A program made the translations under genes and the position numbers. Positions 1 through 64,000 of a DNA stretch of 64,000 bases are shown piece by piece (position 1 is the stretch's first letter; the number at the start of each line of letters is the position of its first letter). The stretch comes from Methanobrevibacter sp. Lineage in GTDB: Archaea > Methanobacteriota > Methanobacteria > Methanobacteriales > Methanobacteriaceae. Below the pieces are notes generated by a model that worked only from the letters and a program-made list of their open reading frames with translations, was not told where the DNA came from and made no database searches. The stretch spans positions 1 through 64,000 of the forward strand of contig NZ_JAUNXX010000001.1 in assembly GCF_030539555.1 (NCBI RefSeq). The letters are read 5' to 3'.

Positions 1-688
1 CATTAAGCTCTTTTTCCAGTTTATTTAAAATAAATTCTGTTTCACCAAAATCATCCAACTCGTTATCTGATAGTTCAACTGGAGTTAGGTCAAACAAATC
101 TAGTAAACCTGCTTTTTCCAAATATTTTGAGCATTCAGTAATAATATACTCATGTAAAAGTCTAAAATAATTAACTAAATCATTAATCTTATATTTGGTT
201 TGAAGTTCAACATAATAGGGTTTATTGTCTTGAATAATTGCAACATTATCATTTACTGTACGGTTCCAGTCGATTTCACCGTTTCCGTTGACTTCCAAGA
301 TATTTTGAATACTTGTGTAAACCCCGTTTTCAAAGTAATCCTCCAGGAAAAAAAGCATCATGGACAGACGATTGAATGAAATGTCTTCAAGCTCATCATT
401 TTGGAAGCTGAAGTCATCCTTTGATTTGTTGTATTTTTTAATAACACGAATAACTTGTTTAAAATCGTTTTTAATGTTTTCTTGTGAAGTGATGTATTTG
501 GGATAAACATTGATGATAACATTTTCAATTATGATTACTCCAACATAACTGAACTGATACCCGTCACTTGTAAATTTGACAATATCAAACTTTAAAAGCT
601 TATCTAGGGCGTTTTCATCGTTTTCAAGAATATCTAAAATATTTTTTCTCGAGTAATATTTTAGCTCTCTTACGTAGATGTTTTTCAT
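1..688 (-). CDS. LlaJI/McrC-like restriction subunit (C-terminus outside window)
   Basis: The frame is open from ATG at 688 to the window edge, giving at least 229 residues beginning MKNIYVRELKYYSRKN. The stretch GEIDWNRT near residue 120 is the kind of motif seen in LlaJI/McrC-type restriction proteins. These partner a McrB-type GTPase/ATPase and provide the nuclease. The catalytic nuclease region is expected downstream and is not visible here. The start codon directly follows the stop codon of the upstream McrB-like gene (TAA then ATG), so the two are translationally coupled and probably form one complex. No methyltransferase is seen beside them, so it cannot be decided whether this is a modification-dependent (type IV) or LlaJI-type system. 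Confidence 0.72.
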   Translation of the reverse strand, partial: MKNIYVRELKYYSRKNILDILENDENALDKLLKFDIVKFTSDGYQFSYVGVIIIENVIINVYPKYITSQENIKNDFKQVIRVIKKYNKSKDDFSFQNDELEDISFNRLSMMLFFLEDYFENGVYTSIQNILEVNGNGEIDWNRTVNDNVAIIQDNKPYYVELQTKYKINDLVNYFRLLHEYIITECSKYLEKAGLLDLFDLTPVELSDNELDDFGETEFILNKLEKELN

Positions 689-2497
689 TTATTCACCGTC
701 ATCATCTGTGATGAACTTCTCTTTTATAGAGTCTGTAAATATTTCAATTCCGTTTTTGTCGAATTCATCACAAACCTGGGAGTAGGTGATGTTTTTACCA
801 GCCCCTGAGAACAGCTCATTTCTTTTGGATCTTGCAGCATCCTCAAACAAATACATGATAATTTTGTTTTTGAATATATCTTTGAAAGTTTCAGTTGGTA
901 TTTCTTTGTTCATGAATTCATTAAATGCAAAGAACGGTCCAATAAGTTTATCCTCATTGATTTTGTATGATAATAATTCATCGTTTATTGCTTTTCTGAG
1001 GTCGTTCCAATTAACTTCCTTATTGTTTAATGTGACTTCAGTGTTTTCGATTAGATTTTCATTGTTATCTATTGAGAAATATTTGAAATCCCATCTTCTC
1101 TTGAATGCAGTGTCCATTGGAAAAACTCCCTGGTCTGCAGAGTTCATGGTTGCCCATATGAATAAATTTTGCGGCAGGATGATTTTATCCTGATTTAGAT
1201 AAGTTTTCATGTCTTCAGTTGCATCAATCGGATAAATGGATTCGTTGTTTTCACGGTCAAGAATCTGGAAAACATCACCGAAAACAGCTGCAACGTTAGC
1301 ACGGTTGATTTCTTCAATTATTAATAAATAAGGTTCACTTGGATTATTTATTGCTTTTTTAAGGATTCTCATGAATGGACCCGGAACGTATTTGTATGTG
1401 ATTGAATTGTTTTCAGGAACAGGTTTGTAAGTTCCGACAAAGTTTGCATAGGAATAGTCCGGATGGAATGTAACTCTTTCATAGTTGTCTTTGTGATCTT
1501 TTAAAAGAGAATCTTTATCTTGGTTTAAATTGTATGATTTTCCGGTTCCAGGAGCTCCAAAGTAGATTATGTTTCTTTTAAAATCCCATGAATCATCTGC
1601 AGTATAATCTTTTATCATCTGATTGATATTATCCAAATATTTAATATCAATTTTTTGATCCTTATTTAAACTTCTAATGTCTAGAACATACCTTTTTATA
1701 TCATTTAACCCAATTGGTTTGTTAAAAATTTCAATTGAATCTTTATCAACCACATAATATCCTTTATAAGTAATTCCATTAACAGTTTCAGGATTGTCAA
1801 ATTCATCAATAAAAATACATTTGGCAATTAGTTTATCTTCATATTTAAATAAAATTAAAGTTTTTCCAAATAAATAAACAGGTCTTCTTCGGTCATAGTG
1901 AAAATGACAATTTCTTTCATTAATTAACACATTTGATAGAAAATCGACAGCATTCTCATAAGTCAGACAATCAGGATTTTGAAGCGATAATGTTAATGTC
2001 TGAATTTTATTAATATACTCATTATTAGAGAAAACATTTAAAATATCTACTTTAGCATTCTCATTAATATTAAATACTGTTGTTTGAGCACCTAAAGTGC
2101 GTTGAGTTGTTTTTTTAAGAGAATCTTTTGGAATATCACCTAACCATTCAACATCACGAATATCATAATAATTATCATTAGCATCATCCACTTTGGTTAT
2201 TTTATCTGAATGATAATAATCGGAAGTAATTCTACCCAACTGATATACTCTATTTTCCCTGTCGTATGTAACTACATAATCATCAACTTTAATATCATAT
2301 ACAAATCTTATAACCTGCATTGCAGAGCGAGTGTTTGAATATTTTTCATTAAACAATTCATAAATCTCATCAGAAGATTTATCTTTCAAATCACCTAAAT
2401 CCCAACCGATAGCTACTAAATTAAATTGTTTAAAATCATCTATCAAAAAAGCATCTTTACCTGCTCGAACCATCCACATGTTTGTCAATATACTCAC
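689..2497 (-). CDS. McrB-type AAA+ ATPase/GTPase of a restriction system
   Basis: The protein has 602 residues. The N-terminal ~120 residues (WMVRAG, then VAIGW) resemble PUA/EVE-like recognition domains found at the front of restriction proteins, which bind modified bases. The motor domain starts near residue 308: Walker A GAPGTGKS at 314-321, Walker B-like LLIIEEINRAN at 391-401, and the McrB signature MNSADQGVFPMDTAFKRRW near 451-469. It would power DNA translocation for the nuclease encoded immediately downstream. The longest reading starts with GTG at 2497. An ATG at 2479 preceded by GGTGAG is an alternative that removes six residues. The assignment to the McrB family is firm, while the target of the system is unknown. 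Confidence 0.85.
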   Translation of the reverse strand: MSILTNMWMVRAGKDAFLIDDFKQFNLVAIGWDLGDLKDKSSDEIYELFNEKYSNTRSAMQVIRFVYDIKVDDYVVTYDRENRVYQLGRITSDYYHSDKITKVDDANDNYYDIRDVEWLGDIPKDSLKKTTQRTLGAQTTVFNINENAKVDILNVFSNNEYINKIQTLTLSLQNPDCLTYENAVDFLSNVLINERNCHFHYDRRRPVYLFGKTLILFKYEDKLIAKCIFIDEFDNPETVNGITYKGYYVVDKDSIEIFNKPIGLNDIKRYVLDIRSLNKDQKIDIKYLDNINQMIKDYTADDSWDFKRNIIYFGAPGTGKSYNLNQDKDSLLKDHKDNYERVTFHPDYSYANFVGTYKPVPENNSITYKYVPGPFMRILKKAINNPSEPYLLIIEEINRANVAAVFGDVFQILDRENNESIYPIDATEDMKTYLNQDKIILPQNLFIWATMNSADQGVFPMDTAFKRRWDFKYFSIDNNENLIENTEVTLNNKEVNWNDLRKAINDELLSYKINEDKLIGPFFAFNEFMNKEIPTETFKDIFKNKIIMYLFEDAARSKRNELFSGAGKNITYSQVCDEFDKNGIEIFTDSIKEKFITDDDGE

Positions 2498-2722
2498 CAG
2501 ACTTGTGTTAATCTTGTTAGAAATTATGTTGATTATTGCATAAAATTATTTCTAAAAAAAATGTAAATAAAAATTTTAAAAAAGAAAATTAATTAGTTTA
2601 AAACAATTATATTAACTTAACATGCATAAATTTTATCAAAAAATATAAAAAGAGTAATAAACATTATTTTTGTCTATCACAATCAAAATAAAGTTAATAT
2701 ACTTGAGATATATTTTTTGAAG

Positions 2723-2920
2723 CTATTCTTCATCGTCCATTTCGTCAAGTTCCTTTTGCAAGTCATGGATTTGCATTTCTTTGTAAAATCTTTCGAACTT
2801 GCCCACTTCAATGAGATAAGATGAAACTTCAAGAGCATCTCTAAAGGTATAATTGGACTCTTTGATAATTTGCTTTTTGTCTTCATCCATGTAGGATGAT
2901 GTATTATTTATATTGGCCAT
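2723..2920 (-). CDS. small acidic hypothetical protein
   Basis: A 65-residue acidic, helical-looking protein with no motif that I recognise. It ends in a run of acidic residues (ELDEMDDEE). The overlapping frame at 2683-2886 is lysine-rich with unnatural composition and looks like a shadow. There is no convincing ribosome binding site in front of the ATG at 2920; an internal ATG at 2890 is an alternative. The gene stands alone between AT-rich spacers, upstream of the restriction module on the same strand, and its role is unknown. Confidence 0.5.
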   Translation of the reverse strand: MANINNTSSYMDEDKKQIIKESNYTFRDALEVSSYLIEVGKFERFYKEMQIHDLQKELDEMDDEE

Positions 2921-3021
2921 AGCTATTACAACATGTATATAATAATTAATATAATATTTTATTATTTCAATTATATAAAATTATCATTATCTGATTTAAA
3001 ACATTGCAAAATTATTAATTT

Positions 3022-3734
3022 TTACCTATTTGATTCTTTCATATGCAATTTAAGCTTTTCAATATTGTCATAATACCATGTACATTCCTTTAACATGGTC
3101 AATATTTCATTTTTATCATATGCTTCTATATCAAATCCTATAATCAAATTAACAAGCCTATCAAATGGAATGTCTTGAATAGTGAAATAATTCTTAACTT
3201 TTTATGAGTATCAGAATCAATATTTAAATTAACACTTTGCTTATTAGGATAACAGACATTATTATTAGACGGTGCATTATATATCTCATCATAAATGTCA
3301 TAAGCAGTATTATCAACCTCAATATCTAACCAATTCTCATTACTAAATGCATTTTTAACATATCTGACAATATCAAAATTTCCAATCTCTTTTCTATTAT
3401 TGCAGATACAGCTTCACTAAAGTTATTATACCTTCCGGATGCCACTATTTTTAATATTGATAATACAAATTTATCTAGAATAACTGTTCTTTGCTTTTCA
3501 CGACTGTCCATTTCATAAAATAAAAAATAGTTTGGGATAGTTGAAACAACATTAAATTCTTTATGGACATCCATGTTATCTTGAATAGCTGAAATAACTC
3601 TCAATTTTCTATGGATGTTAAAATCAACAAATACATTAATCTTTTGAATATCTCTTCCATAACAGGCAGTATTGTCAATATCAATTTCTAACCAAGTTAA
3701 ATCTCCATCGTATCTAAATGCATCTTTTACATTT
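3022..3734 (-). pseudogene. decayed tandem gene pair of unknown family
   Basis: Two related coding fragments follow each other. The first reads VKDAFRYDGDLTWLEIDIDN and continues for about 110 codons. After a frame change near 3395 a second copy reads VKNAFSNENWLDIEVDN. A further frame change near 3200 leads into KNYFTIQDIPFDRLVNLIIG and a stop at 3022. The matching openings of the two copies show that they were tandem paralogues. Neither has an intact start, and at least two frameshifts separate the pieces. The second copy vaguely recalls a ribbon-helix-helix protein, but I cannot name the family. Confidence 0.6.
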
Positions 3735-3830
3735 CATGAGGTTATAATTAATCATCATATTAAAAAGAATAATAAACGAAGTGATTTTGCTAGTGAAAAG
3801 GATATTAATAGTTTAGTTCAAGTTATTTAA
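3732..3830 (+). pseudogene. C-terminal gene fragment, opposite strand
   Basis: A 32-codon open stretch reads from FHEVIINHHIKKNNKRSD to a TAA at 3828-3830 and has normal amino acid composition. It has no start codon and begins exactly where the decayed tandem pair on the other strand loses its N-terminus. It may be the tail of a gene left behind by a rearrangement. The family is not recognised. Confidence 0.3.
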
Positions 3831-3860
3831 AAAAATAGAAAATGGAATAACTCAAAAGAG

Positions 3861-4670
3861 TTATTCTACACTGCTGATTTTATTTGTCATGTCTTCGGTG
3901 AAATTCATTTTTACAAATGTGTCATCGGTTGGAAGTATCATGTTGAATTCGTGGATTTCATCAATCTGGCCGGATCCGCTGAAATTATTGAATCCCAGGA
4001 CGTGACCTCCTGTCGCCTTATCATCAGACAGGAAATGAAGATGCCATCCGTGCATGTTCAACTCATTCATGTACTCAGGGAAATATACTGCAACAAGTGT
4101 TCCGGTCTGGTCAGTATGGTTGAATACCTTTTGGTCTACTTTTGCAACATCAGTGAATTCCTTATATGGTTTTTCCTGTTTTTCAACGCTTCTAACAGTA
4201 ATGTTTGAAAAATCACCTTTGATTTTGATTACATACATGTTGTTTACACCATATTTTTCAATTTCCTTGTCCAATTGACCGGTTAAGTCATCGAAATTCT
4301 TGGCAGTTATATTGGTTATGTTTCCATCTTCATCAAATTTGGTGATTGTGGCGAATGGTATGGTTTCATTATCCGGCACGACATTAATGCTTCCGTCAGC
4401 GGCTGCCTGATAAACAACACCGTCCAAAACTATCATCTCACCGTTTACTCCTTCAAATGTTCCAAGACCAATGTCTCCATGTGATTTAAAATCTCCTACT
4501 GTGATTACTCCGTTATATTCTCCATGCATGAAAGCCTGCATTAAAGAGACCTGATACATGGAATCATCATTATTATTATTGTTTAGAAACAATGAATTCT
4601 GAGCGCTGACTGCTGAAACAGCAAGCAGACCCACTACAATTAATGCAAAAAGTATTTTTTTATTCATCAT
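3861..4670 (-). CDS. budA: secreted alpha-acetolactate decarboxylase
   Basis: A 269-residue protein that starts with a typical signal peptide (ILFALIVVGLLAVSAVSA, cleavage near residue 23) followed by an asparagine-rich linker. The rest matches acetolactate decarboxylase (EC 4.1.1.5), which converts acetolactate to acetoin. The zinc ligands are visible as His210, His212 and His223 in HLHFLSDDKATGGH. A strong site GGAGG lies five bases before the first ATG, so this start is secure. Export is odd: the substrate is normally cytosolic, so the enzyme must act on acetolactate released by this or neighbouring cells, or use another substrate. The gene appears monocistronic. Confidence 0.9.
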   Translation of the reverse strand: MMNKKILFALIVVGLLAVSAVSAQNSLFLNNNNNDDSMYQVSLMQAFMHGEYNGVITVGDFKSHGDIGLGTFEGVNGEMIVLDGVVYQAAADGSINVVPDNETIPFATITKFDEDGNITNITAKNFDDLTGQLDKEIEKYGVNNMYVIKIKGDFSNITVRSVEKQEKPYKEFTDVAKVDQKVFNHTDQTGTLVAVYFPEYMNELNMHGWHLHFLSDDKATGGHVLGFNNFSGSGQIDEIHEFNMILPTDDTFVKMNFTEDMTNKISSVE

Positions 4671-5007
4671 GATTTCCTCCTTTTCGTATTAATTAACTGT
4701 ATATCCTGTAGAGTAATTAAATTATGTGGAGAACGAAAGTTCTGTACATAAATTAATATTAAGAATAATAGTTTTGTTATATTGGAAAATAGCAATTTAA
4801 TTTGTAGTTTTGGTTCATTAAGCAACAAAATCTTTATAAAACAATAAAAGGACAAATATTGACAAAAAAATTTGCCAGTAGAATTATATATATTTTTATT
4901 ACTTTATATATTAAAATATAATTCATTAATTTTAGATTTAAAATAAATTTAAACCTTATTTTAATATTTAAGTGATGAAAAATCATATTTTAAAAAGGTG
5001 GAAAGAA

Positions 5008-5652
5008 ATGACAGTTAGTCCTTATAAATTAGATGAATTTATATATGCTGTAAATACTTACAACGTAACTAAGAAACAACTCGCTTATTTTCTAAAAGAT
5101 CCAAGTGAAGATATAAAATATATACAAAACAATTTTTTAGGAATTGGTGAAAATAGTTTTTATGTAGATATAACTACTATTGGACCTATCATGGAGAAAT
5201 ACTTTATTTCAGAGTATAAACAACTTCCAGGTCCAGATATGGAACAAAGTTATGTTACTGGCGACTATGAAGTCAAATATAATGTTAAATTTGAACTTAT
5301 TAAAAATTTTGCAGTAGCATGTGGATATGTGACAAAAAGAAGTCAAGAAATAAAAAGTGAAGAATTTGTTGTATTTGGACAAGAGGATGAATGGGAAGAA
5401 AAAATAAAACCATTGATGGATGAAATAAATAAATTTGAATATGATGAATCTTTTTGGGAAGAATGGCCTCAAAAAAGAACTGAACTAAAAGAATATAATA
5501 ATGCAAAACTAGAAGAGCAAAGAGAACGTATGAAAAAATTTAGGGAAGAACAAGAAGGTCGTAATCCACTTAGCATTATTGGTGAAGAAGCAAAAGATAA
5601 TGCTGAATCTGACAAAGATACTTCTGAAGAACCTAATGATGACGAAAAATAA
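5008..5652 (+). CDS. hypothetical protein with charged C-terminal tail
   Basis: The protein has 214 residues when started at ATG 5008, which is preceded by GGTGG at the right distance. An upstream in-frame ATG at 4972 has no such site. The body (MTVSPYKLDEFIYAVNTYNV) shows no membrane segment or known motif. Residues ~150-214 are highly charged and probably form a coiled coil and a disordered acidic tail. It is followed directly by a strong hairpin terminator, so it is a single-gene unit. The function is unknown. Confidence 0.75.
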   Translation: MTVSPYKLDEFIYAVNTYNVTKKQLAYFLKDPSEDIKYIQNNFLGIGENSFYVDITTIGPIMEKYFISEYKQLPGPDMEQSYVTGDYEVKYNVKFELIKNFAVACGYVTKRSQEIKSEEFVVFGQEDEWEEKIKPLMDEINKFEYDESFWEEWPQKRTELKEYNNAKLEEQRERMKKFREEQEGRNPLSIIGEEAKDNAESDKDTSEEPNDDEK

Positions 5653-5674
5653 TTTTTTCAAAATTGGAGATCTA

Positions 5675-5720
5675 AAAGTTTTGAATATTTCATTTGAAAT
5701 ATTCATTTCAAACTTTTTTT
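5675..5720 (+). terminator. intrinsic-type terminator
   Basis: A perfect 10-base inverted repeat (GAATATTTCA, two-base loop, TGAAATATTC) is flanked by AAGTTT/AAACTT and followed by eight T residues. It lies 23 bases after the stop codon at 5652. Confidence 0.75.
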
Positions 5721-5761
5721 ATAATTCTATTCATAAAAATATCTAGACAGTACATGATTTA

Positions 5762-6436
5762 ATGTCTGTCAATCAAGATATATTAAATTTAGCCATTCAA
5801 TGGAAGAGCATGATTTCACAGCATATGATAGCGATCAATCTGAAAATCCCAGATATCCAAAAGCACAACCGGACATTCATGAGCGAAAGGGAAATCAGTT
5901 TAAAGCTAATTTTTTTGAATTTTAAAAAAGGCTTCGGGAATTCCGGCCGGCAGGAAATAACTATAAATAAAATCAGGACAAGATTTTCCAATATGAAAGA
6001 CATACTCAACAAATACATCAACCAGGACATAAGAATCAGGGACAATGACTCTTCGCAATATCACTTCTATCCCCTGACCGGAGTCGGCGACAACTACTTT
6101 ACAATAAGCAATCCATTCGATGAGAGCTATGACGTTTACAACAGGCATATCCCCTACACTTCCATTCGTGAAATCATCGAAACCGATTCCGCCATAACAA
6201 TCGAGCTTGCAGGCCATCATGATGCCATCAGGAAAATGGAAGATGACATAAGCACAATAAAAGAAGAGATTTTCAACGTAAAGGGATGCATAATCGGAAA
6301 TTCCGTGCCTTTAGGCGAGATAATGAGAAAAGTTAAGGTGCTTGATGAAGACACCGTCAGGGAAAGGCAAAACTCCCTCAAGTCAATCGAACGCAATGTC
6401 TCAGCACTTGCAAACAACACCAGATTCTACAGATGA
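5762..6436 (+). CDS. hypothetical protein, 224 residues
   Basis: A soluble protein starting MSVNQDILNLAIQWKSMISQ. The predicted helical N-terminus is followed by a basic central region and a C-terminal coiled-coil-like segment (about residues 155-215). No catalytic motif is apparent. GC content and codon use are higher than in the gene before it, more like the core genes of the window. No clear ribosome binding site precedes the ATG at 5762, so translation may be leaderless or the start may differ. It converges with the phosphodiesterase gene, with 21 bases between the stop codons. Function unknown. Confidence 0.75.
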   Translation: MSVNQDILNLAIQWKSMISQHMIAINLKIPDIQKHNRTFMSEREISLKLIFLNFKKGFGNSGRQEITINKIRTRFSNMKDILNKYINQDIRIRDNDSSQYHFYPLTGVGDNYFTISNPFDESYDVYNRHIPYTSIREIIETDSAITIELAGHHDAIRKMEDDISTIKEEIFNVKGCIIGNSVPLGEIMRKVKVLDEDTVRERQNSLKSIERNVSALANNTRFYR

Positions 6437-6457
6437 AAAAACCTTTCCGCAACGATT

Positions 6458-6943
6458 TTATAGCTCGATGAAAGTGACTTCAATGTCACTGACATGCCTA
6501 TGGGCCTTATCGATTTCCAATATCGCAGCTGACGCCTGTGACTTGATGGGTCTGTTTGAACTTCCTGGATTTATGAATAAAACATCATCAATTATTTCAC
6601 AGTGCGGCCTGTGGGTATGGCCGGTGACGAGGACATCAGCATCCAATTTCCCAGCCAGTCCGGAGAGCTTATCGAAATCACTGGAATATCGGGTCCCGTG
6701 GTTTACGGCTATCCTGAAGCTTTCCGTTTCAATGACTTCACTTTCATTCAAATCCAATTTATCGTTGTTTCCAAGAACCGCAACGACCGCAGAAATCTCT
6801 TCAAGCTCTTCAATGACCTTCCGGTGCGTGATGTCTCCTGCATGAATGATCAAATCAACACCGTCAAACGCTTCCCAGACCCTATCCGGCAGCCTGCCTC
6901 TTTTTTGCGAGATGTGGGTATCTGAAATCAAACCTATTCTCAT
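6458..6943 (-). CDS. YfcE/MJ0936-type metallophosphoesterase
   Basis: The calcineurin-like phosphoesterase signature is complete: SDTH near the N-terminus, HAGDI, GNND, NHG and GHTH. These residues bind two divalent metals. With ~161 residues it matches the short YfcE/MJ0936 family, which hydrolyses phosphodiester bonds of cyclic nucleotides or model substrates; the natural substrate is not established. I chose ATG 6943 (MRIGLISDTH) because the family starts at this point. A longer form from 6961 adds MIKISL. It stands alone on the minus strand, convergent with the preceding hypothetical gene. Confidence 0.88.
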   Translation of the reverse strand: MRIGLISDTHISQKRGRLPDRVWEAFDGVDLIIHAGDITHRKVIEELEEISAVVAVLGNNDKLDLNESEVIETESFRIAVNHGTRYSSDFDKLSGLAGKLDADVLVTGHTHRPHCEIIDDVLFINPGSSNRPIKSQASAAILEIDKAHRHVSDIEVTFIEL

Positions 6944-7036
6944 GAGTGATATTTTTATCATATTTCCTAATTAAATAATACACATAATTTTATAACACTC
7001 CTGAAATATAATTAACCTTAAAAGGGCTGTGATAAA

Positions 7037-7462
7037 ATGACTGAAACAGATATCAAAACATTACAAGAGGCATATTGGAAAAGACTAACTGAGGAAATAA
7101 TTGACAACTACCCGGAATTCAAGCCAAGACATCCGGATAGAAACGCTTACTATTTGCCTTTGGGAAGCCGATTTGCACACATTTCAATGAAAGTCAACTC
7201 CAGAAAAAATATTCAGGAGTGCAAAATCGTTATGACCAAAAAGGAATTGTTCGATTACCTTAAAGAATTCAAGAAACATATTGAAGATGACCTTGGATTT
7301 TCACTTGACTGGGATAGGAAAAACGGCGTTGAATCACACATTACCATTTCAAATGATTTCAACATAAGAAATGAAGATGAATGGGACGGGGCAATCAGAT
7401 GGCATTTGGACAATGCCTCTAAAATGCATCTGATATTTTCAGCAATGATTGATGATTACTGA
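7037..7462 (+). CDS. DUF4268 domain protein
   Basis: A 141-residue soluble protein whose whole length looks like a DUF4268 domain. It opens with an aromatic helix (EAYWKRLTEEI), has ISMKVNSRKNIQECKI in the middle, and a later WDRKNGVESHITI stretch. DUF4268 domains occur alone or fused to nuclease-like domains in restriction-type proteins, but no biochemical role is known for the stand-alone form. ATG 7037 is preceded by a GTGAT-type site. The gene stands alone, 93 bases downstream of and divergent from the phosphodiesterase gene. Confidence 0.7.
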   Translation: MTETDIKTLQEAYWKRLTEEIIDNYPEFKPRHPDRNAYYLPLGSRFAHISMKVNSRKNIQECKIVMTKKELFDYLKEFKKHIEDDLGFSLDWDRKNGVESHITISNDFNIRNEDEWDGAIRWHLDNASKMHLIFSAMIDDY

Positions 7463-7647
7463 GCAAATGAATTATATTCTAAAATTACAACAATTCTCAT
7501 TTAATTAACTACATCTTAGTTTTAATATGATGCATCAGTAACAGATTTTAGAAAATTCCAGATTCTCCAATAACAACATCATTGCCATATGATAATCACA
7601 AAACTTAAGTTTTAGCAGAATCTAACCTAACTATAAGGAGGTAACAT

Positions 7648-8517
7648 ATGGTTCAGTATTGTAGAAAATGTGGAAAGGAACTTGATGATGATGCAGAATT
7701 CTGTGATGATTGCGGGTTTAATCTAAATGAAAGTTTAAATGACAACAAACCGGTTGTAAAACATGACCAAAACAATAAAAACGAATTTATAACCAAATTA
7801 CCATTAATCCTTGCAATAATAGGTATTATCGTATCAGTTGCTGAAGGATTGGGCACACCAATGCTTATGGGTTGGGACAACATCCTGACTGCAATGGGAA
7901 TAGGCATCATCGGAGGTTTAATGGGAATATTATTAATGGAAAAACTGGACGAACCATTAATTGCAGCGGTTGAATTTATTGCAACAGGTGCATTGGTTTA
8001 CATATTTATCGGAAGATTTGGAGAAATATCTGCAGTATTATTCATTATTGCGGCAATTTTAGCTCTTTACTTCAAAGGCCATTATGCACATAACAAGAAA
8101 TTATGGGCAATCCCAATTTTAACTGTCGTTTTAATATTCGTAATGCTGATTGCAGGAGGAGCATTATATCAGATGAATGCGGAAAACTCAATTGAAGTGG
8201 GAAACATCACATCAGATATTAAAAATGACGGTTACGGATATTATAACGGAAAAGTATATGGAGACATATTTGTAGGCACTGGCTTTGATTATCTGGAAGT
8301 TACAGTTAATTTTTATGATAGTCAGGACAAGATACTTTACTCAACAATTGCATGGAATGAGTTAAATCCAGACAGCGGAAAAACATACAAATTTGAAGGA
8401 ATGTACTTTGATCAAAAACAACCCATAAAAGCAGAAGTTAAAGTAGTTGACTCCGCAAAGTCCACAACACCACTATATAGTGAAAATATAACCTTAACAA
8501 CAGAAAGTGGAGTTTAA
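7648..8517 (+). CDS. zinc-ribbon membrane protein with FxLYD-like domain
   Basis: Residues 5-22 form a zinc ribbon (CxxC at 5/8 and 19/22). About five hydrophobic segments follow between residues 50 and 178. The C-terminal ~105 residues form a beta-rich domain (YLEVTVNFYDSQDKILYST, then LNPDSGKTYKFEG) resembling FxLYD domains, which are probably extracytoplasmic. Such fusions are common in Methanobrevibacter and have no assigned function; a role in membrane sensing or cell envelope upkeep is a guess. A strong AAGGAGG site lies eight bases before the ATG. The stop codon overlaps a hairpin terminator. Confidence 0.85.
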   Translation: MVQYCRKCGKELDDDAEFCDDCGFNLNESLNDNKPVVKHDQNNKNEFITKLPLILAIIGIIVSVAEGLGTPMLMGWDNILTAMGIGIIGGLMGILLMEKLDEPLIAAVEFIATGALVYIFIGRFGEISAVLFIIAAILALYFKGHYAHNKKLWAIPILTVVLIFVMLIAGGALYQMNAENSIEVGNITSDIKNDGYGYYNGKVYGDIFVGTGFDYLEVTVNFYDSQDKILYSTIAWNELNPDSGKTYKFEGMYFDQKQPIKAEVKVVDSAKSTTPLYSENITLTTESGV

Positions 8518-8541
8518 ATACTCCATCCCTTTTATTTTTTT
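8507..8541 (+). terminator. hairpin terminator overlapping stop codon
   Basis: A six-base inverted repeat TGGAGT/ACTCCA surrounds the TAA stop of the zinc-ribbon gene and is followed by a T-rich tract. Confidence 0.5.
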
Positions 8542-8636
8542 AATGAAATGCTCTTATTATTCTCAATAATCCGAAGAAATATGTAATTTGACTTCAAAAA
8601 TTCAGACTCCTAAATTTTTTTATATGTTTTAATATC

Positions 8637-9212
8637 CTATGCCATGTTATATCCACCCCATGAATGACCAGTATTTTCATCATAATATTCAATATATCCT
8701 GTTTTTACATTTTTCTTCCAGTGAATATTTGGATCATCTGAAGCACCGGCTCCTGTTCCATAAATCCATTCATCTGAAGTGGATGAGCTTGATGATGAGC
8801 TTACTTCTTGTGTTTGTTTTTCTTCTTCTTTTATAGTTAATTTTTGTGTTGCATTACTGCCAGTGTAGTTTTCATTTCCACCATAAGTTACATTAACTGT
8901 ATATTTTCCTTTATCTAAATCTAAATTAAGAGTAGCCTTACCTTTTGAATCAGTTTTTACTACATCATCAACAACTATTTTACCTTTTTTATTAGTAATT
9001 GTAATATTTACTATTTCTTTTGAAATTGGTGTTTTGTTTAAATCTGATAATCGAATAGATAATTTTCCATCAGTGTATTGTTCTTTTTCACTAGTTATTT
9101 TTACATTTGTAGGTTCTTTTGCTTCTGTTGGATTTAAAAACATAATTCCAGCTATTGCAATAAGAATTACAATTATTATTATTAATATTATAATTATATT
9201 TTTGTTTTCCAT
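8637..9212 (-). CDS. membrane-anchored Ig-like surface protein
   Basis: A 191-residue protein. One hydrophobic segment (residues 5-27, almost all Ile/Val/Leu) anchors or exports it. Residues ~38-127 form one Ig-like domain of the Big_3 type found in Methanobrevibacter adhesins (GKATLNLDLDKGKYTVNVTY). A serine-rich linker leads to a short C-terminal region rich in Trp and Tyr (WIYGTGAGASDDPNIHW). The Ig-like domain suggests a surface role, but binding partners are unknown. The gene is isolated, and codon use is AT-rich like the spacers around it. Confidence 0.8.
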   Translation of the reverse strand: MENKNIIIILIIIIVILIAIAGIMFLNPTEAKEPTNVKITSEKEQYTDGKLSIRLSDLNKTPISKEIVNITITNKKGKIVVDDVVKTDSKGKATLNLDLDKGKYTVNVTYGGNENYTGSNATQKLTIKEEEKQTQEVSSSSSSSTSDEWIYGTGAGASDDPNIHWKKNVKTGYIEYYDENTGHSWGGYNMA

Positions 9213-9377
9213 TTTTCATCTTCCAGTAGTTTTATATGTATATATCTTATTAGTATGTTACGATATATTTTTTTAATTTATATGGAAAGTTTTGGAAAAG
9301 AAGTTTTGAATAACAAAACATTTATTTTTAATCAAAAACATGACTTAAATAAAATAAGTAGTGAAAATATAATCCAC

Positions 9378-10652
9378 TCAATCATTTAACAGTTGAATTT
9401 CTTGTGTAATCAAATTCAGATTATCGTCAAATTCCTGAATCAGGATATGAGTAGCTTCCTCTTTTTCAACAATATTGTATCTTATCACTTCTCTTTTCAA
9501 ATAGACCTTAATCTTATTTTCCTGTGATAAAACTTCATATGCATTTGACAATATGTATTTTGAATCGATTTCAGCAATGATATTATCAAACATGACATCC
9601 CTTTTGGAAAATTTAAATTCAAGATAATTATACTTATCAATTTCCCATAATTTTAAAGGTTCAATTTTATTCAGCTCATCCAAATTTGATTTGTCAATGG
9701 ATACATTGGATAAATGATTTATCGGATATAAAACAACAAAGAAGTTATAATCCAACTCCAGACTGTCAAAACATTTCTGTAATTTGGATATGACTATTTC
9801 TTTTAGTTTGGAAAATTCATCATTATAAATGGAATCATATTCAAAAATAAATTCTGTTCTTTTAAACATCCCATCCGGGAAGTTATTCATGTGGAAATTT
9901 AGAATTGGTGCGATTTTAAGTAGAATTTCCGAAATTATATACTTTTTAACATAAGTGTATTGAAGATTAAAAACTTTTTCTTCAAATTCCTTTTTATATC
10001 TGTAAGCATCCACTGATATTTCTTGAAATTCATCAGTTTCAATATAATTAAAAAATTCAATGTTTTTAAATCCCATTTCTTGTAATTTTTCGCAGTCTGA
10101 TTTGATATCCTCATCCGTGTTGAATTTTGGAATTTTTGGAACGCGTACACGTATTTTTTCCGGTTCGACATTTGCTAAAAGATACTTCAAATTAGATATG
10201 AACAGATCATAATCTCCTTTTGTATACAGTTCATATCCCATTTTGTCCATATCTTTAGTATCGACTATAAAATAATCTATACAATCAATGATATCTTTTA
10301 GAAATTCCTGTTTGGTTGAAAGGGAAGTTTCCAAGGTGAATTTCCATCCGGTGGATTTATATTTACTAATAAATTCCTTGATAAATTTGTGATGAAGCAA
10401 CGGTTCTCCACCTCCAAAGACCAAACCGCCACCGGTTGCTAAAAAGTAAATATGATCCTTTTTAACTTCATCATACAGTTCGTCTAGGGTGTATTTTTTA
10501 GGTTTGACTGAGTCATCCCAACTGAATGGATTAATACAATAAGCGCATCTCAAAGGACATCCCATGCATCCGATTAATGTAGAAACACCATCTCCGTCAC
10601 TATATGTTCTCAGTCGTGAGATTTTGGAAACGTTAACCTTATTCATATTCAT
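9378..10652 (-). CDS. radical SAM enzyme of a nuclease operon
   Basis: The radical SAM cluster motif is CPLRCAYC (Cys32, 36, 39 from ATG 10652). A further Cys29 precedes it, and GGGEP follows. The first ~230 residues form the radical SAM barrel and resemble glycyl-radical-activase-type enzymes. The C-terminal ~195 residues are a separate domain that I do not recognise. The ATG at 10652 lies inside the end of the upstream small cysteine-rich gene, giving a 14-base overlap. Reading from 10673 would add residues without a binding site. It is the last gene of a four-gene operon with two nucleases. The substrate is unknown: it could modify a protein, a peptide or a nucleic acid. Confidence 0.85.
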   Translation of the reverse strand: MNMNKVNVSKISRLRTYSDGDGVSTLIGCMGCPLRCAYCINPFSWDDSVKPKKYTLDELYDEVKKDHIYFLATGGGLVFGGGEPLLHHKFIKEFISKYKSTGWKFTLETSLSTKQEFLKDIIDCIDYFIVDTKDMDKMGYELYTKGDYDLFISNLKYLLANVEPEKIRVRVPKIPKFNTDEDIKSDCEKLQEMGFKNIEFFNYIETDEFQEISVDAYRYKKEFEEKVFNLQYTYVKKYIISEILLKIAPILNFHMNNFPDGMFKRTEFIFEYDSIYNDEFSKLKEIVISKLQKCFDSLELDYNFFVVLYPINHLSNVSIDKSNLDELNKIEPLKLWEIDKYNYLEFKFSKRDVMFDNIIAEIDSKYILSNAYEVLSQENKIKVYLKREVIRYNIVEKEEATHILIQEFDDNLNLITQEIQLLND

Positions 10653-10965
10653 AGCTCTCATTAGGATAATCATCTAAAGCAGGCGTGCCATCCAACTCAA
10701 CAATTTCATCAGAATTGAAAAGATTTGTAACTTTTTCTTTGGCAACATCCAATTTGAAAATATTTTTGATGTTGACTTTTTCACCGGATTGCTGTTTTTT
10801 AAGAATCTCATGAGTTAGATAATCGAGTTCTGATTCACATTTCGGGCAAGTTCCGGTGCAATCTCCCTCAAAGGTGCATTCCTCACTAATGTATTCAATA
10901 TTATTTTCATCTGCAATTGTTTGTCTTACTTCTTTTAACAAATCGCATTTATCTCTACCTTTCAT
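10639..10965 (-). CDS. small cysteine-rich partner protein of the radical SAM enzyme
   Basis: About 108 residues from ATG 10965, which has a GTGAG-type site; ATG 10986 would add seven residues. The core is a four-cysteine motif, CTFEGDCTGTCPKC, likely to bind a metal or iron-sulfur cluster. It is flanked by a helix (LLKEVRQTIADENNI) and an acidic tail. I recall similar short cysteine proteins beside radical SAM genes in gut Bacteroidetes, though I cannot check this here. The overlap with the radical SAM gene suggests that it works as its electron donor, scaffold or substrate. Confidence 0.7.
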   Translation of the reverse strand: MKGRDKCDLLKEVRQTIADENNIEYISEECTFEGDCTGTCPKCESELDYLTHEILKKQQSGEKVNIKNIFKLDVAKEKVTNLFNSDEIVELDGTPALDDYPNESYEYE

Positions 10966-10986
10966 AAACTCACATACTATAAACAT

Positions 10987-11679
10987 TTAAATTTCAAAAA
11001 TCATCGGCAGATGATCACTTTCCTTGAGCCATCGCTCTTCACCGCCAATTTTTAAGTATTTAATTCGTCCTGGAGATTCAAATATATGATCCAAATGATA
11101 TGGTTTATCCAAATGTCGGTACATATAAAAAGTTGCCTGTGACTCTTCACCTTGCTTTTCATCATTCAAGTAATGGTAAGTATCTACCAGACCAATATCT
11201 TCAAGATTTTCTTTCATTTCAAAGACATTTCGGGCATGTGTTTTCTTTAATCTTGCATCACAATTAAAATCTCCGCAGATAATCATGTCTTCATTGAAGA
11301 AGTCAGAATCTTTATGTAGCTCATAATATCTTGTTATTTCTTTTGGATATTCATTTGTTTTATATTTTTTATTTGGATTTGTCCAAATTCCTAAAAGATT
11401 AAAAGAATCATTTACTCTGACGGGAATGAAATATCTAAGCCCATTATCATCTAAATCAACCAATTTTATGTCAACATCATCACGGGCAAATATTCCTAAA
11501 CCTCTATATTTATCCTCTCCAACCCAAAAATAATTGGAAGCGAATCGCCTATATTCCTCAGTTTTAGATTCAATAGGATTTCCACATTCCTGAATAACAT
11601 AAATATCTGCATTTTCTTTTATAATTTCTTTAAACGATTCATGAAATTTACCATTACAGTTCCAGGTTATGATTTTCAT
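10987..11679 (-). CDS. endonuclease/exonuclease/phosphatase (EEP) family protein
   Basis: About 230 residues with the complete EEP fold signature: Asn7 in TWNCNG, Glu31 in QECG, GDFN in the middle, LDHIF, and SDHLPM at the end. This matches exonuclease III/AP-endonuclease-like enzymes, which cut DNA or RNA using Mg2+. The start is ATG 11679 because it has GAGGT nine bases upstream and overlaps the TGA of the upstream gene in an ATGA junction. It is the second gene of the operon formed with the DUF2779 nuclease, the cysteine-rich protein and the radical SAM enzyme. It could be a repair nuclease or an effector of a defence system. Confidence 0.85.
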   Translation of the reverse strand: MKIITWNCNGKFHESFKEIIKENADIYVIQECGNPIESKTEEYRRFASNYFWVGEDKYRGLGIFARDDVDIKLVDLDDNGLRYFIPVRVNDSFNLLGIWTNPNKKYKTNEYPKEITRYYELHKDSDFFNEDMIICGDFNCDARLKKTHARNVFEMKENLEDIGLVDTYHYLNDEKQGEESQATFYMYRHLDKPYHLDHIFESPGRIKYLKIGGEERWLKESDHLPMIFEI

Positions 11680-13163
11680 TGTGTTACCTCTATGAATTTC
11701 TCCCATATCTTTACCATGGCCAGTGTGTCAAGTTCACAGTATTTAAGTAAACCTTCCCTTATCACTTCCGCCTCTTCAGGCGTCTTACCTTTCAGAGTTA
11801 AAAATGCGGATGATGCTTCACTTCCGTTGTGAACTACTGAAAGATTTACATAATCCAGTTCGGGGTCATCTGGATAGAGTGCGGGCAGGACATATTTTAT
11901 TGAATATGATCCTTTCATCTCTTTTGTATAATAGTCCCTGTCCTTGAATGGCACCATCAGGTCAACCATATTGCTGTTTATTCTCTCCATTTCGCTTTTC
12001 AAATCGGGAAAGATTTCTGCGATTTCTTTGTTTCGTGTGGCTTCAAAGGATTTGTTGTATACAATGACGCTACCGTTTTCGGGCATGTCACGAATCATGT
12101 TTTCTGCAAAAGTCCTGATCGGGTTGTCGTCATCAACTTCAGCGAGGTATTCGAGATGCTCCATAGGCCCCCCCTCTTCTTTAATAACATGCAGCGAGTA
12201 CTGGAAGGGTATCTGCTGGTATGGCTTTGTATTTTCATATTCGGGAATTGCATACTGGCAGGTTTCATAATCGATGAAGTATAGGGGATAAACCAGAGAG
12301 TCCAGAAGCTTTTTTATGGCTTTTTTATTGATTTTCGCTTCCCTGTCATTGACTTCAAAGTCAATCTGCTCGAGGTACTTTGGGTTGAGCTTTTCGTTTT
12401 CAAGGTCTTTGAATGACACTTTGCCTTCATAGTACTTTTCGAACTTTTTGGATTTGTACATTCCGCTTATATCAAAGACATTGGGTGTAGGCAAATCCCG
12501 TGTGCAGTAATCCCAGAAATCACAGGAATAGGGTTCAAAGCAGTGCTTTCCAATGTCCTTAACAGGCTCACTACCACCATCATGCTCGGCCATGAACTTA
12601 TTGATATAATCAATGTTTTCTCTTATTTCATCCTGCTTTTCAATGGCCGTGTCGGTTATATCCTCAATTTTGAAGAGTTTTTCAACTTCAAGTTCCTCGC
12701 CCCTTACGTATTCATTGTTAATGTAGACAATGGCCACCTTTTTAACGTTCAAACCAAGGTTTGACAATACGAAATACTGATATGATGCATCATCGAGATA
12801 CGCATCCTTTATTTTTGTGGAACTTTTAACTTCATAGATTTCCACGCCGTCATCATCGTTTTTAAGGATATCGACGCTGCAGAAACTGTTGTCATAAATG
12901 AATGATGCTTCCGTGATGACATCCGCTTTATTTTTAAGCAAATCAGCGGTCTTTTTTACTCTTGAAGTGATATTTTCATCATATGCCACGTCATTATAAT
13001 CTCCGAAAAGTCCCTTTGCAAGTTCACCCACTTTTTTTCCGACTTCCATGGTGGTGTTTGCATTTTCATCATCCGGAAGGGGCTTAAATCTATTTAGCCA
13101 TAAAATCTTTTCACACTGCACGGCCAAACAATACTTTGATTTTGAAAGAAACATTCTACCCAT
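11676..13163 (-). CDS. DUF2779 protein: Cas4-like plus DEDD exonuclease-like domains
   Basis: The 495-residue protein combines two nuclease-type domains. The N-terminal half looks Cas4/RecB-like: Cys12 and Cys17, Asp98, then EVK at 111-113, and Cys207, 213 and 219. This is the layout of a PD-(D/E)XK nuclease with an iron-sulfur cluster. The C-terminal DUF2779 half shows DEDDy-exonuclease-like motifs: DYE near 297-299, YNKSFE near 368-373, and YCELD near 474-478. GAGGT precedes the ATG by eight bases. It leads the four-gene operon. A degraded copy of its first ~27 codons is found at 14.73 kb. Confidence 0.85.
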   Translation of the reverse strand: MGRMFLSKSKYCLAVQCEKILWLNRFKPLPDDENANTTMEVGKKVGELAKGLFGDYNDVAYDENITSRVKKTADLLKNKADVITEASFIYDNSFCSVDILKNDDDGVEIYEVKSSTKIKDAYLDDASYQYFVLSNLGLNVKKVAIVYINNEYVRGEELEVEKLFKIEDITDTAIEKQDEIRENIDYINKFMAEHDGGSEPVKDIGKHCFEPYSCDFWDYCTRDLPTPNVFDISGMYKSKKFEKYYEGKVSFKDLENEKLNPKYLEQIDFEVNDREAKINKKAIKKLLDSLVYPLYFIDYETCQYAIPEYENTKPYQQIPFQYSLHVIKEEGGPMEHLEYLAEVDDDNPIRTFAENMIRDMPENGSVIVYNKSFEATRNKEIAEIFPDLKSEMERINSNMVDLMVPFKDRDYYTKEMKGSYSIKYVLPALYPDDPELDYVNLSVVHNGSEASSAFLTLKGKTPEEAEVIREGLLKYCELDTLAMVKIWEKFIEVTQ

Positions 13164-13376
13164 AATAGCAACCTCTTAATAATAATTTATTGCAGGTTTT
13201 AATTATAGTTTACATCGCCATTACTCTTTAGAGGTGAAAATCAAATTTTTGAAACTAGAAAAAAAGTCCTCTGCCATGACATGATTTTAAAAAACAATGA
13301 CGGTTAAAAAGCCCAAGGCATGAAGATTAATGAAATAATTTTTTTAAATATCAGCTCAACTTAAAAAAATAAAAAT

Positions 13377-13402
13377 GATTTTTAGAAATTAATCTAAAAA
13401 TC
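13377..13402 (-). terminator. intrinsic terminator of the secreted 195-residue gene
   Basis: A perfect 10-base stem (GATTTTTAGA/TCTAAAAATC, six-base loop) lies 12 bases beyond the stop codon. On the minus strand it is followed by a T-rich run. Confidence 0.7.
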
Positions 13403-13413
13403 GTTCATGTCAC

Positions 13414-13998
13414 TTATTTTTCCAGAGGTGCAATACTGTCAATTATACCATCGATTTCTGAAGTGTATAAATTGGTAGTGGCATTGTTTGTAAAAATAAG
13501 TAATTTATGTTCTTTTCCGTCTTTAATGAATGTAACTGACCTGAAGTGGTCAACAGGGTCAGTGAAAGGTGCGGCTATTTCCGGTGGGAACTCAATCCAT
13601 GCTTCATCGCTTCCTTCAACTTCAGTTGAAACTGTCATGTTTTTTAGTTTATCCGGATGTGCAGCAAATTCATGCACTGTATATCCATTCACGGTTTTGT
13701 TTGTTACATTTTCATATCCTGACTCGTTTCCCTTGGTTTTGACGGCTCCGAAGAATTCATCTTCAAACTTGTCATCTGTCTTTAATTGCGGTGTGAAAGT
13801 TACATTAATGTCACCGCAGGATGCAACAAGCTTCTTGTCATCAAGAGTGTAGTTGCCAGGTACTGTAATCTGTGAACCGTCGCCTTCCAAATGTTTTTCT
13901 CCACCTAAAAAGTCGAACCATCCTGCACTTACAACGCTCAAACAGCTGAAGACTGCAAGAACTATTATTGTTATTGCCAATATTTTTTTGGTATTCAT
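13414..13998 (-). CDS. secreted hypothetical protein
   Basis: 195 residues from ATG 13998, which is preceded by GGGAGA; the longer reading to 14046 lacks a binding site. A signal peptide (ILAITIIVLAVFSCLSVVSA) is followed by a beta-rich domain of ~165 residues that is rich in Asn-x-Thr/Ser sequons, with one short Cys-containing strand (LVASCGDINVTF). This layout is frequent among small secreted proteins of Methanobrevibacter with no known activity. The closing segment IDGIIDSIAPLEK looks like the end of a compact domain. It forms a single-gene unit with a strong terminator. Confidence 0.8.
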   Translation of the reverse strand: MNTKKILAITIIVLAVFSCLSVVSAGWFDFLGGEKHLEGDGSQITVPGNYTLDDKKLVASCGDINVTFTPQLKTDDKFEDEFFGAVKTKGNESGYENVTNKTVNGYTVHEFAAHPDKLKNMTVSTEVEGSDEAWIEFPPEIAAPFTDPVDHFRSVTFIKDGKEHKLLIFTNNATTNLYTSEIDGIIDSIAPLEK

Positions 13999-14046
13999 TT
14001 TAATCTCCCATTTTTTTGAATAATAGAATCTGAATGTTTTAAACAA

Positions 14047-14500
14047 TTCTGCAACAATGCAGAAATATGTTACATAAGAAACTAGAATTCTATAATTAAT
14101 TGTTTAAACAGATTTGCATATATATTTTGCTAAATAATTTGACATGATGCAAACCGATTGAACCTCTCCGGATTGTAGAAGCCGGAGAATTCTTGCACGC
14201 CATAGGTGAGAAATATGCTCATAAGGGGATTAGGTTCTGAAATTTTGATGAGTATCTTATCCAATGTTAAAAATATTGCTGAAAAATAGTGTTGAATTAA
14301 GATTCGTCACTGCAGAAGGTTATTCAAGTGCATATGGATTTTATATAAGTCATAACTTCATTAACCTGAAAAAAATGAGGATAAAATAAAGGAAAAATTA
14401 GATATCCTAATAGAACGAAATCCAGAGAAAACATTTTATTTATATTTGGATTTATGGGTTCTAGAATGACACTTTTCTAGCTGCATCATGCTCTTTTTAA
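14047..14500. other. non-coding stretch with plus-strand gene remnants
   Basis: No intact gene is present. On the plus strand an open stretch at about 14149-14238 reads IEPLRIVEAGEFLHAIGEKY and ends at a stop. A second at about 14273-14389 reads ELRFVTAEGYSSAYGFYISH and ends at TAA. Both have coding-like composition but no starts. The second slightly resembles the end of a GNAT acetyltransferase. They are best read as remains of one or two deleted genes. Confidence 0.4.
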
Positions 14501-14504
14501 ATTC

Positions 14505-14731
14505 CTTATCCTTTTTGAGAGAGCTTCAACATTCTATTTAAAAAATGCCCAATATTACCAAAGATAAAAACAGCAACAGTGATTACTATAAGTTTAGGAA
14601 ATATGCTTGCATCCCTAAATCTTTCAATTAAGTTTCTATTGGAACTTTGAGCAGATTTTGAATTATTCAATCCTGCACCGCAATTTGAGCAAAAATTATT
14701 ATAATCTATCTGCCGGAAGCCACTTATACTT
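14505..14731 (-). pseudogene. truncated zinc-ribbon membrane protein
   Basis: The minus strand reads GFRQIDYNNFCSNCGAGLNN, then a linker, one hydrophobic segment (FPKLIVITVAVFIFGNI) and a stop near 14505. This is the second half of a zinc ribbon followed by a membrane segment. The first CxxC pair and the start codon are missing. The break coincides with the copied start of the DUF2779 gene, so the two fragments are joined head to tail. Confidence 0.55.
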
Positions 14732-14812
14732 GTTTAGCCATTAAATCTTTTCACACTGCACGCCCAGGCAATACTTGGATTTTGACAGGTATTCTACCCA
14801 TAATAGCAACCC
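14732..14812 (-). pseudogene. degraded copy of the start of the DUF2779 gene
   Basis: About 80 bases correspond to 13092-13172, covering the region just before the ATG and the first ~27 codons. Stretches such as TCTTTTCACACTGCACG and TTCTACCCATAATAGCAACC are unchanged. A few substitutions and small deletions break the frame. It has the same orientation as the original, 1.64 kb away. Confidence 0.8.
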
Positions 14813-14991
14813 GTATCATACATTTTGATTATACTTAACGCTGGTCATGATTATTTACAGATTGAATTTTCTCCTATCTTGGCAATATTGCTTAAATTCA
14901 ATAATTTGCTTTTAAAAAAACATTTATTAAATGATTTGTCTTTTAATTTAAAAATTAACATTTATTAAACGAGTAAATCTAATTAAACCAT

Positions 14992-15825
14992 ATGAAAATA
15001 AAAGATTTTGTTATTTGTTTAATTCTTTTGTTGACCGGTGCTTTTGATGTTGAACATGATGAATACTCCAAATTAGAAAAAACTTCCAATCTTTCAATAA
15101 GAAGAGATGATTTGCCCGATGATTTCAGTGAAGAAGCTTATGGAACTATAGTTGAATTCATACAAAAAACCAGAGATTTGGATAATGAATGGGCAGTATA
15201 CTTTGATTATATTACAGGTGAAATTCTTAAAGCAACTAATGGTGAAAGCAATAATGTTAAAATATATTTTAACGAAAAGGAATTTGAAAATCATCATGTT
15301 GCATCCATCCATAATCATCCCAAAGATGTTTTTTCTCCACCATCGGAGAATAATTTTGGAATAATGACAAGGAATTTTGAGGATTACGAGTTGGTTGCAG
15401 GTTTTGAATATTTCTGGATATTGAAAGCAAAAAATGTCCATGAAAAATTGATTCATGAAGTTAAATTTGTTTCGAGATTGATTTTTAGAGCGGCATTGGA
15501 AAATTCTAAACTAATGTATGATGATTGGAATGAAATCAATGACGAATGCGATAGGGCTTATGGAAATCAACTATTAAACTATATTAATAATAAAAACATA
15601 AAAGATATACAATTATCTAAAATGGAGTATATTGTCATGTCCACTAAATCAAATTATCCTAAAGCACAATACAACTGTTTAAAGAGAATCTATGATCCTG
15701 AAGAATTCAGAAAAGCTGATGAACGCAATGCAAATCCCAACATATTGACCGGTAAGGATGCCATTTATGCATTGTATCAGTTAATGGGCATGGAAATTGA
15801 ATACGATGATATTTTTGAAGAGTAA
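14992..15825 (+). CDS. hypothetical protein with JAB/JAMM-like motif
   Basis: 277 residues. A short hydrophobic N-terminus (FVICLILLLTGAF) may anchor or export it. Around residue 105 it has HNHPKDVFSPPSENNFG. This resembles the JAMM metalloprotease pattern H-x-H ... S-x-x-D, but with Asn in place of the final Asp. JAB domains cleave isopeptide bonds or act in phage and toxin proteins. With the Asp missing, metal binding is uncertain. No ribosome binding site is visible before ATG 14992. A copy of its last ~18 codons lies at 18.72 kb, so the gene sits in a rearranged area. The assignment rests on a single motif. Confidence 0.65.
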   Translation: MKIKDFVICLILLLTGAFDVEHDEYSKLEKTSNLSIRRDDLPDDFSEEAYGTIVEFIQKTRDLDNEWAVYFDYITGEILKATNGESNNVKIYFNEKEFENHHVASIHNHPKDVFSPPSENNFGIMTRNFEDYELVAGFEYFWILKAKNVHEKLIHEVKFVSRLIFRAALENSKLMYDDWNEINDECDRAYGNQLLNYINNKNIKDIQLSKMEYIVMSTKSNYPKAQYNCLKRIYDPEEFRKADERNANPNILTGKDAIYALYQLMGMEIEYDDIFEE

Positions 15826-16604
15826 TTCACAGTTGTCCATACTATAAGTTTAATTTCCTTTTTTTAAAATAATTATCCCCAGCATCCATAGTTATCAAAT
15901 TCCCTTAAAGTCGAAAAGTATTCGGTAAAAATCACATCCTGGATTAGAATGTGTCAATCAATCCAAAATCAGCAATAATTATTAAAAGATAGATTATTCT
16001 ATCTTTTATAACCTCTTTTAAATATTTGAATCGCTCTTTAAGATTTGTTTAGTTATTTTAAAGTTTTGTGATTCTACTATAGTTTTCTGCAATAAATATA
16101 CATTCTAACAGAATTTGATTTATAGTAATCCAATCCTATCTCAAGAATTCTTTGTGTGAAATATTTTTGCCAGCGCATTAAAATCCACCTATTATAATTA
16201 ACAATTTTTATAAATTATAAATAATTAATAATTAATCAAGAGGATTTTAACCTCCACAATAGGTGATAACCTGATTAAATTATGTATAAATCAATATCAT
16301 GTGTTGAATTGCAGATTTAATTCTGCAATTGATATTGATTATAATTTCAGTTTTTCAATACTCATTTTCTTATTATCCAAATAATGCTAATTCAATTCCC
16401 CCGCCGAAAGCATTACTACCAGAATATCTTCTAGCAGAATTCTTGGCAATATTTCAATACCCTTGTTTTCAATTTTCAAATATAAACATCAACTAAACTA
16501 AATTCTTCACAATATTCGTATTTTATTTAAAACAGAAAAAGGAGGTTATTTCCATCCACTTCATTTAATTCTATAATACGAACATTATTTTAAAAACATC
16601 CTTG
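15826..16604. other. 780-base spacer with inverted repeats and a gene remnant
   Basis: No intact gene. It contains an 11-base perfect hairpin at 15983-16008 (TAAAAGATAGA, four-base loop). TTAAAATCC at 16178-16186 is matched by GGATTTTAA at 16242-16250. A longer imperfect inverted repeat lies at 16289-16340 (AATCAATATC ... GATATTGATT). On the minus strand at about 16395-16465 the frame reads KNSARRYSGSNAFGGGIELA and then stops, which is the tail of a lost gene. I see no RNA gene that I recognise. Confidence 0.5.
15983..16008. repeat. 11-base perfect inverted repeat
   Basis: TAAAAGATAGA and TCTATCTTTTA are separated by TTAT. It stands 158 bases after the stop of the JAB-like gene and is not followed by a clear T run. 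It may be a distal terminator or a remnant of a small element. Confidence 0.5.
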
Positions 16605-17639
16605 CTATCCTGCTAAATCCACCTCTCGCAAGATGCATTTATGTAAATGTGATGAGTAACAGCGGTTGCAGGATATGCATTTTGAAATCACTGCAGAATC
16701 CTTTTTCATCTTATTGGGAAGGTCAGGTTCGCATAGAAGCGGTCGTGAGAGTGAAATCATACTTATATTTGTTTTATTTAAAATGTATTCAATTGTGTCC
16801 GTGCTGCGCAATCCTCCGACAACAGATACAGGGCATGAGACTGAATCCGCAATCTTAATAGCAGTGGATACGAAATATCCTTCATTGACATGTACCTTGA
16901 TTGCTGCAACAGAAGTGCCGTTGCCGCTGACCTCAATGGAGTCAATCCCAGCTCGGTCCAATATCCTGCAGATGGCAATGCACTCATCTTCATCCACACC
17001 CCCAAATGTGAAATCGCTGGAGTTGATTTTTATTGTGATGTGGAGCGCCGGGGCAACTTTACGGATGCCGTCCATAATCTCAACTAGAATCCTGCATCGA
17101 TTTTCTGTTGATCCGCCGTACTTATCTGTCCTGTGATTAGCTGCAGGAGATATGAAACGGCTCAGGAAAAAGAAGTGAGCGGCATGAATTTGAATGCCGT
17201 CAAAGCCTGCCTCATCTGCACGGGAAGCTGCATCGACAAACTGACTTATTACCATCCGTATTTCATCTACACTCATATCATCCGGCTCGACCTTCATGTA
17301 TCTGCCGTTCTTTTCCCTGTGATAATCTCCAAGAGCAATCTCGGTGATGACCGGGCAGCCTTCAGCGTGTATTATATCTACCAGTTTGCGATATTGGGCT
17401 ATCAAAGCATCATCACACAGCCTCATAGTACCGTCAGAATTGTGATCGTGTGGAACAACACTTGTAAAGCCTGTGATGATTACGCCGACACCGCCCTTTG
17501 CCAGCTCGCAATAGATGTCGTAGGCTTCATCCATCAAGCTTCCATCTGAATTTGCGATTCCTTCCCAAGTGGCGGAGCGTATCAGACGGTTGCGGAGAGT
17601 CAGGTTATTCATTTCAACAGGTTCAAATATTTTTTTCAT
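16605..17639 (-). CDS. old yellow enzyme family NADH:flavin oxidoreductase
   Basis: 344 residues forming an FMN-dependent TIM barrel. The family signature is clear: HAAH at 152-155 followed by SPAANHRTDKYGGSTENR. These enzymes reduce activated C=C bonds of enones or related substrates. The usual QLxHxGR near residue 100 is changed to EIALGDYHRE, so the substrate pocket differs from enoate reductases. The C-terminus keeps CISCNRC and a later Cys, recalling the iron-sulfur motif of 2,4-dienoyl-CoA reductase-like proteins, but the following domain is absent. GGAGA precedes the ATG. GC content is higher than in the spacers on both sides. The substrate is unknown. Confidence 0.88.
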   Translation of the reverse strand: MKKIFEPVEMNNLTLRNRLIRSATWEGIANSDGSLMDEAYDIYCELAKGGVGVIITGFTSVVPHDHNSDGTMRLCDDALIAQYRKLVDIIHAEGCPVITEIALGDYHREKNGRYMKVEPDDMSVDEIRMVISQFVDAASRADEAGFDGIQIHAAHFFFLSRFISPAANHRTDKYGGSTENRCRILVEIMDGIRKVAPALHITIKINSSDFTFGGVDEDECIAICRILDRAGIDSIEVSGNGTSVAAIKVHVNEGYFVSTAIKIADSVSCPVSVVGGLRSTDTIEYILNKTNISMISLSRPLLCEPDLPNKMKKDSAVISKCISCNRCYSSHLHKCILREVDLAG

Positions 17640-17864
17640 TAAAATAATCTCCTATTTTCAAAATAGTTATAAAAAATAATTTAAGCATTATTTATTCCCT
17701 TATTTATTAGTTAAACTATTTTTATATTTTTATAATTATGTTTTATTCACATACCATTAAGATGAACATGACCTATTTTTCATCTTGTTTAAGCATCCAT
17801 TATCATCAGGGAAAATATTCAATAATTTGCTTTTAATTTAAAAAATAAAACATATGTTAAACCG

Positions 17865-18656
17865 TCACTTGCGCTCGATGAGTTCCTTCAGCTCACTGAT
17901 TTCATCCCTCAATTGCCTGTTTTCCTCTTTAACGGTCATCAACTCATTCATGATTGTTTGAGAGTTCTCCTCTACTGCTTTTCTGATTTCATCATCCTCA
18001 TTTTCCAATATCCTGTCTGTGAAAAATGAGGACATGACCGCTGTGATTGTGGAAACCAAAGCCAATCCAATCAGAATCAGAATCATGGCCAGGACTTTCT
18101 GATTATGGGTTGCCGGAGTCACATCACCGTATCCGACAGTGGTGAGGGTGACTATGACGAAATACAAATCATCGATTCCCCCAAAACTGGGACCGAAAAA
18201 ACAGAACAGTCCGGTGAACAGTATTACTGTGGCAACAAACCATACCATAACCTTGTGCATTCCTGTCTTATCGAATATGTCTCTAATGGACTGCAGCCTG
18301 CTTGACAAAAGGAATATGCTGAGGAGTTTCAAAAGCCTGAGATATCTTAAAAGACTGGAGCCCGGAACGGTAGCGCTAAAAATAAGATCCAAAGGTATGG
18401 ATGCAACAAGACCCATCATGGTCAACGGATTCAATATGAAATCCCTCCGGGATGGCGCAAGATAGAGGCTCACCGAGTATTCAAAAAGAAGGATTATGCA
18501 GACGGCCCAATCAAAATGCTGGATATTCCGGGCAATGCTATCAGGAATCTCAAAAATCAGGGCGACGGTAATGAGAAACACGTCTATGACTATCAGAGCG
18601 TAAAAAAAGTAATAGCCAATATTTTTTAATTTGATTTGCCTGCCGAATATTTCCAT
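17865..18656 (-). CDS. voltage-gated-type potassium channel
   Basis: 263 residues with six hydrophobic segments. The selectivity filter TVGYGD lies at 173-178 between segments five and six. A positively charged S4-like helix (RYLRLLK, 104-110) is short, so voltage sensing may be weak. Residues ~215-263 form a charged coiled coil (ENRQLRDEISELKELIERK) that probably assembles the tetramer. It would carry K+ across the membrane, setting membrane potential or cytosolic K+. The gene is isolated between two remnant-rich spacers, so it gives no pathway clue. Confidence 0.9.
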   Translation of the reverse strand: MEIFGRQIKLKNIGYYFFYALIVIDVFLITVALIFEIPDSIARNIQHFDWAVCIILLFEYSVSLYLAPSRRDFILNPLTMMGLVASIPLDLIFSATVPGSSLLRYLRLLKLLSIFLLSSRLQSIRDIFDKTGMHKVMVWFVATVILFTGLFCFFGPSFGGIDDLYFVIVTLTTVGYGDVTPATHNQKVLAMILILIGLALVSTITAVMSSFFTDRILENEDDEIRKAVEENSQTIMNELMTVKEENRQLRDEISELKELIERK

Positions 18657-18720
18657 CTTCTGTCTGCTCCCGATTAAAATCTCTTGTAAAAAGTTATGTA
18701 AAAAATATTTATTAAATATT

Positions 18721-18780
18721 TTTATGCGTTGTATCTGTTAATGGGCATGGAAATTGAATACGATGATATTTTTAAATAAT
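18721..18780 (+). pseudogene. copied 3' end of the JAB-like gene
   Basis: About 56 bases match 15764-15819 nearly perfectly (only two or three differences), including GTTAATGGGCATGGAAATTG. The copy then ends in a different stop. It has the same orientation as the original, 2.96 kb away, with nothing of the rest of the gene. Confidence 0.85.
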
Positions 18781-18952
18781 AATTGAGTTTACCCTGAATA
18801 CCCATTCATCTCGATTTAGACAATCAAAGACATTCCTGTGCAGAAACAATGAAAAAATTAAAATATGCCCATCACAAAAGCATCTTAAATGGCCATCATG
18901 TCCCGGCAAACGGCACCTCACAAAGACATAGAATAATTGATTTGAAGTTCAA

Positions 18953-19065
18953 TTAAACCGGCAGTTGAAAATCTTCATTTTGATTTGCCAAGTCACTTTT
19001 CACATTAACGTAATCCTTACCAATATCCAGATGTTTTAAAATGGAATGGGCCCATATGTAAATAA
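18953..19065 (-). pseudogene. C-terminal gene remnant
   Basis: An open stretch on the minus strand reads WAHSILKHLDIGKDYVNVKS and then DLANQNEDFQLPV and a stop. Composition is that of a real protein, but there is no start and a stop codon precedes it. The family is not recognised. Confidence 0.45.
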
Positions 19066-19156
19066 TTTAAAAAAGCATTTTTGCATGACCTATGCAGATG
19101 CCAATGTCAAAAGAGATATACTTAAACACAATATATACATAATCATGCATTGATAA

Positions 19157-19327
19157 AGCACAGCAGCAGTTCCTCAGACAATTCAAAAGCGGGAAAACAC
19201 ACCTCCAAGAACATACTCCAACAGAGGCAACTACGCTCCTTCATATTCAGAATGCCCTTCATACGGAGCCCCGTACTACGACGGTTACTGCGAGGAATGC
19301 GGATATCCCGACATCAACCAGGGTTGA
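19157..19327 (+). pseudogene. tail of a zinc-ribbon-like protein
   Basis: An open frame without a start codon reads TYSNRGNYAPSYSECPSY and then a GYCEECGYPD ending. The closing CxxC suggests the C-terminal zinc ribbon of a lost gene. The alternative 72-residue frame starting at 19150 is arginine-rich and less natural. Confidence 0.4.
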
Positions 19328-19624
19328 ATCGGGGAGAACTACTAGAAAATAGAGCAAAGCCAAATTAACATGACACATCAATACCTAAAATTGAAAATGA
19401 GTGTATGAAATGGCAGGATTTAACTTAAATCTGGCTTTGATTGTGATGAACAATTTCTTTTCATCTTAACTTCTTAACTATTTTTTCAATCATATTTTGC
19501 AAGAATATCTTAACTGTTTTGAATTCAAAAAAAAACAGAATTTAAAAATCAAATTCGGTGAAGAAATTTCGCAGTGCCCGATAAATGATTCATATGCAAA
19601 CATTTTTTTTAAATCAGAACATAT

Positions 19625-20299
19625 TCACTCCTTAAGTACGAAATCAGGAAAGTTGTAGTGAAAGCGGGGTTTTGGATTGTCTTCCTTAATCATTACAACA
19701 ATATGGACCTTATCGAAGAGATAGTGTTTTACTTCAGTTGAATATGAGCGCTTATATGTCTTTTTAATAAGCTTCTCTTTCTTTTCGCATTCCTCTTCGG
19801 TTGAAAACGGAATGTAGATTATCTCAACAGTATCAGTTACGTCACATAACTTGGAAGATGATGAGGAGTATGCAGTTCGTGTTGTTCCTGAAAATTTATA
19901 GGATACAGATCCTCCTTTTCTCCTCGCTCCGGATTTTGTTGCCTTATACCTGAAAATCTTAGCGTCGTTCAATGTTGAATCCTCTTCGCTGTCAACCCAT
20001 TTCCAGTTATTATCTTTCATATCCCTGCAATATGCATCAAAATATTTGAAATCGTGAGGGATTATATTGCGATAGATGATGGATTCAGGTTCGTATTTGA
20101 CTCTTGGCAGGTCAGTCAAAAGCACTGATGCAAGGAAAAACAGAATTATGCTTGCCATGCATCCGACAAAGACTCCCCCCAGGAGGTCATCTGAATATCC
20201 GCCTGTCAGAATTTTTACAGCCGCATATCCTATCGAGAAGAGAAAGAGAAATGTGCTGAAATATAATATTGCCTTTTGAACGCTTTGCTTCAAGCCCAT
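19625..20299 (-). CDS. membrane protein of unknown function
   Basis: 224 residues. Two hydrophobic segments (about 12-32 and 40-62) form a hairpin, leaving a ~160-residue soluble domain. This domain contains a basic, serine-rich stretch (ARRKGGSVSYKFSGTTRTAY) and ends in beta-like segments. No catalytic motif is seen. A GGTGT-type site precedes the ATG. The dCMP deaminase gene lies 46 bases upstream on the same strand, so they may be co-transcribed, though no functional link is apparent. Confidence 0.75.
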   Translation of the reverse strand: MGLKQSVQKAILYFSTFLFLFSIGYAAVKILTGGYSDDLLGGVFVGCMASIILFFLASVLLTDLPRVKYEPESIIYRNIIPHDFKYFDAYCRDMKDNNWKWVDSEEDSTLNDAKIFRYKATKSGARRKGGSVSYKFSGTTRTAYSSSSSKLCDVTDTVEIIYIPFSTEEECEKKEKLIKKTYKRSYSTEVKHYLFDKVHIVVMIKEDNPKPRFHYNFPDFVLKE

Positions 20300-20345
20300 A
20301 CTTTACACCATTTTCAAATAATCAATTTTAATCCATCATTTCAAG

Positions 20346-20795
20346 TTATCGAAGCTCTGAAACTCCCTTTTTGGATACTATCCTGTCGATTCCTGAGTTT
20401 TTAATCATCCTGAAGCATATCGGACAGGGTTCGGCATCATCTATTTCCACCCATGTGCCGTCGTCGAACTTTTCTCCGGCCAGATAGATTGTTGAGCCGA
20501 TCATCTCGTTTCTGCTTGCGCTCAGCATTGCGTTCTGTTCTGCATGGACTGAAAAGCAGTCGTTGTAGTTTCCCGAATTGGACGGCAGGTTCATCCTCTG
20601 ACAGTCCCCTCTGTCGCAGCAGTTTTCATCTCCTCTCGGATTTCCGTTGTATCCTGTGCTCACTATCTCGTCGTTGTTTACTATCACAGCGCCGTAGCGT
20701 CTTTTAAGGCATGTGCTTCTTTTTGATACTGCAAGGGCGATCAGAAGATAGTACTCGTTTTTGCTCATACGGTTTGCATTGTTTTCATCCGCCAT
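20346..20795 (-). CDS. dCMP deaminase family protein
   Basis: 149 residues with the zinc-dependent cytidine/deoxycytidylate deaminase signature: HAE at 84-86 (zinc ligand and catalytic Glu) and PCPIC at 123-127 (two zinc-binding Cys). Additional Cys and His residues at ~59-65 (CCDRGDC) match the dCMP deaminase/ComEB group, which converts dCMP to dUMP (EC 3.5.4.12). The product would feed thymidylate synthase, a family member of which is encoded at 38.1 kb. GGAGAT precedes the ATG. Substrate specificity is inferred from family resemblance only. Confidence 0.88.
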   Translation of the reverse strand: MADENNANRMSKNEYYLLIALAVSKRSTCLKRRYGAVIVNNDEIVSTGYNGNPRGDENCCDRGDCQRMNLPSNSGNYNDCFSVHAEQNAMLSASRNEMIGSTIYLAGEKFDDGTWVEIDDAEPCPICFRMIKNSGIDRIVSKKGVSELR

Positions 20796-20950
20796 AAATT
20801 TTCATCTCCATCATTAAGGAATTATATTATGATATGTGGTTAATGATTTAAGTCAGTTTTTACAATTGACATGGTAAACATATGATGAAAGTTGCATGGG
20901 ATTTAGAAGAACACTCTTCCCATTTGCCATCCCATCACTAAGGACAATAG

Positions 20951-20991
20951 TGAAACACTAAAAAAAAGAAAAATTGTCAGATTAACTGACA
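20951..20991 (-). terminator. intrinsic terminator
   Basis: A six-base stem TGTCAG/CTGACA immediately follows the stop codon of the Ig-like secreted gene at 20993. A long T run follows it on the minus strand. Confidence 0.65.
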
Positions 20992-20992
20992 G

Positions 20993-22078
20993 CTAAACGA
21001 TTCTCAGGTGATTTGCATTCAGATATCCTTCAGCATACCTGTAGCCGTAAGTTGTGTAAAGAAAGATTACAGGAACCTTCTTAAGGCTGTTAGTGTTTAC
21101 AAGGATATTTGCAAGAATCGGATATTTCTGATATTTGTAAGACAGTACGCGGTATTTCTTGACCCATGTTGAAACTGAGTGCTGATATGCGCTCAAACCG
21201 ATTCCACGTGCATTGTCAGGGTTTTTCACCCAATATGTGTATTCGGATACACGGCTCCATCCGTTACGGTACATGTTTTTGAATGCCGCAAGATATGAAC
21301 CATACCATGTCCTTACCAGGTTAAGCCTCTTGACCTTTGTGAGAGTTTTGTAGTAGGGTATCTTGTAGGTTTTGTAGTAACCGGTCTTTACAAGTATTGA
21401 CCTGTATACATTCTTCTTGTATGCCAGAACAAGTGACTTGTACTTTGCGGCGGGAATCTGAATGTAGTAGTTTCCCCATTTGACTATCTTGTTTCGGTAG
21501 AGAACCGGTCCGTTTCCATTTACAACCTGCAGTTTCATTTTGGTGCTTGACGGAGTGAACTGGCCGTTTCCGTTGAATTTGATGAGGACATTGTATATGC
21601 CTGCAGTCAGAGGCATCACCACAGAAACCACACCGTTGGCGTCGCTTTTGACGTAGAGATTCATTAGAAACTGTGATCCCTTGTATATGGTGAACGTTAC
21701 CGGCTGGTTTTTTATGGCGCTGGCTGTGTCAAGGTCATAGAGTTCCGCCTGAATAATCGGAGCGTATGTCCTTTTAAGGTAGGTTATCTTGATTTTTGCA
21801 GTGTTCCTGTAATCTGAACCGGTGGCTTCAAGAAAGTCCCCGTCATCAGTTGCTTGATAGCTTTCATCGCTAGTCGCTGAGAGGTTGTCTGATATCACTT
21901 CAGAGGATAATGTCTGATTTTCACAACTCGCAAGTTCATCGGCAGATAGGACTTCACTGTCTCCTGCTGATATGCCGTCATCAAGTTCCAGAGTCTGGTT
22001 TTCCTCCGCAGCGCTGACACATCCGACAGCCAAAATCAGAATTGCCAATGCAAACAGCAGCAATATTCCTTTTTTCAT
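20993..22078 (-). CDS. secreted Ig-like adhesin-type protein
   Basis: 361 residues. A signal peptide (GILLLFALAILILAVGCVSA) with a Cys near its end is followed by an acidic low-complexity region. One Big_3-type Ig-like domain lies at about 93-190 (TFTIYKGSQF ... GIYNVLIKFNGNGQF). The basic, tyrosine-rich C-terminal ~170 residues (YYKTYKIPYYKTLTKVKRL) have no recognised fold and could bind cell wall polymer or DNA. GAGGAG lies three bases before the ATG and overlaps the end of the upstream histidine kinase gene, only six bases away, so the two are co-translated. A surface role is likely; the ligand is unknown. Confidence 0.82.
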   Translation of the reverse strand: MKKGILLLFALAILILAVGCVSAAEENQTLELDDGISAGDSEVLSADELASCENQTLSSEVISDNLSATSDESYQATDDGDFLEATGSDYRNTAKIKITYLKRTYAPIIQAELYDLDTASAIKNQPVTFTIYKGSQFLMNLYVKSDANGVVSVVMPLTAGIYNVLIKFNGNGQFTPSSTKMKLQVVNGNGPVLYRNKIVKWGNYYIQIPAAKYKSLVLAYKKNVYRSILVKTGYYKTYKIPYYKTLTKVKRLNLVRTWYGSYLAAFKNMYRNGWSRVSEYTYWVKNPDNARGIGLSAYQHSVSTWVKKYRVLSYKYQKYPILANILVNTNSLKKVPVIFLYTTYGYRYAEGYLNANHLRIV

Positions 22079-22084
22079 GACTCC

Positions 22085-23956
22085 TCATCCATGTATAGTA
22101 TGCTTCATTCCCATAGGGAAAATCAGAGTATATTCTGTTCCGTTTTTATGTTCAGTGAGCTTGATTTCACCGTCAAGCTGCTTTGTAAGGTTCTTGATGA
22201 TTTCCCAGCCCAGATTGGTGGTGACGTTATCAGGGTTTTCAATGCCCTGTCCGTTGTCCTTGAACACCATTTTGGCATGGTCCTTGTCGATTTTTGTGAT
22301 TGTCTTGGTTATTTTATTGTTACGACCGGACTTGTCAGGGAATGCGTGCTTTATAGCATTCATGGTCAGCTCATCCATAATCAGAAGCAATGGAGTTATG
22401 ACTTCAATTGTAAGATGGAGATCCTTATCAACATTTGATTCGAACTCCACATTGTCCCTTATTCCCACAAGGGTTTTCAGCTGAAGATCCTGATCGTCTA
22501 TGAAGTCCTTGAGGTTGATGTTTTTGAAGTCACGTGTATTGTATGTTTTCTCGTGAAGAAGAGCAAGTGAGGTCAGACGTGCCTGCATATGGTCAATGAC
22601 CACTTCCGGATTGTTGCGATATGCCCTTTTTTCAAGATTAAGGAAACTGTTGAGAACCTGGAGGTTGTTCTTGACTCTATGGTGAACCTCCTTGATTAGT
22701 ATTACCTGATAGTCGTTTGATTTTCGCAGTTCAAGCTGCTTGTTTCTCTCATCGGTGATGTCAGCCAAAAATCCTATGCTATGCTTTTGGTTGCCGAATT
22801 CGAAGCGTTCGATATACAGCTCGCAGATTTTAAGATTTCTCTCATCCCCGTCAACATAATATGTGAAGGTTTCATCGATTGTGTCCACTTCACCGTTGAC
22901 AAGCTTTAATATCTGCTCTTTTGTACTGTCCTCAACGATGTGCTTTATAACATCGATTGAATGGACGTAGCTTTTAGGATCCTGGTGTATGAAATAGTAA
23001 AAGCCCTGTGAGAATTCATAATGCTTGGTGTTCAGCGGTTCAATCAGCAATGCCAATTTTTTGCTGTTTTTAAATCCGTTCAATAGGAAATCTACAGGTT
23101 TTGAGGATGATTGTGACTGCTTGGTGATGTCGTTCATCATTCCGTATCGGCTTATGAGATTTCCGTTCTCATCGAAATTCGAATAGAGGTTTATTTCAAG
23201 ATACTTGAGCGTTCCGTCATCAGTCTTGATTCTGATGATGTCCTCGTGATGCCCTACATCGGTGTCCATGATTTTAAGGATTCTTTCTATGAGCTTCTTG
23301 TCTTCAGGAATGGCCAAATCGAATACTATATTGTGGTAGTCATCATGCTCATCTCTTGGACGGTTTATGATATTGTATATACCCTGTGTCCATGTGTATT
23401 TTCCGCCGACCTTACGATAGCTTCCTGTCTGTGTAAAGTACTCCATAAGGTTTGCCTTGTCCTCGGCATGGTCAATCAGGTCTGATTCGAATAAATTCGG
23501 TGTGGTAGAACCGATATGGTCTGCAAGAACAAACAGACGGTTCATCTCATAGATGATTTTGACATTGGTGATTTTTGAGAGCTTTTTCACACCGTAATAG
23601 AAAACCCTCATTTCCTTGGTTTTCTGGGTTCTGTAAACTTCTGTGAAATATTCGTGGAAAATGCCATAAAAAATTGGTGAAATCTTGCTTAAAAGCCTTC
23701 CCTTGACGTCCTCCTGCTTCAGGTTTCCCCTGTTGAGTATGAAATCTCCCAGCGATTTGATTATGAAATCGTTTCCGTCATTGTGAGGTATGAAAATATT
23801 CACATCCATCGGCACGTTGCTTATTAGCTGTGGAAACGGAACGTCGTCCACATGAAACTCCATTGGCGTTGGCTGATACAGTTTCTTTTCATTTAAATCA
23901 TAAATACGAAGCTCATTAATATTTTCCAATTTTCTATAATCCTTATAAACCTTCAT
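22085..23956 (-). CDS. cytosolic PAS-domain histidine kinase (HisKA_2 type)
   Basis: 623 residues without membrane segments. The N-terminal ~290 residues and residues ~295-405 contain PAS-like regions (ISRYGMMNDIT and IGFLADITDE are typical PAS endings). The dimerisation/phosphoacceptor helix is VHHRVKNNLQVLNSFL with His425/426, the HisKA_2 type. The ATP-binding domain has Asn533 in DELTMNAIKHAF and DNGQGI at 567-572. It would sense a cytosolic cue and phosphorylate a response regulator, but none is encoded nearby. It is tightly coupled to the secreted Ig-like gene downstream. Confidence 0.9.
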   Translation of the reverse strand: MKVYKDYRKLENINELRIYDLNEKKLYQPTPMEFHVDDVPFPQLISNVPMDVNIFIPHNDGNDFIIKSLGDFILNRGNLKQEDVKGRLLSKISPIFYGIFHEYFTEVYRTQKTKEMRVFYYGVKKLSKITNVKIIYEMNRLFVLADHIGSTTPNLFESDLIDHAEDKANLMEYFTQTGSYRKVGGKYTWTQGIYNIINRPRDEHDDYHNIVFDLAIPEDKKLIERILKIMDTDVGHHEDIIRIKTDDGTLKYLEINLYSNFDENGNLISRYGMMNDITKQSQSSSKPVDFLLNGFKNSKKLALLIEPLNTKHYEFSQGFYYFIHQDPKSYVHSIDVIKHIVEDSTKEQILKLVNGEVDTIDETFTYYVDGDERNLKICELYIERFEFGNQKHSIGFLADITDERNKQLELRKSNDYQVILIKEVHHRVKNNLQVLNSFLNLEKRAYRNNPEVVIDHMQARLTSLALLHEKTYNTRDFKNINLKDFIDDQDLQLKTLVGIRDNVEFESNVDKDLHLTIEVITPLLLIMDELTMNAIKHAFPDKSGRNNKITKTITKIDKDHAKMVFKDNGQGIENPDNVTTNLGWEIIKNLTKQLDGEIKLTEHKNGTEYTLIFPMGMKHTIHG

Positions 23957-24186
23957 CTTAAAAATTCCTTCAATTAAAGTCAGTCACACAGATAATACCA
24001 TTACAATAAAACGATACCATGAGCGGAAAATATCATACATTCAATGCAAAGCGAGAAACAATAATTGGGAAGCACTGAACATTAATAGAACATATGGTTA
24101 CTACATGATATTATCATATTCAATATTAATAGATTTATAGTAAATACTATTTAAACTTGACACCGCCAAAAGGTATTCGGCAGCTT

Positions 24187-24209
24187 GGCCGGTAAAGATT
24201 TTTCCGGCC
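24187..24209 (-). terminator. GC-rich hairpin after the repeat protein gene
   Basis: GGCCGG/CCGGCC with an 11-base loop begins three bases after the stop codon at 24212. No T run follows, so its role as a terminator is uncertain. Confidence 0.45.
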
Positions 24210-24211
24210 TT

Positions 24212-24583
24212 TCAGGAAAATTTTCGCAGGTCAAGTTTCCAGTTCTTGTATGCAAGGTCCCTGTCGATTTCTTTCCACTCCAGACCGGATTTTTCAACAT
24301 TCCTCTTTAATGTCTGAAGACTGTGGGATTTCAAGTCAGATCCTCTATAGTACCAGAACTCCCCTTTCCTGTAGACATTAAGGAATCCTGTATAGTTTGC
24401 CTTGTCCTCTTCAAGGGATTTTTGCGCAAGGTCCCGGTCAAGAACCGACCATTTAAGCCCATGCATGCGGACAAGGAATTCCAAATCCTTCAGATTGCCT
24501 GCCTCATGGGACTTTTCACCAAAAATGTATTTCCAACTCAAGTCATCCATCTGGTATACGTTCATGAACCCGGAAAATTTCAT
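24212..24583 (-). CDS. two-repeat hypothetical protein
   Basis: 123 residues made of two copies of a ~52-residue unit. Each opens with (S/T)GF(M/L)NVY and an aromatic strand, and closes with GL(K/E)W...(L/I)DRDLA; the copies start near residues 4 and 65. The unit is beta-beta-alpha-like and could be a small DNA- or protein-binding module, but I do not recognise it. GGAGG precedes the ATG. It lies 55 bases downstream of a winged-helix regulator on the same strand and may be co-transcribed with it. Confidence 0.7.
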   Translation of the reverse strand: MKFSGFMNVYQMDDLSWKYIFGEKSHEAGNLKDLEFLVRMHGLKWSVLDRDLAQKSLEEDKANYTGFLNVYRKGEFWYYRGSDLKSHSLQTLKRNVEKSGLEWKEIDRDLAYKNWKLDLRKFS

Positions 24584-24638
24584 CTTTTCTGCCTCCGGTT
24601 TAAAAAAAAATGTGATGAGGATTGAAATTAGGTCAATC

Positions 24639-24899
24639 CTAGTCCAAATTTTCGGCTATTTCCTCTCCGACCGGCGTAAGCCTGTAAAGTCTTCCGCGCT
24701 TAACTTCTTCATTTATACATTCCACAATACCTGTTTCCTTTAAGTCCTTTAAAACATTTGATATGTGGCTCATGTTTATAGATGTTGCTTTTGAAATTTC
24801 AGTTGGGGTTTTTACCCCTCCTTCAAGTGTTTTCACTGTCTTATATCTGTATGAAGAAATATGAACACGTGCATATTTTTTTAACGTCTCATCGTCCAT
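24639..24899 (-). CDS. winged-helix transcription regulator
   Basis: 86 residues forming one winged-helix domain. The recognition helix region is TPTEISKATSINMSHISNVL and the wing is RGRLYRLTPVGEEIAE. It resembles the single-domain ArsR/MarR-like regulators common in methanogens and has no Cys or His effector-binding pattern. It probably binds DNA as a dimer. Candidate targets are its neighbours: the repeat protein downstream or the helicase operon upstream. AGGATG lies a few bases before the ATG. Confidence 0.85.
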   Translation of the reverse strand: MDDETLKKYARVHISSYRYKTVKTLEGGVKTPTEISKATSINMSHISNVLKDLKETGIVECINEEVKRGRLYRLTPVGEEIAENLD

Positions 24900-24990
24900 A
24901 TTAACACATCCTAATTTTTAATCGTTATTATTATATATTGTTAACAAGGTGTAAATAAGTTTTGTGTTATTAAGGTGTAAATAGCGATGG

Positions 24991-25950
24991 CTAACTGGCC
25001 GGGTCAAGCTGGCTCAGGATGTCCCTTTCACAGCTGGAGTCTTTTGAAAGAGCCTCAAGGGCAAAGGCTTTTCCTTCAACTGCCCTTGTGAAATCATCAT
25101 CCAAAACGAAGTGGTTGTCAAGAAATTCGCAGAAACATTCAAGCGCCTTTTCATGCTCATTCATCTCATTGAAGATTGAAGCCTTTAAAAGAAGCGGTTT
25201 TTTATCAATCTTATGAGCCATGTCAAGGCTTTCAATGCAGTCCATCCCCAAGACGTATTGGCAGTAGCCCCTGCCGAAATATGCCGTGTCGTTTTTGCGC
25301 ACACCCAAGGATGCGTCGAAACTGGCCAGCGCCTCATCAAATCTGGAAAGTTCACACAGGACAAATGCCTTCTTATTCAGGAGCTTGAAGAGAATCCTGT
25401 TCTTGAATTTTGAAGGGTTGACTAGAGCCTTTTCATAGAAATCCAAAGCCTTCTCGTATTCTCCTCTTGATGATGCTTCATCGCCTGCATAGATGTTTCT
25501 TTTAATCCTTGGGAAATTGTCCCTTTCACCAGCAGATTCCTTTAAAAGCATCCTGTAATAATCATTATCACTGACTGAGGACTTTCTGTAGAATCTGAGG
25601 GCCTTGACGAAGTGTCCCTGAGCGTATAGCGCATGGGACTTGCTGATTAGTGCACCTGAATACTTGTCATCATACCAGATTACGCTGTCGAAGCATTCAA
25701 TGGCCTTTGCGTACTTTTTTCTGCTGAGAAATCCTATTCCCTCATCCAGAACATTCCTTATTTGTATTTCCTTTTGAAGATGTCTTAGCGGATAGAATCT
25801 GTTTAGGTTTTCAACGCTGATTCTCTGCATGAACGCATCATTCGAACTCATCCAGTTCGTTTCAATCTCACCAAATCGAATCCTTACCATGTCTGCCTTT
25901 GTTGAAACAGACAAATCATCTGTCAATTCCTGAAGTTCACTCAAGCTCAT
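24991..25950 (-). CDS. tetratricopeptide repeat protein
   Basis: 319 residues from ATG 25950 (a GTG lies directly upstream). From about residue 68 it consists of TPR-like helical pairs: GFLSRKKYAKAIECFDSVIW, then ALRFYRKS, EKALDFYEKAL, EALASFDASL and EKALECFCEFL. TPR arrays mediate protein-protein binding. It is the last of three genes on the same strand, 53 bases after the UvrD-type helicase-nuclease, so it may serve as an adaptor for that enzyme. No enzyme motif is seen. Confidence 0.82.
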   Translation of the reverse strand: MSLSELQELTDDLSVSTKADMVRIRFGEIETNWMSSNDAFMQRISVENLNRFYPLRHLQKEIQIRNVLDEGIGFLSRKKYAKAIECFDSVIWYDDKYSGALISKSHALYAQGHFVKALRFYRKSSVSDNDYYRMLLKESAGERDNFPRIKRNIYAGDEASSRGEYEKALDFYEKALVNPSKFKNRILFKLLNKKAFVLCELSRFDEALASFDASLGVRKNDTAYFGRGYCQYVLGMDCIESLDMAHKIDKKPLLLKASIFNEMNEHEKALECFCEFLDNHFVLDDDFTRAVEGKAFALEALSKDSSCERDILSQLDPAS

Positions 25951-26003
25951 CACGAATATTTATATTGAAAACCCCTTAAATATCTTATTCAAAAATAAGA
26001 TTC

Positions 26004-29000
26004 TCATCTCTCAAACATACAGGTCACCGAGCTGAACTCGCAGTTCCTGCAGTTTACGACATGCTTTGGATAGTCATCGTTTTCAATATGGGTTATTACG
26101 CTTTTAAGATAGTCAAAAATAAAATCGTTTCTTTCAAATGAGATTTCATACTGCTTGTTTTCATCAAGGACATGGAGTATAAGGGAATTTATCTCAAAGT
26201 TCTCGTTTTCAAGAAGGGCATATGCATAATAGCATAACATCTGCATGTAGAAGTAGTGGTAGTTTCGCATTTCATCACGGGACTTTATGAAATGAACAAG
26301 ATTGACCGAAGTGTCGTTTTCCCTTACTATCAAATCGATTATTCCGTTGACGTCATAGCCGCCGATTTCAAGTGACACCGGATGATTGAAATCGACGATT
26401 TCACACTCCCTTCCATAGTCAATCCAGTAATCCGCCACATGATCAAAAAGCCGGGTGAGATAATCCCTCATGGTCTTGGAGGCAAAGCCGTATGACTTCA
26501 CGACTTCACCCACAAGCCCGACAATGTCCTGCCTTGACCAGTCCCTTTCAAGTTTTGGATTATGGATTGTGTTAAGGATGACTCTCATTTTCGAGTTTAT
26601 GAACTTGTTGATGTTTTTGGGATTGCGATAGCCCAGATTATTCTCCAGATTGTACCTCAAAGGACAGAAAAGATAATCGCCGAGTATGTCCTCGAATTCT
26701 ATCTGCCTGAACAGGTTGCTTTCACGGGGCATGTGGGAGGTCACCTTCTTGAGGCCCTCGACGTCATCAGGTTCTATGCGCTCTATCACACCGAAATCAT
26801 CCTCGAATCTATCCAAAACGTCAGGCAGAGGAGTGTTCATTCTTGCCTCAACGCTTGAAAGGATGAGAAGCTCTTCTGCACGGGTGTTTGCAACATAAAC
26901 TATGCGCTCCTCCTCGCGGTTCAGCGCCTTCAGCTCATCTGATTCGGACATCTTGTATTTCAAAAACCTGTTCGGTGTCGGATAGGTCGGTCTTTCAAAG
27001 TCATCGCTTTTCCTGCCCCTGAAAAGAATCGGGAACTTGTTTTCCTTAAGCGATGCGGTTATGACAACTGGATATTCAAGTCCCTTGGCCTTGTGGACCG
27101 TCATGATATGGACCTTGTCTGTGTTGTCCTCGTATTCGTTGATAGGGCAGCTGTAGTACTTGAGAGAACGGTGCAGGTAATTGAAAAGGCCCACGACATC
27201 ATGCTTTCCCATGATGTTTTCATAATCGGATATTATTCCGGATATCAGTGCAAGGTTAAGTGACGCCTTTCTTGACTGGAAGTCTGATTTCGATGATAGC
27301 TCCTCAAGATAACCCGTGATGTTGAGCAGCCTGTAGAACACTTCAAGGGAAGTGGGCTTTTTGGAGGTGTCAATGTTCCTGTCGAAAAGCAACCTCTTGA
27401 GCTCGTTTAATTTGGTGAAAAAGTCCAAATCGTGCTCGTCGGTGATTCCGATTGCTAGAAGCTCTCTTCTTGAGAGGGTTGAGATGTCTATTTTGTTTGC
27501 CTTCCTGAATATGTCCTCAAGAACATCATCCGAATAATCCCTCACCACATCCATGAATGAGCCTGACTTAGTGTTTTTCTCAAGGGGATCATACCTGGAT
27601 GTGTAGCTTACCACGTTCTGGTGATACTTGAACTCGATTTCCTCAAGCACCTGTATTGTCCTGTAGCTTAGATGGAAGATTTTTGAGGAATTGTAATACC
27701 TGTCCGTGAAGGAAAGCAGGTTTATCCAATGACCTCTGTCCCCATATCTTGCAATCAGCGTAGGGCTGAATGGCAAAATATACCAGAAGAGTGCCAGAAC
27801 TGCCTTCGCCTCGTCCTGATAGATAAGGTCGTCGATTCCCTTAAGGTAATATGGAATGCCCTCCCTGGTGAATACGTCAAGTATTTCCTTCTTGTCCCTG
27901 TGTGAGCGGAAGAGAACGCAAATGTCACTGTATTTGCCTATCTTTTTAAAGGATTTCAGGTTCTTGACAATGAATGCTATTGAGCGGTACTCTTCAGATT
28001 CGTCCCTGCTTTCAAGAAGATAAACAGGCATTTTGGAAGGGTTTGAGGCCTTAAGGTTTTTTTGGGTCTGCCTTTTGGATTCTATGTATCTCTCGTTGAA
28101 CTCGACAATCTCAGAGCTTGAGCGGTAATTGTTGACCAGAGTCCTGTTTTCAAACTCGTCACTGTTGGCATAATCCGTGAAAAATTGGGGGTTTGCTCCC
28201 CTGAAAGAGTAGATACTCTGGTCGGCATCCCCAACAACAGTGAAGGTGTCAGCTACAGACTGAAGCCTCTCGAATATCTGCATCTGAATCGCATCGGTGT
28301 CCTGAAACTCGTCAATGAGAATGTTTTTGTACTCGACACGTGCGAGATTTCTCTCGTCGCTTAAAAGCTCCAGGGCCTTGAGTAGCAGATAGTTCTGATC
28401 GCAGACATGTTCCCTTTCCATCAGCTCAATCCAGTCGGGGTATGACTTTGCAATCTGAATGAAACGTGAATTGTATAAATCCTCCTCGAAGTTATTGTAC
28501 TTTATCTCCTTTTTGGAGGGATATCCTGAATTGTTGCGGAAGTATTCGCGAATCCATGTTTTGTACTCATCGCTTACGCTGAAGTTATCCTCAACATACT
28601 CGACAAGGCCTGGGGTGTCCACCTCAAAAAGCGCATATTCCTCATACTTTTTCAGGGCCTGTGCAGATTCGAAGCTTCTCAGGAATGATTCGCACCTGAA
28701 TCCAAGCTCCTCCTTGTGCTTGTTGAAAAAAAGGTTTCTCTCGGAGTCCCTTTTAAGCAGGTTATATGGAATTTGCGAAAAGTCTGAAAGTACTGAGCGG
28801 CAGTAGCTGTGAATGGTGCTTATTCTCATCTGGTTTATCACACTCAAATCGAGTTTTGTATCCTTTTTGAAGCGTTCCCTAAGCTCGTCTGCAGCCTTGT
28901 TGGTGAATGTGATGACAAGTATTGATGACGGCTCTGCGCTTTCAAGAAGGTGAAGTACCCTTTCAATAATCACGCGGGTCTTTCCCGCACCTGGGCCTGC

Positions 29001-29696
29001 ATTGATGATGAGCGGCTTTTCACCGTCATATTCAACGGCGCTTTCCTGATAGCTGTCCAGTTCAATTTCAACAGGAATTTCACGAACAATACAATAGTCC
29101 TTTCTTTTATGGGCTTCAAAGTTAAGCTTGCGTGTGAGAGGGTTTTTTTCACTGTCGACCAAATCAAGGCCAAGGATGTTATTTTTGATGAATATGTCGA
29201 GATTGCGCCTGACTTTTTCTATTGTAGATTTTTTCAAATCCCCCGTTAAATCACTTAAAAAGATCATGTCATCACCGGAGTCGATACCGATAAATTTTGG
29301 AGATATTGAATCGGCTTTAAGGTTATCCAAAAGCAGGAAAAGTTCAACATCACTCAATTTTGGATTTTTTCCAAGATATTCAAGGTCAAAGTCATAATCC
29401 ACCTTCAAAAACTCTTCGCGGGGATTGTAATAGTTTTCATAAATGATATCAAAAATCTGCCTGTGAGCCGCCTTAACGTCAGTGATGTTGAAATGCACGG
29501 AGGTGTCATTGAAGACATCTATGGTGAAAACCAGTTTCTGGGAGGTTCTCTCACAGAAGACATCCAAAATCACCTTGGCCGCCGCCATTGCCATGGTGTA
29601 GTTTTTCAGGACAGCGAGCTTTTCCATGACTATGCACAGGTCATGCAAGTCCCTGAACTTTGTTTTGAGAAAAGAAAAAACGCTGTCAACCCTCAT
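26004..29696 (-). CDS. UvrD/Rep-type helicase with C-terminal nuclease-like domain
   Basis: About 1230 residues. A ~210-residue N-terminal domain of unknown fold precedes a complete superfamily 1A helicase: Q motif, Walker A AGPGAGKT (~233-240), IDEFQD (~461-466), VGDADQSIYSFRGA, TVHKAKGLEYP and VYVANTRAEELL. The C-terminus resembles AddB/RecB/Cas4 nucleases: FCPLRYN, GIIDLIV, then HFIKS, and C-x2-C-x6-C at the very end, fitting an iron-sulfur cluster. The acidic residue expected two before the Lys is Phe, so cleavage activity is doubtful. ATG 29696 has GTGAGG upstream, overlapping the end of the preceding gene. Likely role: DNA end processing or repair. Confidence 0.9.
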   Translation of the reverse strand: MRVDSVFSFLKTKFRDLHDLCIVMEKLAVLKNYTMAMAAAKVILDVFCERTSQKLVFTIDVFNDTSVHFNITDVKAAHRQIFDIIYENYYNPREEFLKVDYDFDLEYLGKNPKLSDVELFLLLDNLKADSISPKFIGIDSGDDMIFLSDLTGDLKKSTIEKVRRNLDIFIKNNILGLDLVDSEKNPLTRKLNFEAHKRKDYCIVREIPVEIELDSYQESAVEYDGEKPLIINAGPGAGKTRVIIERVLHLLESAEPSSILVITFTNKAADELRERFKKDTKLDLSVINQMRISTIHSYCRSVLSDFSQIPYNLLKRDSERNLFFNKHKEELGFRCESFLRSFESAQALKKYEEYALFEVDTPGLVEYVEDNFSVSDEYKTWIREYFRNNSGYPSKKEIKYNNFEEDLYNSRFIQIAKSYPDWIELMEREHVCDQNYLLLKALELLSDERNLARVEYKNILIDEFQDTDAIQMQIFERLQSVADTFTVVGDADQSIYSFRGANPQFFTDYANSDEFENRTLVNNYRSSSEIVEFNERYIESKRQTQKNLKASNPSKMPVYLLESRDESEEYRSIAFIVKNLKSFKKIGKYSDICVLFRSHRDKKEILDVFTREGIPYYLKGIDDLIYQDEAKAVLALFWYILPFSPTLIARYGDRGHWINLLSFTDRYYNSSKIFHLSYRTIQVLEEIEFKYHQNVVSYTSRYDPLEKNTKSGSFMDVVRDYSDDVLEDIFRKANKIDISTLSRRELLAIGITDEHDLDFFTKLNELKRLLFDRNIDTSKKPTSLEVFYRLLNITGYLEELSSKSDFQSRKASLNLALISGIISDYENIMGKHDVVGLFNYLHRSLKYYSCPINEYEDNTDKVHIMTVHKAKGLEYPVVITASLKENKFPILFRGRKSDDFERPTYPTPNRFLKYKMSESDELKALNREEERIVYVANTRAEELLILSSVEARMNTPLPDVLDRFEDDFGVIERIEPDDVEGLKKVTSHMPRESNLFRQIEFEDILGDYLFCPLRYNLENNLGYRNPKNINKFINSKMRVILNTIHNPKLERDWSRQDIVGLVGEVVKSYGFASKTMRDYLTRLFDHVADYWIDYGRECEIVDFNHPVSLEIGGYDVNGIIDLIVRENDTSVNLVHFIKSRDEMRNYHYFYMQMLCYYAYALLENENFEINSLILHVLDENKQYEISFERNDFIFDYLKSVITHIENDDYPKHVVNCRNCEFSSVTCMFER

Positions 29697-30543
29697 ATGC
29701 CTCACTATAATAATTGATACACATCCTTGTCAGGAACGCTCCGTTGATTCTCTCGGCACATACCAGACCGTTTAAAATTTTTGATCTAACGTCCCTTTTG
29801 ATTGCCTCGCCGTCGGCAATCGTGAGATGCTTGTTTTCAAGAAGCTTATTGAATGAATCGCCATTTCCCAAAACCAGACTTTCCCATTTGGAAATGGCTT
29901 CAGCCTTCTTGGCTTCAGATCTTCGCATCACCTTATCGAGAAAAGAAACCTTAACGCTTGTGAAATTTAATCCGTCAAGAATCTCGGTATAAAGCTCATT
30001 TGCAATCTGGACAATGTCTGAATCACGGATGTTTGGATAGTCCCTTTTCACCTTGTCTATAACCAGAGTGTCATAGTTTTTTCCGACAATCATTTCAAGG
30101 GACTTTATGTATGAGCCCTGCTTGACGGCGTTTGAAAAATAATACTCCAGACCGCGCTTGATTTCGAAATCACTGATGTTGTCTTCGGTGATTTGCCTCT
30201 CCAGTCTGGTGTAGATAATGTCCATGTCCCTGGGTGAAACTTCATATCCCGAAAGGTATTTCAAATAAAACTCGCTGCTTTCATCCATCAGCTGACCCAG
30301 ATATTCCAGCTTGGATCTTTTCTCCTTCACATGCCACATCTCAGTGAAATAGTCCTGTATCACTTCAACAAGATTGTCATCACCGGATATTTTCCCATCT
30401 GAAATGTCATTTCTGATTTTTGATATGACAAGCTCGCATTCCTCAAGGCTCAAATCATAAGAGTAGAGGAGATATTTGAAAAAGGGAGTATCATACTCTC
30501 CGATAAGTTCATCCAATCTTGAAATAATTACTTCACTAGTCAT
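29686..30543 (-). CDS. hypothetical partner of the helicase
   Basis: 285 residues, soluble, largely helical (MTSEVIISRLDELIGEYDTP), with no motif that I recognise. Its stop codon lies inside the first codons of the helicase gene (11-base overlap), so the two products are made together and probably interact. It could be a subunit analogous to the second subunit of AddAB-like enzymes or a regulatory factor, but the sequence itself does not show this. It is the first gene of the three-gene operon with the helicase and the TPR protein. Confidence 0.75.
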   Translation of the reverse strand: MTSEVIISRLDELIGEYDTPFFKYLLYSYDLSLEECELVISKIRNDISDGKISGDDNLVEVIQDYFTEMWHVKEKRSKLEYLGQLMDESSEFYLKYLSGYEVSPRDMDIIYTRLERQITEDNISDFEIKRGLEYYFSNAVKQGSYIKSLEMIVGKNYDTLVIDKVKRDYPNIRDSDIVQIANELYTEILDGLNFTSVKVSFLDKVMRRSEAKKAEAISKWESLVLGNGDSFNKLLENKHLTIADGEAIKRDVRSKILNGLVCAERINGAFLTRMCINYYSEAYEG

Positions 30544-30740
30544 GCTTAATAAATGTTTGTAAAAAATAAAATAAATAATTTTTCAATTTCAATGAAACAT
30601 CATGATTGAACTGCAATATATCAATCAATAATTCAATTACTATTGGAAACATCCTAATTTAAATTTCGTATATTATCTTCGGAATGTTTGAAATGTTTAT
30701 AGTTATAACATGGAATGTCCAAATGTATCTTTAAGAGAAG

Positions 30741-31115
30741 TTATAAAAATTTTTTAGCTTCTGCTATGAATTGTTCAGCTTGAATTAGACAATCAAAGGC
30801 TTCCTGTTTATTAAAATCAACAGTGAAATCATAACTAGATTTTCTTCTAAGTTTTTTGGCATTAGAATAATAAGTATAAATGTCTTGACTGAAATCGCCG
30901 TCATGCACAAAATCTTTGCTGAATTGAGTTAAAATAGTGTCATGTTTCTTACTGATGAAATCATGAGTAAGTAATAATGCTTTAGCAGCATCAAACATTG
31001 CATAATATGAATGAGTTATTGAACCTCTATATTTTCCAGCATCAAATAAAATTTGAGCCATACTTAACTCTTCGACTGCCAAGTCCATAACTCCGTTAAC
31101 TTCTTCCATATTCAT
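30741..31115 (-). CDS. HEPN domain protein (likely toxin of HEPN/MNT pair)
   Basis: 124 residues forming a four-helix HEPN domain, typical in length. It contains RGSITHSY (Arg30, His35, Tyr37), which fits the R-x4-H-x-Y pattern described for HepT-type ribonucleases. It sits at the N-terminal YYAMFDAAKALL helix rather than near the C-terminus, so it may not be equivalent. The family acts as RNA-cutting toxins or as binding partners of nucleotidyltransferases. Its ATG overlaps the TGA of the upstream nucleotidyltransferase gene (ATGA), as is usual for this pair. Confidence 0.85.
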   Translation of the reverse strand: MNMEEVNGVMDLAVEELSMAQILFDAGKYRGSITHSYYAMFDAAKALLLTHDFISKKHDTILTQFSKDFVHDGDFSQDIYTYYSNAKKLRRKSSYDFTVDFNKQEAFDCLIQAEQFIAEAKKFL

Positions 31116-31417
31116 ATTGGAACACCTTCTGCCATCACGGTTTTAAGGAAGCTATAATCTTTTGTTTTATTAAAATGTTCTTCAGTCATTACATGTGGTG
31201 AAATCACTTCTTCTTTTTCAAGAATAAAATCAACAACAATATTATCAATAATGGATTCCAATTCATGATTATCATGATTAATAACAATTAATATATCAAT
31301 ATCCGATTCATCATTATCCTCACCACGTGCAACAGATCCAAATAAAATCATTCTAATAATCTCATCTGAATTGATAGCATTAGCAAACTCATGAGCAATT
31401 TCAATCCTATTATGCAA
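31112..31417 (-). CDS. minimal nucleotidyltransferase (MNT antitoxin)
   Basis: About 101 residues with the exact MNT signature G-S-x10-D-x-D in GSVARGEDNDESDIDILI. MNT proteins of HEPN/MNT pairs silence the HEPN toxin by transferring AMP to it. No ATG is available. TTG 31417 is preferred because GGTGAT lies four bases upstream, while the longer frame to TTG 31435 has no site. It overlaps the HEPN gene by four bases. Together they form a stand-alone two-gene module bordered by AT-rich spacers. Confidence 0.85.
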   Translation of the reverse strand: MHNRIEIAHEFANAINSDEIIRMILFGSVARGEDNDESDIDILIVINHDNHELESIIDNIVVDFILEKEEVISPHVMTEEHFNKTKDYSFLKTVMAEGVPI

Positions 31418-31661
31418 TACAATCACCAATGACAAATTCGTTAATAAATAATTTGAATTTCATCAATAATAAATACTTTGAAACTGTGACTGTATGAAAA
31501 AACACAAACTACGATTGAAAAATAGTAACATTATCCAAAAATGAAAACTACTCTAAAGACAATAAATATACAATATTTCGAATACAATTGGAAACATAGA
31601 CTATAAAAAAATAATTTGTTGAAATAATAAAAAAAGAGATTTCAGCAATCCCTTAAAGTGT

Positions 31662-32141
31662 TTATTCGGCAGGTACGCCGTTGATTAATAATTGGGTTAA
31701 GTAATTTTCTTTTCCAATCATTTTAATTAAGTCTAATTGTTGTTCGCTCCAGCCCATATCCTCTTCTTCATCCTTGAGATATACTTTCATCAAGTCATAG
31801 GTTGTTGCATCGAATATTCCTGAATCCATCATTTCGTTTAATAATTTAATTCCTTCAACAGATACATTGTAGTCATGTTCAATGAATTCGATTATATCAT
31901 CGAAGATTGGTTGTGCTTCCTGTGCTTCCTGTTTGATTTCTCCGCCTAAATCGAGAATACGGTCCATGAACTGTTCAACGAAATCCATTTCTTCGGTTGC
32001 ATGAGCTGCATATTTGTCTCCTAATGCTTGAAAACCCAGACCGGCAAATATTTTGGATTGGATTCTGTGTCCAAATGAATTTGCGGATAATCCGGTTACA
32101 AGAAACTGTAGTGCTTCAATTGTTTTTTCTTTATCAGACAT
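31662..32141 (-). CDS. ferritin-like protein
   Basis: About 159 residues starting at ATG 32141 with AAGGTGA upstream; the GTG at 32150 belongs to the binding site. The four-helix ferritin-like pattern is visible: HATEEMDFVEQFMDRIL (metal-binding Glu and nearby residues) and a later DYNVSVEGIKLLNEMM plus YLKDEEEDMGW (ExxE/H-like). It probably stores iron or removes peroxide in the bacterioferritin/DPS-like manner. A 17-base palindrome lies just upstream and a MarR regulator gene is adjacent, so expression is probably controlled by that regulator, perhaps by oxidants or iron. Confidence 0.82.
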   Translation of the reverse strand: MSDKEKTIEALQFLVTGLSANSFGHRIQSKIFAGLGFQALGDKYAAHATEEMDFVEQFMDRILDLGGEIKQEAQEAQPIFDDIIEFIEHDYNVSVEGIKLLNEMMDSGIFDATTYDLMKVYLKDEEEDMGWSEQQLDLIKMIGKENYLTQLLINGVPAE

Positions 32142-32162
32142 GATTTTCACCTTAGTTAAATG

Positions 32163-32179
32163 ACTTAAGATTCTTAAGT
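32163..32179. promoter_or_regulatory. palindromic operator candidate for the MarR regulator
   Basis: ACTTAAGA-T-TCTTAAGT is a perfect palindrome of eight-base arms. It lies 22 bases before the ferritin start and just downstream of a TATA-like AATTATAC on the minus strand. This placement would let a bound dimer block transcription. A partial half site (ACTTAGA) occurs at 32671-32677 upstream of the MarR gene itself. Confidence 0.6.
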
Positions 32180-32203
32180 GTATAATTGAATATCTGAACT
32201 ATA

Positions 32204-32662
32204 CTATTTAAAATTAACGAATATGTTAGCCCACTCGTAATATGCTTGAATCATCTTCTTGAATTTTTCTGCATCTTCCACACTGTAATCCTCAAAAAAT
32301 TTGGCATCAAATTCATACATTTCTTTTAATAGTGAAGAAATAATTAATTTGGATTTATCAGTAACATTTAAAATCTTTTTAGACTTATTATTTTCATCAG
32401 TGCTACGGTGTATTAATTCGTTTTTTTCAAGCCGTTTGATTATTTGAGCAACGTTAGCTTCTGAAACAAACAGTATTTCAGACAATTCCCTTTGAGTCAA
32501 ACCGGGATTATGATGAATCATACTCAAATATGTGAAATCACGGGGAGTAATTTCAGGATAATTGTCCTTTAAATATTTGGTGTATTGAATGCTGATATAA
32601 TCAATATATAATGCAATTGGTGTGAAAGGGATTCTTTCATCACCTGAATTCAAATCAATCAT
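32204..32662 (-). CDS. MarR family transcription regulator
   Basis: 152 residues with the MarR winged-helix core. GLTQRELSEILFVSEANVAQ is the helix-turn-helix and IHRSTDENNKSKKILNVTD the wing, flanked by N- and C-terminal dimerisation helices. There is no cysteine typical of redox-sensing OhrR types. It lies 62 bases upstream of the ferritin-like gene in the same direction, with a perfect palindrome between them. It most likely controls that gene and possibly itself. The effector is unknown. Confidence 0.9.
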   Translation of the reverse strand: MIDLNSGDERIPFTPIALYIDYISIQYTKYLKDNYPEITPRDFTYLSMIHHNPGLTQRELSEILFVSEANVAQIIKRLEKNELIHRSTDENNKSKKILNVTDKSKLIISSLLKEMYEFDAKFFEDYSVEDAEKFKKMIQAYYEWANIFVNFK

Positions 32663-32760
32663 AAAAAACCACTTAGATATATATTTTTATAATTAATATA
32701 TTAATCTTTGGGAAATTATAGACAAGAAAGAATAATAAAAAGTTAATACAATCAAAAAGA

Positions 32761-32786
32761 AGGTGATTTTGTAAAAATCATCACCT
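32761..32786 (-). terminator. hairpin terminator overlapping stop codon
   Basis: AGGTGATTTT pairs with AAAATCATCACCT (two-base bulge) across the end of the 115-residue gene. On the minus strand it is followed by a T-rich tract. Confidence 0.55.
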
Positions 32787-33128
32787 CATTTTTTTGGCCA
32801 GATCCTCATCAAAGACATACCATATCCTATTGTCCGAAATCACCGATTCTTTAAGCTCACAGACAGAATATGCAACGATTACATATTCCCTTTCACAGTA
32901 GCACCAGAGCTTGCCGAAAAGGTGAACCCTGAACATTCCTGTCTTGTTCTGAGAATAGTTGAAAATCAGTTCGGCTGTCAGTGACTCTTCCAGATAAAGG
33001 AAGATGTCCTTCAGCTGTCTGTCCTCAACATGACTCAAGTCCAAGATCCCGTAGTCAATGTCTCTTAATGTTTCACCGTTTAGAAAGTCTACAATTTCAC
33101 TTGAATATCTAATCCCGTCTATCTCCAT
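32781..33128 (-). CDS. hypothetical protein, second gene of a pair
   Basis: 115 residues when started at ATG 33128 (MEIDGIRYSSEIVD), which has GAGGTGA four bases upstream. The longer frame to 33173 overlaps the previous gene and lacks a site. It is a small alpha/beta-looking protein with a hydrophobic centre (LTAELIFNYSQ) and two Cys in WCYCERE. No family is recognised. It follows the 181-residue gene after 16 bases and ends in a terminator, so the two form an operon. Confidence 0.7.
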   Translation of the reverse strand: MEIDGIRYSSEIVDFLNGETLRDIDYGILDLSHVEDRQLKDIFLYLEESLTAELIFNYSQNKTGMFRVHLFGKLWCYCEREYVIVAYSVCELKESVISDNRIWYVFDEDLAKKMR

Positions 33129-33144
33129 TTTCACCTCAAAAAAG

Positions 33145-33690
33145 CTATCGATGAATCTGCTGTTCATCTTCAAAAATCATATCCCACAGTATAGTGACAA
33201 TTTCCCTGTTTAACGGATTGTCCAATGACAGAAAATCCTCGTTTCCCTTATCAGATCCGAATTCAGCAAAGTAGGGTGTGTGAGCACACCCCTCTTCGAT
33301 TGTGGTTCCAAGCACAACCCTGCCCTTCTGGACTTTGACCCCAAAATCGGCAAAGTCAAAAAGCAAAACCTTTTCCACATCCCCAGTTTTGAAGGTCTTA
33401 ATCTCTCTACCGCACTCGAGTGTGAACAGGGCTCCGTTTGATGTGGCCTGCCCTGTTGCAAGAATCAGCCTGAGATATATTCCGTCTCCTTCAATCTTTC
33501 GATGGATGAATTCAAAGAATGCCTCATCCATGCTTTCAAATTCATATTTTTCATCAGCCTCACCGGCATAGGTCGGCATGCGGTCATCTGATGTCAGTTC
33601 ATCCACATAGAAATGAAAATCATCTCTTTTACCTACAGCGTTTTCAACAGTCCTAGCTACGTTTATATTGATTTTTCTGGATATTCTCAT
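33145..33690 (-). CDS. hypothetical protein, first gene of a pair
   Basis: 181 residues, soluble, with alternating beta-like segments (YLRLILATGQATSNGALFTL) and an acidic C-terminus (ILWDMIFEDEQQIHR). No motif is recognised. GAGGA lies a few bases before the ATG at 33690. The ~75-170 bases before the start contain several inverted repeats, so the leader RNA may be structured. It is co-transcribed with the 115-residue gene. Function unknown. Confidence 0.72.
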   Translation of the reverse strand: MRISRKININVARTVENAVGKRDDFHFYVDELTSDDRMPTYAGEADEKYEFESMDEAFFEFIHRKIEGDGIYLRLILATGQATSNGALFTLECGREIKTFKTGDVEKVLLFDFADFGVKVQKGRVVLGTTIEEGCAHTPYFAEFGSDKGNEDFLSLDNPLNREIVTILWDMIFEDEQQIHR

Positions 33691-34279
33691 ATTTTTTTTC
33701 CTCTAATGGCAATGGCAAATGGGAAAAATCAAACTGGAAATTCCCAAATATATTAAAAGTTTTTAGTAGCTATCCGGCCAGAGTCAAATAGGAGTCAAAC
33801 AAAATGATTTAAAATGCAAATAGAACAGGTTACGGCCAAATAGCTACTTGTCAAAATTACAAATGAATGACAGTTGTTTGATTAGGAAAGGTGAAATATG
33901 ATTTTTAAGTTTTATGAAATTTACTAATCAAACAACCGGTAAAGGTGATTAGAACACCACTTCTCTCCAGACAGCGGTTTTAAAATATTGTGGCATTGTT
34001 ATCAACTCCTTTCAAAGCGATGAATTCATATAGAGTCAGATTACTTAATTTCGATATAATGGTGTGGTTAACTTATATCTATTTTTTGTTGTGCAGTATT
34101 TTATTTGTAAATACACTATATATAAACCTTTCGTTTTAAGGGCAATTTTTCAAAAAAAGTATGATTTTACATAGAAATATATCTATCAAAACAGGTATTA
34201 AAAAGAGTCAGTTCAAGACAAGAGCAATTCTACAAGCTCAAAGCAATATTAAAAAATGAAAAAAATAAGTTAAGAAGAG
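33691..34279. other. spacer with two inverted repeat pairs and a tiny ORF
   Basis: Pair one: GTAGCTATCCGGCC (33766-33779) against GGCCAAATAGCTAC (33834-33847), 12 of 14 positions pairing. Its loop holds the direct repeat AGTCAAA twice. Pair two: GTTGTTTGATTAG (33873-33885) against CTAATCAAACAAC (33924-33936), perfect over 13 bases. Within pair two the plus strand has AGGTG followed by a nine-codon frame MIFKFYEIY. The rest (33940-34279) is AT-rich without recognisable features. It may encode a structured RNA or a leader. Confidence 0.45.
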
Positions 34280-35944
34280 CTATAATTCTCCCCTTTGGCG
34301 CCTTTCATCCAAGTACTTGAGACCTAAGTCGCCCAGTTTGTATTTCTGGATTTTACCACTGGTTGTAAGAGGGAACTCATCCACAAAGAAGACATATTTA
34401 GGCACCTTATATCTTGCAATGGATCCTATACAGAAATCACGGATATCCGCTTCGGTCACATCGTCAAAGCCATCTTCCTTAATGATGAATGCACCTACAA
34501 TCTCTCCGTACTTTTCATCGGGAATTCCTGCAACCTGAACATCCTGAACGCATTCATGGGTAAAGAGAAACTCCTCAATCTCACGAGGGTATATGTTTTC
34601 CCCACCACGGATAATCATGTCCTTGATACGTCCGACGATTGAATAATATCCGTCCTCATCCACTGTTGCAAGGTCTCCTGAGTGAAGCCACCCGTCAGGT
34701 TCAATGGTTTCTGCAGTCTTTTCAGGCATGTTGTAATAACCTTTCATTACGTTAAAGCCTCTGCACATGATTTCTCCGGTTTCACCGACACCGAGTTCCT
34801 CACCGGTTTCAGGATCAACAATCTTAACCTCAATATTAGGGAACTTACGCCCGACTGTGTTGATTTTTTTCTCAAAGCTGTCAGCAGCATTGGTTTGTGT
34901 AAAACCCGGAGCCGCTTCGGTAAGTCCATATACACTGGTGATTTCCTTCATGTTCATCTTTTCGATTGCATCCTTCATGGTTTCGACCGGACATGTTGAA
35001 CCTGCCATGATTCCTGTACGAAGGGAACTCATGTCAAACATGTCAAACATCGGATGGTTCATCATTCCTATAAACATTGTAGGAACACCGTAGATTGAAG
35101 TGCACTTTTCCTTCTGGATTGAGGAAATCGCCAGAAGAGGATCGTACTCCTCAAGCACAACCATGGTTGAGCCGTGGGTTATTACTGCCATTACGCCAAG
35201 CACTGTTCCAAAACAGTGGAATAACGGCACCTGCAAAAGCAGCCTGTCATCGGGAGAATAGTTCATGTTTTCCCCAATGTAGTAACCGTCATTTACGATA
35301 TTTCTTGAAGTGAGCATTACGCCTTTCGGAAATCCTTCGGTTCCGGAAGTATACTGCATGTTGATTACATCATGCTGTGTAACTGAATCCTTGATTTTCT
35401 GGTATTCATCGTCATCGTAGTTCATGCCTAAAAGCAGGAGTTCATTGGTGTTGTACATTCCCCTGTGCTTTTCCTGACCCACATGGAAGATGAATTTCAG
35501 ATGAGGGAATTTTTCGCTGACAAGGCTTCCTCTTGCGCAGTTCTTCATTTCAGGCACAAGTCCGTGGATTATGTCAAAATAGCTTGTGTCCCTGAATCCG
35601 TCGGTCATCGCTATTGCCTTCATGTCTGACTGCTTGAGGACATATTCCAGCTCATGTGACTGGTAAGCCGTATTGACCGTTACGATTGTTGCACCTATCT
35701 TTGCTGTCGCAAACATGTATGTAAGCCATTCAGGCACGTTTTTAGCCCAAATTCCTACGTGATCTCCTTTTTCAATTCCGATAGCCAGCATCCCTTTTGC
35801 CAGGTTATCCACCCTTTCATCAAATTCCTTATAAGTAAATCTTAAGTTCCTGTCCGGATAAACGATAAATTCATGATCTGGTTGCTTTTCAACCATTGTC
35901 TCGAAAAACTTTCCTAATGCGAGTTCTGTAAATAATTCTGACAT
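34280..35944 (-). CDS. acyl-CoA/AMP-dependent synthetase
   Basis: 554 residues of the ANL superfamily, which activates a carboxylic acid to an acyl-AMP and then an acyl-CoA. The phosphate-binding loop [11 protein letters not shown], the motif [16 protein letters not shown], the hinge [16 protein letters not shown] and the C-terminal SGKIQKYKL lysine are all present. Length and style match medium/long-chain acyl-CoA ligases; the actual substrate is unknown. In a methanogen it may serve uptake of branched or medium-chain acids from the gut. ATG 35944 has AGGTGA upstream. The XRE-cupin regulator gene lies 165 bases upstream on the same strand and probably controls it. Confidence 0.92.
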
Positions 35945-36003
35945 ACTTTTCACCTAATTATATTAAATCAATCAACAATAAAATAACTAAACCAAAATGC
36001 AAA

Positions 36004-36099
36004 TCATAAATGCAATCCCAATTGCAATGTTTTTAAGTTTAAATTCAAATCGGCTGTGTAAAATCTATCTATTTTTGGTTTTAAAGTTATTTTACTCAT
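36004..36099 (-). CDS. possible 31-residue peptide between regulator and ligase
   Basis: A short frame starts at ATG 36099 with a strong GAGGT eight bases upstream, which overlaps the stop codon of the XRE-cupin gene. It reads MSKITLKPKIDRFYTADLNL and ends at a TGA 60 bases before the acyl-CoA ligase. It may be a real small protein, a leader peptide, or the remains of a longer gene. Only the binding site and position support it. Confidence 0.35.
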   Translation of the reverse strand: MSKITLKPKIDRFYTADLNLNLKTLQLGLHL

Positions 36100-36109
36100 T
36101 TTATCTACC

Positions 36110-36682
36110 TCAGTATGGAGTGTAAAGTACTGCTAGGATTTTAGCATCGTTTTCACTGCTTGCGTGTAGGTGGTGCGGTACCGCTGAGTCATAAAATATT
36201 GTGTCGCCTTCACCGATTGTGAAAGTGTCCTTTCCGTAGATGACTTCAATCTCACCTTCAAGCACATAGATGAACTCTTCACCTTCGTGTGAGGAAAGTT
36301 CCTTTTCGCCCTTTTCATATTTGATGTCTATCATGAAAGGGTCTATGTTTCTGTCTATTTTGCCTGCACCTAATGAGTGGAATTCCAGATTGGTTGCGTT
36401 TGTAACGTCTTCCCTTCCGGAGAAATAAAGTGAGTTCTGGGTTTTTCCTCCACGGGTAACGACCGGGCCGAGTTCAGGAGTATCATCTAAAAATGTACCT
36501 AATCTAACTCCAAGTGCCCTTGCCATTTTGGTTAATGGTGTGAGTGACGGAATCACTTCACCTGCTTCCATAGCTTCGAGAACTTCCTGCTTTACGCCAC
36601 TTCTTTGGGCTAGGTCTTCTATAGACATGTCTTGTCTAGCTCTAATGTCTTTAATCTTTTTTGCAAAATCTTCATTTGTCAT
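36110..36682 (-). CDS. XRE-cupin transcription regulator
   Basis: 190 residues from ATG 36682. Residues ~5-65 form a Cro/C1-type helix-turn-helix (MSIEDLAQRSGVKQEVLEAM), and residues ~115-190 a cupin barrel (HEGEEFIYVLEGEIEVIYG, then PHHLHA). Such proteins bind DNA and sense a small ligand through the cupin, often controlling the next metabolic gene. The neighbouring acyl-CoA ligase is the obvious target and an acyl-CoA or acid the obvious effector, but this is inference. A short frame with a strong binding site separates the two. Confidence 0.88.
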   Translation of the reverse strand: MTNEDFAKKIKDIRARQDMSIEDLAQRSGVKQEVLEAMEAGEVIPSLTPLTKMARALGVRLGTFLDDTPELGPVVTRGGKTQNSLYFSGREDVTNATNLEFHSLGAGKIDRNIDPFMIDIKYEKGEKELSSHEGEEFIYVLEGEIEVIYGKDTFTIGEGDTIFYDSAVPHHLHASSENDAKILAVLYTPY

Positions 36683-37134
36683 ATTTTTCACACAAAATTT
36701 TTTGAATTTACACTTAAAACAATTTAAGTATTTATAATTATATTCAATAGGCTATTTAAATATATCTTTCAAACTAAACAATTGAACAGTTTTGCGGATT
36801 TTGATTGAAAATTAAATATGAAATTTTCCCAAATTAAAAAATTGCTTTTAAATTGATGTAAAAACTGTTATGAATCCATAATATTGATTATATCTGTAAA
36901 ATTGACCTTAAAAACTACAAAAAGATTATATCTGATGAGATACAATCTTTAATTGTAAAGATTCATCCTCAAATCTTTACAAAAAAGTCATGTAGAAAAA
37001 CTCGAAAGAACTATATTCGTTTGTGAATCACTCCCTTGAATGTAAATAGGGCCGGAAGAAAGCCGGCCTTATTTACAAATTTCACCAAAATATTTTTTAA
37101 AAAGAAACCCATAAATTAAAATCAAGGTGAAAAT
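36683..37134. other. spacer with three strong hairpins
   Basis: The first ~200 bases are AT-rich without features. From 36919 to 37077 there are three consecutive stem-loops, described separately. This spacer separates the divergent XRE-cupin and M14-like genes and contains the promoters of both. No known RNA family was recognised in it. Confidence 0.55.
36919..37077 (+). ncRNA. candidate structured RNA (three stem-loops)
   Basis: Three hairpins follow one another. Hairpin 1 is at 36921-36950: AAAGATTATATCT pairs with AGATACAATCTTT (12 of 13). Hairpin 2 is at 36955-36981: GTAAAGATT pairs with AATCTTTAC with an eight-base loop. Hairpin 3 is at 37041-37075: GTAAATAGGGCCGG pairs with CCGGCCTTATTTAC (13 of 14, seven-base loop). 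Between two and three lies CGAAAGAACTATATTCG, which can also pair weakly. The region ends 58 bases before the M14-like gene. It could be a leader element of that gene, a stand-alone RNA, or opposed terminators; strand is assigned only from the downstream gene. Confidence 0.45.
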
Positions 37135-37824
37135 TTGCAGAATAAAAATAAAATAGTGATTATCATCGCTCTTATTTTAGTTATAGGAGGTCTTGCCTAT
37201 TATGAGGCAAACTACCACATCAACAACATTTCCTATACAACACTTGGAAATACAAGCATAGGCACCGTGGAAAAAGGAATTTCCGGAAATGCAAGTGCAG
37301 ACACCACCATAGCACTCATTACAGGAATCCATCCAAGAGAAACACTGTCAATCGAACCTGAAATACAGGCTGCAAGGGAATTCGGAAGCAATGACGTTAA
37401 GATAATCCATTATAAGGTTACTGTAACAGACAGGCCGGAGGATTATGATGTCGGAAGGGCAAACGGAGAAAGTCTTGTTGAGGAATTTGTCAATCCGGAT
37501 GTGACCCAATCAGACGCTCAGGCAGTTGTCATAAGCCATTCACACAATCCCGACTATGGTGTCGGATTTTACGTTGCAACTCCTGAAATGGACAATGCTT
37601 CAGTCGATATGGCTGAAAAGATAAATCAAACCAGTGATTTCAATTATTATCCGGTTACCGGAAATGAAACTTACAAATCAACTTCCGCAGTTCTGGTTTC
37701 AAAACCGATTGCACAGGCAGGATATCCTACACTGGTATATGAAATTCCCGAAGACATCACAGAGCAGACTGCAACATCCAAAACCAAGGAACTTTTTGAA
37801 ATGATTTGCAAAATCGTTTCCTAA
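37135..37824 (+). CDS. membrane-anchored M14-like zinc peptidase-fold protein
   Basis: 229 residues. The start is TTG 37135, fixed by AAGGTGA four bases upstream; no ATG is near. An N-terminal hydrophobic segment (IVIIIALILVIGGLAYYEA) anchors it outside the membrane. The stretch GIHPRETLSIEP resembles the first zinc-binding motif of M14 carboxypeptidases and deacylases (H-x-x-E), and VYEIPED near the end could carry the catalytic Glu. The middle HSHNPDYG may supply the third ligand. The protein is shorter than active M14 enzymes, so activity is uncertain. A structured leader may regulate it. Confidence 0.7.
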   Translation: MQNKNKIVIIIALILVIGGLAYYEANYHINNISYTTLGNTSIGTVEKGISGNASADTTIALITGIHPRETLSIEPEIQAAREFGSNDVKIIHYKVTVTDRPEDYDVGRANGESLVEEFVNPDVTQSDAQAVVISHSHNPDYGVGFYVATPEMDNASVDMAEKINQTSDFNYYPVTGNETYKSTSAVLVSKPIAQAGYPTLVYEIPEDITEQTATSKTKELFEMICKIVS

Positions 37825-38027
37825 TTTTTTCCATTTTTCTCATCATAATTTGACATCAATATCCTTGAACAATCAATTGATTAAAATGGCAGTTAAACCA
37901 AAAGTATTACTAATTATTGAAGTGTTTTTTAAAATATGAATAATTACTGCAATAATGGAATATTTGGAATTCTAAAATATAGATGGAATGGACAATAAAT
38001 TTAATTTTTTTAAAATAATAGAAATTA

Positions 38028-38037
38028 TTTATATAAT
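38028..38037 (+). promoter_or_regulatory. TATA box candidate of the thymidylate synthase gene
   Basis: TTTATATAAT lies 38-47 bases before the ATG at 38075, the spacing expected for an archaeal promoter with a short leader. Confidence 0.5.
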
Positions 38038-38074
38038 ATTGGCTAAAAATTTAATTAATTAAAGGAGCTATCTT

Positions 38075-38773
38075 ATGTTAACAATCAATCAATGTTACCT
38101 AGATTTTGTCGATAAAATCTTAAAAGAAGGAAAAGAAACTTACAAGGACTCAAATCATCATCTGGTCGAAAGCTTAGGAAACTTTTATATCATTGACGAT
38201 CCCTTCGACCTTAAGTTCAGGGCAAAATACCAGCACTACACACCGGAAATGCTATTATCAGACATCAAATCCGGAAAATTCGATATGGAATCCTGCCCAA
38301 TCAAAAGCGACGCACTCTATGAATATGTGAAATCCGCTGAAAACCCTGACGACCAGGGATTCGTATACACATACCCTAACCGTATCTATGCCCATTTTGA
38401 CATAGACCAGTTCAACACAATGAAACAGAGAATATTGACTGCAACCGGTTCCAACAGGGCAGTTGCAGTTACAATTGACCCTTCACTGGATGCTGACAGG
38501 GAAGACATTCCATGCCTTCAGTTCCTGCAGTGCATTGTCCGTGACAATGAGCTGACCATCCACTGCATATTCAGAAGCAACGATATCTTCGGTGCGTTTT
38601 ACTCAAACATGTTTTTCATAGCATATCTGGGCTTGAAAATGAAAGAAGAAGTTAACAAGGAAATCATGGGTGAAAAGTTAAACTTCGGCGGAGTCCACTA
38701 TCACTCAACCTCAGGCCATATCTATAATACTGATTTAAGATCAGCTCGCAAACTAATCAAAGCAAACAAATAA
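38075..38773 (+). CDS. thyA: archaeal-type thymidylate synthase
   Basis: 232 residues. The thymidylate synthase core is visible: PCLQFLQ with the nucleophile Cys147, RSND at 167-170 that binds the nucleotide phosphate, and HIY at 215-217. The N-terminal third is divergent and lacks the bacterial lid, as in the short methanogen enzymes (~220-230 residues). It methylates dUMP to dTMP (EC 2.1.1.45); in methanogens the one-carbon carrier is tetrahydromethanopterin-type. A related dCMP hydroxymethylase activity cannot be excluded. GGAGC lies nine bases before the ATG. It ends in a bidirectional terminator shared with the adhesin gene. Confidence 0.82.
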   Translation: MLTINQCYLDFVDKILKEGKETYKDSNHHLVESLGNFYIIDDPFDLKFRAKYQHYTPEMLLSDIKSGKFDMESCPIKSDALYEYVKSAENPDDQGFVYTYPNRIYAHFDIDQFNTMKQRILTATGSNRAVAVTIDPSLDADREDIPCLQFLQCIVRDNELTIHCIFRSNDIFGAFYSNMFFIAYLGLKMKEEVNKEIMGEKLNFGGVHYHSTSGHIYNTDLRSARKLIKANK

Positions 38774-38798
38774 GGTTTTACATAACCTTATTTTTTGA
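38769..38798. terminator. bidirectional terminator between convergent genes
   Basis: A perfect nine-base stem AATAAGGTT/AACCTTATT with a six-base loop overlaps the stop codons of both the thymidylate synthase gene and the adhesin-protease gene. A T run follows on the plus strand. Confidence 0.75.
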
Positions 38799-41700
38799 CT
38801 GTCACCACTTTACTTATTTTAGCAGTTCCATAAACTGCAGTCAATGTGAACTTGCCTGTTTTTGATAAAGCATTTATTTTAAAAATAGCTATTCCCTTGG
38901 AATTTGTTTTAGCCTTATATGTCCTTGTCATGAATTTGACTTTAACATACTTGTTTTTGATGATTTCACCGTTGGAATTGAGTAGTTTAACTGTGTATTT
39001 GAATGTTCTGGACTTTTTAACAATTTTATTGGCCATTATTAAAGTAGGCTTTACGGTTATCTTATTTGAGACCTTAACGTTTTTGTATGTAGCGGTTATT
39101 GTGTAGGTTTTAGGGCTTAAGGCAATCTTTATGGATGCAAAACCGGAACTGTCCGTTGTTTTCGTATATCTTTTGCCGTTTAGAGTGAATGTTACCTTAA
39201 CTCCTTTAGCTGCATTACCGTAATCGTCAAAGACTTTCACCCTATAACAGGTGCCCGCACCGTAATACATGACAATGTTCTTATTTTGAGTGATTCTTGA
39301 TACGACTTTAATGCTTTGTGTCTTGATTTCACCGGACTTGTCGTTTGTAACCTTTACATCATATGTTCCCGGTTTCAGGTTAATGGTCAATGAAGCTGTT
39401 TTATAGCTAACCTGATTTATCTCCAATGTTGTACTATCTTGCGAGTTAACCTTATATACTGCATTTTGAGCATAGACAGTTGCATCCGGAAGAACAATTG
39501 TGGTTTTGACAACTACTCTAGCGAAACTTGATGAATTGATATGCTTTTCGCTTCCCCTGAATTCAATGACAACATCATAACTGCCCACATCCAAAGCCAA
39601 ATCTGCATTTACAGTTCCGTCACCGCCAGTGGTAGCATTGTATGTTTTACCGGCTATTGTATAGTATATTTCCTCTCCTGCAACAGGATTGCCGCATTTG
39701 TCTGTCAATTTAATGGCCAGCTTTTCTCCGCTTCCATAGTCCGTTGTCAGATTGCCGGCGACAATACATGTCCTGGCGCAGTTTATTGTGAAGTTATCTG
39801 AAATGTCGTGCGCCTCATATAATGATGAAACTAGCCTGACTGTGAAACTGTATGATCCCATATCCAAATCAGCAAATCTGATTGATTTAAAGCCGTTGGC
39901 CAATTTAAAAGGATAATCCATACCGTTGATGTTAATGACAATGTTTTCGCTGACGGATTTTGATGATGTGATATTGATAGTGACGCTGTCCTGTGCGACT
40001 TCAACCTCACATGAAAGGACAAGGGGAGCCCTGTTGATTGTTAACCCTACAGAAGCATTGCTTTCAATGTATATTGAATCTCCTCCAAAGTAAAGGTCGA
40101 TATTGTAGACACCGACATCTGCAATGTTACTTATTTCTATCTGACCGTTTGAATCCGTGAATCTGGTATATGTGTCTTTTCCCGCAGAATATGATACAGG
40201 CTTATCTGAAAGGGGACTCCCATACCTGTCAACCAGTCTGGCCACCAGCCTGTCGCCGCTTTCATATGTGGTTATAAGGTCATCTGCAACAATATAAGTT
40301 CTAACGGAAGTTATTGTGAAATTTGCTGAAGCGTCAGCAGAATCGTACAGTTCGCTTGGAAGGCTAACGCAGATTTCATAAAAACCGCAGTCAAGGTCTG
40401 TCAGGTTGTATGAATAAACACCATTGCTCAAAGCGAATGTCTGATTATTCACAATTATGCTTTCGTTTAAAGGTTTTGAAATGGTTATTTTGACAAAGGC
40501 ACTGTCCAGATAAACAGTAACGTCAACATTTATTTCAACCCTGACCCTTGACACGTTAACGGATGTGGAATTGCCGGAAGATATGTAACCTAGAGAGACA
40601 TATTCCACATAAACATCGTAAAAACCTAAATCAAAGTCATAGTTCAAATCTGCGAATCCGTTTGAAACTTCACGTTCAAAAATCTCTCCGGATATGTTGA
40701 ATATAGCTTTTCCACCATCCACAGGATTGCCGTATTGGTTTGTGACATGAACGCTGATATTTGCATAGTTATCATCTGCATGCAGTGTGATTGATGTCTG
40801 TGTTGCTATCTCATCGCCAACAGTGAATGCCTTGATGCATGCCACCTGTGAAGAGTAGGTATGGCCAGGATATTCCCATTCAAGTTCATAGAGATCCTGC
40901 CAGTTTACACCATCATAGCTGACAAATGAGACATTTTCTGAATAAATCAAGCTGTTAAGGCTAACATATTCGGAAATTGGAAATGCAGCTTCCTCGTCGA
41001 CTGTTATGTTGAAGACCACCTCAAAGATATCCCCTGCTTTTAGCGGAACGAATTCCTTTAATCCGATTGTGTAGTAACCTGGATTTGAAAATCCGTTTTG
41101 AACAAGTTTCAATGTGCTGTTGACATATATTGAGATTGTCCAATTGCTATCCTTCTGGAAATATGTTGAAACAGCGGCAATGTACTCGTTTTCTGTGGAA
41201 GTGAATATGTTTTTATACCATACGGTGTTTGTTGAGTTCAAAAAGTAATCTGTTTTGCCCGGAATGTCGTATTGGTAGTTTTTGTCATACTTTATTGAAT
41301 CGTTAAAAATAAAGGCAAATGATGAGTCGAAGCTTCCCACCTTGGCGCAGGTTGTGTCATAATATGAAACATAATAATATCCTTTGTTTCCCCAACTGTC
41401 ACCCCAGCTGTTTCTGACTATCCAAGCGCCTTTGCCCGGAGCCCCTGAAATGACAAAATCATCATCCCATCCGACTATGGTGACCGCATGATTGCAGGAT
41501 GTGCCCTTATTATAGTATTGAACATAATTTCCTCCTGAATAGCGCGGCGCTGCATAAATTGCAGTGTAGACTGCACCGTAGTCCATTATTGCCCTTTTGA
41601 TTGCATCATTGTCTGTGAAGTTATCCCTTTTGAGATAGACTATATTCTGAATATGAGTTAACGGAGCCAATACAGCAGACAACTGACTGCTGTCGTCGTA

Positions 41701-43197
41701 TAAATCTTCACTTTGATAAACGGGGCCCAGCCAGCTTACAAGATACCCTATTCCCATCTCATCATATCCTCCATCATTGGTTTTCATATTCCATCCGTAA
41801 TCTGAGTAAAATGAGATGATGTTTTTCATGTTCTCTTCAGACAGGATGATATTTTCCCCACCGGATTTAAGAAGGGCTGATTCAAGACTTGCTATAGTGG
41901 CAAACGCCCAGCAGTTACCTCCGTTCAGCTGATTTTTGACAGATCCGACATGACCCAAATCCACAAGATTGTAATAGCTTGGAAATGTACCGTTGAAGGC
42001 AGGTGAGTATCTGTATAATGTATAGTTGGCGTCGAATATGAACATGTTAATTTCTGATGAATTGAACAGGTCATTGTATGACGATGCAATGTTGTTTATG
42101 TATGTGTTGTTGTCTGCATATGATTCCTCGTTCAGGATGCTGTAAACAGCGCCTGCACAGATTTCTGCGGAATTGTTTTCAAAACGATTATAATCCGCTT
42201 GAGCAAAATAGCATGCATCAATATATAGCGCACCGCCATTTCTTGCATGATTGCATTTGAAATCAGAGCTTATAACTTCAGCAGTTCCATAGATTTGATA
42301 GACTGCACCGCCATTGTATTTTGCAGTGTTGTTTGAAAATTCAAGATCATGCAGATATGAATTGGAGTTCAAAACACAGACTGCACCGCCGAATGTGGAT
42401 TTTGAATTATAAAAACTGGAATGGTTAGCGGTCAGGTTATATTCAATAACATAAATTGCACCTCCGGCATCATTAAGTGACTCATCAGATATGAATCGGG
42501 AGTTCACTATCCTTATGCCTGATTTATTCACGCCGGGTGAGATGCATGCTATGGCTCCTCCGTAGTTATATGCAACGTTGTTGAGAAATGTGGAGTTGTA
42601 AATCTCCAATATTCCTCCGCTCATATAGATTGCACCGCCATATTCTGCGTAATTGTCTTCAAAAATACAGTCGTTGAGATAAACGTCATATTTGCTGTTC
42701 GGACAGTAAATGGCTCCTCCATAAGATTTTTCATGACTGGCCGCATTTCCTGTGGAATCCTTAAATATTACAGCTGATGCGTTCAGTTTTCCCTGGTTGA
42801 ATATTTGAGTGTTTGATAGGGTGATGTTTCTGATAATGAAATTTTCATTGATCAGGAAAACTTTTCCGTTTCCTTTAATTATTGTGTTTTGAGAGTCGTG
42901 CCCAAAAATGGATACATTGGTTTTGGAGTTAAGTGGAGTGAAATTATACTCTCCGCCAGCCAGATGGATGACTGAGTTATCCTTGATTCTACTGTCAGTC
43001 AGATCCCTATATGGATTCTCACTGGATCCGTCACCTGTATCGTTTTCAATATTCGAATCGAAATAATAATGAGTCATTTCCTCATCGGCATTATGAATCT
43101 CCGTTTGATTATCACCTGCGAAACTTGCATTGGTGAGTGAAAATAAAAAAAGTAATGCCAATAAAATGACAGTCATCCTGTTGAGTTTTTTGGACAA
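38788..43197 (-). CDS. secreted adhesin with papain-like cysteine protease domain, 1469 residues
   Basis: A signal peptide (VILLALLFLFSLTNASFA) leads to right-handed beta-helix repeats at ~45-400, with GGAIY...N(S/N)xF units. A C1A papain-like protease follows at ~405-640 with the full catalytic set: Gln423 and Cys429 in NQLNGGNCWAFA, His570 in CNHAVTIVGWD and Asn596 in VRNSWG. A ~160-residue jelly-roll-like region and at least six Ig-like Big_3-type repeats complete it. There is no C-terminal membrane anchor, so it may bind the pseudomurein wall non-covalently. The start is TTG 43197 with GGTGA upstream. It is a tandem paralogue of the next gene. Substrates could be host or microbial proteins or the neighbouring giant adhesin. 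Confidence 0.9.
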   Translation of the reverse strand: MSKKLNRMTVILLALLFLFSLTNASFAGDNQTEIHNADEEMTHYYFDSNIENDTGDGSSENPYRDLTDSRIKDNSVIHLAGGEYNFTPLNSKTNVSIFGHDSQNTIIKGNGKVFLINENFIIRNITLSNTQIFNQGKLNASAVIFKDSTGNAASHEKSYGGAIYCPNSKYDVYLNDCIFEDNYAEYGGAIYMSGGILEIYNSTFLNNVAYNYGGAIACISPGVNKSGIRIVNSRFISDESLNDAGGAIYVIEYNLTANHSSFYNSKSTFGGAVCVLNSNSYLHDLEFSNNTAKYNGGAVYQIYGTAEVISSDFKCNHARNGGALYIDACYFAQADYNRFENNSAEICAGAVYSILNEESYADNNTYINNIASSYNDLFNSSEINMFIFDANYTLYRYSPAFNGTFPSYYNLVDLGHVGSVKNQLNGGNCWAFATIASLESALLKSGGENIILSEENMKNIISFYSDYGWNMKTNDGGYDEMGIGYLVSWLGPVYQSEDLYDDSSQLSAVLAPLTHIQNIVYLKRDNFTDNDAIKRAIMDYGAVYTAIYAAPRYSGGNYVQYYNKGTSCNHAVTIVGWDDDFVISGAPGKGAWIVRNSWGDSWGNKGYYYVSYYDTTCAKVGSFDSSFAFIFNDSIKYDKNYQYDIPGKTDYFLNSTNTVWYKNIFTSTENEYIAAVSTYFQKDSNWTISIYVNSTLKLVQNGFSNPGYYTIGLKEFVPLKAGDIFEVVFNITVDEEAAFPISEYVSLNSLIYSENVSFVSYDGVNWQDLYELEWEYPGHTYSSQVACIKAFTVGDEIATQTSITLHADDNYANISVHVTNQYGNPVDGGKAIFNISGEIFEREVSNGFADLNYDFDLGFYDVYVEYVSLGYISSGNSTSVNVSRVRVEINVDVTVYLDSAFVKITISKPLNESIIVNNQTFALSNGVYSYNLTDLDCGFYEICVSLPSELYDSADASANFTITSVRTYIVADDLITTYESGDRLVARLVDRYGSPLSDKPVSYSAGKDTYTRFTDSNGQIEISNIADVGVYNIDLYFGGDSIYIESNASVGLTINRAPLVLSCEVEVAQDSVTINITSSKSVSENIVININGMDYPFKLANGFKSIRFADLDMGSYSFTVRLVSSLYEAHDISDNFTINCARTCIVAGNLTTDYGSGEKLAIKLTDKCGNPVAGEEIYYTIAGKTYNATTGGDGTVNADLALDVGSYDVVIEFRGSEKHINSSSFARVVVKTTIVLPDATVYAQNAVYKVNSQDSTTLEINQVSYKTASLTINLKPGTYDVKVTNDKSGEIKTQSIKVVSRITQNKNIVMYYGAGTCYRVKVFDDYGNAAKGVKVTFTLNGKRYTKTTDSSGFASIKIALSPKTYTITATYKNVKVSNKITVKPTLIMANKIVKKSRTFKYTVKLLNSNGEIIKNKYVKVKFMTRTYKAKTNSKGIAIFKINALSKTGKFTLTAVYGTAKISKVVTVKK

Positions 43198-43239
43198 AAT
43201 ATCACCAATACTATTTAACTGCCTAATGATTATAAATAA

Positions 43240-46200
43240 CTATCTAATAACGGTGATTATTTTTTTCACTTTTGCAGTTCCATAGCTTGCGACAATATTG
43301 AACCTGCCCAGAATCAGATAAGATTTGAGTTTGAATGTGGCTATTCCTTTTGCATTCGTTTTTGCATAATATGTGTGTCCTCTGTATTTGAGGGTTATCT
43401 TCTTATTTTTCAGGATTTTTCCCTGATTTGAGAGCAGCTTAACATTATAGCCGAAGACCTTGAATTTTTTGACTGTTCTATCGGACATGACAATTGTAGG
43501 TTTGATAACGACCTTGTTTGAAACCTTAAATCCGTTATATGAAGCGGTTATGGTATATGTTTTAGGCTGGCCTGCGAGTTTAAGATAGGCATAGCCGTTG
43601 GAATCTGTGTATCTGGAGTAGCTTTTGGAATTGAAAGTGAATGTGACCTTAACATTCCTTGCAATGTTCCCGTTATCGTCGTATGCCCTTACCTTATAGC
43701 TTTTGCCGGCTCCATAATACATTGTCACACCTGAATTTCCCAGCAGGCGTGCAACGACATTGATTGTCTGGGTTTTGCTTTCTCCGGTTTCTGGATTGAC
43801 GATTGTGAGCTTGTATGATCCTGGGGAAAGCTTGAGATTATATTTCAGTTTGCCGTTTGCATCGGTTGTGGTGGAATAGGTTTTTGATGAAATGACAAGG
43901 TTCACCTTCCTATTGGTCAATAGCTTGCCTTCTCCATCACGTAAAACTGCATTATAATATGAATTATAGGTGTATTTGGCAGTTTCAGGCAAAGTTAATG
44001 TTGAAAGGACCGTAATCTTACGGTTAAAGTCAAAAGATGAATCATCCTTAAATCCGATTTTGACATAATGACTGCCGACATCCAGTTTTAAGCTGACTGA
44101 AGCTGTTCCATCACTGCCTGTTAATGAAGTGTAAACTGAATCGCCGACAGTGAAGCTTATTTGCTTATCTGAAACACCATTTCCGTTTTTGTCCTTTAGA
44201 ATTGCAGAGTATGCAAACTGACCATAATAAACAGTGAGATTGTCAGCTGAGAGGAACACTTCACCTGCATTGAATGTGATGCTGGATGAGTTGCTGTTGT
44301 AGCCATTTGCAGTAAATACCGCCTTGACAGTGTTGTTGTTCTGGTTCTTGAATACATGGTTAAGTATGGCCGCACCGTCCTGGACGTTTATTCTAAAGGA
44401 TTCATCACCGACGATAAAAGTCACAGCCCCTGAAGTGACGGGATTTCCATAGCTGTCAATGACACTAGCTTTGACAGATATAGGATTGTAATCATCGGAA
44501 ATTTCAAGGTTAATGCTTGCATTCAGCTTGTCAGTGATTGTGAATGCCTTTATGCATGCCACCTGTGAATTATAGATGTGGTCGGGATATGCCCACTCCA
44601 AATCATATAAATCAGCCCAACTTTTACCGTCATAGCTAATATAGGATATGTTTGATGAGTACAGCTCATAATTGAGAGAAATCTTTTCTGAAATTGGAAC
44701 AGCTGCATCCCCATCAACTGTTATTTTGAATACAACCTCAAAGACATCACCTAAATTGAGCGGGATCAGCTGGCCCAAAGAGATTGTCTTATAGCTTGTA
44801 GTTGAAAATCCTGTTTTTGTAAGCTTCAGATTATCGTTTACGTAAATTGAAATCTGCCAATTTGTATCCTTTTCAAAATATGTTGAAACGGCCGCCAGAT
44901 ATTCATTGCCTTTTGAAGTGAATTTGTTTTTATACCAGACTGTAGTTGAAGAGTTTATAAAGTAATCGGTAAGTCCCGGAATGTCATATTGGTAGTTCCT
45001 ATCGAAATTCATCGTATCATTCAATATGAATGTATAAGTGGCTGATGGCTTATTTATCGGTGCGCATTTGATGTCATAATAGGAAACATAATAGAATCCG
45101 TCATTTTCACTGGTTGTCCCCCAGCTGTTTTTTATAATCCATGCCCCATCTCCTTCAGGATTGTTTCTGAAGTTATCACGGGAGTATGTATCGTCCCATC
45201 CGACAATGATTACCGCATGGTTTGCTCCGGTATTGGCATCATTGTAATAGCTTTTACCTTTCAGATAGCTTGTGCTCCAATAAATTGAAGTTGAAACGGC
45301 ACCATAATCCAATATAGCTTTTTTAATTGCATCATTATCTGTGTAAGAGGTTCTTGTTAAAAATGCAATGTTTTGAACATGCATGAAACTGTTGAATATT
45401 GGGGACAACACTGAGAAATCTGTATAAATGTCATCACTTTCATTAACAGGACCCAGCCAACTTGTGAGATATCCTATAGCCATTTTATCATACCCTCCAT
45501 CATTAGGTGACATAGCCCATCCGTAATCGGAGTAAAGAGACATCAGGTTTTTCATGTTCTCTTCAGACAAATCATAGGATACTCCTGTTGCTTTTAAAAG
45601 ACATGATTCAAGAGCACCTATGGCTGCAAAAGCCCAGCAGTTTCCTCCGTTCTGCTGATTTTTAACAGGAGTGACATATCCGTAATCGTTTAGATTGTAT
45701 CTGACAGGTAATTTTCCGTCATATGAAGAATTGAATTTGAGCAGACTATAGTTTCCGTTTCCGATGAACAATTCGGGGATTTCCATCTCGAAAACATCAT
45801 TGCCGATGAATGTGTTGTTAAGCTCCTCATCCAGGATTGAATCATAATAGGTATCGCTTCCGAGAGAATATATTGCATCATCGGTGTTGTTGGTGAATGT
45901 GTTTGAGCTAATCATGAAAATGTCCACTGCACTTACATACAATGCTCCGCCTCTGGCAGCAGAATTGCCAGTCAATGTTGAATTTGATATTGAAAATTCA
46001 TGATACATTGCAAAAACTGCTCCGCCGTCATATGCAGCGCTATTGTTTACTGCAGTGAAGTTATTCAATGTAGTGGTGGATTTCAGACAGACCATTGCTC
46101 CTCCGAAATTTGATGAACAGTTTTCTATATTCAAAGCGTCTGCAGTTAAACTGGAATCAATCAGATAAATTGCACCTGCCACATCGTTAATAGAATAACC

Positions 46201-46995
46201 GTTTGAGAATTTGGTTTTGTTGATGAAGACATTTGCATCGTTTTCACAGAAAATTGAACCTGCACACAATCCCGCATAATTATAGCTGAAAATGGAGTTT
46301 GCAATTTTTAAAACTCCATTGCTTATGTAGATTGCCCCTCCGTTTGAAGCATGATTGGCTGTGAATGTGGAATTGTTGACTGTTAGATTGCCCCCTTCAA
46401 TATGGATTGCTCCTCCTTTTTGAGCATAGTTATTTGAAAATGTGCAGTTATTCAGATTAACACATGCATTTTTGTTTTTAACGTTGATTGCACTGCCCTG
46501 ATATAGAGTAGATGCGTAGTTATCTTTAAAGATGCAATTTTTGGCAACGAGACTGCCGCTGCATTCAATCTTAAAGTCAATAAGTGTGATGTTTCTTAAG
46601 GTCAGTGAGCTTGAAGATTTTAGGGCTATCTGATACCTGTTATACTTGACTATTGTATCCGAAGCGCTGCTCCCTATAATTGTCAGGTTACTTACAGAGC
46701 AGTATTTATTCAAATTATACTCTCCTCTGGCCAGATATAGCGTAGATCCGTCTTTTATATTATCTGCATTCAAATCCTTAAAAGGATTTTCAATAGAACC
46801 GTTACCCGTATCATTTTCAGCATTTGCATCAAAGTAATATGACACTGATGTTAATATGTCCCCATCCTGTTGGATTGGATTTTCAGTTTGCCCATCAGCA
46901 GCAACTACAGTTTCATTGTCATCAGCATATGACAAGGGCATTGCAATTGCCAAACAAAATACTGAAAATAACACAAACAATTTAAATTTATTCAA
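43240..46995 (-). CDS. secreted adhesin with papain-like cysteine protease domain, 1251 residues
   Basis: Same plan as its downstream neighbour: signal peptide, beta-helix repeats at ~55-400, C1A protease with Cys453, His593 and Asn623, then Ig-like repeats (about four, fewer than the 1469-residue paralogue). The opening of the helix domain (YYFDANAENDTGNGS) and the protease are closely similar between the two, showing a tandem duplication followed by loss or gain of Ig repeats. The start is TTG 46995, fixed by AAGGAGGAAG. A gap of only 42 bases to the downstream gene suggests co-transcription. A surface-displayed protease is the likely role; the target is unknown. Confidence 0.9.
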   Translation of the reverse strand: MNKFKLFVLFSVFCLAIAMPLSYADDNETVVAADGQTENPIQQDGDILTSVSYYFDANAENDTGNGSIENPFKDLNADNIKDGSTLYLARGEYNLNKYCSVSNLTIIGSSASDTIVKYNRYQIALKSSSSLTLRNITLIDFKIECSGSLVAKNCIFKDNYASTLYQGSAINVKNKNACVNLNNCTFSNNYAQKGGAIHIEGGNLTVNNSTFTANHASNGGAIYISNGVLKIANSIFSYNYAGLCAGSIFCENDANVFINKTKFSNGYSINDVAGAIYLIDSSLTADALNIENCSSNFGGAMVCLKSTTTLNNFTAVNNSAAYDGGAVFAMYHEFSISNSTLTGNSAARGGALYVSAVDIFMISSNTFTNNTDDAIYSLGSDTYYDSILDEELNNTFIGNDVFEMEIPELFIGNGNYSLLKFNSSYDGKLPVRYNLNDYGYVTPVKNQQNGGNCWAFAAIGALESCLLKATGVSYDLSEENMKNLMSLYSDYGWAMSPNDGGYDKMAIGYLTSWLGPVNESDDIYTDFSVLSPIFNSFMHVQNIAFLTRTSYTDNDAIKKAILDYGAVSTSIYWSTSYLKGKSYYNDANTGANHAVIIVGWDDTYSRDNFRNNPEGDGAWIIKNSWGTTSENDGFYYVSYYDIKCAPINKPSATYTFILNDTMNFDRNYQYDIPGLTDYFINSSTTVWYKNKFTSKGNEYLAAVSTYFEKDTNWQISIYVNDNLKLTKTGFSTTSYKTISLGQLIPLNLGDVFEVVFKITVDGDAAVPISEKISLNYELYSSNISYISYDGKSWADLYDLEWAYPDHIYNSQVACIKAFTITDKLNASINLEISDDYNPISVKASVIDSYGNPVTSGAVTFIVGDESFRINVQDGAAILNHVFKNQNNNTVKAVFTANGYNSNSSSITFNAGEVFLSADNLTVYYGQFAYSAILKDKNGNGVSDKQISFTVGDSVYTSLTGSDGTASVSLKLDVGSHYVKIGFKDDSSFDFNRKITVLSTLTLPETAKYTYNSYYNAVLRDGEGKLLTNRKVNLVISSKTYSTTTDANGKLKYNLKLSPGSYKLTIVNPETGESKTQTINVVARLLGNSGVTMYYGAGKSYKVRAYDDNGNIARNVKVTFTFNSKSYSRYTDSNGYAYLKLAGQPKTYTITASYNGFKVSNKVVIKPTIVMSDRTVKKFKVFGYNVKLLSNQGKILKNKKITLKYRGHTYYAKTNAKGIATFKLKSYLILGRFNIVASYGTAKVKKIITVIR

Positions 46996-47143
46996 GCTAC
47001 TTCCTCCTTTTAAACAATTTAAACACTGAAGAATGTTAAATTGTATAAAGTATTGTTATTTATAAATTTAATAGTATAAATAATGATTGCTAAAAAAAAG
47101 AGTTCTGTTAGTTTTTTGGAAATATTTTAAAAAAAAATAGTGA

Positions 47144-47160
47144 GGGAGTTGAAAACTCCC
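47144..47160 (-). terminator. terminator of the giant adhesin gene
   Basis: GGGAGTT/AACTCCC with a three-base loop, followed on the minus strand by a run of nine T residues, lies 14 bases after the stop codon at 47174. Confidence 0.75.
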
Positions 47161-47173
47161 GAAAATTTTAGTT

Positions 47174-50100
47174 TTAGTGTTTGCGCCTTTTGATAGGTAT
47201 AAGTGCGAAAATGACCAATGCCAATAAAGCTATCGGATTTCCGGTTGCATGCATGAGAGAAACATGCTCCATATGCTCACGATACTTATGAGAGATGTTT
47301 TTATCCTGTGTCTCATTTTTCTCAGAAGAAGTACTGTTTTGCACTTCAAAGTCAACTTTGTCTGTTACCTTACCTGTCATGTTACATCCAGCTGTAATCT
47401 CATTTGTGAAGTTTCCAACTTTAGTAGCCCTATAGACTATTTTAAAGCTTACGGAATCACCCGGAGACAAACTGCCAGAGTAAACGAACTTATCGCCCTG
47501 TCTGGTCCAGCCTTTACCGATTAGTTTGACAAAGACCAAACCTTCAGGAGCATTTTCTTTTACGAAAATACCTCCGACCTTGCAATTGCCGTCGTTAGTA
47601 ACAGTAATCTTGAAAGTAACTAATTTGCCAACTTTTACAGAAGCATTGACAACTTCCTTAACCACTTTAATGCTTGGTTCAACCGGTTCTAGCTTAATGA
47701 CAACAGTTTTGTTGTCTGAAAAAGCACCTCCAGTCAAATCAGAGTAAGCAGCCACTTCCGGAGTAAATACTCCTTCACGGGTAGTGGTGAAGAATAGTTT
47801 GTAGCTAGCTGATTCGCCAGGCTTTAGAATGCCAGCATAGCTGAACCTATTACCATTCTGAGTCCATCCTGATGCAGCGGCACATAAAACATTGACAACT
47901 GTTTGAGCAGTATCTTCGTTTTCATAACCTGTGTAGATTAGGCCGTCAGGGAATTTATTTATAGTATAAACACCTGTAAGGTCACAATCACCTTCATTTG
48001 TAACAACAACAGTGAAACTGATATAGCTGTCCACGAAAGCAAGTGGATTATTTGATATCTCACGAACTGTCAGATATGGAGTGTATACTAAAACACTGTC
48101 ATCATCACTGCAATTGACGGTTTTATCTGAACTTGCAGTTGCTCTATCAACAAATACACCTGATGTGACTGTAGTTACGACAATAGTCAAATCGACTGAA
48201 TCACCAACAGCTAAAGAACCATTATAATGGAATCTGGTTCCATCATAAGTCCAATTAGAGCCAGTGAAGTGGTCATAAATCAAATCATCTGAGATAACAT
48301 TATCAATAGCAATACCTGTAAGGATCATACCTCCATCATTTGTAACAGTGATTGTGAAGCTGGTCTGACTACCGGAATATACAAACTCGTCATTTGCCCT
48401 GTTGACTATAGACATAGATGCGTTGTTTACTTTTACAGTACTGTTTGAAACGACTGTATCTTCACCCTCATTGTAGACTACATTTACAACATTTGTCAAA
48501 TTACCGTATTGAGTGGATCTAGCTACAATCCAATATGTTACGTCTGATCCTGCAGTTAATTCATCAAGATACCATACAACGGAATTACCGGATTTGGAAT
48601 AGCCTTCACTTGCATTTACAAATACAAAACCTTCAGGCAATTCATCGATTACGTTTATGAAGGTAGCTGTGAATTCATCCGCATTTTTAACCACAATAGT
48701 GAAGTTGACTAAAGTGTCATTATGGATTAAAGTTTCATTGGCAGTTTTTGTAACTGTCAAATTAACATAAACCACTTCAACACCATCCTCTGATTTGACA
48801 GGAGTGTCATTTTCAGTACTTGTTACCTCAACAGCATTTGTCCAATTACCTATGGAAGTTGCCATTGTTGTAACAGTGAATTCTACGGATTCTCCAGGTT
48901 TAATCATGTCCACTATCATTTCACCATTGCCTATGTCAAATCTATCATCGTTTGAACTGTAGATTTCCAAACCTTCTTGTGTTATGTCCCTAATTACAAC
49001 ATGAGTTGCATTGGATGGGCCTTTGTTTGTAACGGTTATTGTAAATGTCACATAGTCCTCATAACCTATTCTGTCAACATTTGCAGTTTTGTTAACCACC
49101 AACTTGACGATAGGAATAACATTGAAAGTTGCAGTATCGTTTACAATAGTCTTATTCTCTTTTGCTGTAGCATTAACGGTATTTGTGAATGTACCGCCAG
49201 TTAAAGCTTTAACCATAACCCATACACTGAATGTTTCGCCACCTGCAAGTGAACCTACGTTCCAGACAAGCTTGCCTCCATCCTGTGTTAAGGTTCCGTT
49301 ATGACCTTTAATCTCAAATGCTGTAAGGTCAATCATGTCTGTAACGGTTACATTGTTAGCAGCTATTGAAGCGTTGTTTGTTACTTCAATTGTGAAATTA
49401 ATAAGCTCCAATACATTTACAGATACAGGATTAGCTGTTTTTACAACTGTAAGATTGATTGGAACTACCTCAACAGTTTCACTGTCACTAACAACAGTGT
49501 CATTTTCATTGGATGACACATGTACTTCATTGGTCCAATTTCCAATATCTTTGGATTTGACTTGAATCCAAAGTTCCACACTGGATTTGCTTTGGAAATT
49601 AGTGTAATTCCAGCTTACTGTCTGACCGTCTAGCATGTAGCCTTCAGTTGCGTTGACAAATTCAAATCCTTTAGGTAAAACATCACTGACTGTTACATTG
49701 AATACGGTAACCAAACTGGTGTTGTTCACAATGATTTTGAAGTTAACAAGAGTATTGTTACCGACAATTGTCACGTCAGCTGTTTTGCTTACAGTCAATA
49801 TAACCGGAACAACTTCAACATCTGTGAAGTTATTCAGTATTGTTGAATTCTCATCACATGTGATATTAACTTTATTTGTCCAGTTGCCTACGGCATTGGA
49901 TCTTGCCTGTATCCAATAGGTCCTATGTTCGCCACTGGTTAAATTACCGACAAACCAAATAACTTTCTGACCGTCCAGTTCATAACCTTCTGTTGCATTT
50001 ACAAATGCAAATCCGTCAGGAAGCAAATCAGTGAGCCATACATCAGTAGCATTAACACGGGAAGTGTTATTTACAAGAATTGTAAAGTTAACTAAAGTGT

Positions 50101-53100
50101 TATTTCCGACAACAGTCAAATCAGCAGTCTTAATAATGGTAGCGTTGACTTCAACTACTTCCACATCAACATCATCGCTGACAACAGTAGAGTTCTCATA
50201 GGATTTCACTTCAACAACATTAGTCATATTGCCAACAGAGTTAGTTCTCACGACAACCTGATAGGTTGCGTTTTTACCGCTTGGCAAACTGCCAATTGTC
50301 CAAGTGATTTCCTGACCGTCAGTTTTATTATTGCCAGATACACTTACAATAGTAAATCCATCAGGTATGATGTCTTTAACTGTTACGTTTGTCGCATCAA
50401 CACGTGCTGTGTTATTTACAACAATTGTGAAGGTAACTTCAGTGTTGTTTCCAACAACAGTCACATCAGCAGTTTTATTGACGGTTAAAATAACCGGAAC
50501 AACTTCTACTGTAGCATCATCGCTGACAACTGTAGAGTTCTCATAGGATTTCACTTCAACAGCATTAGTCATGTTGCCTGTGGAATTGGTTCTTGCTGTA
50601 ATCCATAGCATGATTGCACTGCCGTTGACCATATCACCAACATTCCAACTGATTAATGTTTTACCGTTCGGCAAAGTACTGATATCTTCAACCAAATCAG
50701 TTACATTGGATCCGATTGAATCAATCACCAGACCTGCAGGCAAGTAATCATTAATCACAACATCAGTGGCATTCACAATTGAGTCCAAAGAGACAACGAT
50801 TGTGAAGTTAACCAAAGTATTGTTAGCAACAACAGTCAAATCAACAGTCTTATCGACAGTCATGATTACGTCAACAACTTCAACCTCAGCACTGGAGTTC
50901 ACAACAGTCTTATTCTCATTGGATGAGACATTAACAGTATTTGTCCAGTTACCTACAGATAAAGATTTTGCAACAATTGTGAAAGTTTTATCCTTGCCAC
51001 TGTTTAAATCCAAAGTCCAGCTTACAACATTACCTGCTGTTAGATTACCTTCAGTTACTTCTACAAATTCAAAGCCTTTAGGCAATTCATCTATGATTTT
51101 TACGCCTGTTGCATTGATTTTACCAGTGTTATTCACAACAATTGTGAAAGTGACTCTGGTGTTGTTTCCAACAATGCGCAAATCACTTGATTTTACAACA
51201 GTCAAGTTTACAGGAAGAACTTTTACGATTGCAGTATCATTGATTTTAGTGGAATTCTCTTTGCTTGTTACATTGACTTCATTTGTCAGATTACCAATTG
51301 CTGCAGTTCTTGCAACAACCCATAGCTTGATTGCACTGCCGTTGACCATTTCAGCAATGTTCCAACTTATTAATGTTTTACCGTTCGGCAAAGTACTGTT
51401 ATCTCCAACCAAACCTGTTACATTGGATCCGATTGAATCAAGCACCAGGCCTGCAGGCAAGTAATCATTAATCACAACATCAGTGGCATTCACAATAGAG
51501 GTATTATTGACGACGATTGTGAAGTTAACCAAAGTGTTATTGCCCACAACAGTCACGTTAACAGTCTTATTGACAGTCAAGATGACAGGAACAACATTTA
51601 CAATAGCTTCATCTTCATCACCAGTCTCATTCTCCTTGGAGAATACACTAGCAACGTTGGTTAAATTATCTATAACTGCAGTTCTTGCAACAATCCATAA
51701 CTTAATGGCTGTGCCGTTTGAGATTTCACAAGGACCCCATGAAACAATTGTGCCGTCACTGCCGCTGTAAACGGTAGCTTCCAAGCCGGTCAAATTACAT
51801 CCTTTTGAAACGAGTATTAAGCCATCCGGTAAACTGTCTTGGATAATTACTTCAGTTGCATTCACAATAGAAGTGTTGTTTACAATGATTGTGAAGTTAA
51901 CCAAAGTGTTATTGCCCACAACAGTCACGTTAGCAGTCTTATTGATAGTTATGATAGCGAGTGCTGCTTTAACAGAAACACTTGAATCAACAAGAGTTGT
52001 GTTCTCATTACATGTTACATTAACCTTGTTGGTTAAGTCACCCTCTTTAACTATTTTCATAGTTATGTTGAATACATAAGACTCTGTAGGTTTAATCAAT
52101 GGAACTGCCAGTTCTCCGGTCTTATTATTGTAACCGGTCACATTTGCAGATACAAATTCGAATCCTTCAGGAACGATATCTGTAATTAATACACCTGTTG
52201 CATTGGAAATGCCATTGTTTGTAACATTGATTGTGAATACGACATTATTTCCAACAACGATAATCTCGTCCGCTTTTACGTTGACAACTTTGCTGATGTC
52301 CAATTTGACTATAGGAAGAACTTTAACGGTAGCTGAACTGTTATGAGTATGTGACTCTTCACTACAGTTTACATAAGCTGTATTAGTGAATGTACCATTT
52401 GTAATAGCCCTAACAAGAATCCAGACACTGTATTCCTGTTCACTGGCTAAATTGCCTACGTCCCATTTGATGAAATGATCTGTTGTAGTATTGGTACCGT
52501 TTGTGTTGAGTATTTCAAACTCTTTTGGCACCATGTCAGTGATATTTATATGGGTGGCTTGTGCGGATCCGTGATTTTTAATTTTAATTGTGAAATTAAC
52601 CAAATCACCAATATATACAGTAGTTACATTAGCGGTTTTGTTGATTCTGATGTCAGTTTCTAAAACCTCTACAGTAACATCGGCTGATTTGACAGTTTCG
52701 TTTTGATCACATTTCACATGCACATAATTTGTAAATTCACCGATTTCCTTAGTTTCAACTTTAATGCTTACCTCCGCAGACTTGCCGCTTTCAAGGAATG
52801 GAATTACATAATGCAATTCATAACCTTTCTGCAATTCAAGTCCATTAGGAAGATCATCATCAATTGCAACATTGGTTGCATTTGAAGGGCCGTTATTTGT
52901 CACGACAATTGTGAAAGTAAGAACATCACCTACAATTGCATCAGCATAATCCACAATTTTTTTAACAGTCAAATTAACCACAGGATTAACTTTTACACTT
53001 GTGCTTGAAGATTTAACTGTATCATTCTCATTGCAGGTCACATTGACAACATTTGTTAAGGTACCGTTTGTAATAGCTTTTAAGGTAACAGTAAATATAT

Positions 53101-56100
53101 ATGATTTACCTGCTTCTATTAAATCAACAGTAAGCAAACCTGTTTTATTGTCATATCCTGTTGCATTGGATTCGACAAAACTGAAACCTTTTGGGACAAT
53201 ATCTGTAATGTTTACCATAGTTGCATTAGCCTTAGCGTTGTTAGTAACGTTAATGGTGAATGTAACCTTATCACCAACATTTATTTCATTGATTTGAGCG
53301 GTTTTATTTATTGTAAGATTAAATAGAATCACTTCAAACCATACGGTTGCATTGTTATTGGTGTAGTTCCATTCTGCCTCATCGCAGGTAACGTTTACTG
53401 TATTGTTGAATTTGCCTAATTTTGTAGCGTCGAATACCATTGTCAGTACTGCATCAGTGCCGTTAGCTAACTTTTCGATAGTCCAAAGATTACTTGAAGT
53501 ATCATATTTACCTTTTGTAACATTCACGTCCAGATATTCCAATCCGATTGGCAGCACATCCTTGATTTTTAAATTGGTTGCATTTGAAGCATTATTAGCA
53601 TTGTTTACGGTTACTGTGAAAGTAACGTTGTTTCCGTAAATTGTGTAATAACTGGAAACTTCTTTTTCAATGCTTAAATCAACATATGGAATAATTTCCA
53701 AATCACATGAAGATAAAATGTATTTATAGTTTCTATCTTCCGGATGCTGTGCTTTGATTGTGTAATTTCCAGGAGCCAGTCCGGTTAAATCCAAAGAGTA
53801 GTTACCATACAAGTCAGTGTTGACTGTTTTTGCAAGTACAACTTCACCTGTTGCCTTGTCGATAACTTCAATGTTTATAACCTGATACCTTTCAAGTGAA
53901 TCCTGGTATAATTCTACACCATCTTCACTATTTAAAGCACCTGAAACGGGACTGACGTTAGCTTTTGTTTTTCTGGTTTGTGATTCGTCATTATTAGCTA
54001 TGTAGGTTACTTCATCAAATACGATATCATTAACATCAGCTACATTGTAAATGCCGTTAATAATGTTGTCCCCACCAGTATAATTTGCTATGCTGAGTGT
54101 TACAGTTGTTCCGTAGAACGCTGTATCCGGAACAGCAGTGGCATTTAAAATGTATGACCAAGCCTGATTTTTAATGAAGGTATCATCATCCAATAAAGTG
54201 TTTGATGCATCATTATATAATGCAGAACCGTTGCATGCTTTGTTATCATTGAATTCACTGGAAATGACTTTTGCGTTGTCTGCACTTACGAATACTGCAC
54301 CTCCCAATCCATCATCTGTTGCTGAAGGATCATTACCGTTACCATTGTATGATCGAAGAGTATTAGCAGTGTTATTATAGAATTTGGAGTTTTCTATAAC
54401 AGTATTTTCACCGTCAATATATATCGCACCACCTTTGGTTTTAAGGTCTTTTGAAGTGCTTATCCTTAAGTCATAGGTAGCGTTGTTATTGTTGAAGTTG
54501 GAGTTGATAATCCTATTATTTGCGGCCCCAACGTAAACTGCACCACCTTGAATAGCAGCGTTTTCAGTGAAATCAGAACCATCAACAGTTATGTCTTCAT
54601 TATTCAGATATACTGCACCACCAAGAATTGCCTCATTACCTGTGAAGTTGGAATTCTTGATGTCACCATCACTACCGTTGATAAATGCGGCACCACCACG
54701 ATTTGCAGTGTTATTTACAAATTGGGAATTGTCTATAGTAGCATTAGTACCCAATTTCCAGTTAACAGCACCTCCATCCTCTAAAGCAGTGTTGTTTTCA
54801 AAGTATGAGTCCTTGATTGTCACATTAGTGTCATCACTGTGCTTGCAGTTTTGCAGATATACAGCACCACCGTAAGTAGCGTTGTTGTCTTCAAATCTGG
54901 AATTTTCTATTATACCATCAATACCTGACCAGCGAACAGCTCCACCATTATTGCTTGCATTGTTATTGGTGAAATTTGAATCTATGATTTGACCGTTATG
55001 GCCAGTCCAGGATACAGCTCCACCATCGTATGCACTGTTATCCTCAAATGTAGAGTTTATGATTGCACCATTTGTAGCTCCTTCATTCCAATCGATAGCA
55101 CCACCTTCCCTAGAAGCTGTGTTATTGATGAACTTGGAGTTTTTGAATGTAGTGTTATCACAATCGCCAGTGTCCAGGTCTCTTAAATAAACTGCTCCAC
55201 CGTTTGATTTTGCAGAGTTATTTTCAAAGATACAACCATCCACAAGACCGTTGGAACCTGTCCAGATAACAGCACCACCTTCACCAGAAGATCCGTAAGT
55301 TCCGGTTTCATCTCCTAAAGCCCTATTGTTGGTGAAATTAGATCCGACAATAGTACCATCAGTACCATACCAGAATACGGCACCACCATTAGCGCCTGCA
55401 GAGTTGTTTTCAAATGAAGAATCCTCTATTCTACCATTGGTTGCACCTGCATGCCAGTCAATAGCACCACCATTGATAACAGCAGTGTTGTTTTCAAAGT
55501 GTGAATTCTTAAATGTAGTATTATCCGCATCGCCTTCAGCGGATGCTTCAAGATATACTGCACCACCAAGAGCATTAGCTGTGTTGTTTACAAATTGAGA
55601 ATTGTCTACAATACCATTGGAACCTGCCCATCTAATTGCACCTCCAGAACCACTTGTAAGGTTGTTTGGATCAACAGGACCTAAAGCATGGTTATTGGTG
55701 AAATTAGAGTTTTCGATTGTACCATTGGTACCATACCAGTTAACTGCACCACCGCTAAAGCTGGCGTTGTTGTTTTCAAATGTTGAATTTGAAATCTTAC
55801 CGTTTTTAGCCAAGTAGTAATAGTTAATTGCTCCACCGTTGTTTCCGGCAGTGTTATTCTCAAAGTGAGAGTTGGCAAATGTATTGTTGTCACATTCAGC
55901 CCTTCCGTCAACACCACGTAAGTATACTGCACCACCGTTGTTGGTTGCACTATTATTAATAAACTCACAGTCGTCAACTAATCCGTTGGAACCAGTCCAC
56001 ATAACAGCTCCACCGTCACCAGCATTACCCATTACACATTGTACAGTACCGTTAGCTTTGTTGTTAGTGAAGTTAGAACCAATTATATCACCACTGTCAC

Positions 56101-59100
56101 CAAACCAGAATACAGCTCCGGCATTAGCCTCAGCAGTGTTATTGTCGAATGTTGAATTTATAATAGCTCCATTAGTAGCACCTTCATGCCAGTCAATAGC
56201 ACCACCGTTAACACCTGCATGGTTATTGTTAAAGTGAGAAGCTATGAATGTAGTATTATTGGCGTTATTTCCCTCAAATGAATCCAGATAAACTGCACCA
56301 CCATGATTGTTGGCAGTGTTGTTTTCAAATGTACAATTATCCACTATACCATTAGAACCAGTCCACAAGACTGCTCCACCACTACCCTGAGACATATCAG
56401 TGAAACTGACATCGCCTAAAGCATGGTTATTTGTAAAGTTGGAGTTTTCGATTGTACCGTTAGTTCCATACCAGAAAACAGCGCCTGCACTGCGGTTAGC
56501 ATTATTGTTTTCAAATGTTGAATTTGAAATCTTACCGTTTGTAGCTCCAGCGTGCCAGTCAATAGCACCACCATTAATACCTGCAGTGTTGTTCTCAAAG
56601 TGAGAATTAGCGAATGTAGTATTATCACAGGCACCTAATTCAGGAGAGGTTTCCAGATAAACTGCACCACCGTTTTTCGGAGCGGTATTATTTACGAATA
56701 TACAATCATCGACAAGACCGTCAGATCCCATCCAGACGATTGCACCACCGTCTCCACCTTTACCTTCTTCAGTTTTATTCAAACCGGTAGCACGGTTATT
56801 TGTGAAGTTTGATGATACTATTGTACCGTCATCACCGTTCCAGAAAACAGCACCTCCAGCCCTGTTGGCAGTGTTATTTTCAAATGTGGAATTTTCTATT
56901 GTACCATTTGAAGCATACTCATACCAGGTAATAGCACCACCATTAGTTCCGGCCGTGTTATTTTCGAAGTGTGAATTTTTAAATGTATTGTTGTCACATT
57001 CCGCACGTACGTAACCGTCAGGCATTACCACACCTCTCAGGTATACTGCACCACCATGGTCTTTTGCTTCGTTACCAATGAATTTACAGTTATCGACAGT
57101 ACCGTTGGATCCTGTCCACATAATAGCTCCACCGTCACCAGCATTACCCATTACACATTGTACAGTACCGTTAGCTTTGTTATTTGTAAAGTTGGAATCA
57201 GTTATACTGCCTCCATTTCCAAACCAGAATAATGCTCCGGCATTTGCACCGGCAGTGTTGTTTTCAAATGTACATTTATGGATTTGACCACCTGTAGCGC
57301 CTTCGTGCCAATCAATAGCACCACCATTAATTGAAGCTGAGTTATTTACGAAATTACATCCTGTGAAGTCACTTTCATGTGAATTTTCAAGATATACTGC
57401 TCCACCGAAACCTTCCATGACTGTAAAGTTGGTTACGGAATTTCTTGAGAAGTTACTTTCATAAATGTTAGTAATATTACCCACTACATATACAGCACCA
57501 CCTTTCAATGCGATGTTTTCTTCAAATTTGGAATTTGAAATATTTGCATTGTTACCTTCAATGTAGACTGCACCACCACCAATACTGACATTTTCATTTT
57601 CTGCATTGACATGGTTGTCAGTGAAATTGCTTGAAGTTAAATTAATGTTGTTTCCAATGATTGATATCGCACCACCTGCTGTGGCTGTATTTTTTAATGC
57701 GTCTGATAGGCTGAATCTTAAATCATGTGTTGCATTGTTGTCTTCGAATTTGGAATTTATAATTGCACTGTCCTGTCCGTCTATAAATCCTGCACCACCT
57801 TTGATTGCATGATTGTCTGTGAAGTTGGATTGTTCAATTACAGTAATACCGCCTTCCAAATAGAAAGCACCGCCTTCAATAGCTTCATTGTCTTCAAATG
57901 AAGAATTGAATATGTAATTGTAAGAACCGTTTACTGCAACAGCACCTCCAAGACCGCCGTTTTCATATATTCCAACAGCAGTGTTGTTGATGAATGTTGA
58001 ATTGTAAATATTAACGTCCTGACCTGAAATTGCAATACCTCCTCCAAGAGTTGTGAGTTGATTCAATACATCATTAACCTCAAATCTTAAATCATGAGTT
58101 GCAGTGTTGTTGTCAAAGACAGATCCTAAAACTGTAGTGTTAGATGCCTTGATGTATGCTCCTCCTCCACGGATAGCCTTGTTGTTAGTGAAGTTTGTAT
58201 AGTTAAGGGAGTTTAAAGTACCGTTAACATAGATTGCACCTCCAACAATTGCCTGGTTTGAAGTGAAGTTTACATCTTTAATTGTGGTATCATAACCATT
58301 TACAGCAATTGCACCACCATGACCACCATCAGGATTAATACCTATAGCATCGTTTTCATAAAACAATACATTGTCCAATAAGGTATTGTTTCCGTCAATA
58401 GCGATTGCACCACCTTCAGTTGTGAAATCATCCAATATTGGGTTTAAGTTGTAGGTCAGCTTGTGAGTTGCATTGTTAGCTATGAATTGTGAATTTATGA
58501 TTGAAGTATTGATACCCTGGATAAATACAGCTCCACCTTTAATAGCCCTGTTGTTTGTAAAGTTGACATTATCCACAGTGGTATTTGTACCGGTCACATA
58601 AAGCGCACCGCCTGCAACGGCTTCATTGTCATCAAACAGGTTATCGGTAACATTTGTATAATAACCGTCAATAGCAATAGCACCACCATGACCACCGTCA
58701 GGATTAATGCCTATAGCTGCATTGTATGTGAAGTTATTATCATAGATATTTGAATAATTACCGCTTATAGCAATAGCACCACCTCTAGTGGATAGCTTAT
58801 TTACCTCACTTGATATAGGGAATATCAAATCATGTGTAGCATTATTATGATAGAATGTGTTGTTGGTAATATTAGCATTAGTACCTTCAATATATATTGA
58901 ACCACCCTGAACAGCATTATTGGAAGTGAAGTACATATCCCTAACAGTAGCATTAGCACCATCAATATAAATTGCACCACCACTAACCGCTTCATTCAAA
59001 GTGAAATGACTGTCATAAATGGTAGCATTGTCACCTTTTATAACAATAGCACCACCATGTCCTCCATTAGCATATCCACCCATAGCGGTGTTTCGTGTAA

Positions 59101-61150
59101 ATGTAGTGTTGTCATAAACGTTTACATCATTACCTTCAATAAATATGGCACCACCCCAGGTACGGAGAGTCTCAGCACCCGGTTTAATCAAATCGACATC
59201 ACGGGTAACATTATTCCATTCAAATGTTGAGTTTGTTACATATGTGTCGTCACCTTCAATATAGATTGCTCCACCCTGAATAGCTTTGTTTTCTAAAGCA
59301 GTGATATTGTTAATGCCAATATCATAACCTTTAATGTAGATAGCACCACCTTTAATAGCTGTGTTTGAATCAAATTCAATATCTTCAGCAGTAATATAAT
59401 CACCATGAATATATACTGCACCACCAAAGATAGCATCATTTTCAGTGAAGTTATTGCTGTTGAAAGTAGGAGAACTACCTTCCAAGTATAAAGCACCACC
59501 TAAACCTGTGCCATCTGAATAATTGCCTTCAGCAGTGTTATTATTGAAATTGTTGTTAACGATTATTGCATAATCACCATCAATATAGATTGCACCGCCT
59601 GAGGTAACTAAAGCTGAATCATCATGAACAGAGCCTGTAAAATCATGAGTTGCCCCATTGCCGTTGAAGGTTGAAGTTGAAACCTCTACGTTATATCCTT
59701 CAATCTTGCATGCTCCTCCGGCAATTGCACTGTTATTTGTAAATGTGGAATTGTCGATTTTAATATAATCACCACTTAACTGAACAGCACCTCCCATAGG
59801 AGCCTCGTTCAATTCAAAAGTACAATTGTGAACATAGGTGTTCTTTCCGGAAATTGATATCGCACCACCATATTTCAAATCGGCAGTGTTGTTGTAAAAT
59901 TTACAGTCGAGAATTACTGTATTATCCCCAACGATATCGATTGCACCGGCATAGGAAGCAGCTTTGTTTGAAATGAATGTACAATTTTGAACAAAATTGT
60001 TTCCATCACCATGATTTTCATCTGAAAATGCTATGGCCGCACCACTTCCGTCCCTGGAAGGTTCACGGGAATGATTGCCGTAAGCATAATTTGAAACGAA
60101 TGTTGTGTTATACACTTTGATATAACCATGATGCGCTTCTATACCTGAACCATAGACAGCCTCGTTTCCTTCAAGATAATTATTTGTGATTACAACATTC
60201 TGTGCCAACAGACAGTATGCTGCACCGTGTACCGCATTGGTATTGTTAATGAAAATATTGTTGTCGAAATATGATGAACGCACCTTGTCATAAACTTTAA
60301 TACATAATCCTAAAGACTGTTTTACACTACTGAATTGTTTTGTACCTGTATTGTTAATGAATACATTGTCATATCCTTTAAAACCATCAGAATATTCACT
60401 GTTGGATTGTCTTGTTGAAACATCAACCAACAAAGAACCAGTATTATTGTAAAACTTACATTTGGACAATTCGTTATTTGATCCGTATGTGATGAACCTG
60501 ATAACAGAACCAGTATTACTTACTGTATTGTTGATAAAAGTACAGTTGTTTATAATGCTTCTGGTCATGTATGATTTTGTCATTCCGGCTGTAATCATAT
60601 AAGCACAAGCCTTATTGTAATAATTCTTAAAGACAATGTTGTTTATGCTGAAATCTGTACAGCCGTTAGTATCTGTCTGTAAAACTACGTTATTAGTGAA
60701 CTGAGACAAATCAAATACTGCAGGTGTAGGGTCATCTATACTGCTTCCACCATAGATGTTTACATTTTTCTTAATGATAATTGAACCTGATGGAGCACCT
60801 GAAAATGTAAGTCCGTTGAGGAAAACATTATCCCCGTTATTTACATTGTTCATTAGAGCTGACCTTAATGTTGCATACGAACCGTCAGTAACATATACAT
60901 TTCGACCCAGAACATCTTCATCACTAATTCCTAAAACATCATTTTGAGAGCTTTCGCTGATATTTTCTGAAGCAATCTCATTATCATCCAATATTACCTC
61001 ATCAACACTATCAATTTGAACATCATTATCTCCAATATCAGTTGTTTGTGTTAGATTAAAGTCATTATCATCATCAAGCGCACATGACGCCTGAATAGCA
61101 AATATAAGAATAATTATAGCCATTATCACGATTAACTTTTTGCCTTTCAT
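47174..61150 (-). CDS. giant surface adhesin-like protein, 4658 residues
   Basis: A signal peptide (LIVIMAIIILIFAIQASCA) and an acidic stretch precede ~2300 residues of beta-helix repeats of the chlamydial-PMP type, with dozens of GGAIYI-G-...NSxFxNN units. A short Ig-like domain then leads to 18 DUF11-like repeats counted by eye (each opening like LTVNKTANVTVVGNNTLVNF), ~90-120 residues apiece. The end is a hydrophobic anchor (IALLALVIFALI) followed by KRRKH. The protein is rich in Asn-x-Thr/Ser sequons and probably glycosylated. It would form a long stalk projecting from the cell to bind partner microbes or host material. GGGGGTGA precedes ATG 61150. Repeat copies are partly identical at DNA level. 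Confidence 0.93.
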   Translation of the reverse strand: MKGKKLIVIMAIIILIFAIQASCALDDDNDFNLTQTTDIGDNDVQIDSVDEVILDDNEIASENISESSQNDVLGISDEDVLGRNVYVTDGSYATLRSALMNNVNNGDNVFLNGLTFSGAPSGSIIIKKNVNIYGGSSIDDPTPAVFDLSQFTNNVVLQTDTNGCTDFSINNIVFKNYYNKACAYMITAGMTKSYMTRSIINNCTFINNTVSNTGSVIRFITYGSNNELSKCKFYNNTGSLLVDVSTRQSNSEYSDGFKGYDNVFINNTGTKQFSSVKQSLGLCIKVYDKVRSSYFDNNIFINNTNAVHGAAYCLLAQNVVITNNYLEGNEAVYGSGIEAHHGYIKVYNTTFVSNYAYGNHSREPSRDGSGAAIAFSDENHGDGNNFVQNCTFISNKAASYAGAIDIVGDNTVILDCKFYNNTADLKYGGAISISGKNTYVHNCTFELNEAPMGGAVQLSGDYIKIDNSTFTNNSAIAGGACKIEGYNVEVSTSTFNGNGATHDFTGSVHDDSALVTSGGAIYIDGDYAIIVNNNFNNNTAEGNYSDGTGLGGALYLEGSSPTFNSNNFTENDAIFGGAVYIHGDYITAEDIEFDSNTAIKGGAIYIKGYDIGINNITALENKAIQGGAIYIEGDDTYVTNSTFEWNNVTRDVDLIKPGAETLRTWGGAIFIEGNDVNVYDNTTFTRNTAMGGYANGGHGGAIVIKGDNATIYDSHFTLNEAVSGGAIYIDGANATVRDMYFTSNNAVQGGSIYIEGTNANITNNTFYHNNATHDLIFPISSEVNKLSTRGGAIAISGNYSNIYDNNFTYNAAIGINPDGGHGGAIAIDGYYTNVTDNLFDDNEAVAGGALYVTGTNTTVDNVNFTNNRAIKGGAVFIQGINTSIINSQFIANNATHKLTYNLNPILDDFTTEGGAIAIDGNNTLLDNVLFYENDAIGINPDGGHGGAIAVNGYDTTIKDVNFTSNQAIVGGAIYVNGTLNSLNYTNFTNNKAIRGGGAYIKASNTTVLGSVFDNNTATHDLRFEVNDVLNQLTTLGGGIAISGQDVNIYNSTFINNTAVGIYENGGLGGAVAVNGSYNYIFNSSFEDNEAIEGGAFYLEGGITVIEQSNFTDNHAIKGGAGFIDGQDSAIINSKFEDNNATHDLRFSLSDALKNTATAGGAISIIGNNINLTSSNFTDNHVNAENENVSIGGGAVYIEGNNANISNSKFEENIALKGGAVYVVGNITNIYESNFSRNSVTNFTVMEGFGGAVYLENSHESDFTGCNFVNNSASINGGAIDWHEGATGGQIHKCTFENNTAGANAGALFWFGNGGSITDSNFTNNKANGTVQCVMGNAGDGGAIMWTGSNGTVDNCKFIGNEAKDHGGAVYLRGVVMPDGYVRAECDNNTFKNSHFENNTAGTNGGAITWYEYASNGTIENSTFENNTANRAGGAVFWNGDDGTIVSSNFTNNRATGLNKTEEGKGGDGGAIVWMGSDGLVDDCIFVNNTAPKNGGAVYLETSPELGACDNTTFANSHFENNTAGINGGAIDWHAGATNGKISNSTFENNNANRSAGAVFWYGTNGTIENSNFTNNHALGDVSFTDMSQGSGGAVLWTGSNGIVDNCTFENNTANNHGGAVYLDSFEGNNANNTTFIASHFNNNHAGVNGGAIDWHEGATNGAIINSTFDNNTAEANAGAVFWFGDSGDIIGSNFTNNKANGTVQCVMGNAGDGGAVMWTGSNGLVDDCEFINNSATNNGGAVYLRGVDGRAECDNNTFANSHFENNTAGNNGGAINYYYLAKNGKISNSTFENNNASFSGGAVNWYGTNGTIENSNFTNNHALGPVDPNNLTSGSGGAIRWAGSNGIVDNSQFVNNTANALGGAVYLEASAEGDADNTTFKNSHFENNTAVINGGAIDWHAGATNGRIEDSSFENNSAGANGGAVFWYGTDGTIVGSNFTNNRALGDETGTYGSSGEGGAVIWTGSNGLVDGCIFENNSAKSNGGAVYLRDLDTGDCDNTTFKNSKFINNTASREGGAIDWNEGATNGAIINSTFEDNSAYDGGAVSWTGHNGQIIDSNFTNNNASNNGGAVRWSGIDGIIENSRFEDNNATYGGAVYLQNCKHSDDTNVTIKDSYFENNTALEDGGAVNWKLGTNATIDNSQFVNNTANRGGAAFINGSDGDIKNSNFTGNEAILGGAVYLNNEDITVDGSDFTENAAIQGGAVYVGAANNRIINSNFNNNNATYDLRISTSKDLKTKGGAIYIDGENTVIENSKFYNNTANTLRSYNGNGNDPSATDDGLGGAVFVSADNAKVISSEFNDNKACNGSALYNDASNTLLDDDTFIKNQAWSYILNATAVPDTAFYGTTVTLSIANYTGGDNIINGIYNVADVNDIVFDEVTYIANNDESQTRKTKANVSPVSGALNSEDGVELYQDSLERYQVINIEVIDKATGEVVLAKTVNTDLYGNYSLDLTGLAPGNYTIKAQHPEDRNYKYILSSCDLEIIPYVDLSIEKEVSSYYTIYGNNVTFTVTVNNANNASNATNLKIKDVLPIGLEYLDVNVTKGKYDTSSNLWTIEKLANGTDAVLTMVFDATKLGKFNNTVNVTCDEAEWNYTNNNATVWFEVILFNLTINKTAQINEINVGDKVTFTINVTNNAKANATMVNITDIVPKGFSFVESNATGYDNKTGLLTVDLIEAGKSYIFTVTLKAITNGTLTNVVNVTCNENDTVKSSSTSVKVNPVVNLTVKKIVDYADAIVGDVLTFTIVVTNNGPSNATNVAIDDDLPNGLELQKGYELHYVIPFLESGKSAEVSIKVETKEIGEFTNYVHVKCDQNETVKSADVTVEVLETDIRINKTANVTTVYIGDLVNFTIKIKNHGSAQATHINITDMVPKEFEILNTNGTNTTTDHFIKWDVGNLASEQEYSVWILVRAITNGTFTNTAYVNCSEESHTHNSSATVKVLPIVKLDISKVVNVKADEIIVVGNNVVFTINVTNNGISNATGVLITDIVPEGFEFVSANVTGYNNKTGELAVPLIKPTESYVFNITMKIVKEGDLTNKVNVTCNENTTLVDSSVSVKAALAIITINKTANVTVVGNNTLVNFTIIVNNTSIVNATEVIIQDSLPDGLILVSKGCNLTGLEATVYSGSDGTIVSWGPCEISNGTAIKLWIVARTAVIDNLTNVASVFSKENETGDEDEAIVNVVPVILTVNKTVNVTVVGNNTLVNFTIVVNNTSIVNATDVVINDYLPAGLVLDSIGSNVTGLVGDNSTLPNGKTLISWNIAEMVNGSAIKLWVVARTAAIGNLTNEVNVTSKENSTKINDTAIVKVLPVNLTVVKSSDLRIVGNNTRVTFTIVVNNTGKINATGVKIIDELPKGFEFVEVTEGNLTAGNVVSWTLDLNSGKDKTFTIVAKSLSVGNWTNTVNVSSNENKTVVNSSAEVEVVDVIMTVDKTVDLTVVANNTLVNFTIVVSLDSIVNATDVVINDYLPAGLVIDSIGSNVTDLVEDISTLPNGKTLISWNVGDMVNGSAIMLWITARTNSTGNMTNAVEVKSYENSTVVSDDATVEVVPVILTVNKTADVTVVGNNTEVTFTIVVNNTARVDATNVTVKDIIPDGFTIVSVSGNNKTDGQEITWTIGSLPSGKNATYQVVVRTNSVGNMTNVVEVKSYENSTVVSDDVDVEVVEVNATIIKTADLTVVGNNTLVNFTILVNNTSRVNATDVWLTDLLPDGFAFVNATEGYELDGQKVIWFVGNLTSGEHRTYWIQARSNAVGNWTNKVNITCDENSTILNNFTDVEVVPVILTVSKTADVTIVGNNTLVNFKIIVNNTSLVTVFNVTVSDVLPKGFEFVNATEGYMLDGQTVSWNYTNFQSKSSVELWIQVKSKDIGNWTNEVHVSSNENDTVVSDSETVEVVPINLTVVKTANPVSVNVLELINFTIEVTNNASIAANNVTVTDMIDLTAFEIKGHNGTLTQDGGKLVWNVGSLAGGETFSVWVMVKALTGGTFTNTVNATAKENKTIVNDTATFNVIPIVKLVVNKTANVDRIGYEDYVTFTITVTNKGPSNATHVVIRDITQEGLEIYSSNDDRFDIGNGEMIVDMIKPGESVEFTVTTMATSIGNWTNAVEVTSTENDTPVKSEDGVEVVYVNLTVTKTANETLIHNDTLVNFTIVVKNADEFTATFINVIDELPEGFVFVNASEGYSKSGNSVVWYLDELTAGSDVTYWIVARSTQYGNLTNVVNVVYNEGEDTVVSNSTVKVNNASMSIVNRANDEFVYSGSQTSFTITVTNDGGMILTGIAIDNVISDDLIYDHFTGSNWTYDGTRFHYNGSLAVGDSVDLTIVVTTVTSGVFVDRATASSDKTVNCSDDDSVLVYTPYLTVREISNNPLAFVDSYISFTVVVTNEGDCDLTGVYTINKFPDGLIYTGYENEDTAQTVVNVLCAAASGWTQNGNRFSYAGILKPGESASYKLFFTTTREGVFTPEVAAYSDLTGGAFSDNKTVVIKLEPVEPSIKVVKEVVNASVKVGKLVTFKITVTNDGNCKVGGIFVKENAPEGLVFVKLIGKGWTRQGDKFVYSGSLSPGDSVSFKIVYRATKVGNFTNEITAGCNMTGKVTDKVDFEVQNSTSSEKNETQDKNISHKYREHMEHVSLMHATGNPIALLALVIFALIPIKRRKH
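50619..50780 (-). repeat. near-identical DNA repeat inside the giant adhesin, copy 1
   Basis: About 160 bases are nearly the same as 51331-51500, a distance of ~712 bases, which equals two DUF11 repeats. Runs such as AATGTTTTACCGTTCGGCAA and GCAGGCAAGTAATCATTAAT are identical. The protein segments are DUF11 repeats 7 and 9. Confidence 0.8.
51331..51500 (-). repeat. near-identical DNA repeat inside the giant adhesin, copy 2
   Basis: Partner of 50619-50780. Both keep GTTGACCAT, TGGATCCGATTGAATCAA and CAACATCAGTGGCATTCACA. Differences are scattered substitutions only, pointing to a recent duplication or gene conversion. Confidence 0.8.
56008..56066 (-). repeat. direct repeat in the beta-helix part, copy 1
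   Basis: About 55 bases (for example GTCACCAGCATTACCCATTA and GTACAGTACCGTTAGCTTTG) recur unchanged at 57127-57182. They encode the same helix turn (ANGTVQCVMGNAGDGGA) at two places. Confidence 0.8.
57127..57182 (-). repeat. direct repeat in the beta-helix part, copy 2
   Basis: Partner of 56008-56066, about 1.12 kb away, same orientation and frame. Confidence 0.8.
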
Positions 61151-61220
61151 TTTGCGTTTTCACCCCCTGGTCCAGTCAATTAATAAAAAAGAATACTAAT
61201 CGGCAAAAGAATCATTATTC

Positions 61221-61250
61221 ATTTATATATTTGCTTTAAAGAATATATAA
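61221..61250 (-). promoter_or_regulatory. promoter region of the giant adhesin gene
   Basis: Two TATA-like elements occur on the minus strand, AAATATATAAAT (61221-61232) and TTATATATTC (61241-61250), 72-100 bases before the ATG. Either would give a leader of ~45-65 bases. Confidence 0.4.
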
Positions 61251-61422
61251 GCATGCCTAAAATTTAAAAAGCAATATTGGAAAATTAATAAAAAATATCC
61301 ATTTAGAACTGAATTTTATTGAACATTATTCAATAATAAAATAAAAATTAAATGTTAAATGCAAATTACATAAAAAAAGATGACAAGACTGATAAAAAAA
61401 TATCTGAAAAATAAAAAAAAGT

Positions 61423-62400
61423 TTAATTAATGAAATTTATTTGTTCTTCATTAATTAAATCATAATTTACCAACTCGCTTGAATCCAAATCCTCTTTATT
61501 CAAATCCAAAGCTGTGATTTGTGAGTTATGATAAGTTCTGTAATACAGCATACATTTATTTGTATTATAGCATGATGTGTATATGGTATATTCATACAAA
61601 TTTGGATCTGCTATGAAAGTGCATCCGTTTTGCTGTTCAACAGAACCTAAAATATGGAAAAACTGACCAACGCTACTTGCTTCATCCATATCTGAATATG
61701 AATTTGCACGGGTAAATGCAACTTTTGCAAATCTGGATGCGGATGAGAGATCTCCTGGAAGGCCAATGCCACCCATTCCACGGGAATATTCATCCAAATC
61801 AATATCTCCTCCAAAGGTATTTTTCGGATTTTTGTTTGACAGGCTTCTGTAGTTATTTAAATAGAAAAGCTGTTTATCAAATGGAGGGTTATTGGTAAGC
61901 ACCCCTACAGGATTGTCATATACTTTCAAACCGTCTTCAAGAGGTTCAATTACAATAGCTTCCTTTTCATCAGACATCATCCAATGAAGGGGAGACAACG
62001 GCAATTGCTCTGAGAAATTAATGTTTACCAGATTGATTTCCTTTAACAATTCGCGGGCTTCACTTACGCTTGCAGCCTTTGAAAGCAGATACGGAATAAA
62101 CTCAAATGGAGTCACATTAACCATATTCTCTTTTTCTTCCAGATAACAGGCGTTTCCGGCAAAGTTCAAACCGGCAATAGCCAATCCTTTTTCATTGCAT
62201 GCATCATAGTATAAAGGATAGCCATCCACACCTGCAGCTATACCGATTATTGCATAATGTGATTCAATATCATCAATTTTCCTGAATTCGAATTTATAAT
62301 TTCTAGGAGTAACTGTAACCCTTTCATGATATGAAATTTCATAATCGAAGTTACGGCCAAAATAATGGTCATCAGTTATATAATTGCTTGCAGTACACAT
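61423..62400 (-). CDS. bsh: conjugated bile salt hydrolase
   Basis: 325 residues of the Ntn-hydrolase choloylglycine hydrolase family (EC 3.5.1.24), which splits glycine or taurine from bile acids. The active site residues are all in place: Cys2 exposed after removal of Met1, Arg16, Asp19, Asn79, Asn170 and Arg223. There is no signal peptide, so it acts in the cytosol. GAGGTGA four bases before the ATG overlaps the stop of the upstream nicotinamide phosphoribosyltransferase gene, so the two are coupled. Penicillin V acylase activity is the main alternative, but the gut context favours bile salts. Confidence 0.92.
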   Translation of the reverse strand: MCTASNYITDDHYFGRNFDYEISYHERVTVTPRNYKFEFRKIDDIESHYAIIGIAAGVDGYPLYYDACNEKGLAIAGLNFAGNACYLEEKENMVNVTPFEFIPYLLSKAASVSEARELLKEINLVNINFSEQLPLSPLHWMMSDEKEAIVIEPLEDGLKVYDNPVGVLTNNPPFDKQLFYLNNYRSLSNKNPKNTFGGDIDLDEYSRGMGGIGLPGDLSSASRFAKVAFTRANSYSDMDEASSVGQFFHILGSVEQQNGCTFIADPNLYEYTIYTSCYNTNKCMLYYRTYHNSQITALDLNKEDLDSSELVNYDLINEEQINFIN

Positions 62401-62409
62401 ATTTTCACC

Positions 62410-63819
62410 TCATAAGAAATTAGAATAGTTTAAAGCTCTTGCTTTAATGTCACCAAATTTTTCATCAATCAAGAATTCCCCATCCTTAAATACAGTTTGA
62501 AGATAGTCTTCACCTTCACTGTCAATTGAAACTGTTTTAAATGAATTATTTTCACTTATCAATTTAAATCTACCTGTTTTTGACTTTTTACTTGAATCAA
62601 GTGGATTTTTAAATATATCCTGCCATTCGCCATCCCTTAACTGGGCAGAACATTTGAATGCATTTCTTTGGGTGTCTCTGTTAACTGCGCTGTGCAGTCC
62701 TCCACCCATACCGAATATGATGTTTTCTGCAGCCCATCCATTGGACTTCATGGCAAAAAGAATATCCCTTATCTTTTGATAGTTTAAACCATCACCCCAC
62801 AGCAATCCAATATTCAAATCAAATACCTTGTAGCCTTTATCTGTCAGATGACTTCCGAAACCTTCAGAAAGCAAATTCAAACAGTCGATTGTGGTGGAAA
62901 CAGGCTCTCCACTATCCGGTCTGAATACTACCTTATTGTTTTCCCCATCAAGGAAATTCAAAATGGCTTCGTTCAATTCACCGCCTGACCTGCCGGCTTC
63001 TGTTAGGAAGTTTCTGTAATTATATGAATCAATTACAATTGACAAAACACCTTCCTTGGCCTTGTTTATTACATTCAAGACCTGGTTCATTTCACCATCA
63101 GGTCCGAGTGAAGTCATTACACTGTGTTCTGTTGCCTGAACAGAAAATCCATACAGGTTGGAATCATTATAGTAATTTTCTGGAATTGTAAGAGCTGGAA
63201 TTGTGTCGGTTCCGGAAAAACTGAGCAAATGAGCAGATCCACAAAGCATTGCAGATTCTGTTGAAGTTGCACCTCTATATCCGAAATCATGCAACATGAA
63301 ATCAAGATTGTCTTTGACGGATCCTGTTATTTCAAGATAGAAATTGGAAAGCTTTCTAACTTCCGCAGACAATGTTGCAACGGTTGACGGATACCAGACT
63401 TGCAGAAGCAGGGATTCAAGATAATTCGGCAGCCAATAAGATTTCTTATCTGTATTTTCAACAGTCATGAGCACATTGCTTACATCGACTGGTGTTCCTT
63501 CACTAACTGCCTTGATTTCAATCGGAAGTTTTCCTTCATGCTCATCGAGAATATATTCCCAACCCTTTCTGTTGAATATTCCTTCTCCAATGTGGTTGGC
63601 AATCAATTCATCCGCCTGATTGATTTTCTCTTCAGTTACTACGTTGCCTTCAAGATACTTCTTGATAATGTATTGAAGGCCGTAAAAAATAGTTTTGTTA
63701 AATTCGGCACCCACCCTACTTTCAAGATAGGAATATATTTTTTCTGTACCCTTAGGGTAGAAGTAGTGATGAGTTACCTTATAACTATCTGTTAGCAAAC
63801 AAATATTGTTTTCAATCAT
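62410..63819 (-). CDS. nicotinamide phosphoribosyltransferase
   Basis: 470 residues from ATG 63819 (MIENNICLLTDSYKVTHHYF), where the family begins; the frame continues to 63954 without a start of that kind. Family motifs are GYRGATSTESA, SFSGTDTIPAL, RPDSGEP, GDGLNYQKI and FGMGGGLH. The length and these motifs fit NAMPT (EC 2.4.2.12), which makes NMN from nicotinamide and PRPP, rather than the shorter nicotinate enzyme. It provides NAD salvage. It is the first gene of an operon with the bile salt hydrolase (9-base gap). Confidence 0.88.
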   Translation of the reverse strand: MIENNICLLTDSYKVTHHYFYPKGTEKIYSYLESRVGAEFNKTIFYGLQYIIKKYLEGNVVTEEKINQADELIANHIGEGIFNRKGWEYILDEHEGKLPIEIKAVSEGTPVDVSNVLMTVENTDKKSYWLPNYLESLLLQVWYPSTVATLSAEVRKLSNFYLEITGSVKDNLDFMLHDFGYRGATSTESAMLCGSAHLLSFSGTDTIPALTIPENYYNDSNLYGFSVQATEHSVMTSLGPDGEMNQVLNVINKAKEGVLSIVIDSYNYRNFLTEAGRSGGELNEAILNFLDGENNKVVFRPDSGEPVSTTIDCLNLLSEGFGSHLTDKGYKVFDLNIGLLWGDGLNYQKIRDILFAMKSNGWAAENIIFGMGGGLHSAVNRDTQRNAFKCSAQLRDGEWQDIFKNPLDSSKKSKTGRFKLISENNSFKTVSIDSEGEDYLQTVFKDGEFLIDEKFGDIKARALNYSNFL

Positions 63820-63889
63820 AATACCACTTAAATACATATTAATATTTAATATGATAAATAAATTTACTAAAAAAAAATAAAAATTAGGG

Positions 63890-64000
63890 TTATTTGTAAC
63901 CCATGGTTTGTTTTCTGTAATGTGCCTGAGGATGGTCGCACATCGCACAGACATCTGGAGCGGCCTTTCCCTTATGCAAATATCCGCAATTGTTGCATTT
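63890..64000 (-). CDS. rubrerythrin, C-terminal end
   Basis: The last 36 residues of a gene that continues past the window edge: CNNCGYLHKGKAAPDVCAMC, then DHPQAHYRKQTMGYK and a stop at 63890. The two CxxC pairs form the rubredoxin-like iron site at the end of rubrerythrin, which detoxifies peroxide in anaerobes. The diiron domain lies outside the window. The nicotinamide phosphoribosyltransferase gene starts 70 bases downstream in the same direction. Confidence 0.85.
   Translation of the reverse strand, partial: KCNNCGYLHKGKAAPDVCAMCDHPQAHYRKQTMGYK

Follow-up and report, generated by a model that had tools for sequence, protein, structure and literature searches.

The window, that is the whole 64,000-nucleotide stretch of Methanobrevibacter DNA analyzed here, contains three neighboring open reading frames (P0001, P0002, and P0003), all on the minus strand. 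They are given below, together with the parts of P0002 that we distinguish and two small genes further along.

29686..30543, minus strand: P0001, 285 aa; present in 21 of 138 family genomes, constant partner of P0002
26004..29696, minus strand: P0002, 1230 aa, UvrD-type helicase with a Cas4/PD-(D/E)XK domain that appears catalytically degenerate; ATG at 29696
29067..29696, minus strand: N-terminal extension of P0002, residues 1-210, of which residues 1 to ~46 resemble the starts of sister helicases
26850..29054, minus strand: UvrD motor of P0002, residues 215-949 (Pfam bounds)
26025..26678, minus strand: Cas4-like PD-(D/E)XK domain of P0002, residues 1007-1224, nuclease residues lost
24991..25953, minus strand: P0003, TPR protein of 320 aa, a neighbor belonging to the host locus
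32781..33690, minus strand: two small genes of 130 and 181 aa without Pfam match; they and an AMP-ligase gene are the conserved flank of the slot

The end of P0001 and the start of P0002 overlap by 11 nt, and a gap of 50 nt separates P0002 from the TPR ORF. These coordinates confirm the layout proposed in an earlier sequence-only reading (a 285-residue frame overlapping a 1230-residue helicase, with a TPR frame next to it), as well as the ~210 extra residues it placed ahead of the helicase motor. Relatives share 46-73% protein identity with P0001, and the orthologues of P0002 share 62-78%. Together with dN/dS ratios well below 1, these identities indicate that both are genuine genes and not chance ORFs.

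P0001 and P0002 are a genuine two-gene unit and lie side by side in each of the 20 genomes in which both are readable. P0001 was found in 21 of the 138 family genomes, always as a single copy (split over two contigs in G079), and was not detected in the remaining 117, many of which are drafts. An orthologous helicase adjoins it in 20 of its 21 genomes, the contig of the last one (G083) ending inside P0001. Seen from the other side, P0001 lies upstream of 20 of the 21 helicases with at least 62% identity, and in G046 the contig end falls inside the helicase. The two genes overlap or nearly abut in the loci read. Helicase homologues lacking the partner had been named beforehand as the observation that would speak against the pairing; the direct orthologues have P0001 in 20 of 20 readable cases, and it is the distant homologues (~40% identity or less, mostly without this N-terminus) that have no P0001.

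The TPR gene, previously read as part of the same operon unit, belongs to the host locus and not to the two-gene cassette: 14 genomes (15 copies) hold it without the pair, and two (G057 and G097) hold the pair without an adjacent TPR gene. On these co-occurrence counts, the TPR protein was rejected as a third subunit. P0003 has no match in PADLOC. In one genome (G095), multi-TIR proteins adjoin the TPR gene.

P0002 matches the Pfam models UvrD-helicase (1.8e-55), UvrD_C (1.8e-38), and PDDEXK_1 (9.8e-8; 32.7 bits, cut-off 22), as well as the NCBIfam model TIGR00372 Cas4 (2.3e-10, short of its equivalog cut-off). Its PADLOC matches are only generic UvrD-type models of several systems, GajB models included, and its partial similarity to AddA and RecB lies chiefly in the motor. 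All nine residues examined in motifs I-VI of the motor are kept wherever readable; the Q-motif column was misplaced in the residue test and is therefore left out of these counts. At the C-terminus, four cysteines (C1011, C1216, C1219, and C1226, spaced C-x204-C-x2-C-x6-C) could serve as ligands of a putative Fe-S cluster. The first three lie inside the Cas4-like domain and C1226 just beyond it, and they are conserved in 19 of 19 (C1) and 18 of 18 (C2-C4) readable rows.

The nuclease residues were counted in an alignment of 38 rows, using only rows with letters at the site. In P0002, D1121 is kept, H1135 replaces D, and I1137 replaces K. Throughout its clade (19 of 19 rows at each position), the first catalytic D is kept, the second has become H, the K has become I or V, and the aligned nuclease H has become R, K, or Q. 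In the paralogous helicases, all 15 rows retain the D, the K, and the H. Both sister proteins have lost D and K but still have the H, so nuclease decay looks stepwise. The iron-sulfur nuclease-like end that had been proposed for the helicase is thus present as a fold signature, but its catalytic residues are absent. DNA cutting by P0002 appears very unlikely from these residues, a rewired site being a formal possibility. The degenerate domain is, to judge from its codons, still under purifying selection and not decaying: its dN/dS is 0.03-0.11 (12 closest of 153 pairs), near that of the motor (0.035-0.092), and that of P0001 is 0.07-0.16 in 6 computable pairs, values of which only the direction (purifying) is safe, as dS is saturated in all pairs.

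The predicted model of the P0002 N-terminus (pLDDT 89.3) gave no Foldseek match at E <= 0.001, and its best VIA-align row (3c18_B, Z 5.3, rmsd 3.5, 76 residues) is within the chance level of helical proteins. By profile comparison, residues 1 to ~46 are similar to the starts of sister and paralogous helicases (p 3.8e-4, 8.7e-4, and 1.6e-3, against 8e-3 for the best of 150 control ORFs); among these, the sister L076 and the paralogue L083 match DUF4145 weakly in their N-terminal regions. The region to which the sequence-only reading could give no fold is thus not wholly without relatives, although the part that aligns is limited to its start. The P0002 N-terminus itself has no Pfam match (DUF4145 included), no Rx4-6H HEPN RNase motif, and no invariant His, and its nearly invariant H78 stands without a conserved Arg five to seven residues ahead. 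UvrD helicase is listed among the fusion partners of DUF4145 (HEPN clan) in the table of Anantharaman et al. 2013 (PMC3710099). Compared with those fusions, only the N-terminal start of the window clade aligns, with no Rx4-6H and no Pfam match.

P0001 is predicted to be all-helical with good model confidence (pLDDT 89.7, pTM 0.69, 14 helices, no strands) and to be built of four helical repeats of ~70 residues (about 1-74, 75-141, 142-210, and 211-283). Sequence comparison relates repeat 1 to repeat 2 (p=6e-6) and repeat 4 to both (p=1.4e-6 with repeat 1, p=3e-4 with repeat 2); repeat 3 is seen in the structure model alone, its sequence not matching the other repeats. Pfam returned nothing above cut-off (sub-threshold NAPRTase_N 0.029 and LPD30 0.2), NCBIfam and PADLOC no match, solved structures no relative (best E 1.7), and Foldseek with the model no match at E <= 0.001, while the best VIA-align row (1nxh_B, Z 5.6, rmsd 8.0, 110 residues) falls within the helical-protein chance level. 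An invariant His is absent from the family, and on this and the absence of strands, the reading of P0001 as an RNase or nuclease was rejected. Derivation of P0001 from the P0002 N-terminus was also discarded, as the two have no profile similarity (hhalign probability 0.2%); none was found to the longer N-termini of L075, L076, and L083 either.

Outside the P0001 family, six weak profile matches were obtained (E 3e-4 to 0.06), four of which (G007, G028, G050, and G085) share one protein family; those in the remaining two genomes (G104 and G126) are treated as noise. Repeat 4 matches the N-domain of zinc-ribbon/SAP proteins, whether that domain is given as a four-sequence profile (p=2.9e-8) or as single sequences (2.1e-5 to 4.9e-7, against 0.025 for the best of 120 single-sequence controls), and in the reverse search the two P0001-bearing genomes of the sample both yielded repeat 4 (1.7e-4 and 1.4e-4). 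The full-length P0001 HMM, re-run on the ORFs of this zinc-ribbon/SAP family, gave no match, so only the comparison at repeat level carries the link. At that level, homology of repeat 4 to the small domain opening these proteins is supported, and P0001 can no longer be said to belong wholly to an unknown family, as first thought.

Although the layout had seemed to match no system that could be named, the domain architecture of P0002 is that of the UvrD-Cas4 (PF12705) fusions. Hudaiberdiev et al. 2017 (PMC5704561) describe these helicase-nuclease fusions (pfam12705) in mesophilic archaea and propose them as parts of several defense systems. Like them, P0002 has a UvrD-type SF1 motor, a C-terminal Cas4-like PF12705 domain, and four Fe-S cysteines. 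Unlike them, its clade has lost the nuclease D and K throughout, and it has an extra 210-residue N-terminus and a constant repeat-protein partner. RecC, whose nuclease domain is dead, offers a precedent for such a domain as a DNA guide (Rigden 2005, PMC1185551). It shares with P0002 a PD-(D/E)XK domain without metal-binding residues, and by this likeness we propose that P0002 handles DNA without cutting it. However, the helicase domains of RecC are dead as well, whereas the P0002 motor is intact with the Fe-S cysteines retained, and, unlike in the RecC setting, no RecB/RecD-like partner adjoins P0002. Gabija GajB also has an SF1A UvrD-type motor, according to PMC10781630, but P0002 is larger, has a Cas4-like end and a different partner, and lacks an adjacent GajA: no OLD-Toprim gene of that kind lies beside it, and both flanking genes (P0001 and P0003) match no PADLOC model.

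Among the named anti-phage systems of PADLOC-DB 2.0.0, the partner P0001 matches no defense model, and the window neighbors scanned, which make up part of the window genes, include no Type III Mod/Res or Dcm/Vsr (restriction-modification) genes. Among the papers listed by the literature searches, "UvrD-Cas4" was met in one, and the listings of the others point to no such helicase and repeat-protein pair; no paper in the collection searched combines Methanobrevibacter, UvrD, helicase, and nuclease.

The cassette occurs in some methane-producing gut archaea, in a slot bounded by the 130/181-aa genes and the TPR gene; related species have other defense-like genes or nothing there. Our survey covered 11 contiguous loci in 10 cassette-free genomes, and 8 of the 11 hold only small flanking genes. 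The slot of G050 (a genome listed at 8% contamination) contains an AAA_15 ATPase whose best PADLOC models are HEC-02A (2.4e-32), PD-T4-4_A, AriA, and PtuA; that of G056 contains an SF1 helicase whose helicase part matches MkoA at 2.4e-89, with a small paralogue; and that of G090 contains a small gene paralogous to one in the flank. We take AriA, PtuA, and MkoA to stand for PARIS, Septu, and Mokosh, respectively. The slot evidence amounts to two alternative occupants in draft genomes. Some helicase relatives with intact nucleases adjoin TPR-HIRAN and AAA genes.

Among 35 helicases placed in a tree, the P0001-linked clade is supported at 100/100, as is its union with the sister pair. The clade has short, even branches and divides into five and the remainder, a split that the tree of the neighboring TPR gene shows as well; vertical inheritance fits this pattern better than an arms race does. 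The tree of the flanking AMP ligase, in which 5 of 27 inner branches are starred, is resolved too poorly for use and mixes pair-bearing and pairless genomes. Searches of viral, phage, and plasmid collections did not find P0001.

Taken as a whole, we give roughly even chances to the reading in which P0001 and P0002 form a DNA translocase complex that does not cut and whose role is accessory, perhaps in defense. P0001 would bind the helicase, probably at the clade-specific N-terminus, and act as a scaffold, clamp, or substrate adaptor. The dead nuclease, held by its Fe-S cluster, may guide or grip single-stranded DNA, as in RecC, and ATP hydrolysis would power 3'-5' movement that strips proteins from DNA, unwinds it, or remodels it, with no degradation. 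Movement in the 3'-5' direction is that of UvrD, Rep, and PcrA. The purpose is presumably accessory, with defense against foreign DNA somewhat more likely than core repair; this lean comes from the other defense-like genes occupying the slot and from the precedent of the UvrD-Cas4 family. A bolder version, in which a UvrD-Cas4 helicase, a nuclease turned Fe-S-stabilized guide, and an archaeal four-repeat helical adaptor make up a new defense or anti-mobile-element machine that displaces or blocks foreign replication without cutting, strikes us as rather unlikely.

The pair could also be an accessory repair or replication motor that frees host DNA of stalled forks or protein blocks, the slot being a tolerant spot and not a defense hotspot. 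This explanation, which we consider possible but short of even, agrees with the purifying selection on the pair, its largely vertical descent with the flanking locus, the single copy per genome (the one in G079 split over two contigs), and the failure to find P0001 in viral, phage, or plasmid collections. It accords less well with the failure to find P0001 in 117 of the 138 family genomes (drafts in many cases), and with relatives that miss the pair at the same site on unbroken contigs. Nor does it account for the use of that site by Mokosh-like and PARIS/Septu-like genes, or for the TPR-HIRAN and AAA genes next to some nuclease-intact relatives.

In AddAB, AdnAB, and RecBCD, a helicase is joined to a PD-(D/E)XK domain, and the sequence-only reading was reminded of AddAB, which would make P0001 the second subunit of a helicase-nuclease degrading DNA ends. 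Such a machine implies an active nuclease, yet the catalytic D and K are missing from all readable members; on that loss, end degradation by P0002 was rejected. The motor plus Fe-S PD-(D/E)XK architecture and the partial AddA/RecB similarity (mostly in the motor) do point that way, but P0001 is predicted to be all-helical, is unlike any helicase or nuclease model, and lacks an invariant His, and the genes alongside encode no second helicase-like subunit. We therefore give the idea hardly any credence. It is improbable, too, that the two are merely co-transcribed neighbors without a physical complex, P0001 regulating or acting separately: the opening domain of zinc-ribbon/SAP proteins, themselves potential DNA binders, is a relative of repeat 4, but the linkage of 20 out of 20 in both directions and the overlap or near-abutment in the loci read argue against it.

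UvrD-Cas4 fusions are common and presumed to unwind and cut, and a clade in which motor and Fe-S fold stay under selection while cutting is given up would be a natural case of separation of function. From such a clade one would predict that the biological role needs no more than translocation and a dedicated partner. The defenses of rumen archaea have been searched for with models of known systems, and 96% of 62 genomes have one system or more (PMC11834463). Among rumen methanogens, the non-cutting pair would single out a candidate for defense and a slot in which to look for more.

In this draft archaeal genome, three genes follow one another on the minus strand, and the sequence-only reading, which had proposed them as a single helicase-nuclease operon, described the open reading frames accurately in coordinates, overlap and order. 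They are given here with a gene pair lying beyond P0001.

30741-31435, minus strand: gene pair for a HEPN protein (124 aa) and a nucleotidyltransferase (107 aa)
30543-29686, minus strand: P0001, the partner protein, 285 aa
29696 to 26004, minus strand: P0002, the helicase, 1230 aa, ATG at 29696
25953-24991, minus strand: P0003, the TPR gene

The start of P0002 and the end of P0001 overlap by 11 nt, and a gap of 50 nt separates the end of P0002 from P0003. P0001 is found in 21 of 138 family genomes, all from a single genus, and when 151 genomes of the phylum were searched with a profile, no further full-length relatives came up. The 17 P0001-relative loci bearing names are Methanobrevibacter throughout, two of them from omasum or abomasum (water deer, buffalo), and many loci carry the label RUG, for rumen uncultured genome; from these names, the window too probably derives from a rumen Methanobrevibacter. 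The orthologous helicase (62-78% identity) is likewise present in 21 genomes and adjoins P0001 in 20 of the 20 whose contigs permit a view, a count leaving out G083 (contig ending inside P0001) and G046 (contig beginning inside the helicase). The TPR gene, on the other hand, occurs in 30 of 67 genus genomes (E below 1e-50), and 14 of these, with 15 copies, lack the pair. Thus, the proposed grouping holds for P0001 and the helicase but not for the TPR gene, and the conserved unit is two genes, not three. Where sequence continues beyond the helicase (18 genomes), an intact TPR gene comes next or next but one in 15, is broken in G078, and is missing from that place in G057 and G097. The TPR gene is a member of a standing locus into which the pair is set, consisting of an AMP ligase, a 181-aa gene, a 130-aa gene, often a zinc-ribbon-like gene, and the TPR gene.

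The site taken by the pair can be read in 11 pair-less loci (10 genomes) where the 181-aa and TPR genes are contiguous on one contig. Eight of them hold the small flanking genes alone, and G090 holds nothing but a small paralogue of the 130-aa gene. G056 has such a paralogue together with a 641-aa SF1 helicase matching MkoA (2.4e-89 over that model's helicase part), and G050 carries a 428-aa AAA_15/AAA_21 ATPase, with HEC-02A, PD-T4-4_A, AriA, and PtuA among its best PADLOC models. We take MkoA, AriA, and PtuA to denote Mokosh, PARIS, and Septu, respectively. In the window, the stretch from P0001 to the 130-aa gene contains the HEPN and nucleotidyltransferase genes (arranged as in a HEPN-MNT toxin-antitoxin module), a ferritin-like gene, and a MarR gene; all four are absent from the same place in the relatives read. 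Just past the TPR gene of G095 (L127:8164-11966), two adjacent proteins each contain four TIR_2 stretches in tandem, and two proteins of G047 group with them by BLAST. Several small neighbors (window 24212-24583 and 32781-33173; L125:6974-7624; L126:6387-7022) share, by eye, a motif made up of conserved aromatic and W-x-V-x-D-E-like positions, at times twice per protein. The small neighbors scanned gave no Pfam match above cut-off, and several group together by BLAST. The locus seems to be assembled from a local family of small paralogues.

On the TPR-gene tree, presence of the pair must change three times, and well-supported branches make two of these changes unavoidable; the tree places the window's five nearest species with pair-less species, away from ten other pair-bearing species. 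The helicase tree repeats this split (five versus thirteen). An ancestral pair with losses and a single transfer between lineages both fit these trees.

According to Pfam and NCBIfam, P0002 combines a UvrD motor with a PF12705/Cas4-like domain. This is the architecture of the UvrD-Cas4 fusions, which Hudaiberdiev et al. (PMC5704561) tie to several defence contexts. Thirty-eight helicases of the family were aligned, with counts referring to readable rows, and each of the nine motor residues tested is conserved in every row that can be read. In the nuclease domain of the P0002 clade, the first Asp is retained, but the second catalytic Asp has become His (19/19), Ile or Val replaces the catalytic Lys (19/19), and Arg, Lys or Gln stands at the position corresponding to the active-site His (19/19). 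All 15 paralogues, including one in the window's own genome (G000:C17), retain all these residues. In the two-member sister group (helicases L075 and L076), D and K are gone while H persists, which suggests a stepwise decay. No readable clade member lacks the Fe-S cysteines, and dN/dS among the twelve closest of 153 pairs is 0.03-0.11 for the dead domain, close to the motor's 0.035-0.092, values that are safe as to direction alone because dS is saturated. Taken together with the residue losses, these features suggest that the domain is retained for some purpose other than cutting. RecC offers a precedent, as its inactivated nuclease-like domain forms a hoop around single-stranded DNA (PMC1185551).

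The sister helicases L075 (G072:C74) and L076 (G030:C117) are nuclease-degenerate and have no P0001. By eye, each adjoins a large RNA polymerase subunit gene, and the L075 helicase precedes a TPR-like protein whose end resembles a cold-shock domain; a relative of this protein adjoins the L091 helicase. Three helicase relatives with intact nuclease residues (L086, L088, and L089) have neighbors of HIRAN or HIRAN-like type: L088 has a TPR-HIRAN protein, and the assignments in L086 and L089 come from BLAST clustering. Further neighbors in L086 and L088 are an AAA ATPase and a 270-aa protein of no family. This neighborhood is a candidate for a separate defence operon.

The N-terminal 210 residues of P0002, earlier called extra and of unknown fold, are modeled by AlphaFold with confidence as mostly helical (pLDDT 89). 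Fold comparisons gave no convincing structural match. The start aligns with the starts of related helicases: residues 1-46 with L075 (p = 3.8e-4), 1-42 with L076 (p = 8.7e-4), and only 6-28 with L083, a paralogue whose nuclease residues are intact (p = 1.6e-3). Each of these p values is lower than any obtained with 150 control ORFs (best, 8e-3). DUF4145 matches L076 (E = 2.6e-4) and L083 (0.008), both below Pfam's cut-off, and does not match L075 or the window protein. The HEPN clan includes DUF4145, and PMC3710099 lists this domain as fused to a UvrD helicase; the HEPN Rx4-6H motif is absent from the clade's N-terminus. The region may be an eroded, non-enzymatic DUF4145 descendant with a clade-specific part after it, the weaker of the homology claims.

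P0001 is predicted to form 14 helices (pLDDT 89.7, pTM 0.69). Its first quarter resembles the second (p = 6e-6) and the fourth (p = 1.4e-6), the second resembles the fourth more weakly (3e-4), and the third shows the repeat pattern in the predicted model alone. Repeat 4 is homologous to a ~60-residue domain with which zinc-ribbon/SAP proteins in this archaeal family begin (p = 2.9e-8; best of 120 controls, 0.025). A profile of that domain alone recovers the P0001 repeat in the window genome (1.7e-4) and in G059 (1.4e-4), with matches in 21 of 59 sampled family genomes. The zinc-ribbon/SAP proteins (L137-L140, from G007, G028, G050, and G085; ORFs of 545-639 aa) run from a P0001-type domain to zinc ribbons and a SAP domain. 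Given the internal repeats and this homology, P0001 looks like a small archaeal helical domain expanded in tandem, most likely acting as a binding scaffold.

Neither the UvrD-Cas4 family nor a nuclease domain that has lost activity is new in itself. The literature searched did not yield the combination of such a fusion with nuclease residues lost throughout a clade, a constant helical-repeat partner, and a swappable slot; the main text of a recent archaeal immunity survey (PMC12988326) contains neither "UvrD" nor "Methanobrevibacter".

P0002 has intact motor residues, lost nuclease residues, retained Fe-S cysteines, and a constant pairing with P0001. Both the slot and the helicase family suggest a role in defence or against mobile elements. 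Counted against defence are the slow, mostly vertical evolution, the absence of P0001 from viral, phage, and plasmid collections, and the lack of a specific PADLOC defence-model match for the pair. We rate defence as the purpose at somewhat less than an even chance, and a non-cutting complex at about two chances in three. P0001 would dock onto the helicase, perhaps via the clade-specific N-terminus, and the complex would run 3'-5' on DNA with ATP, with the dead nuclease serving as a guide during movement. In doing so, it may displace proteins or remodel DNA without degrading it.
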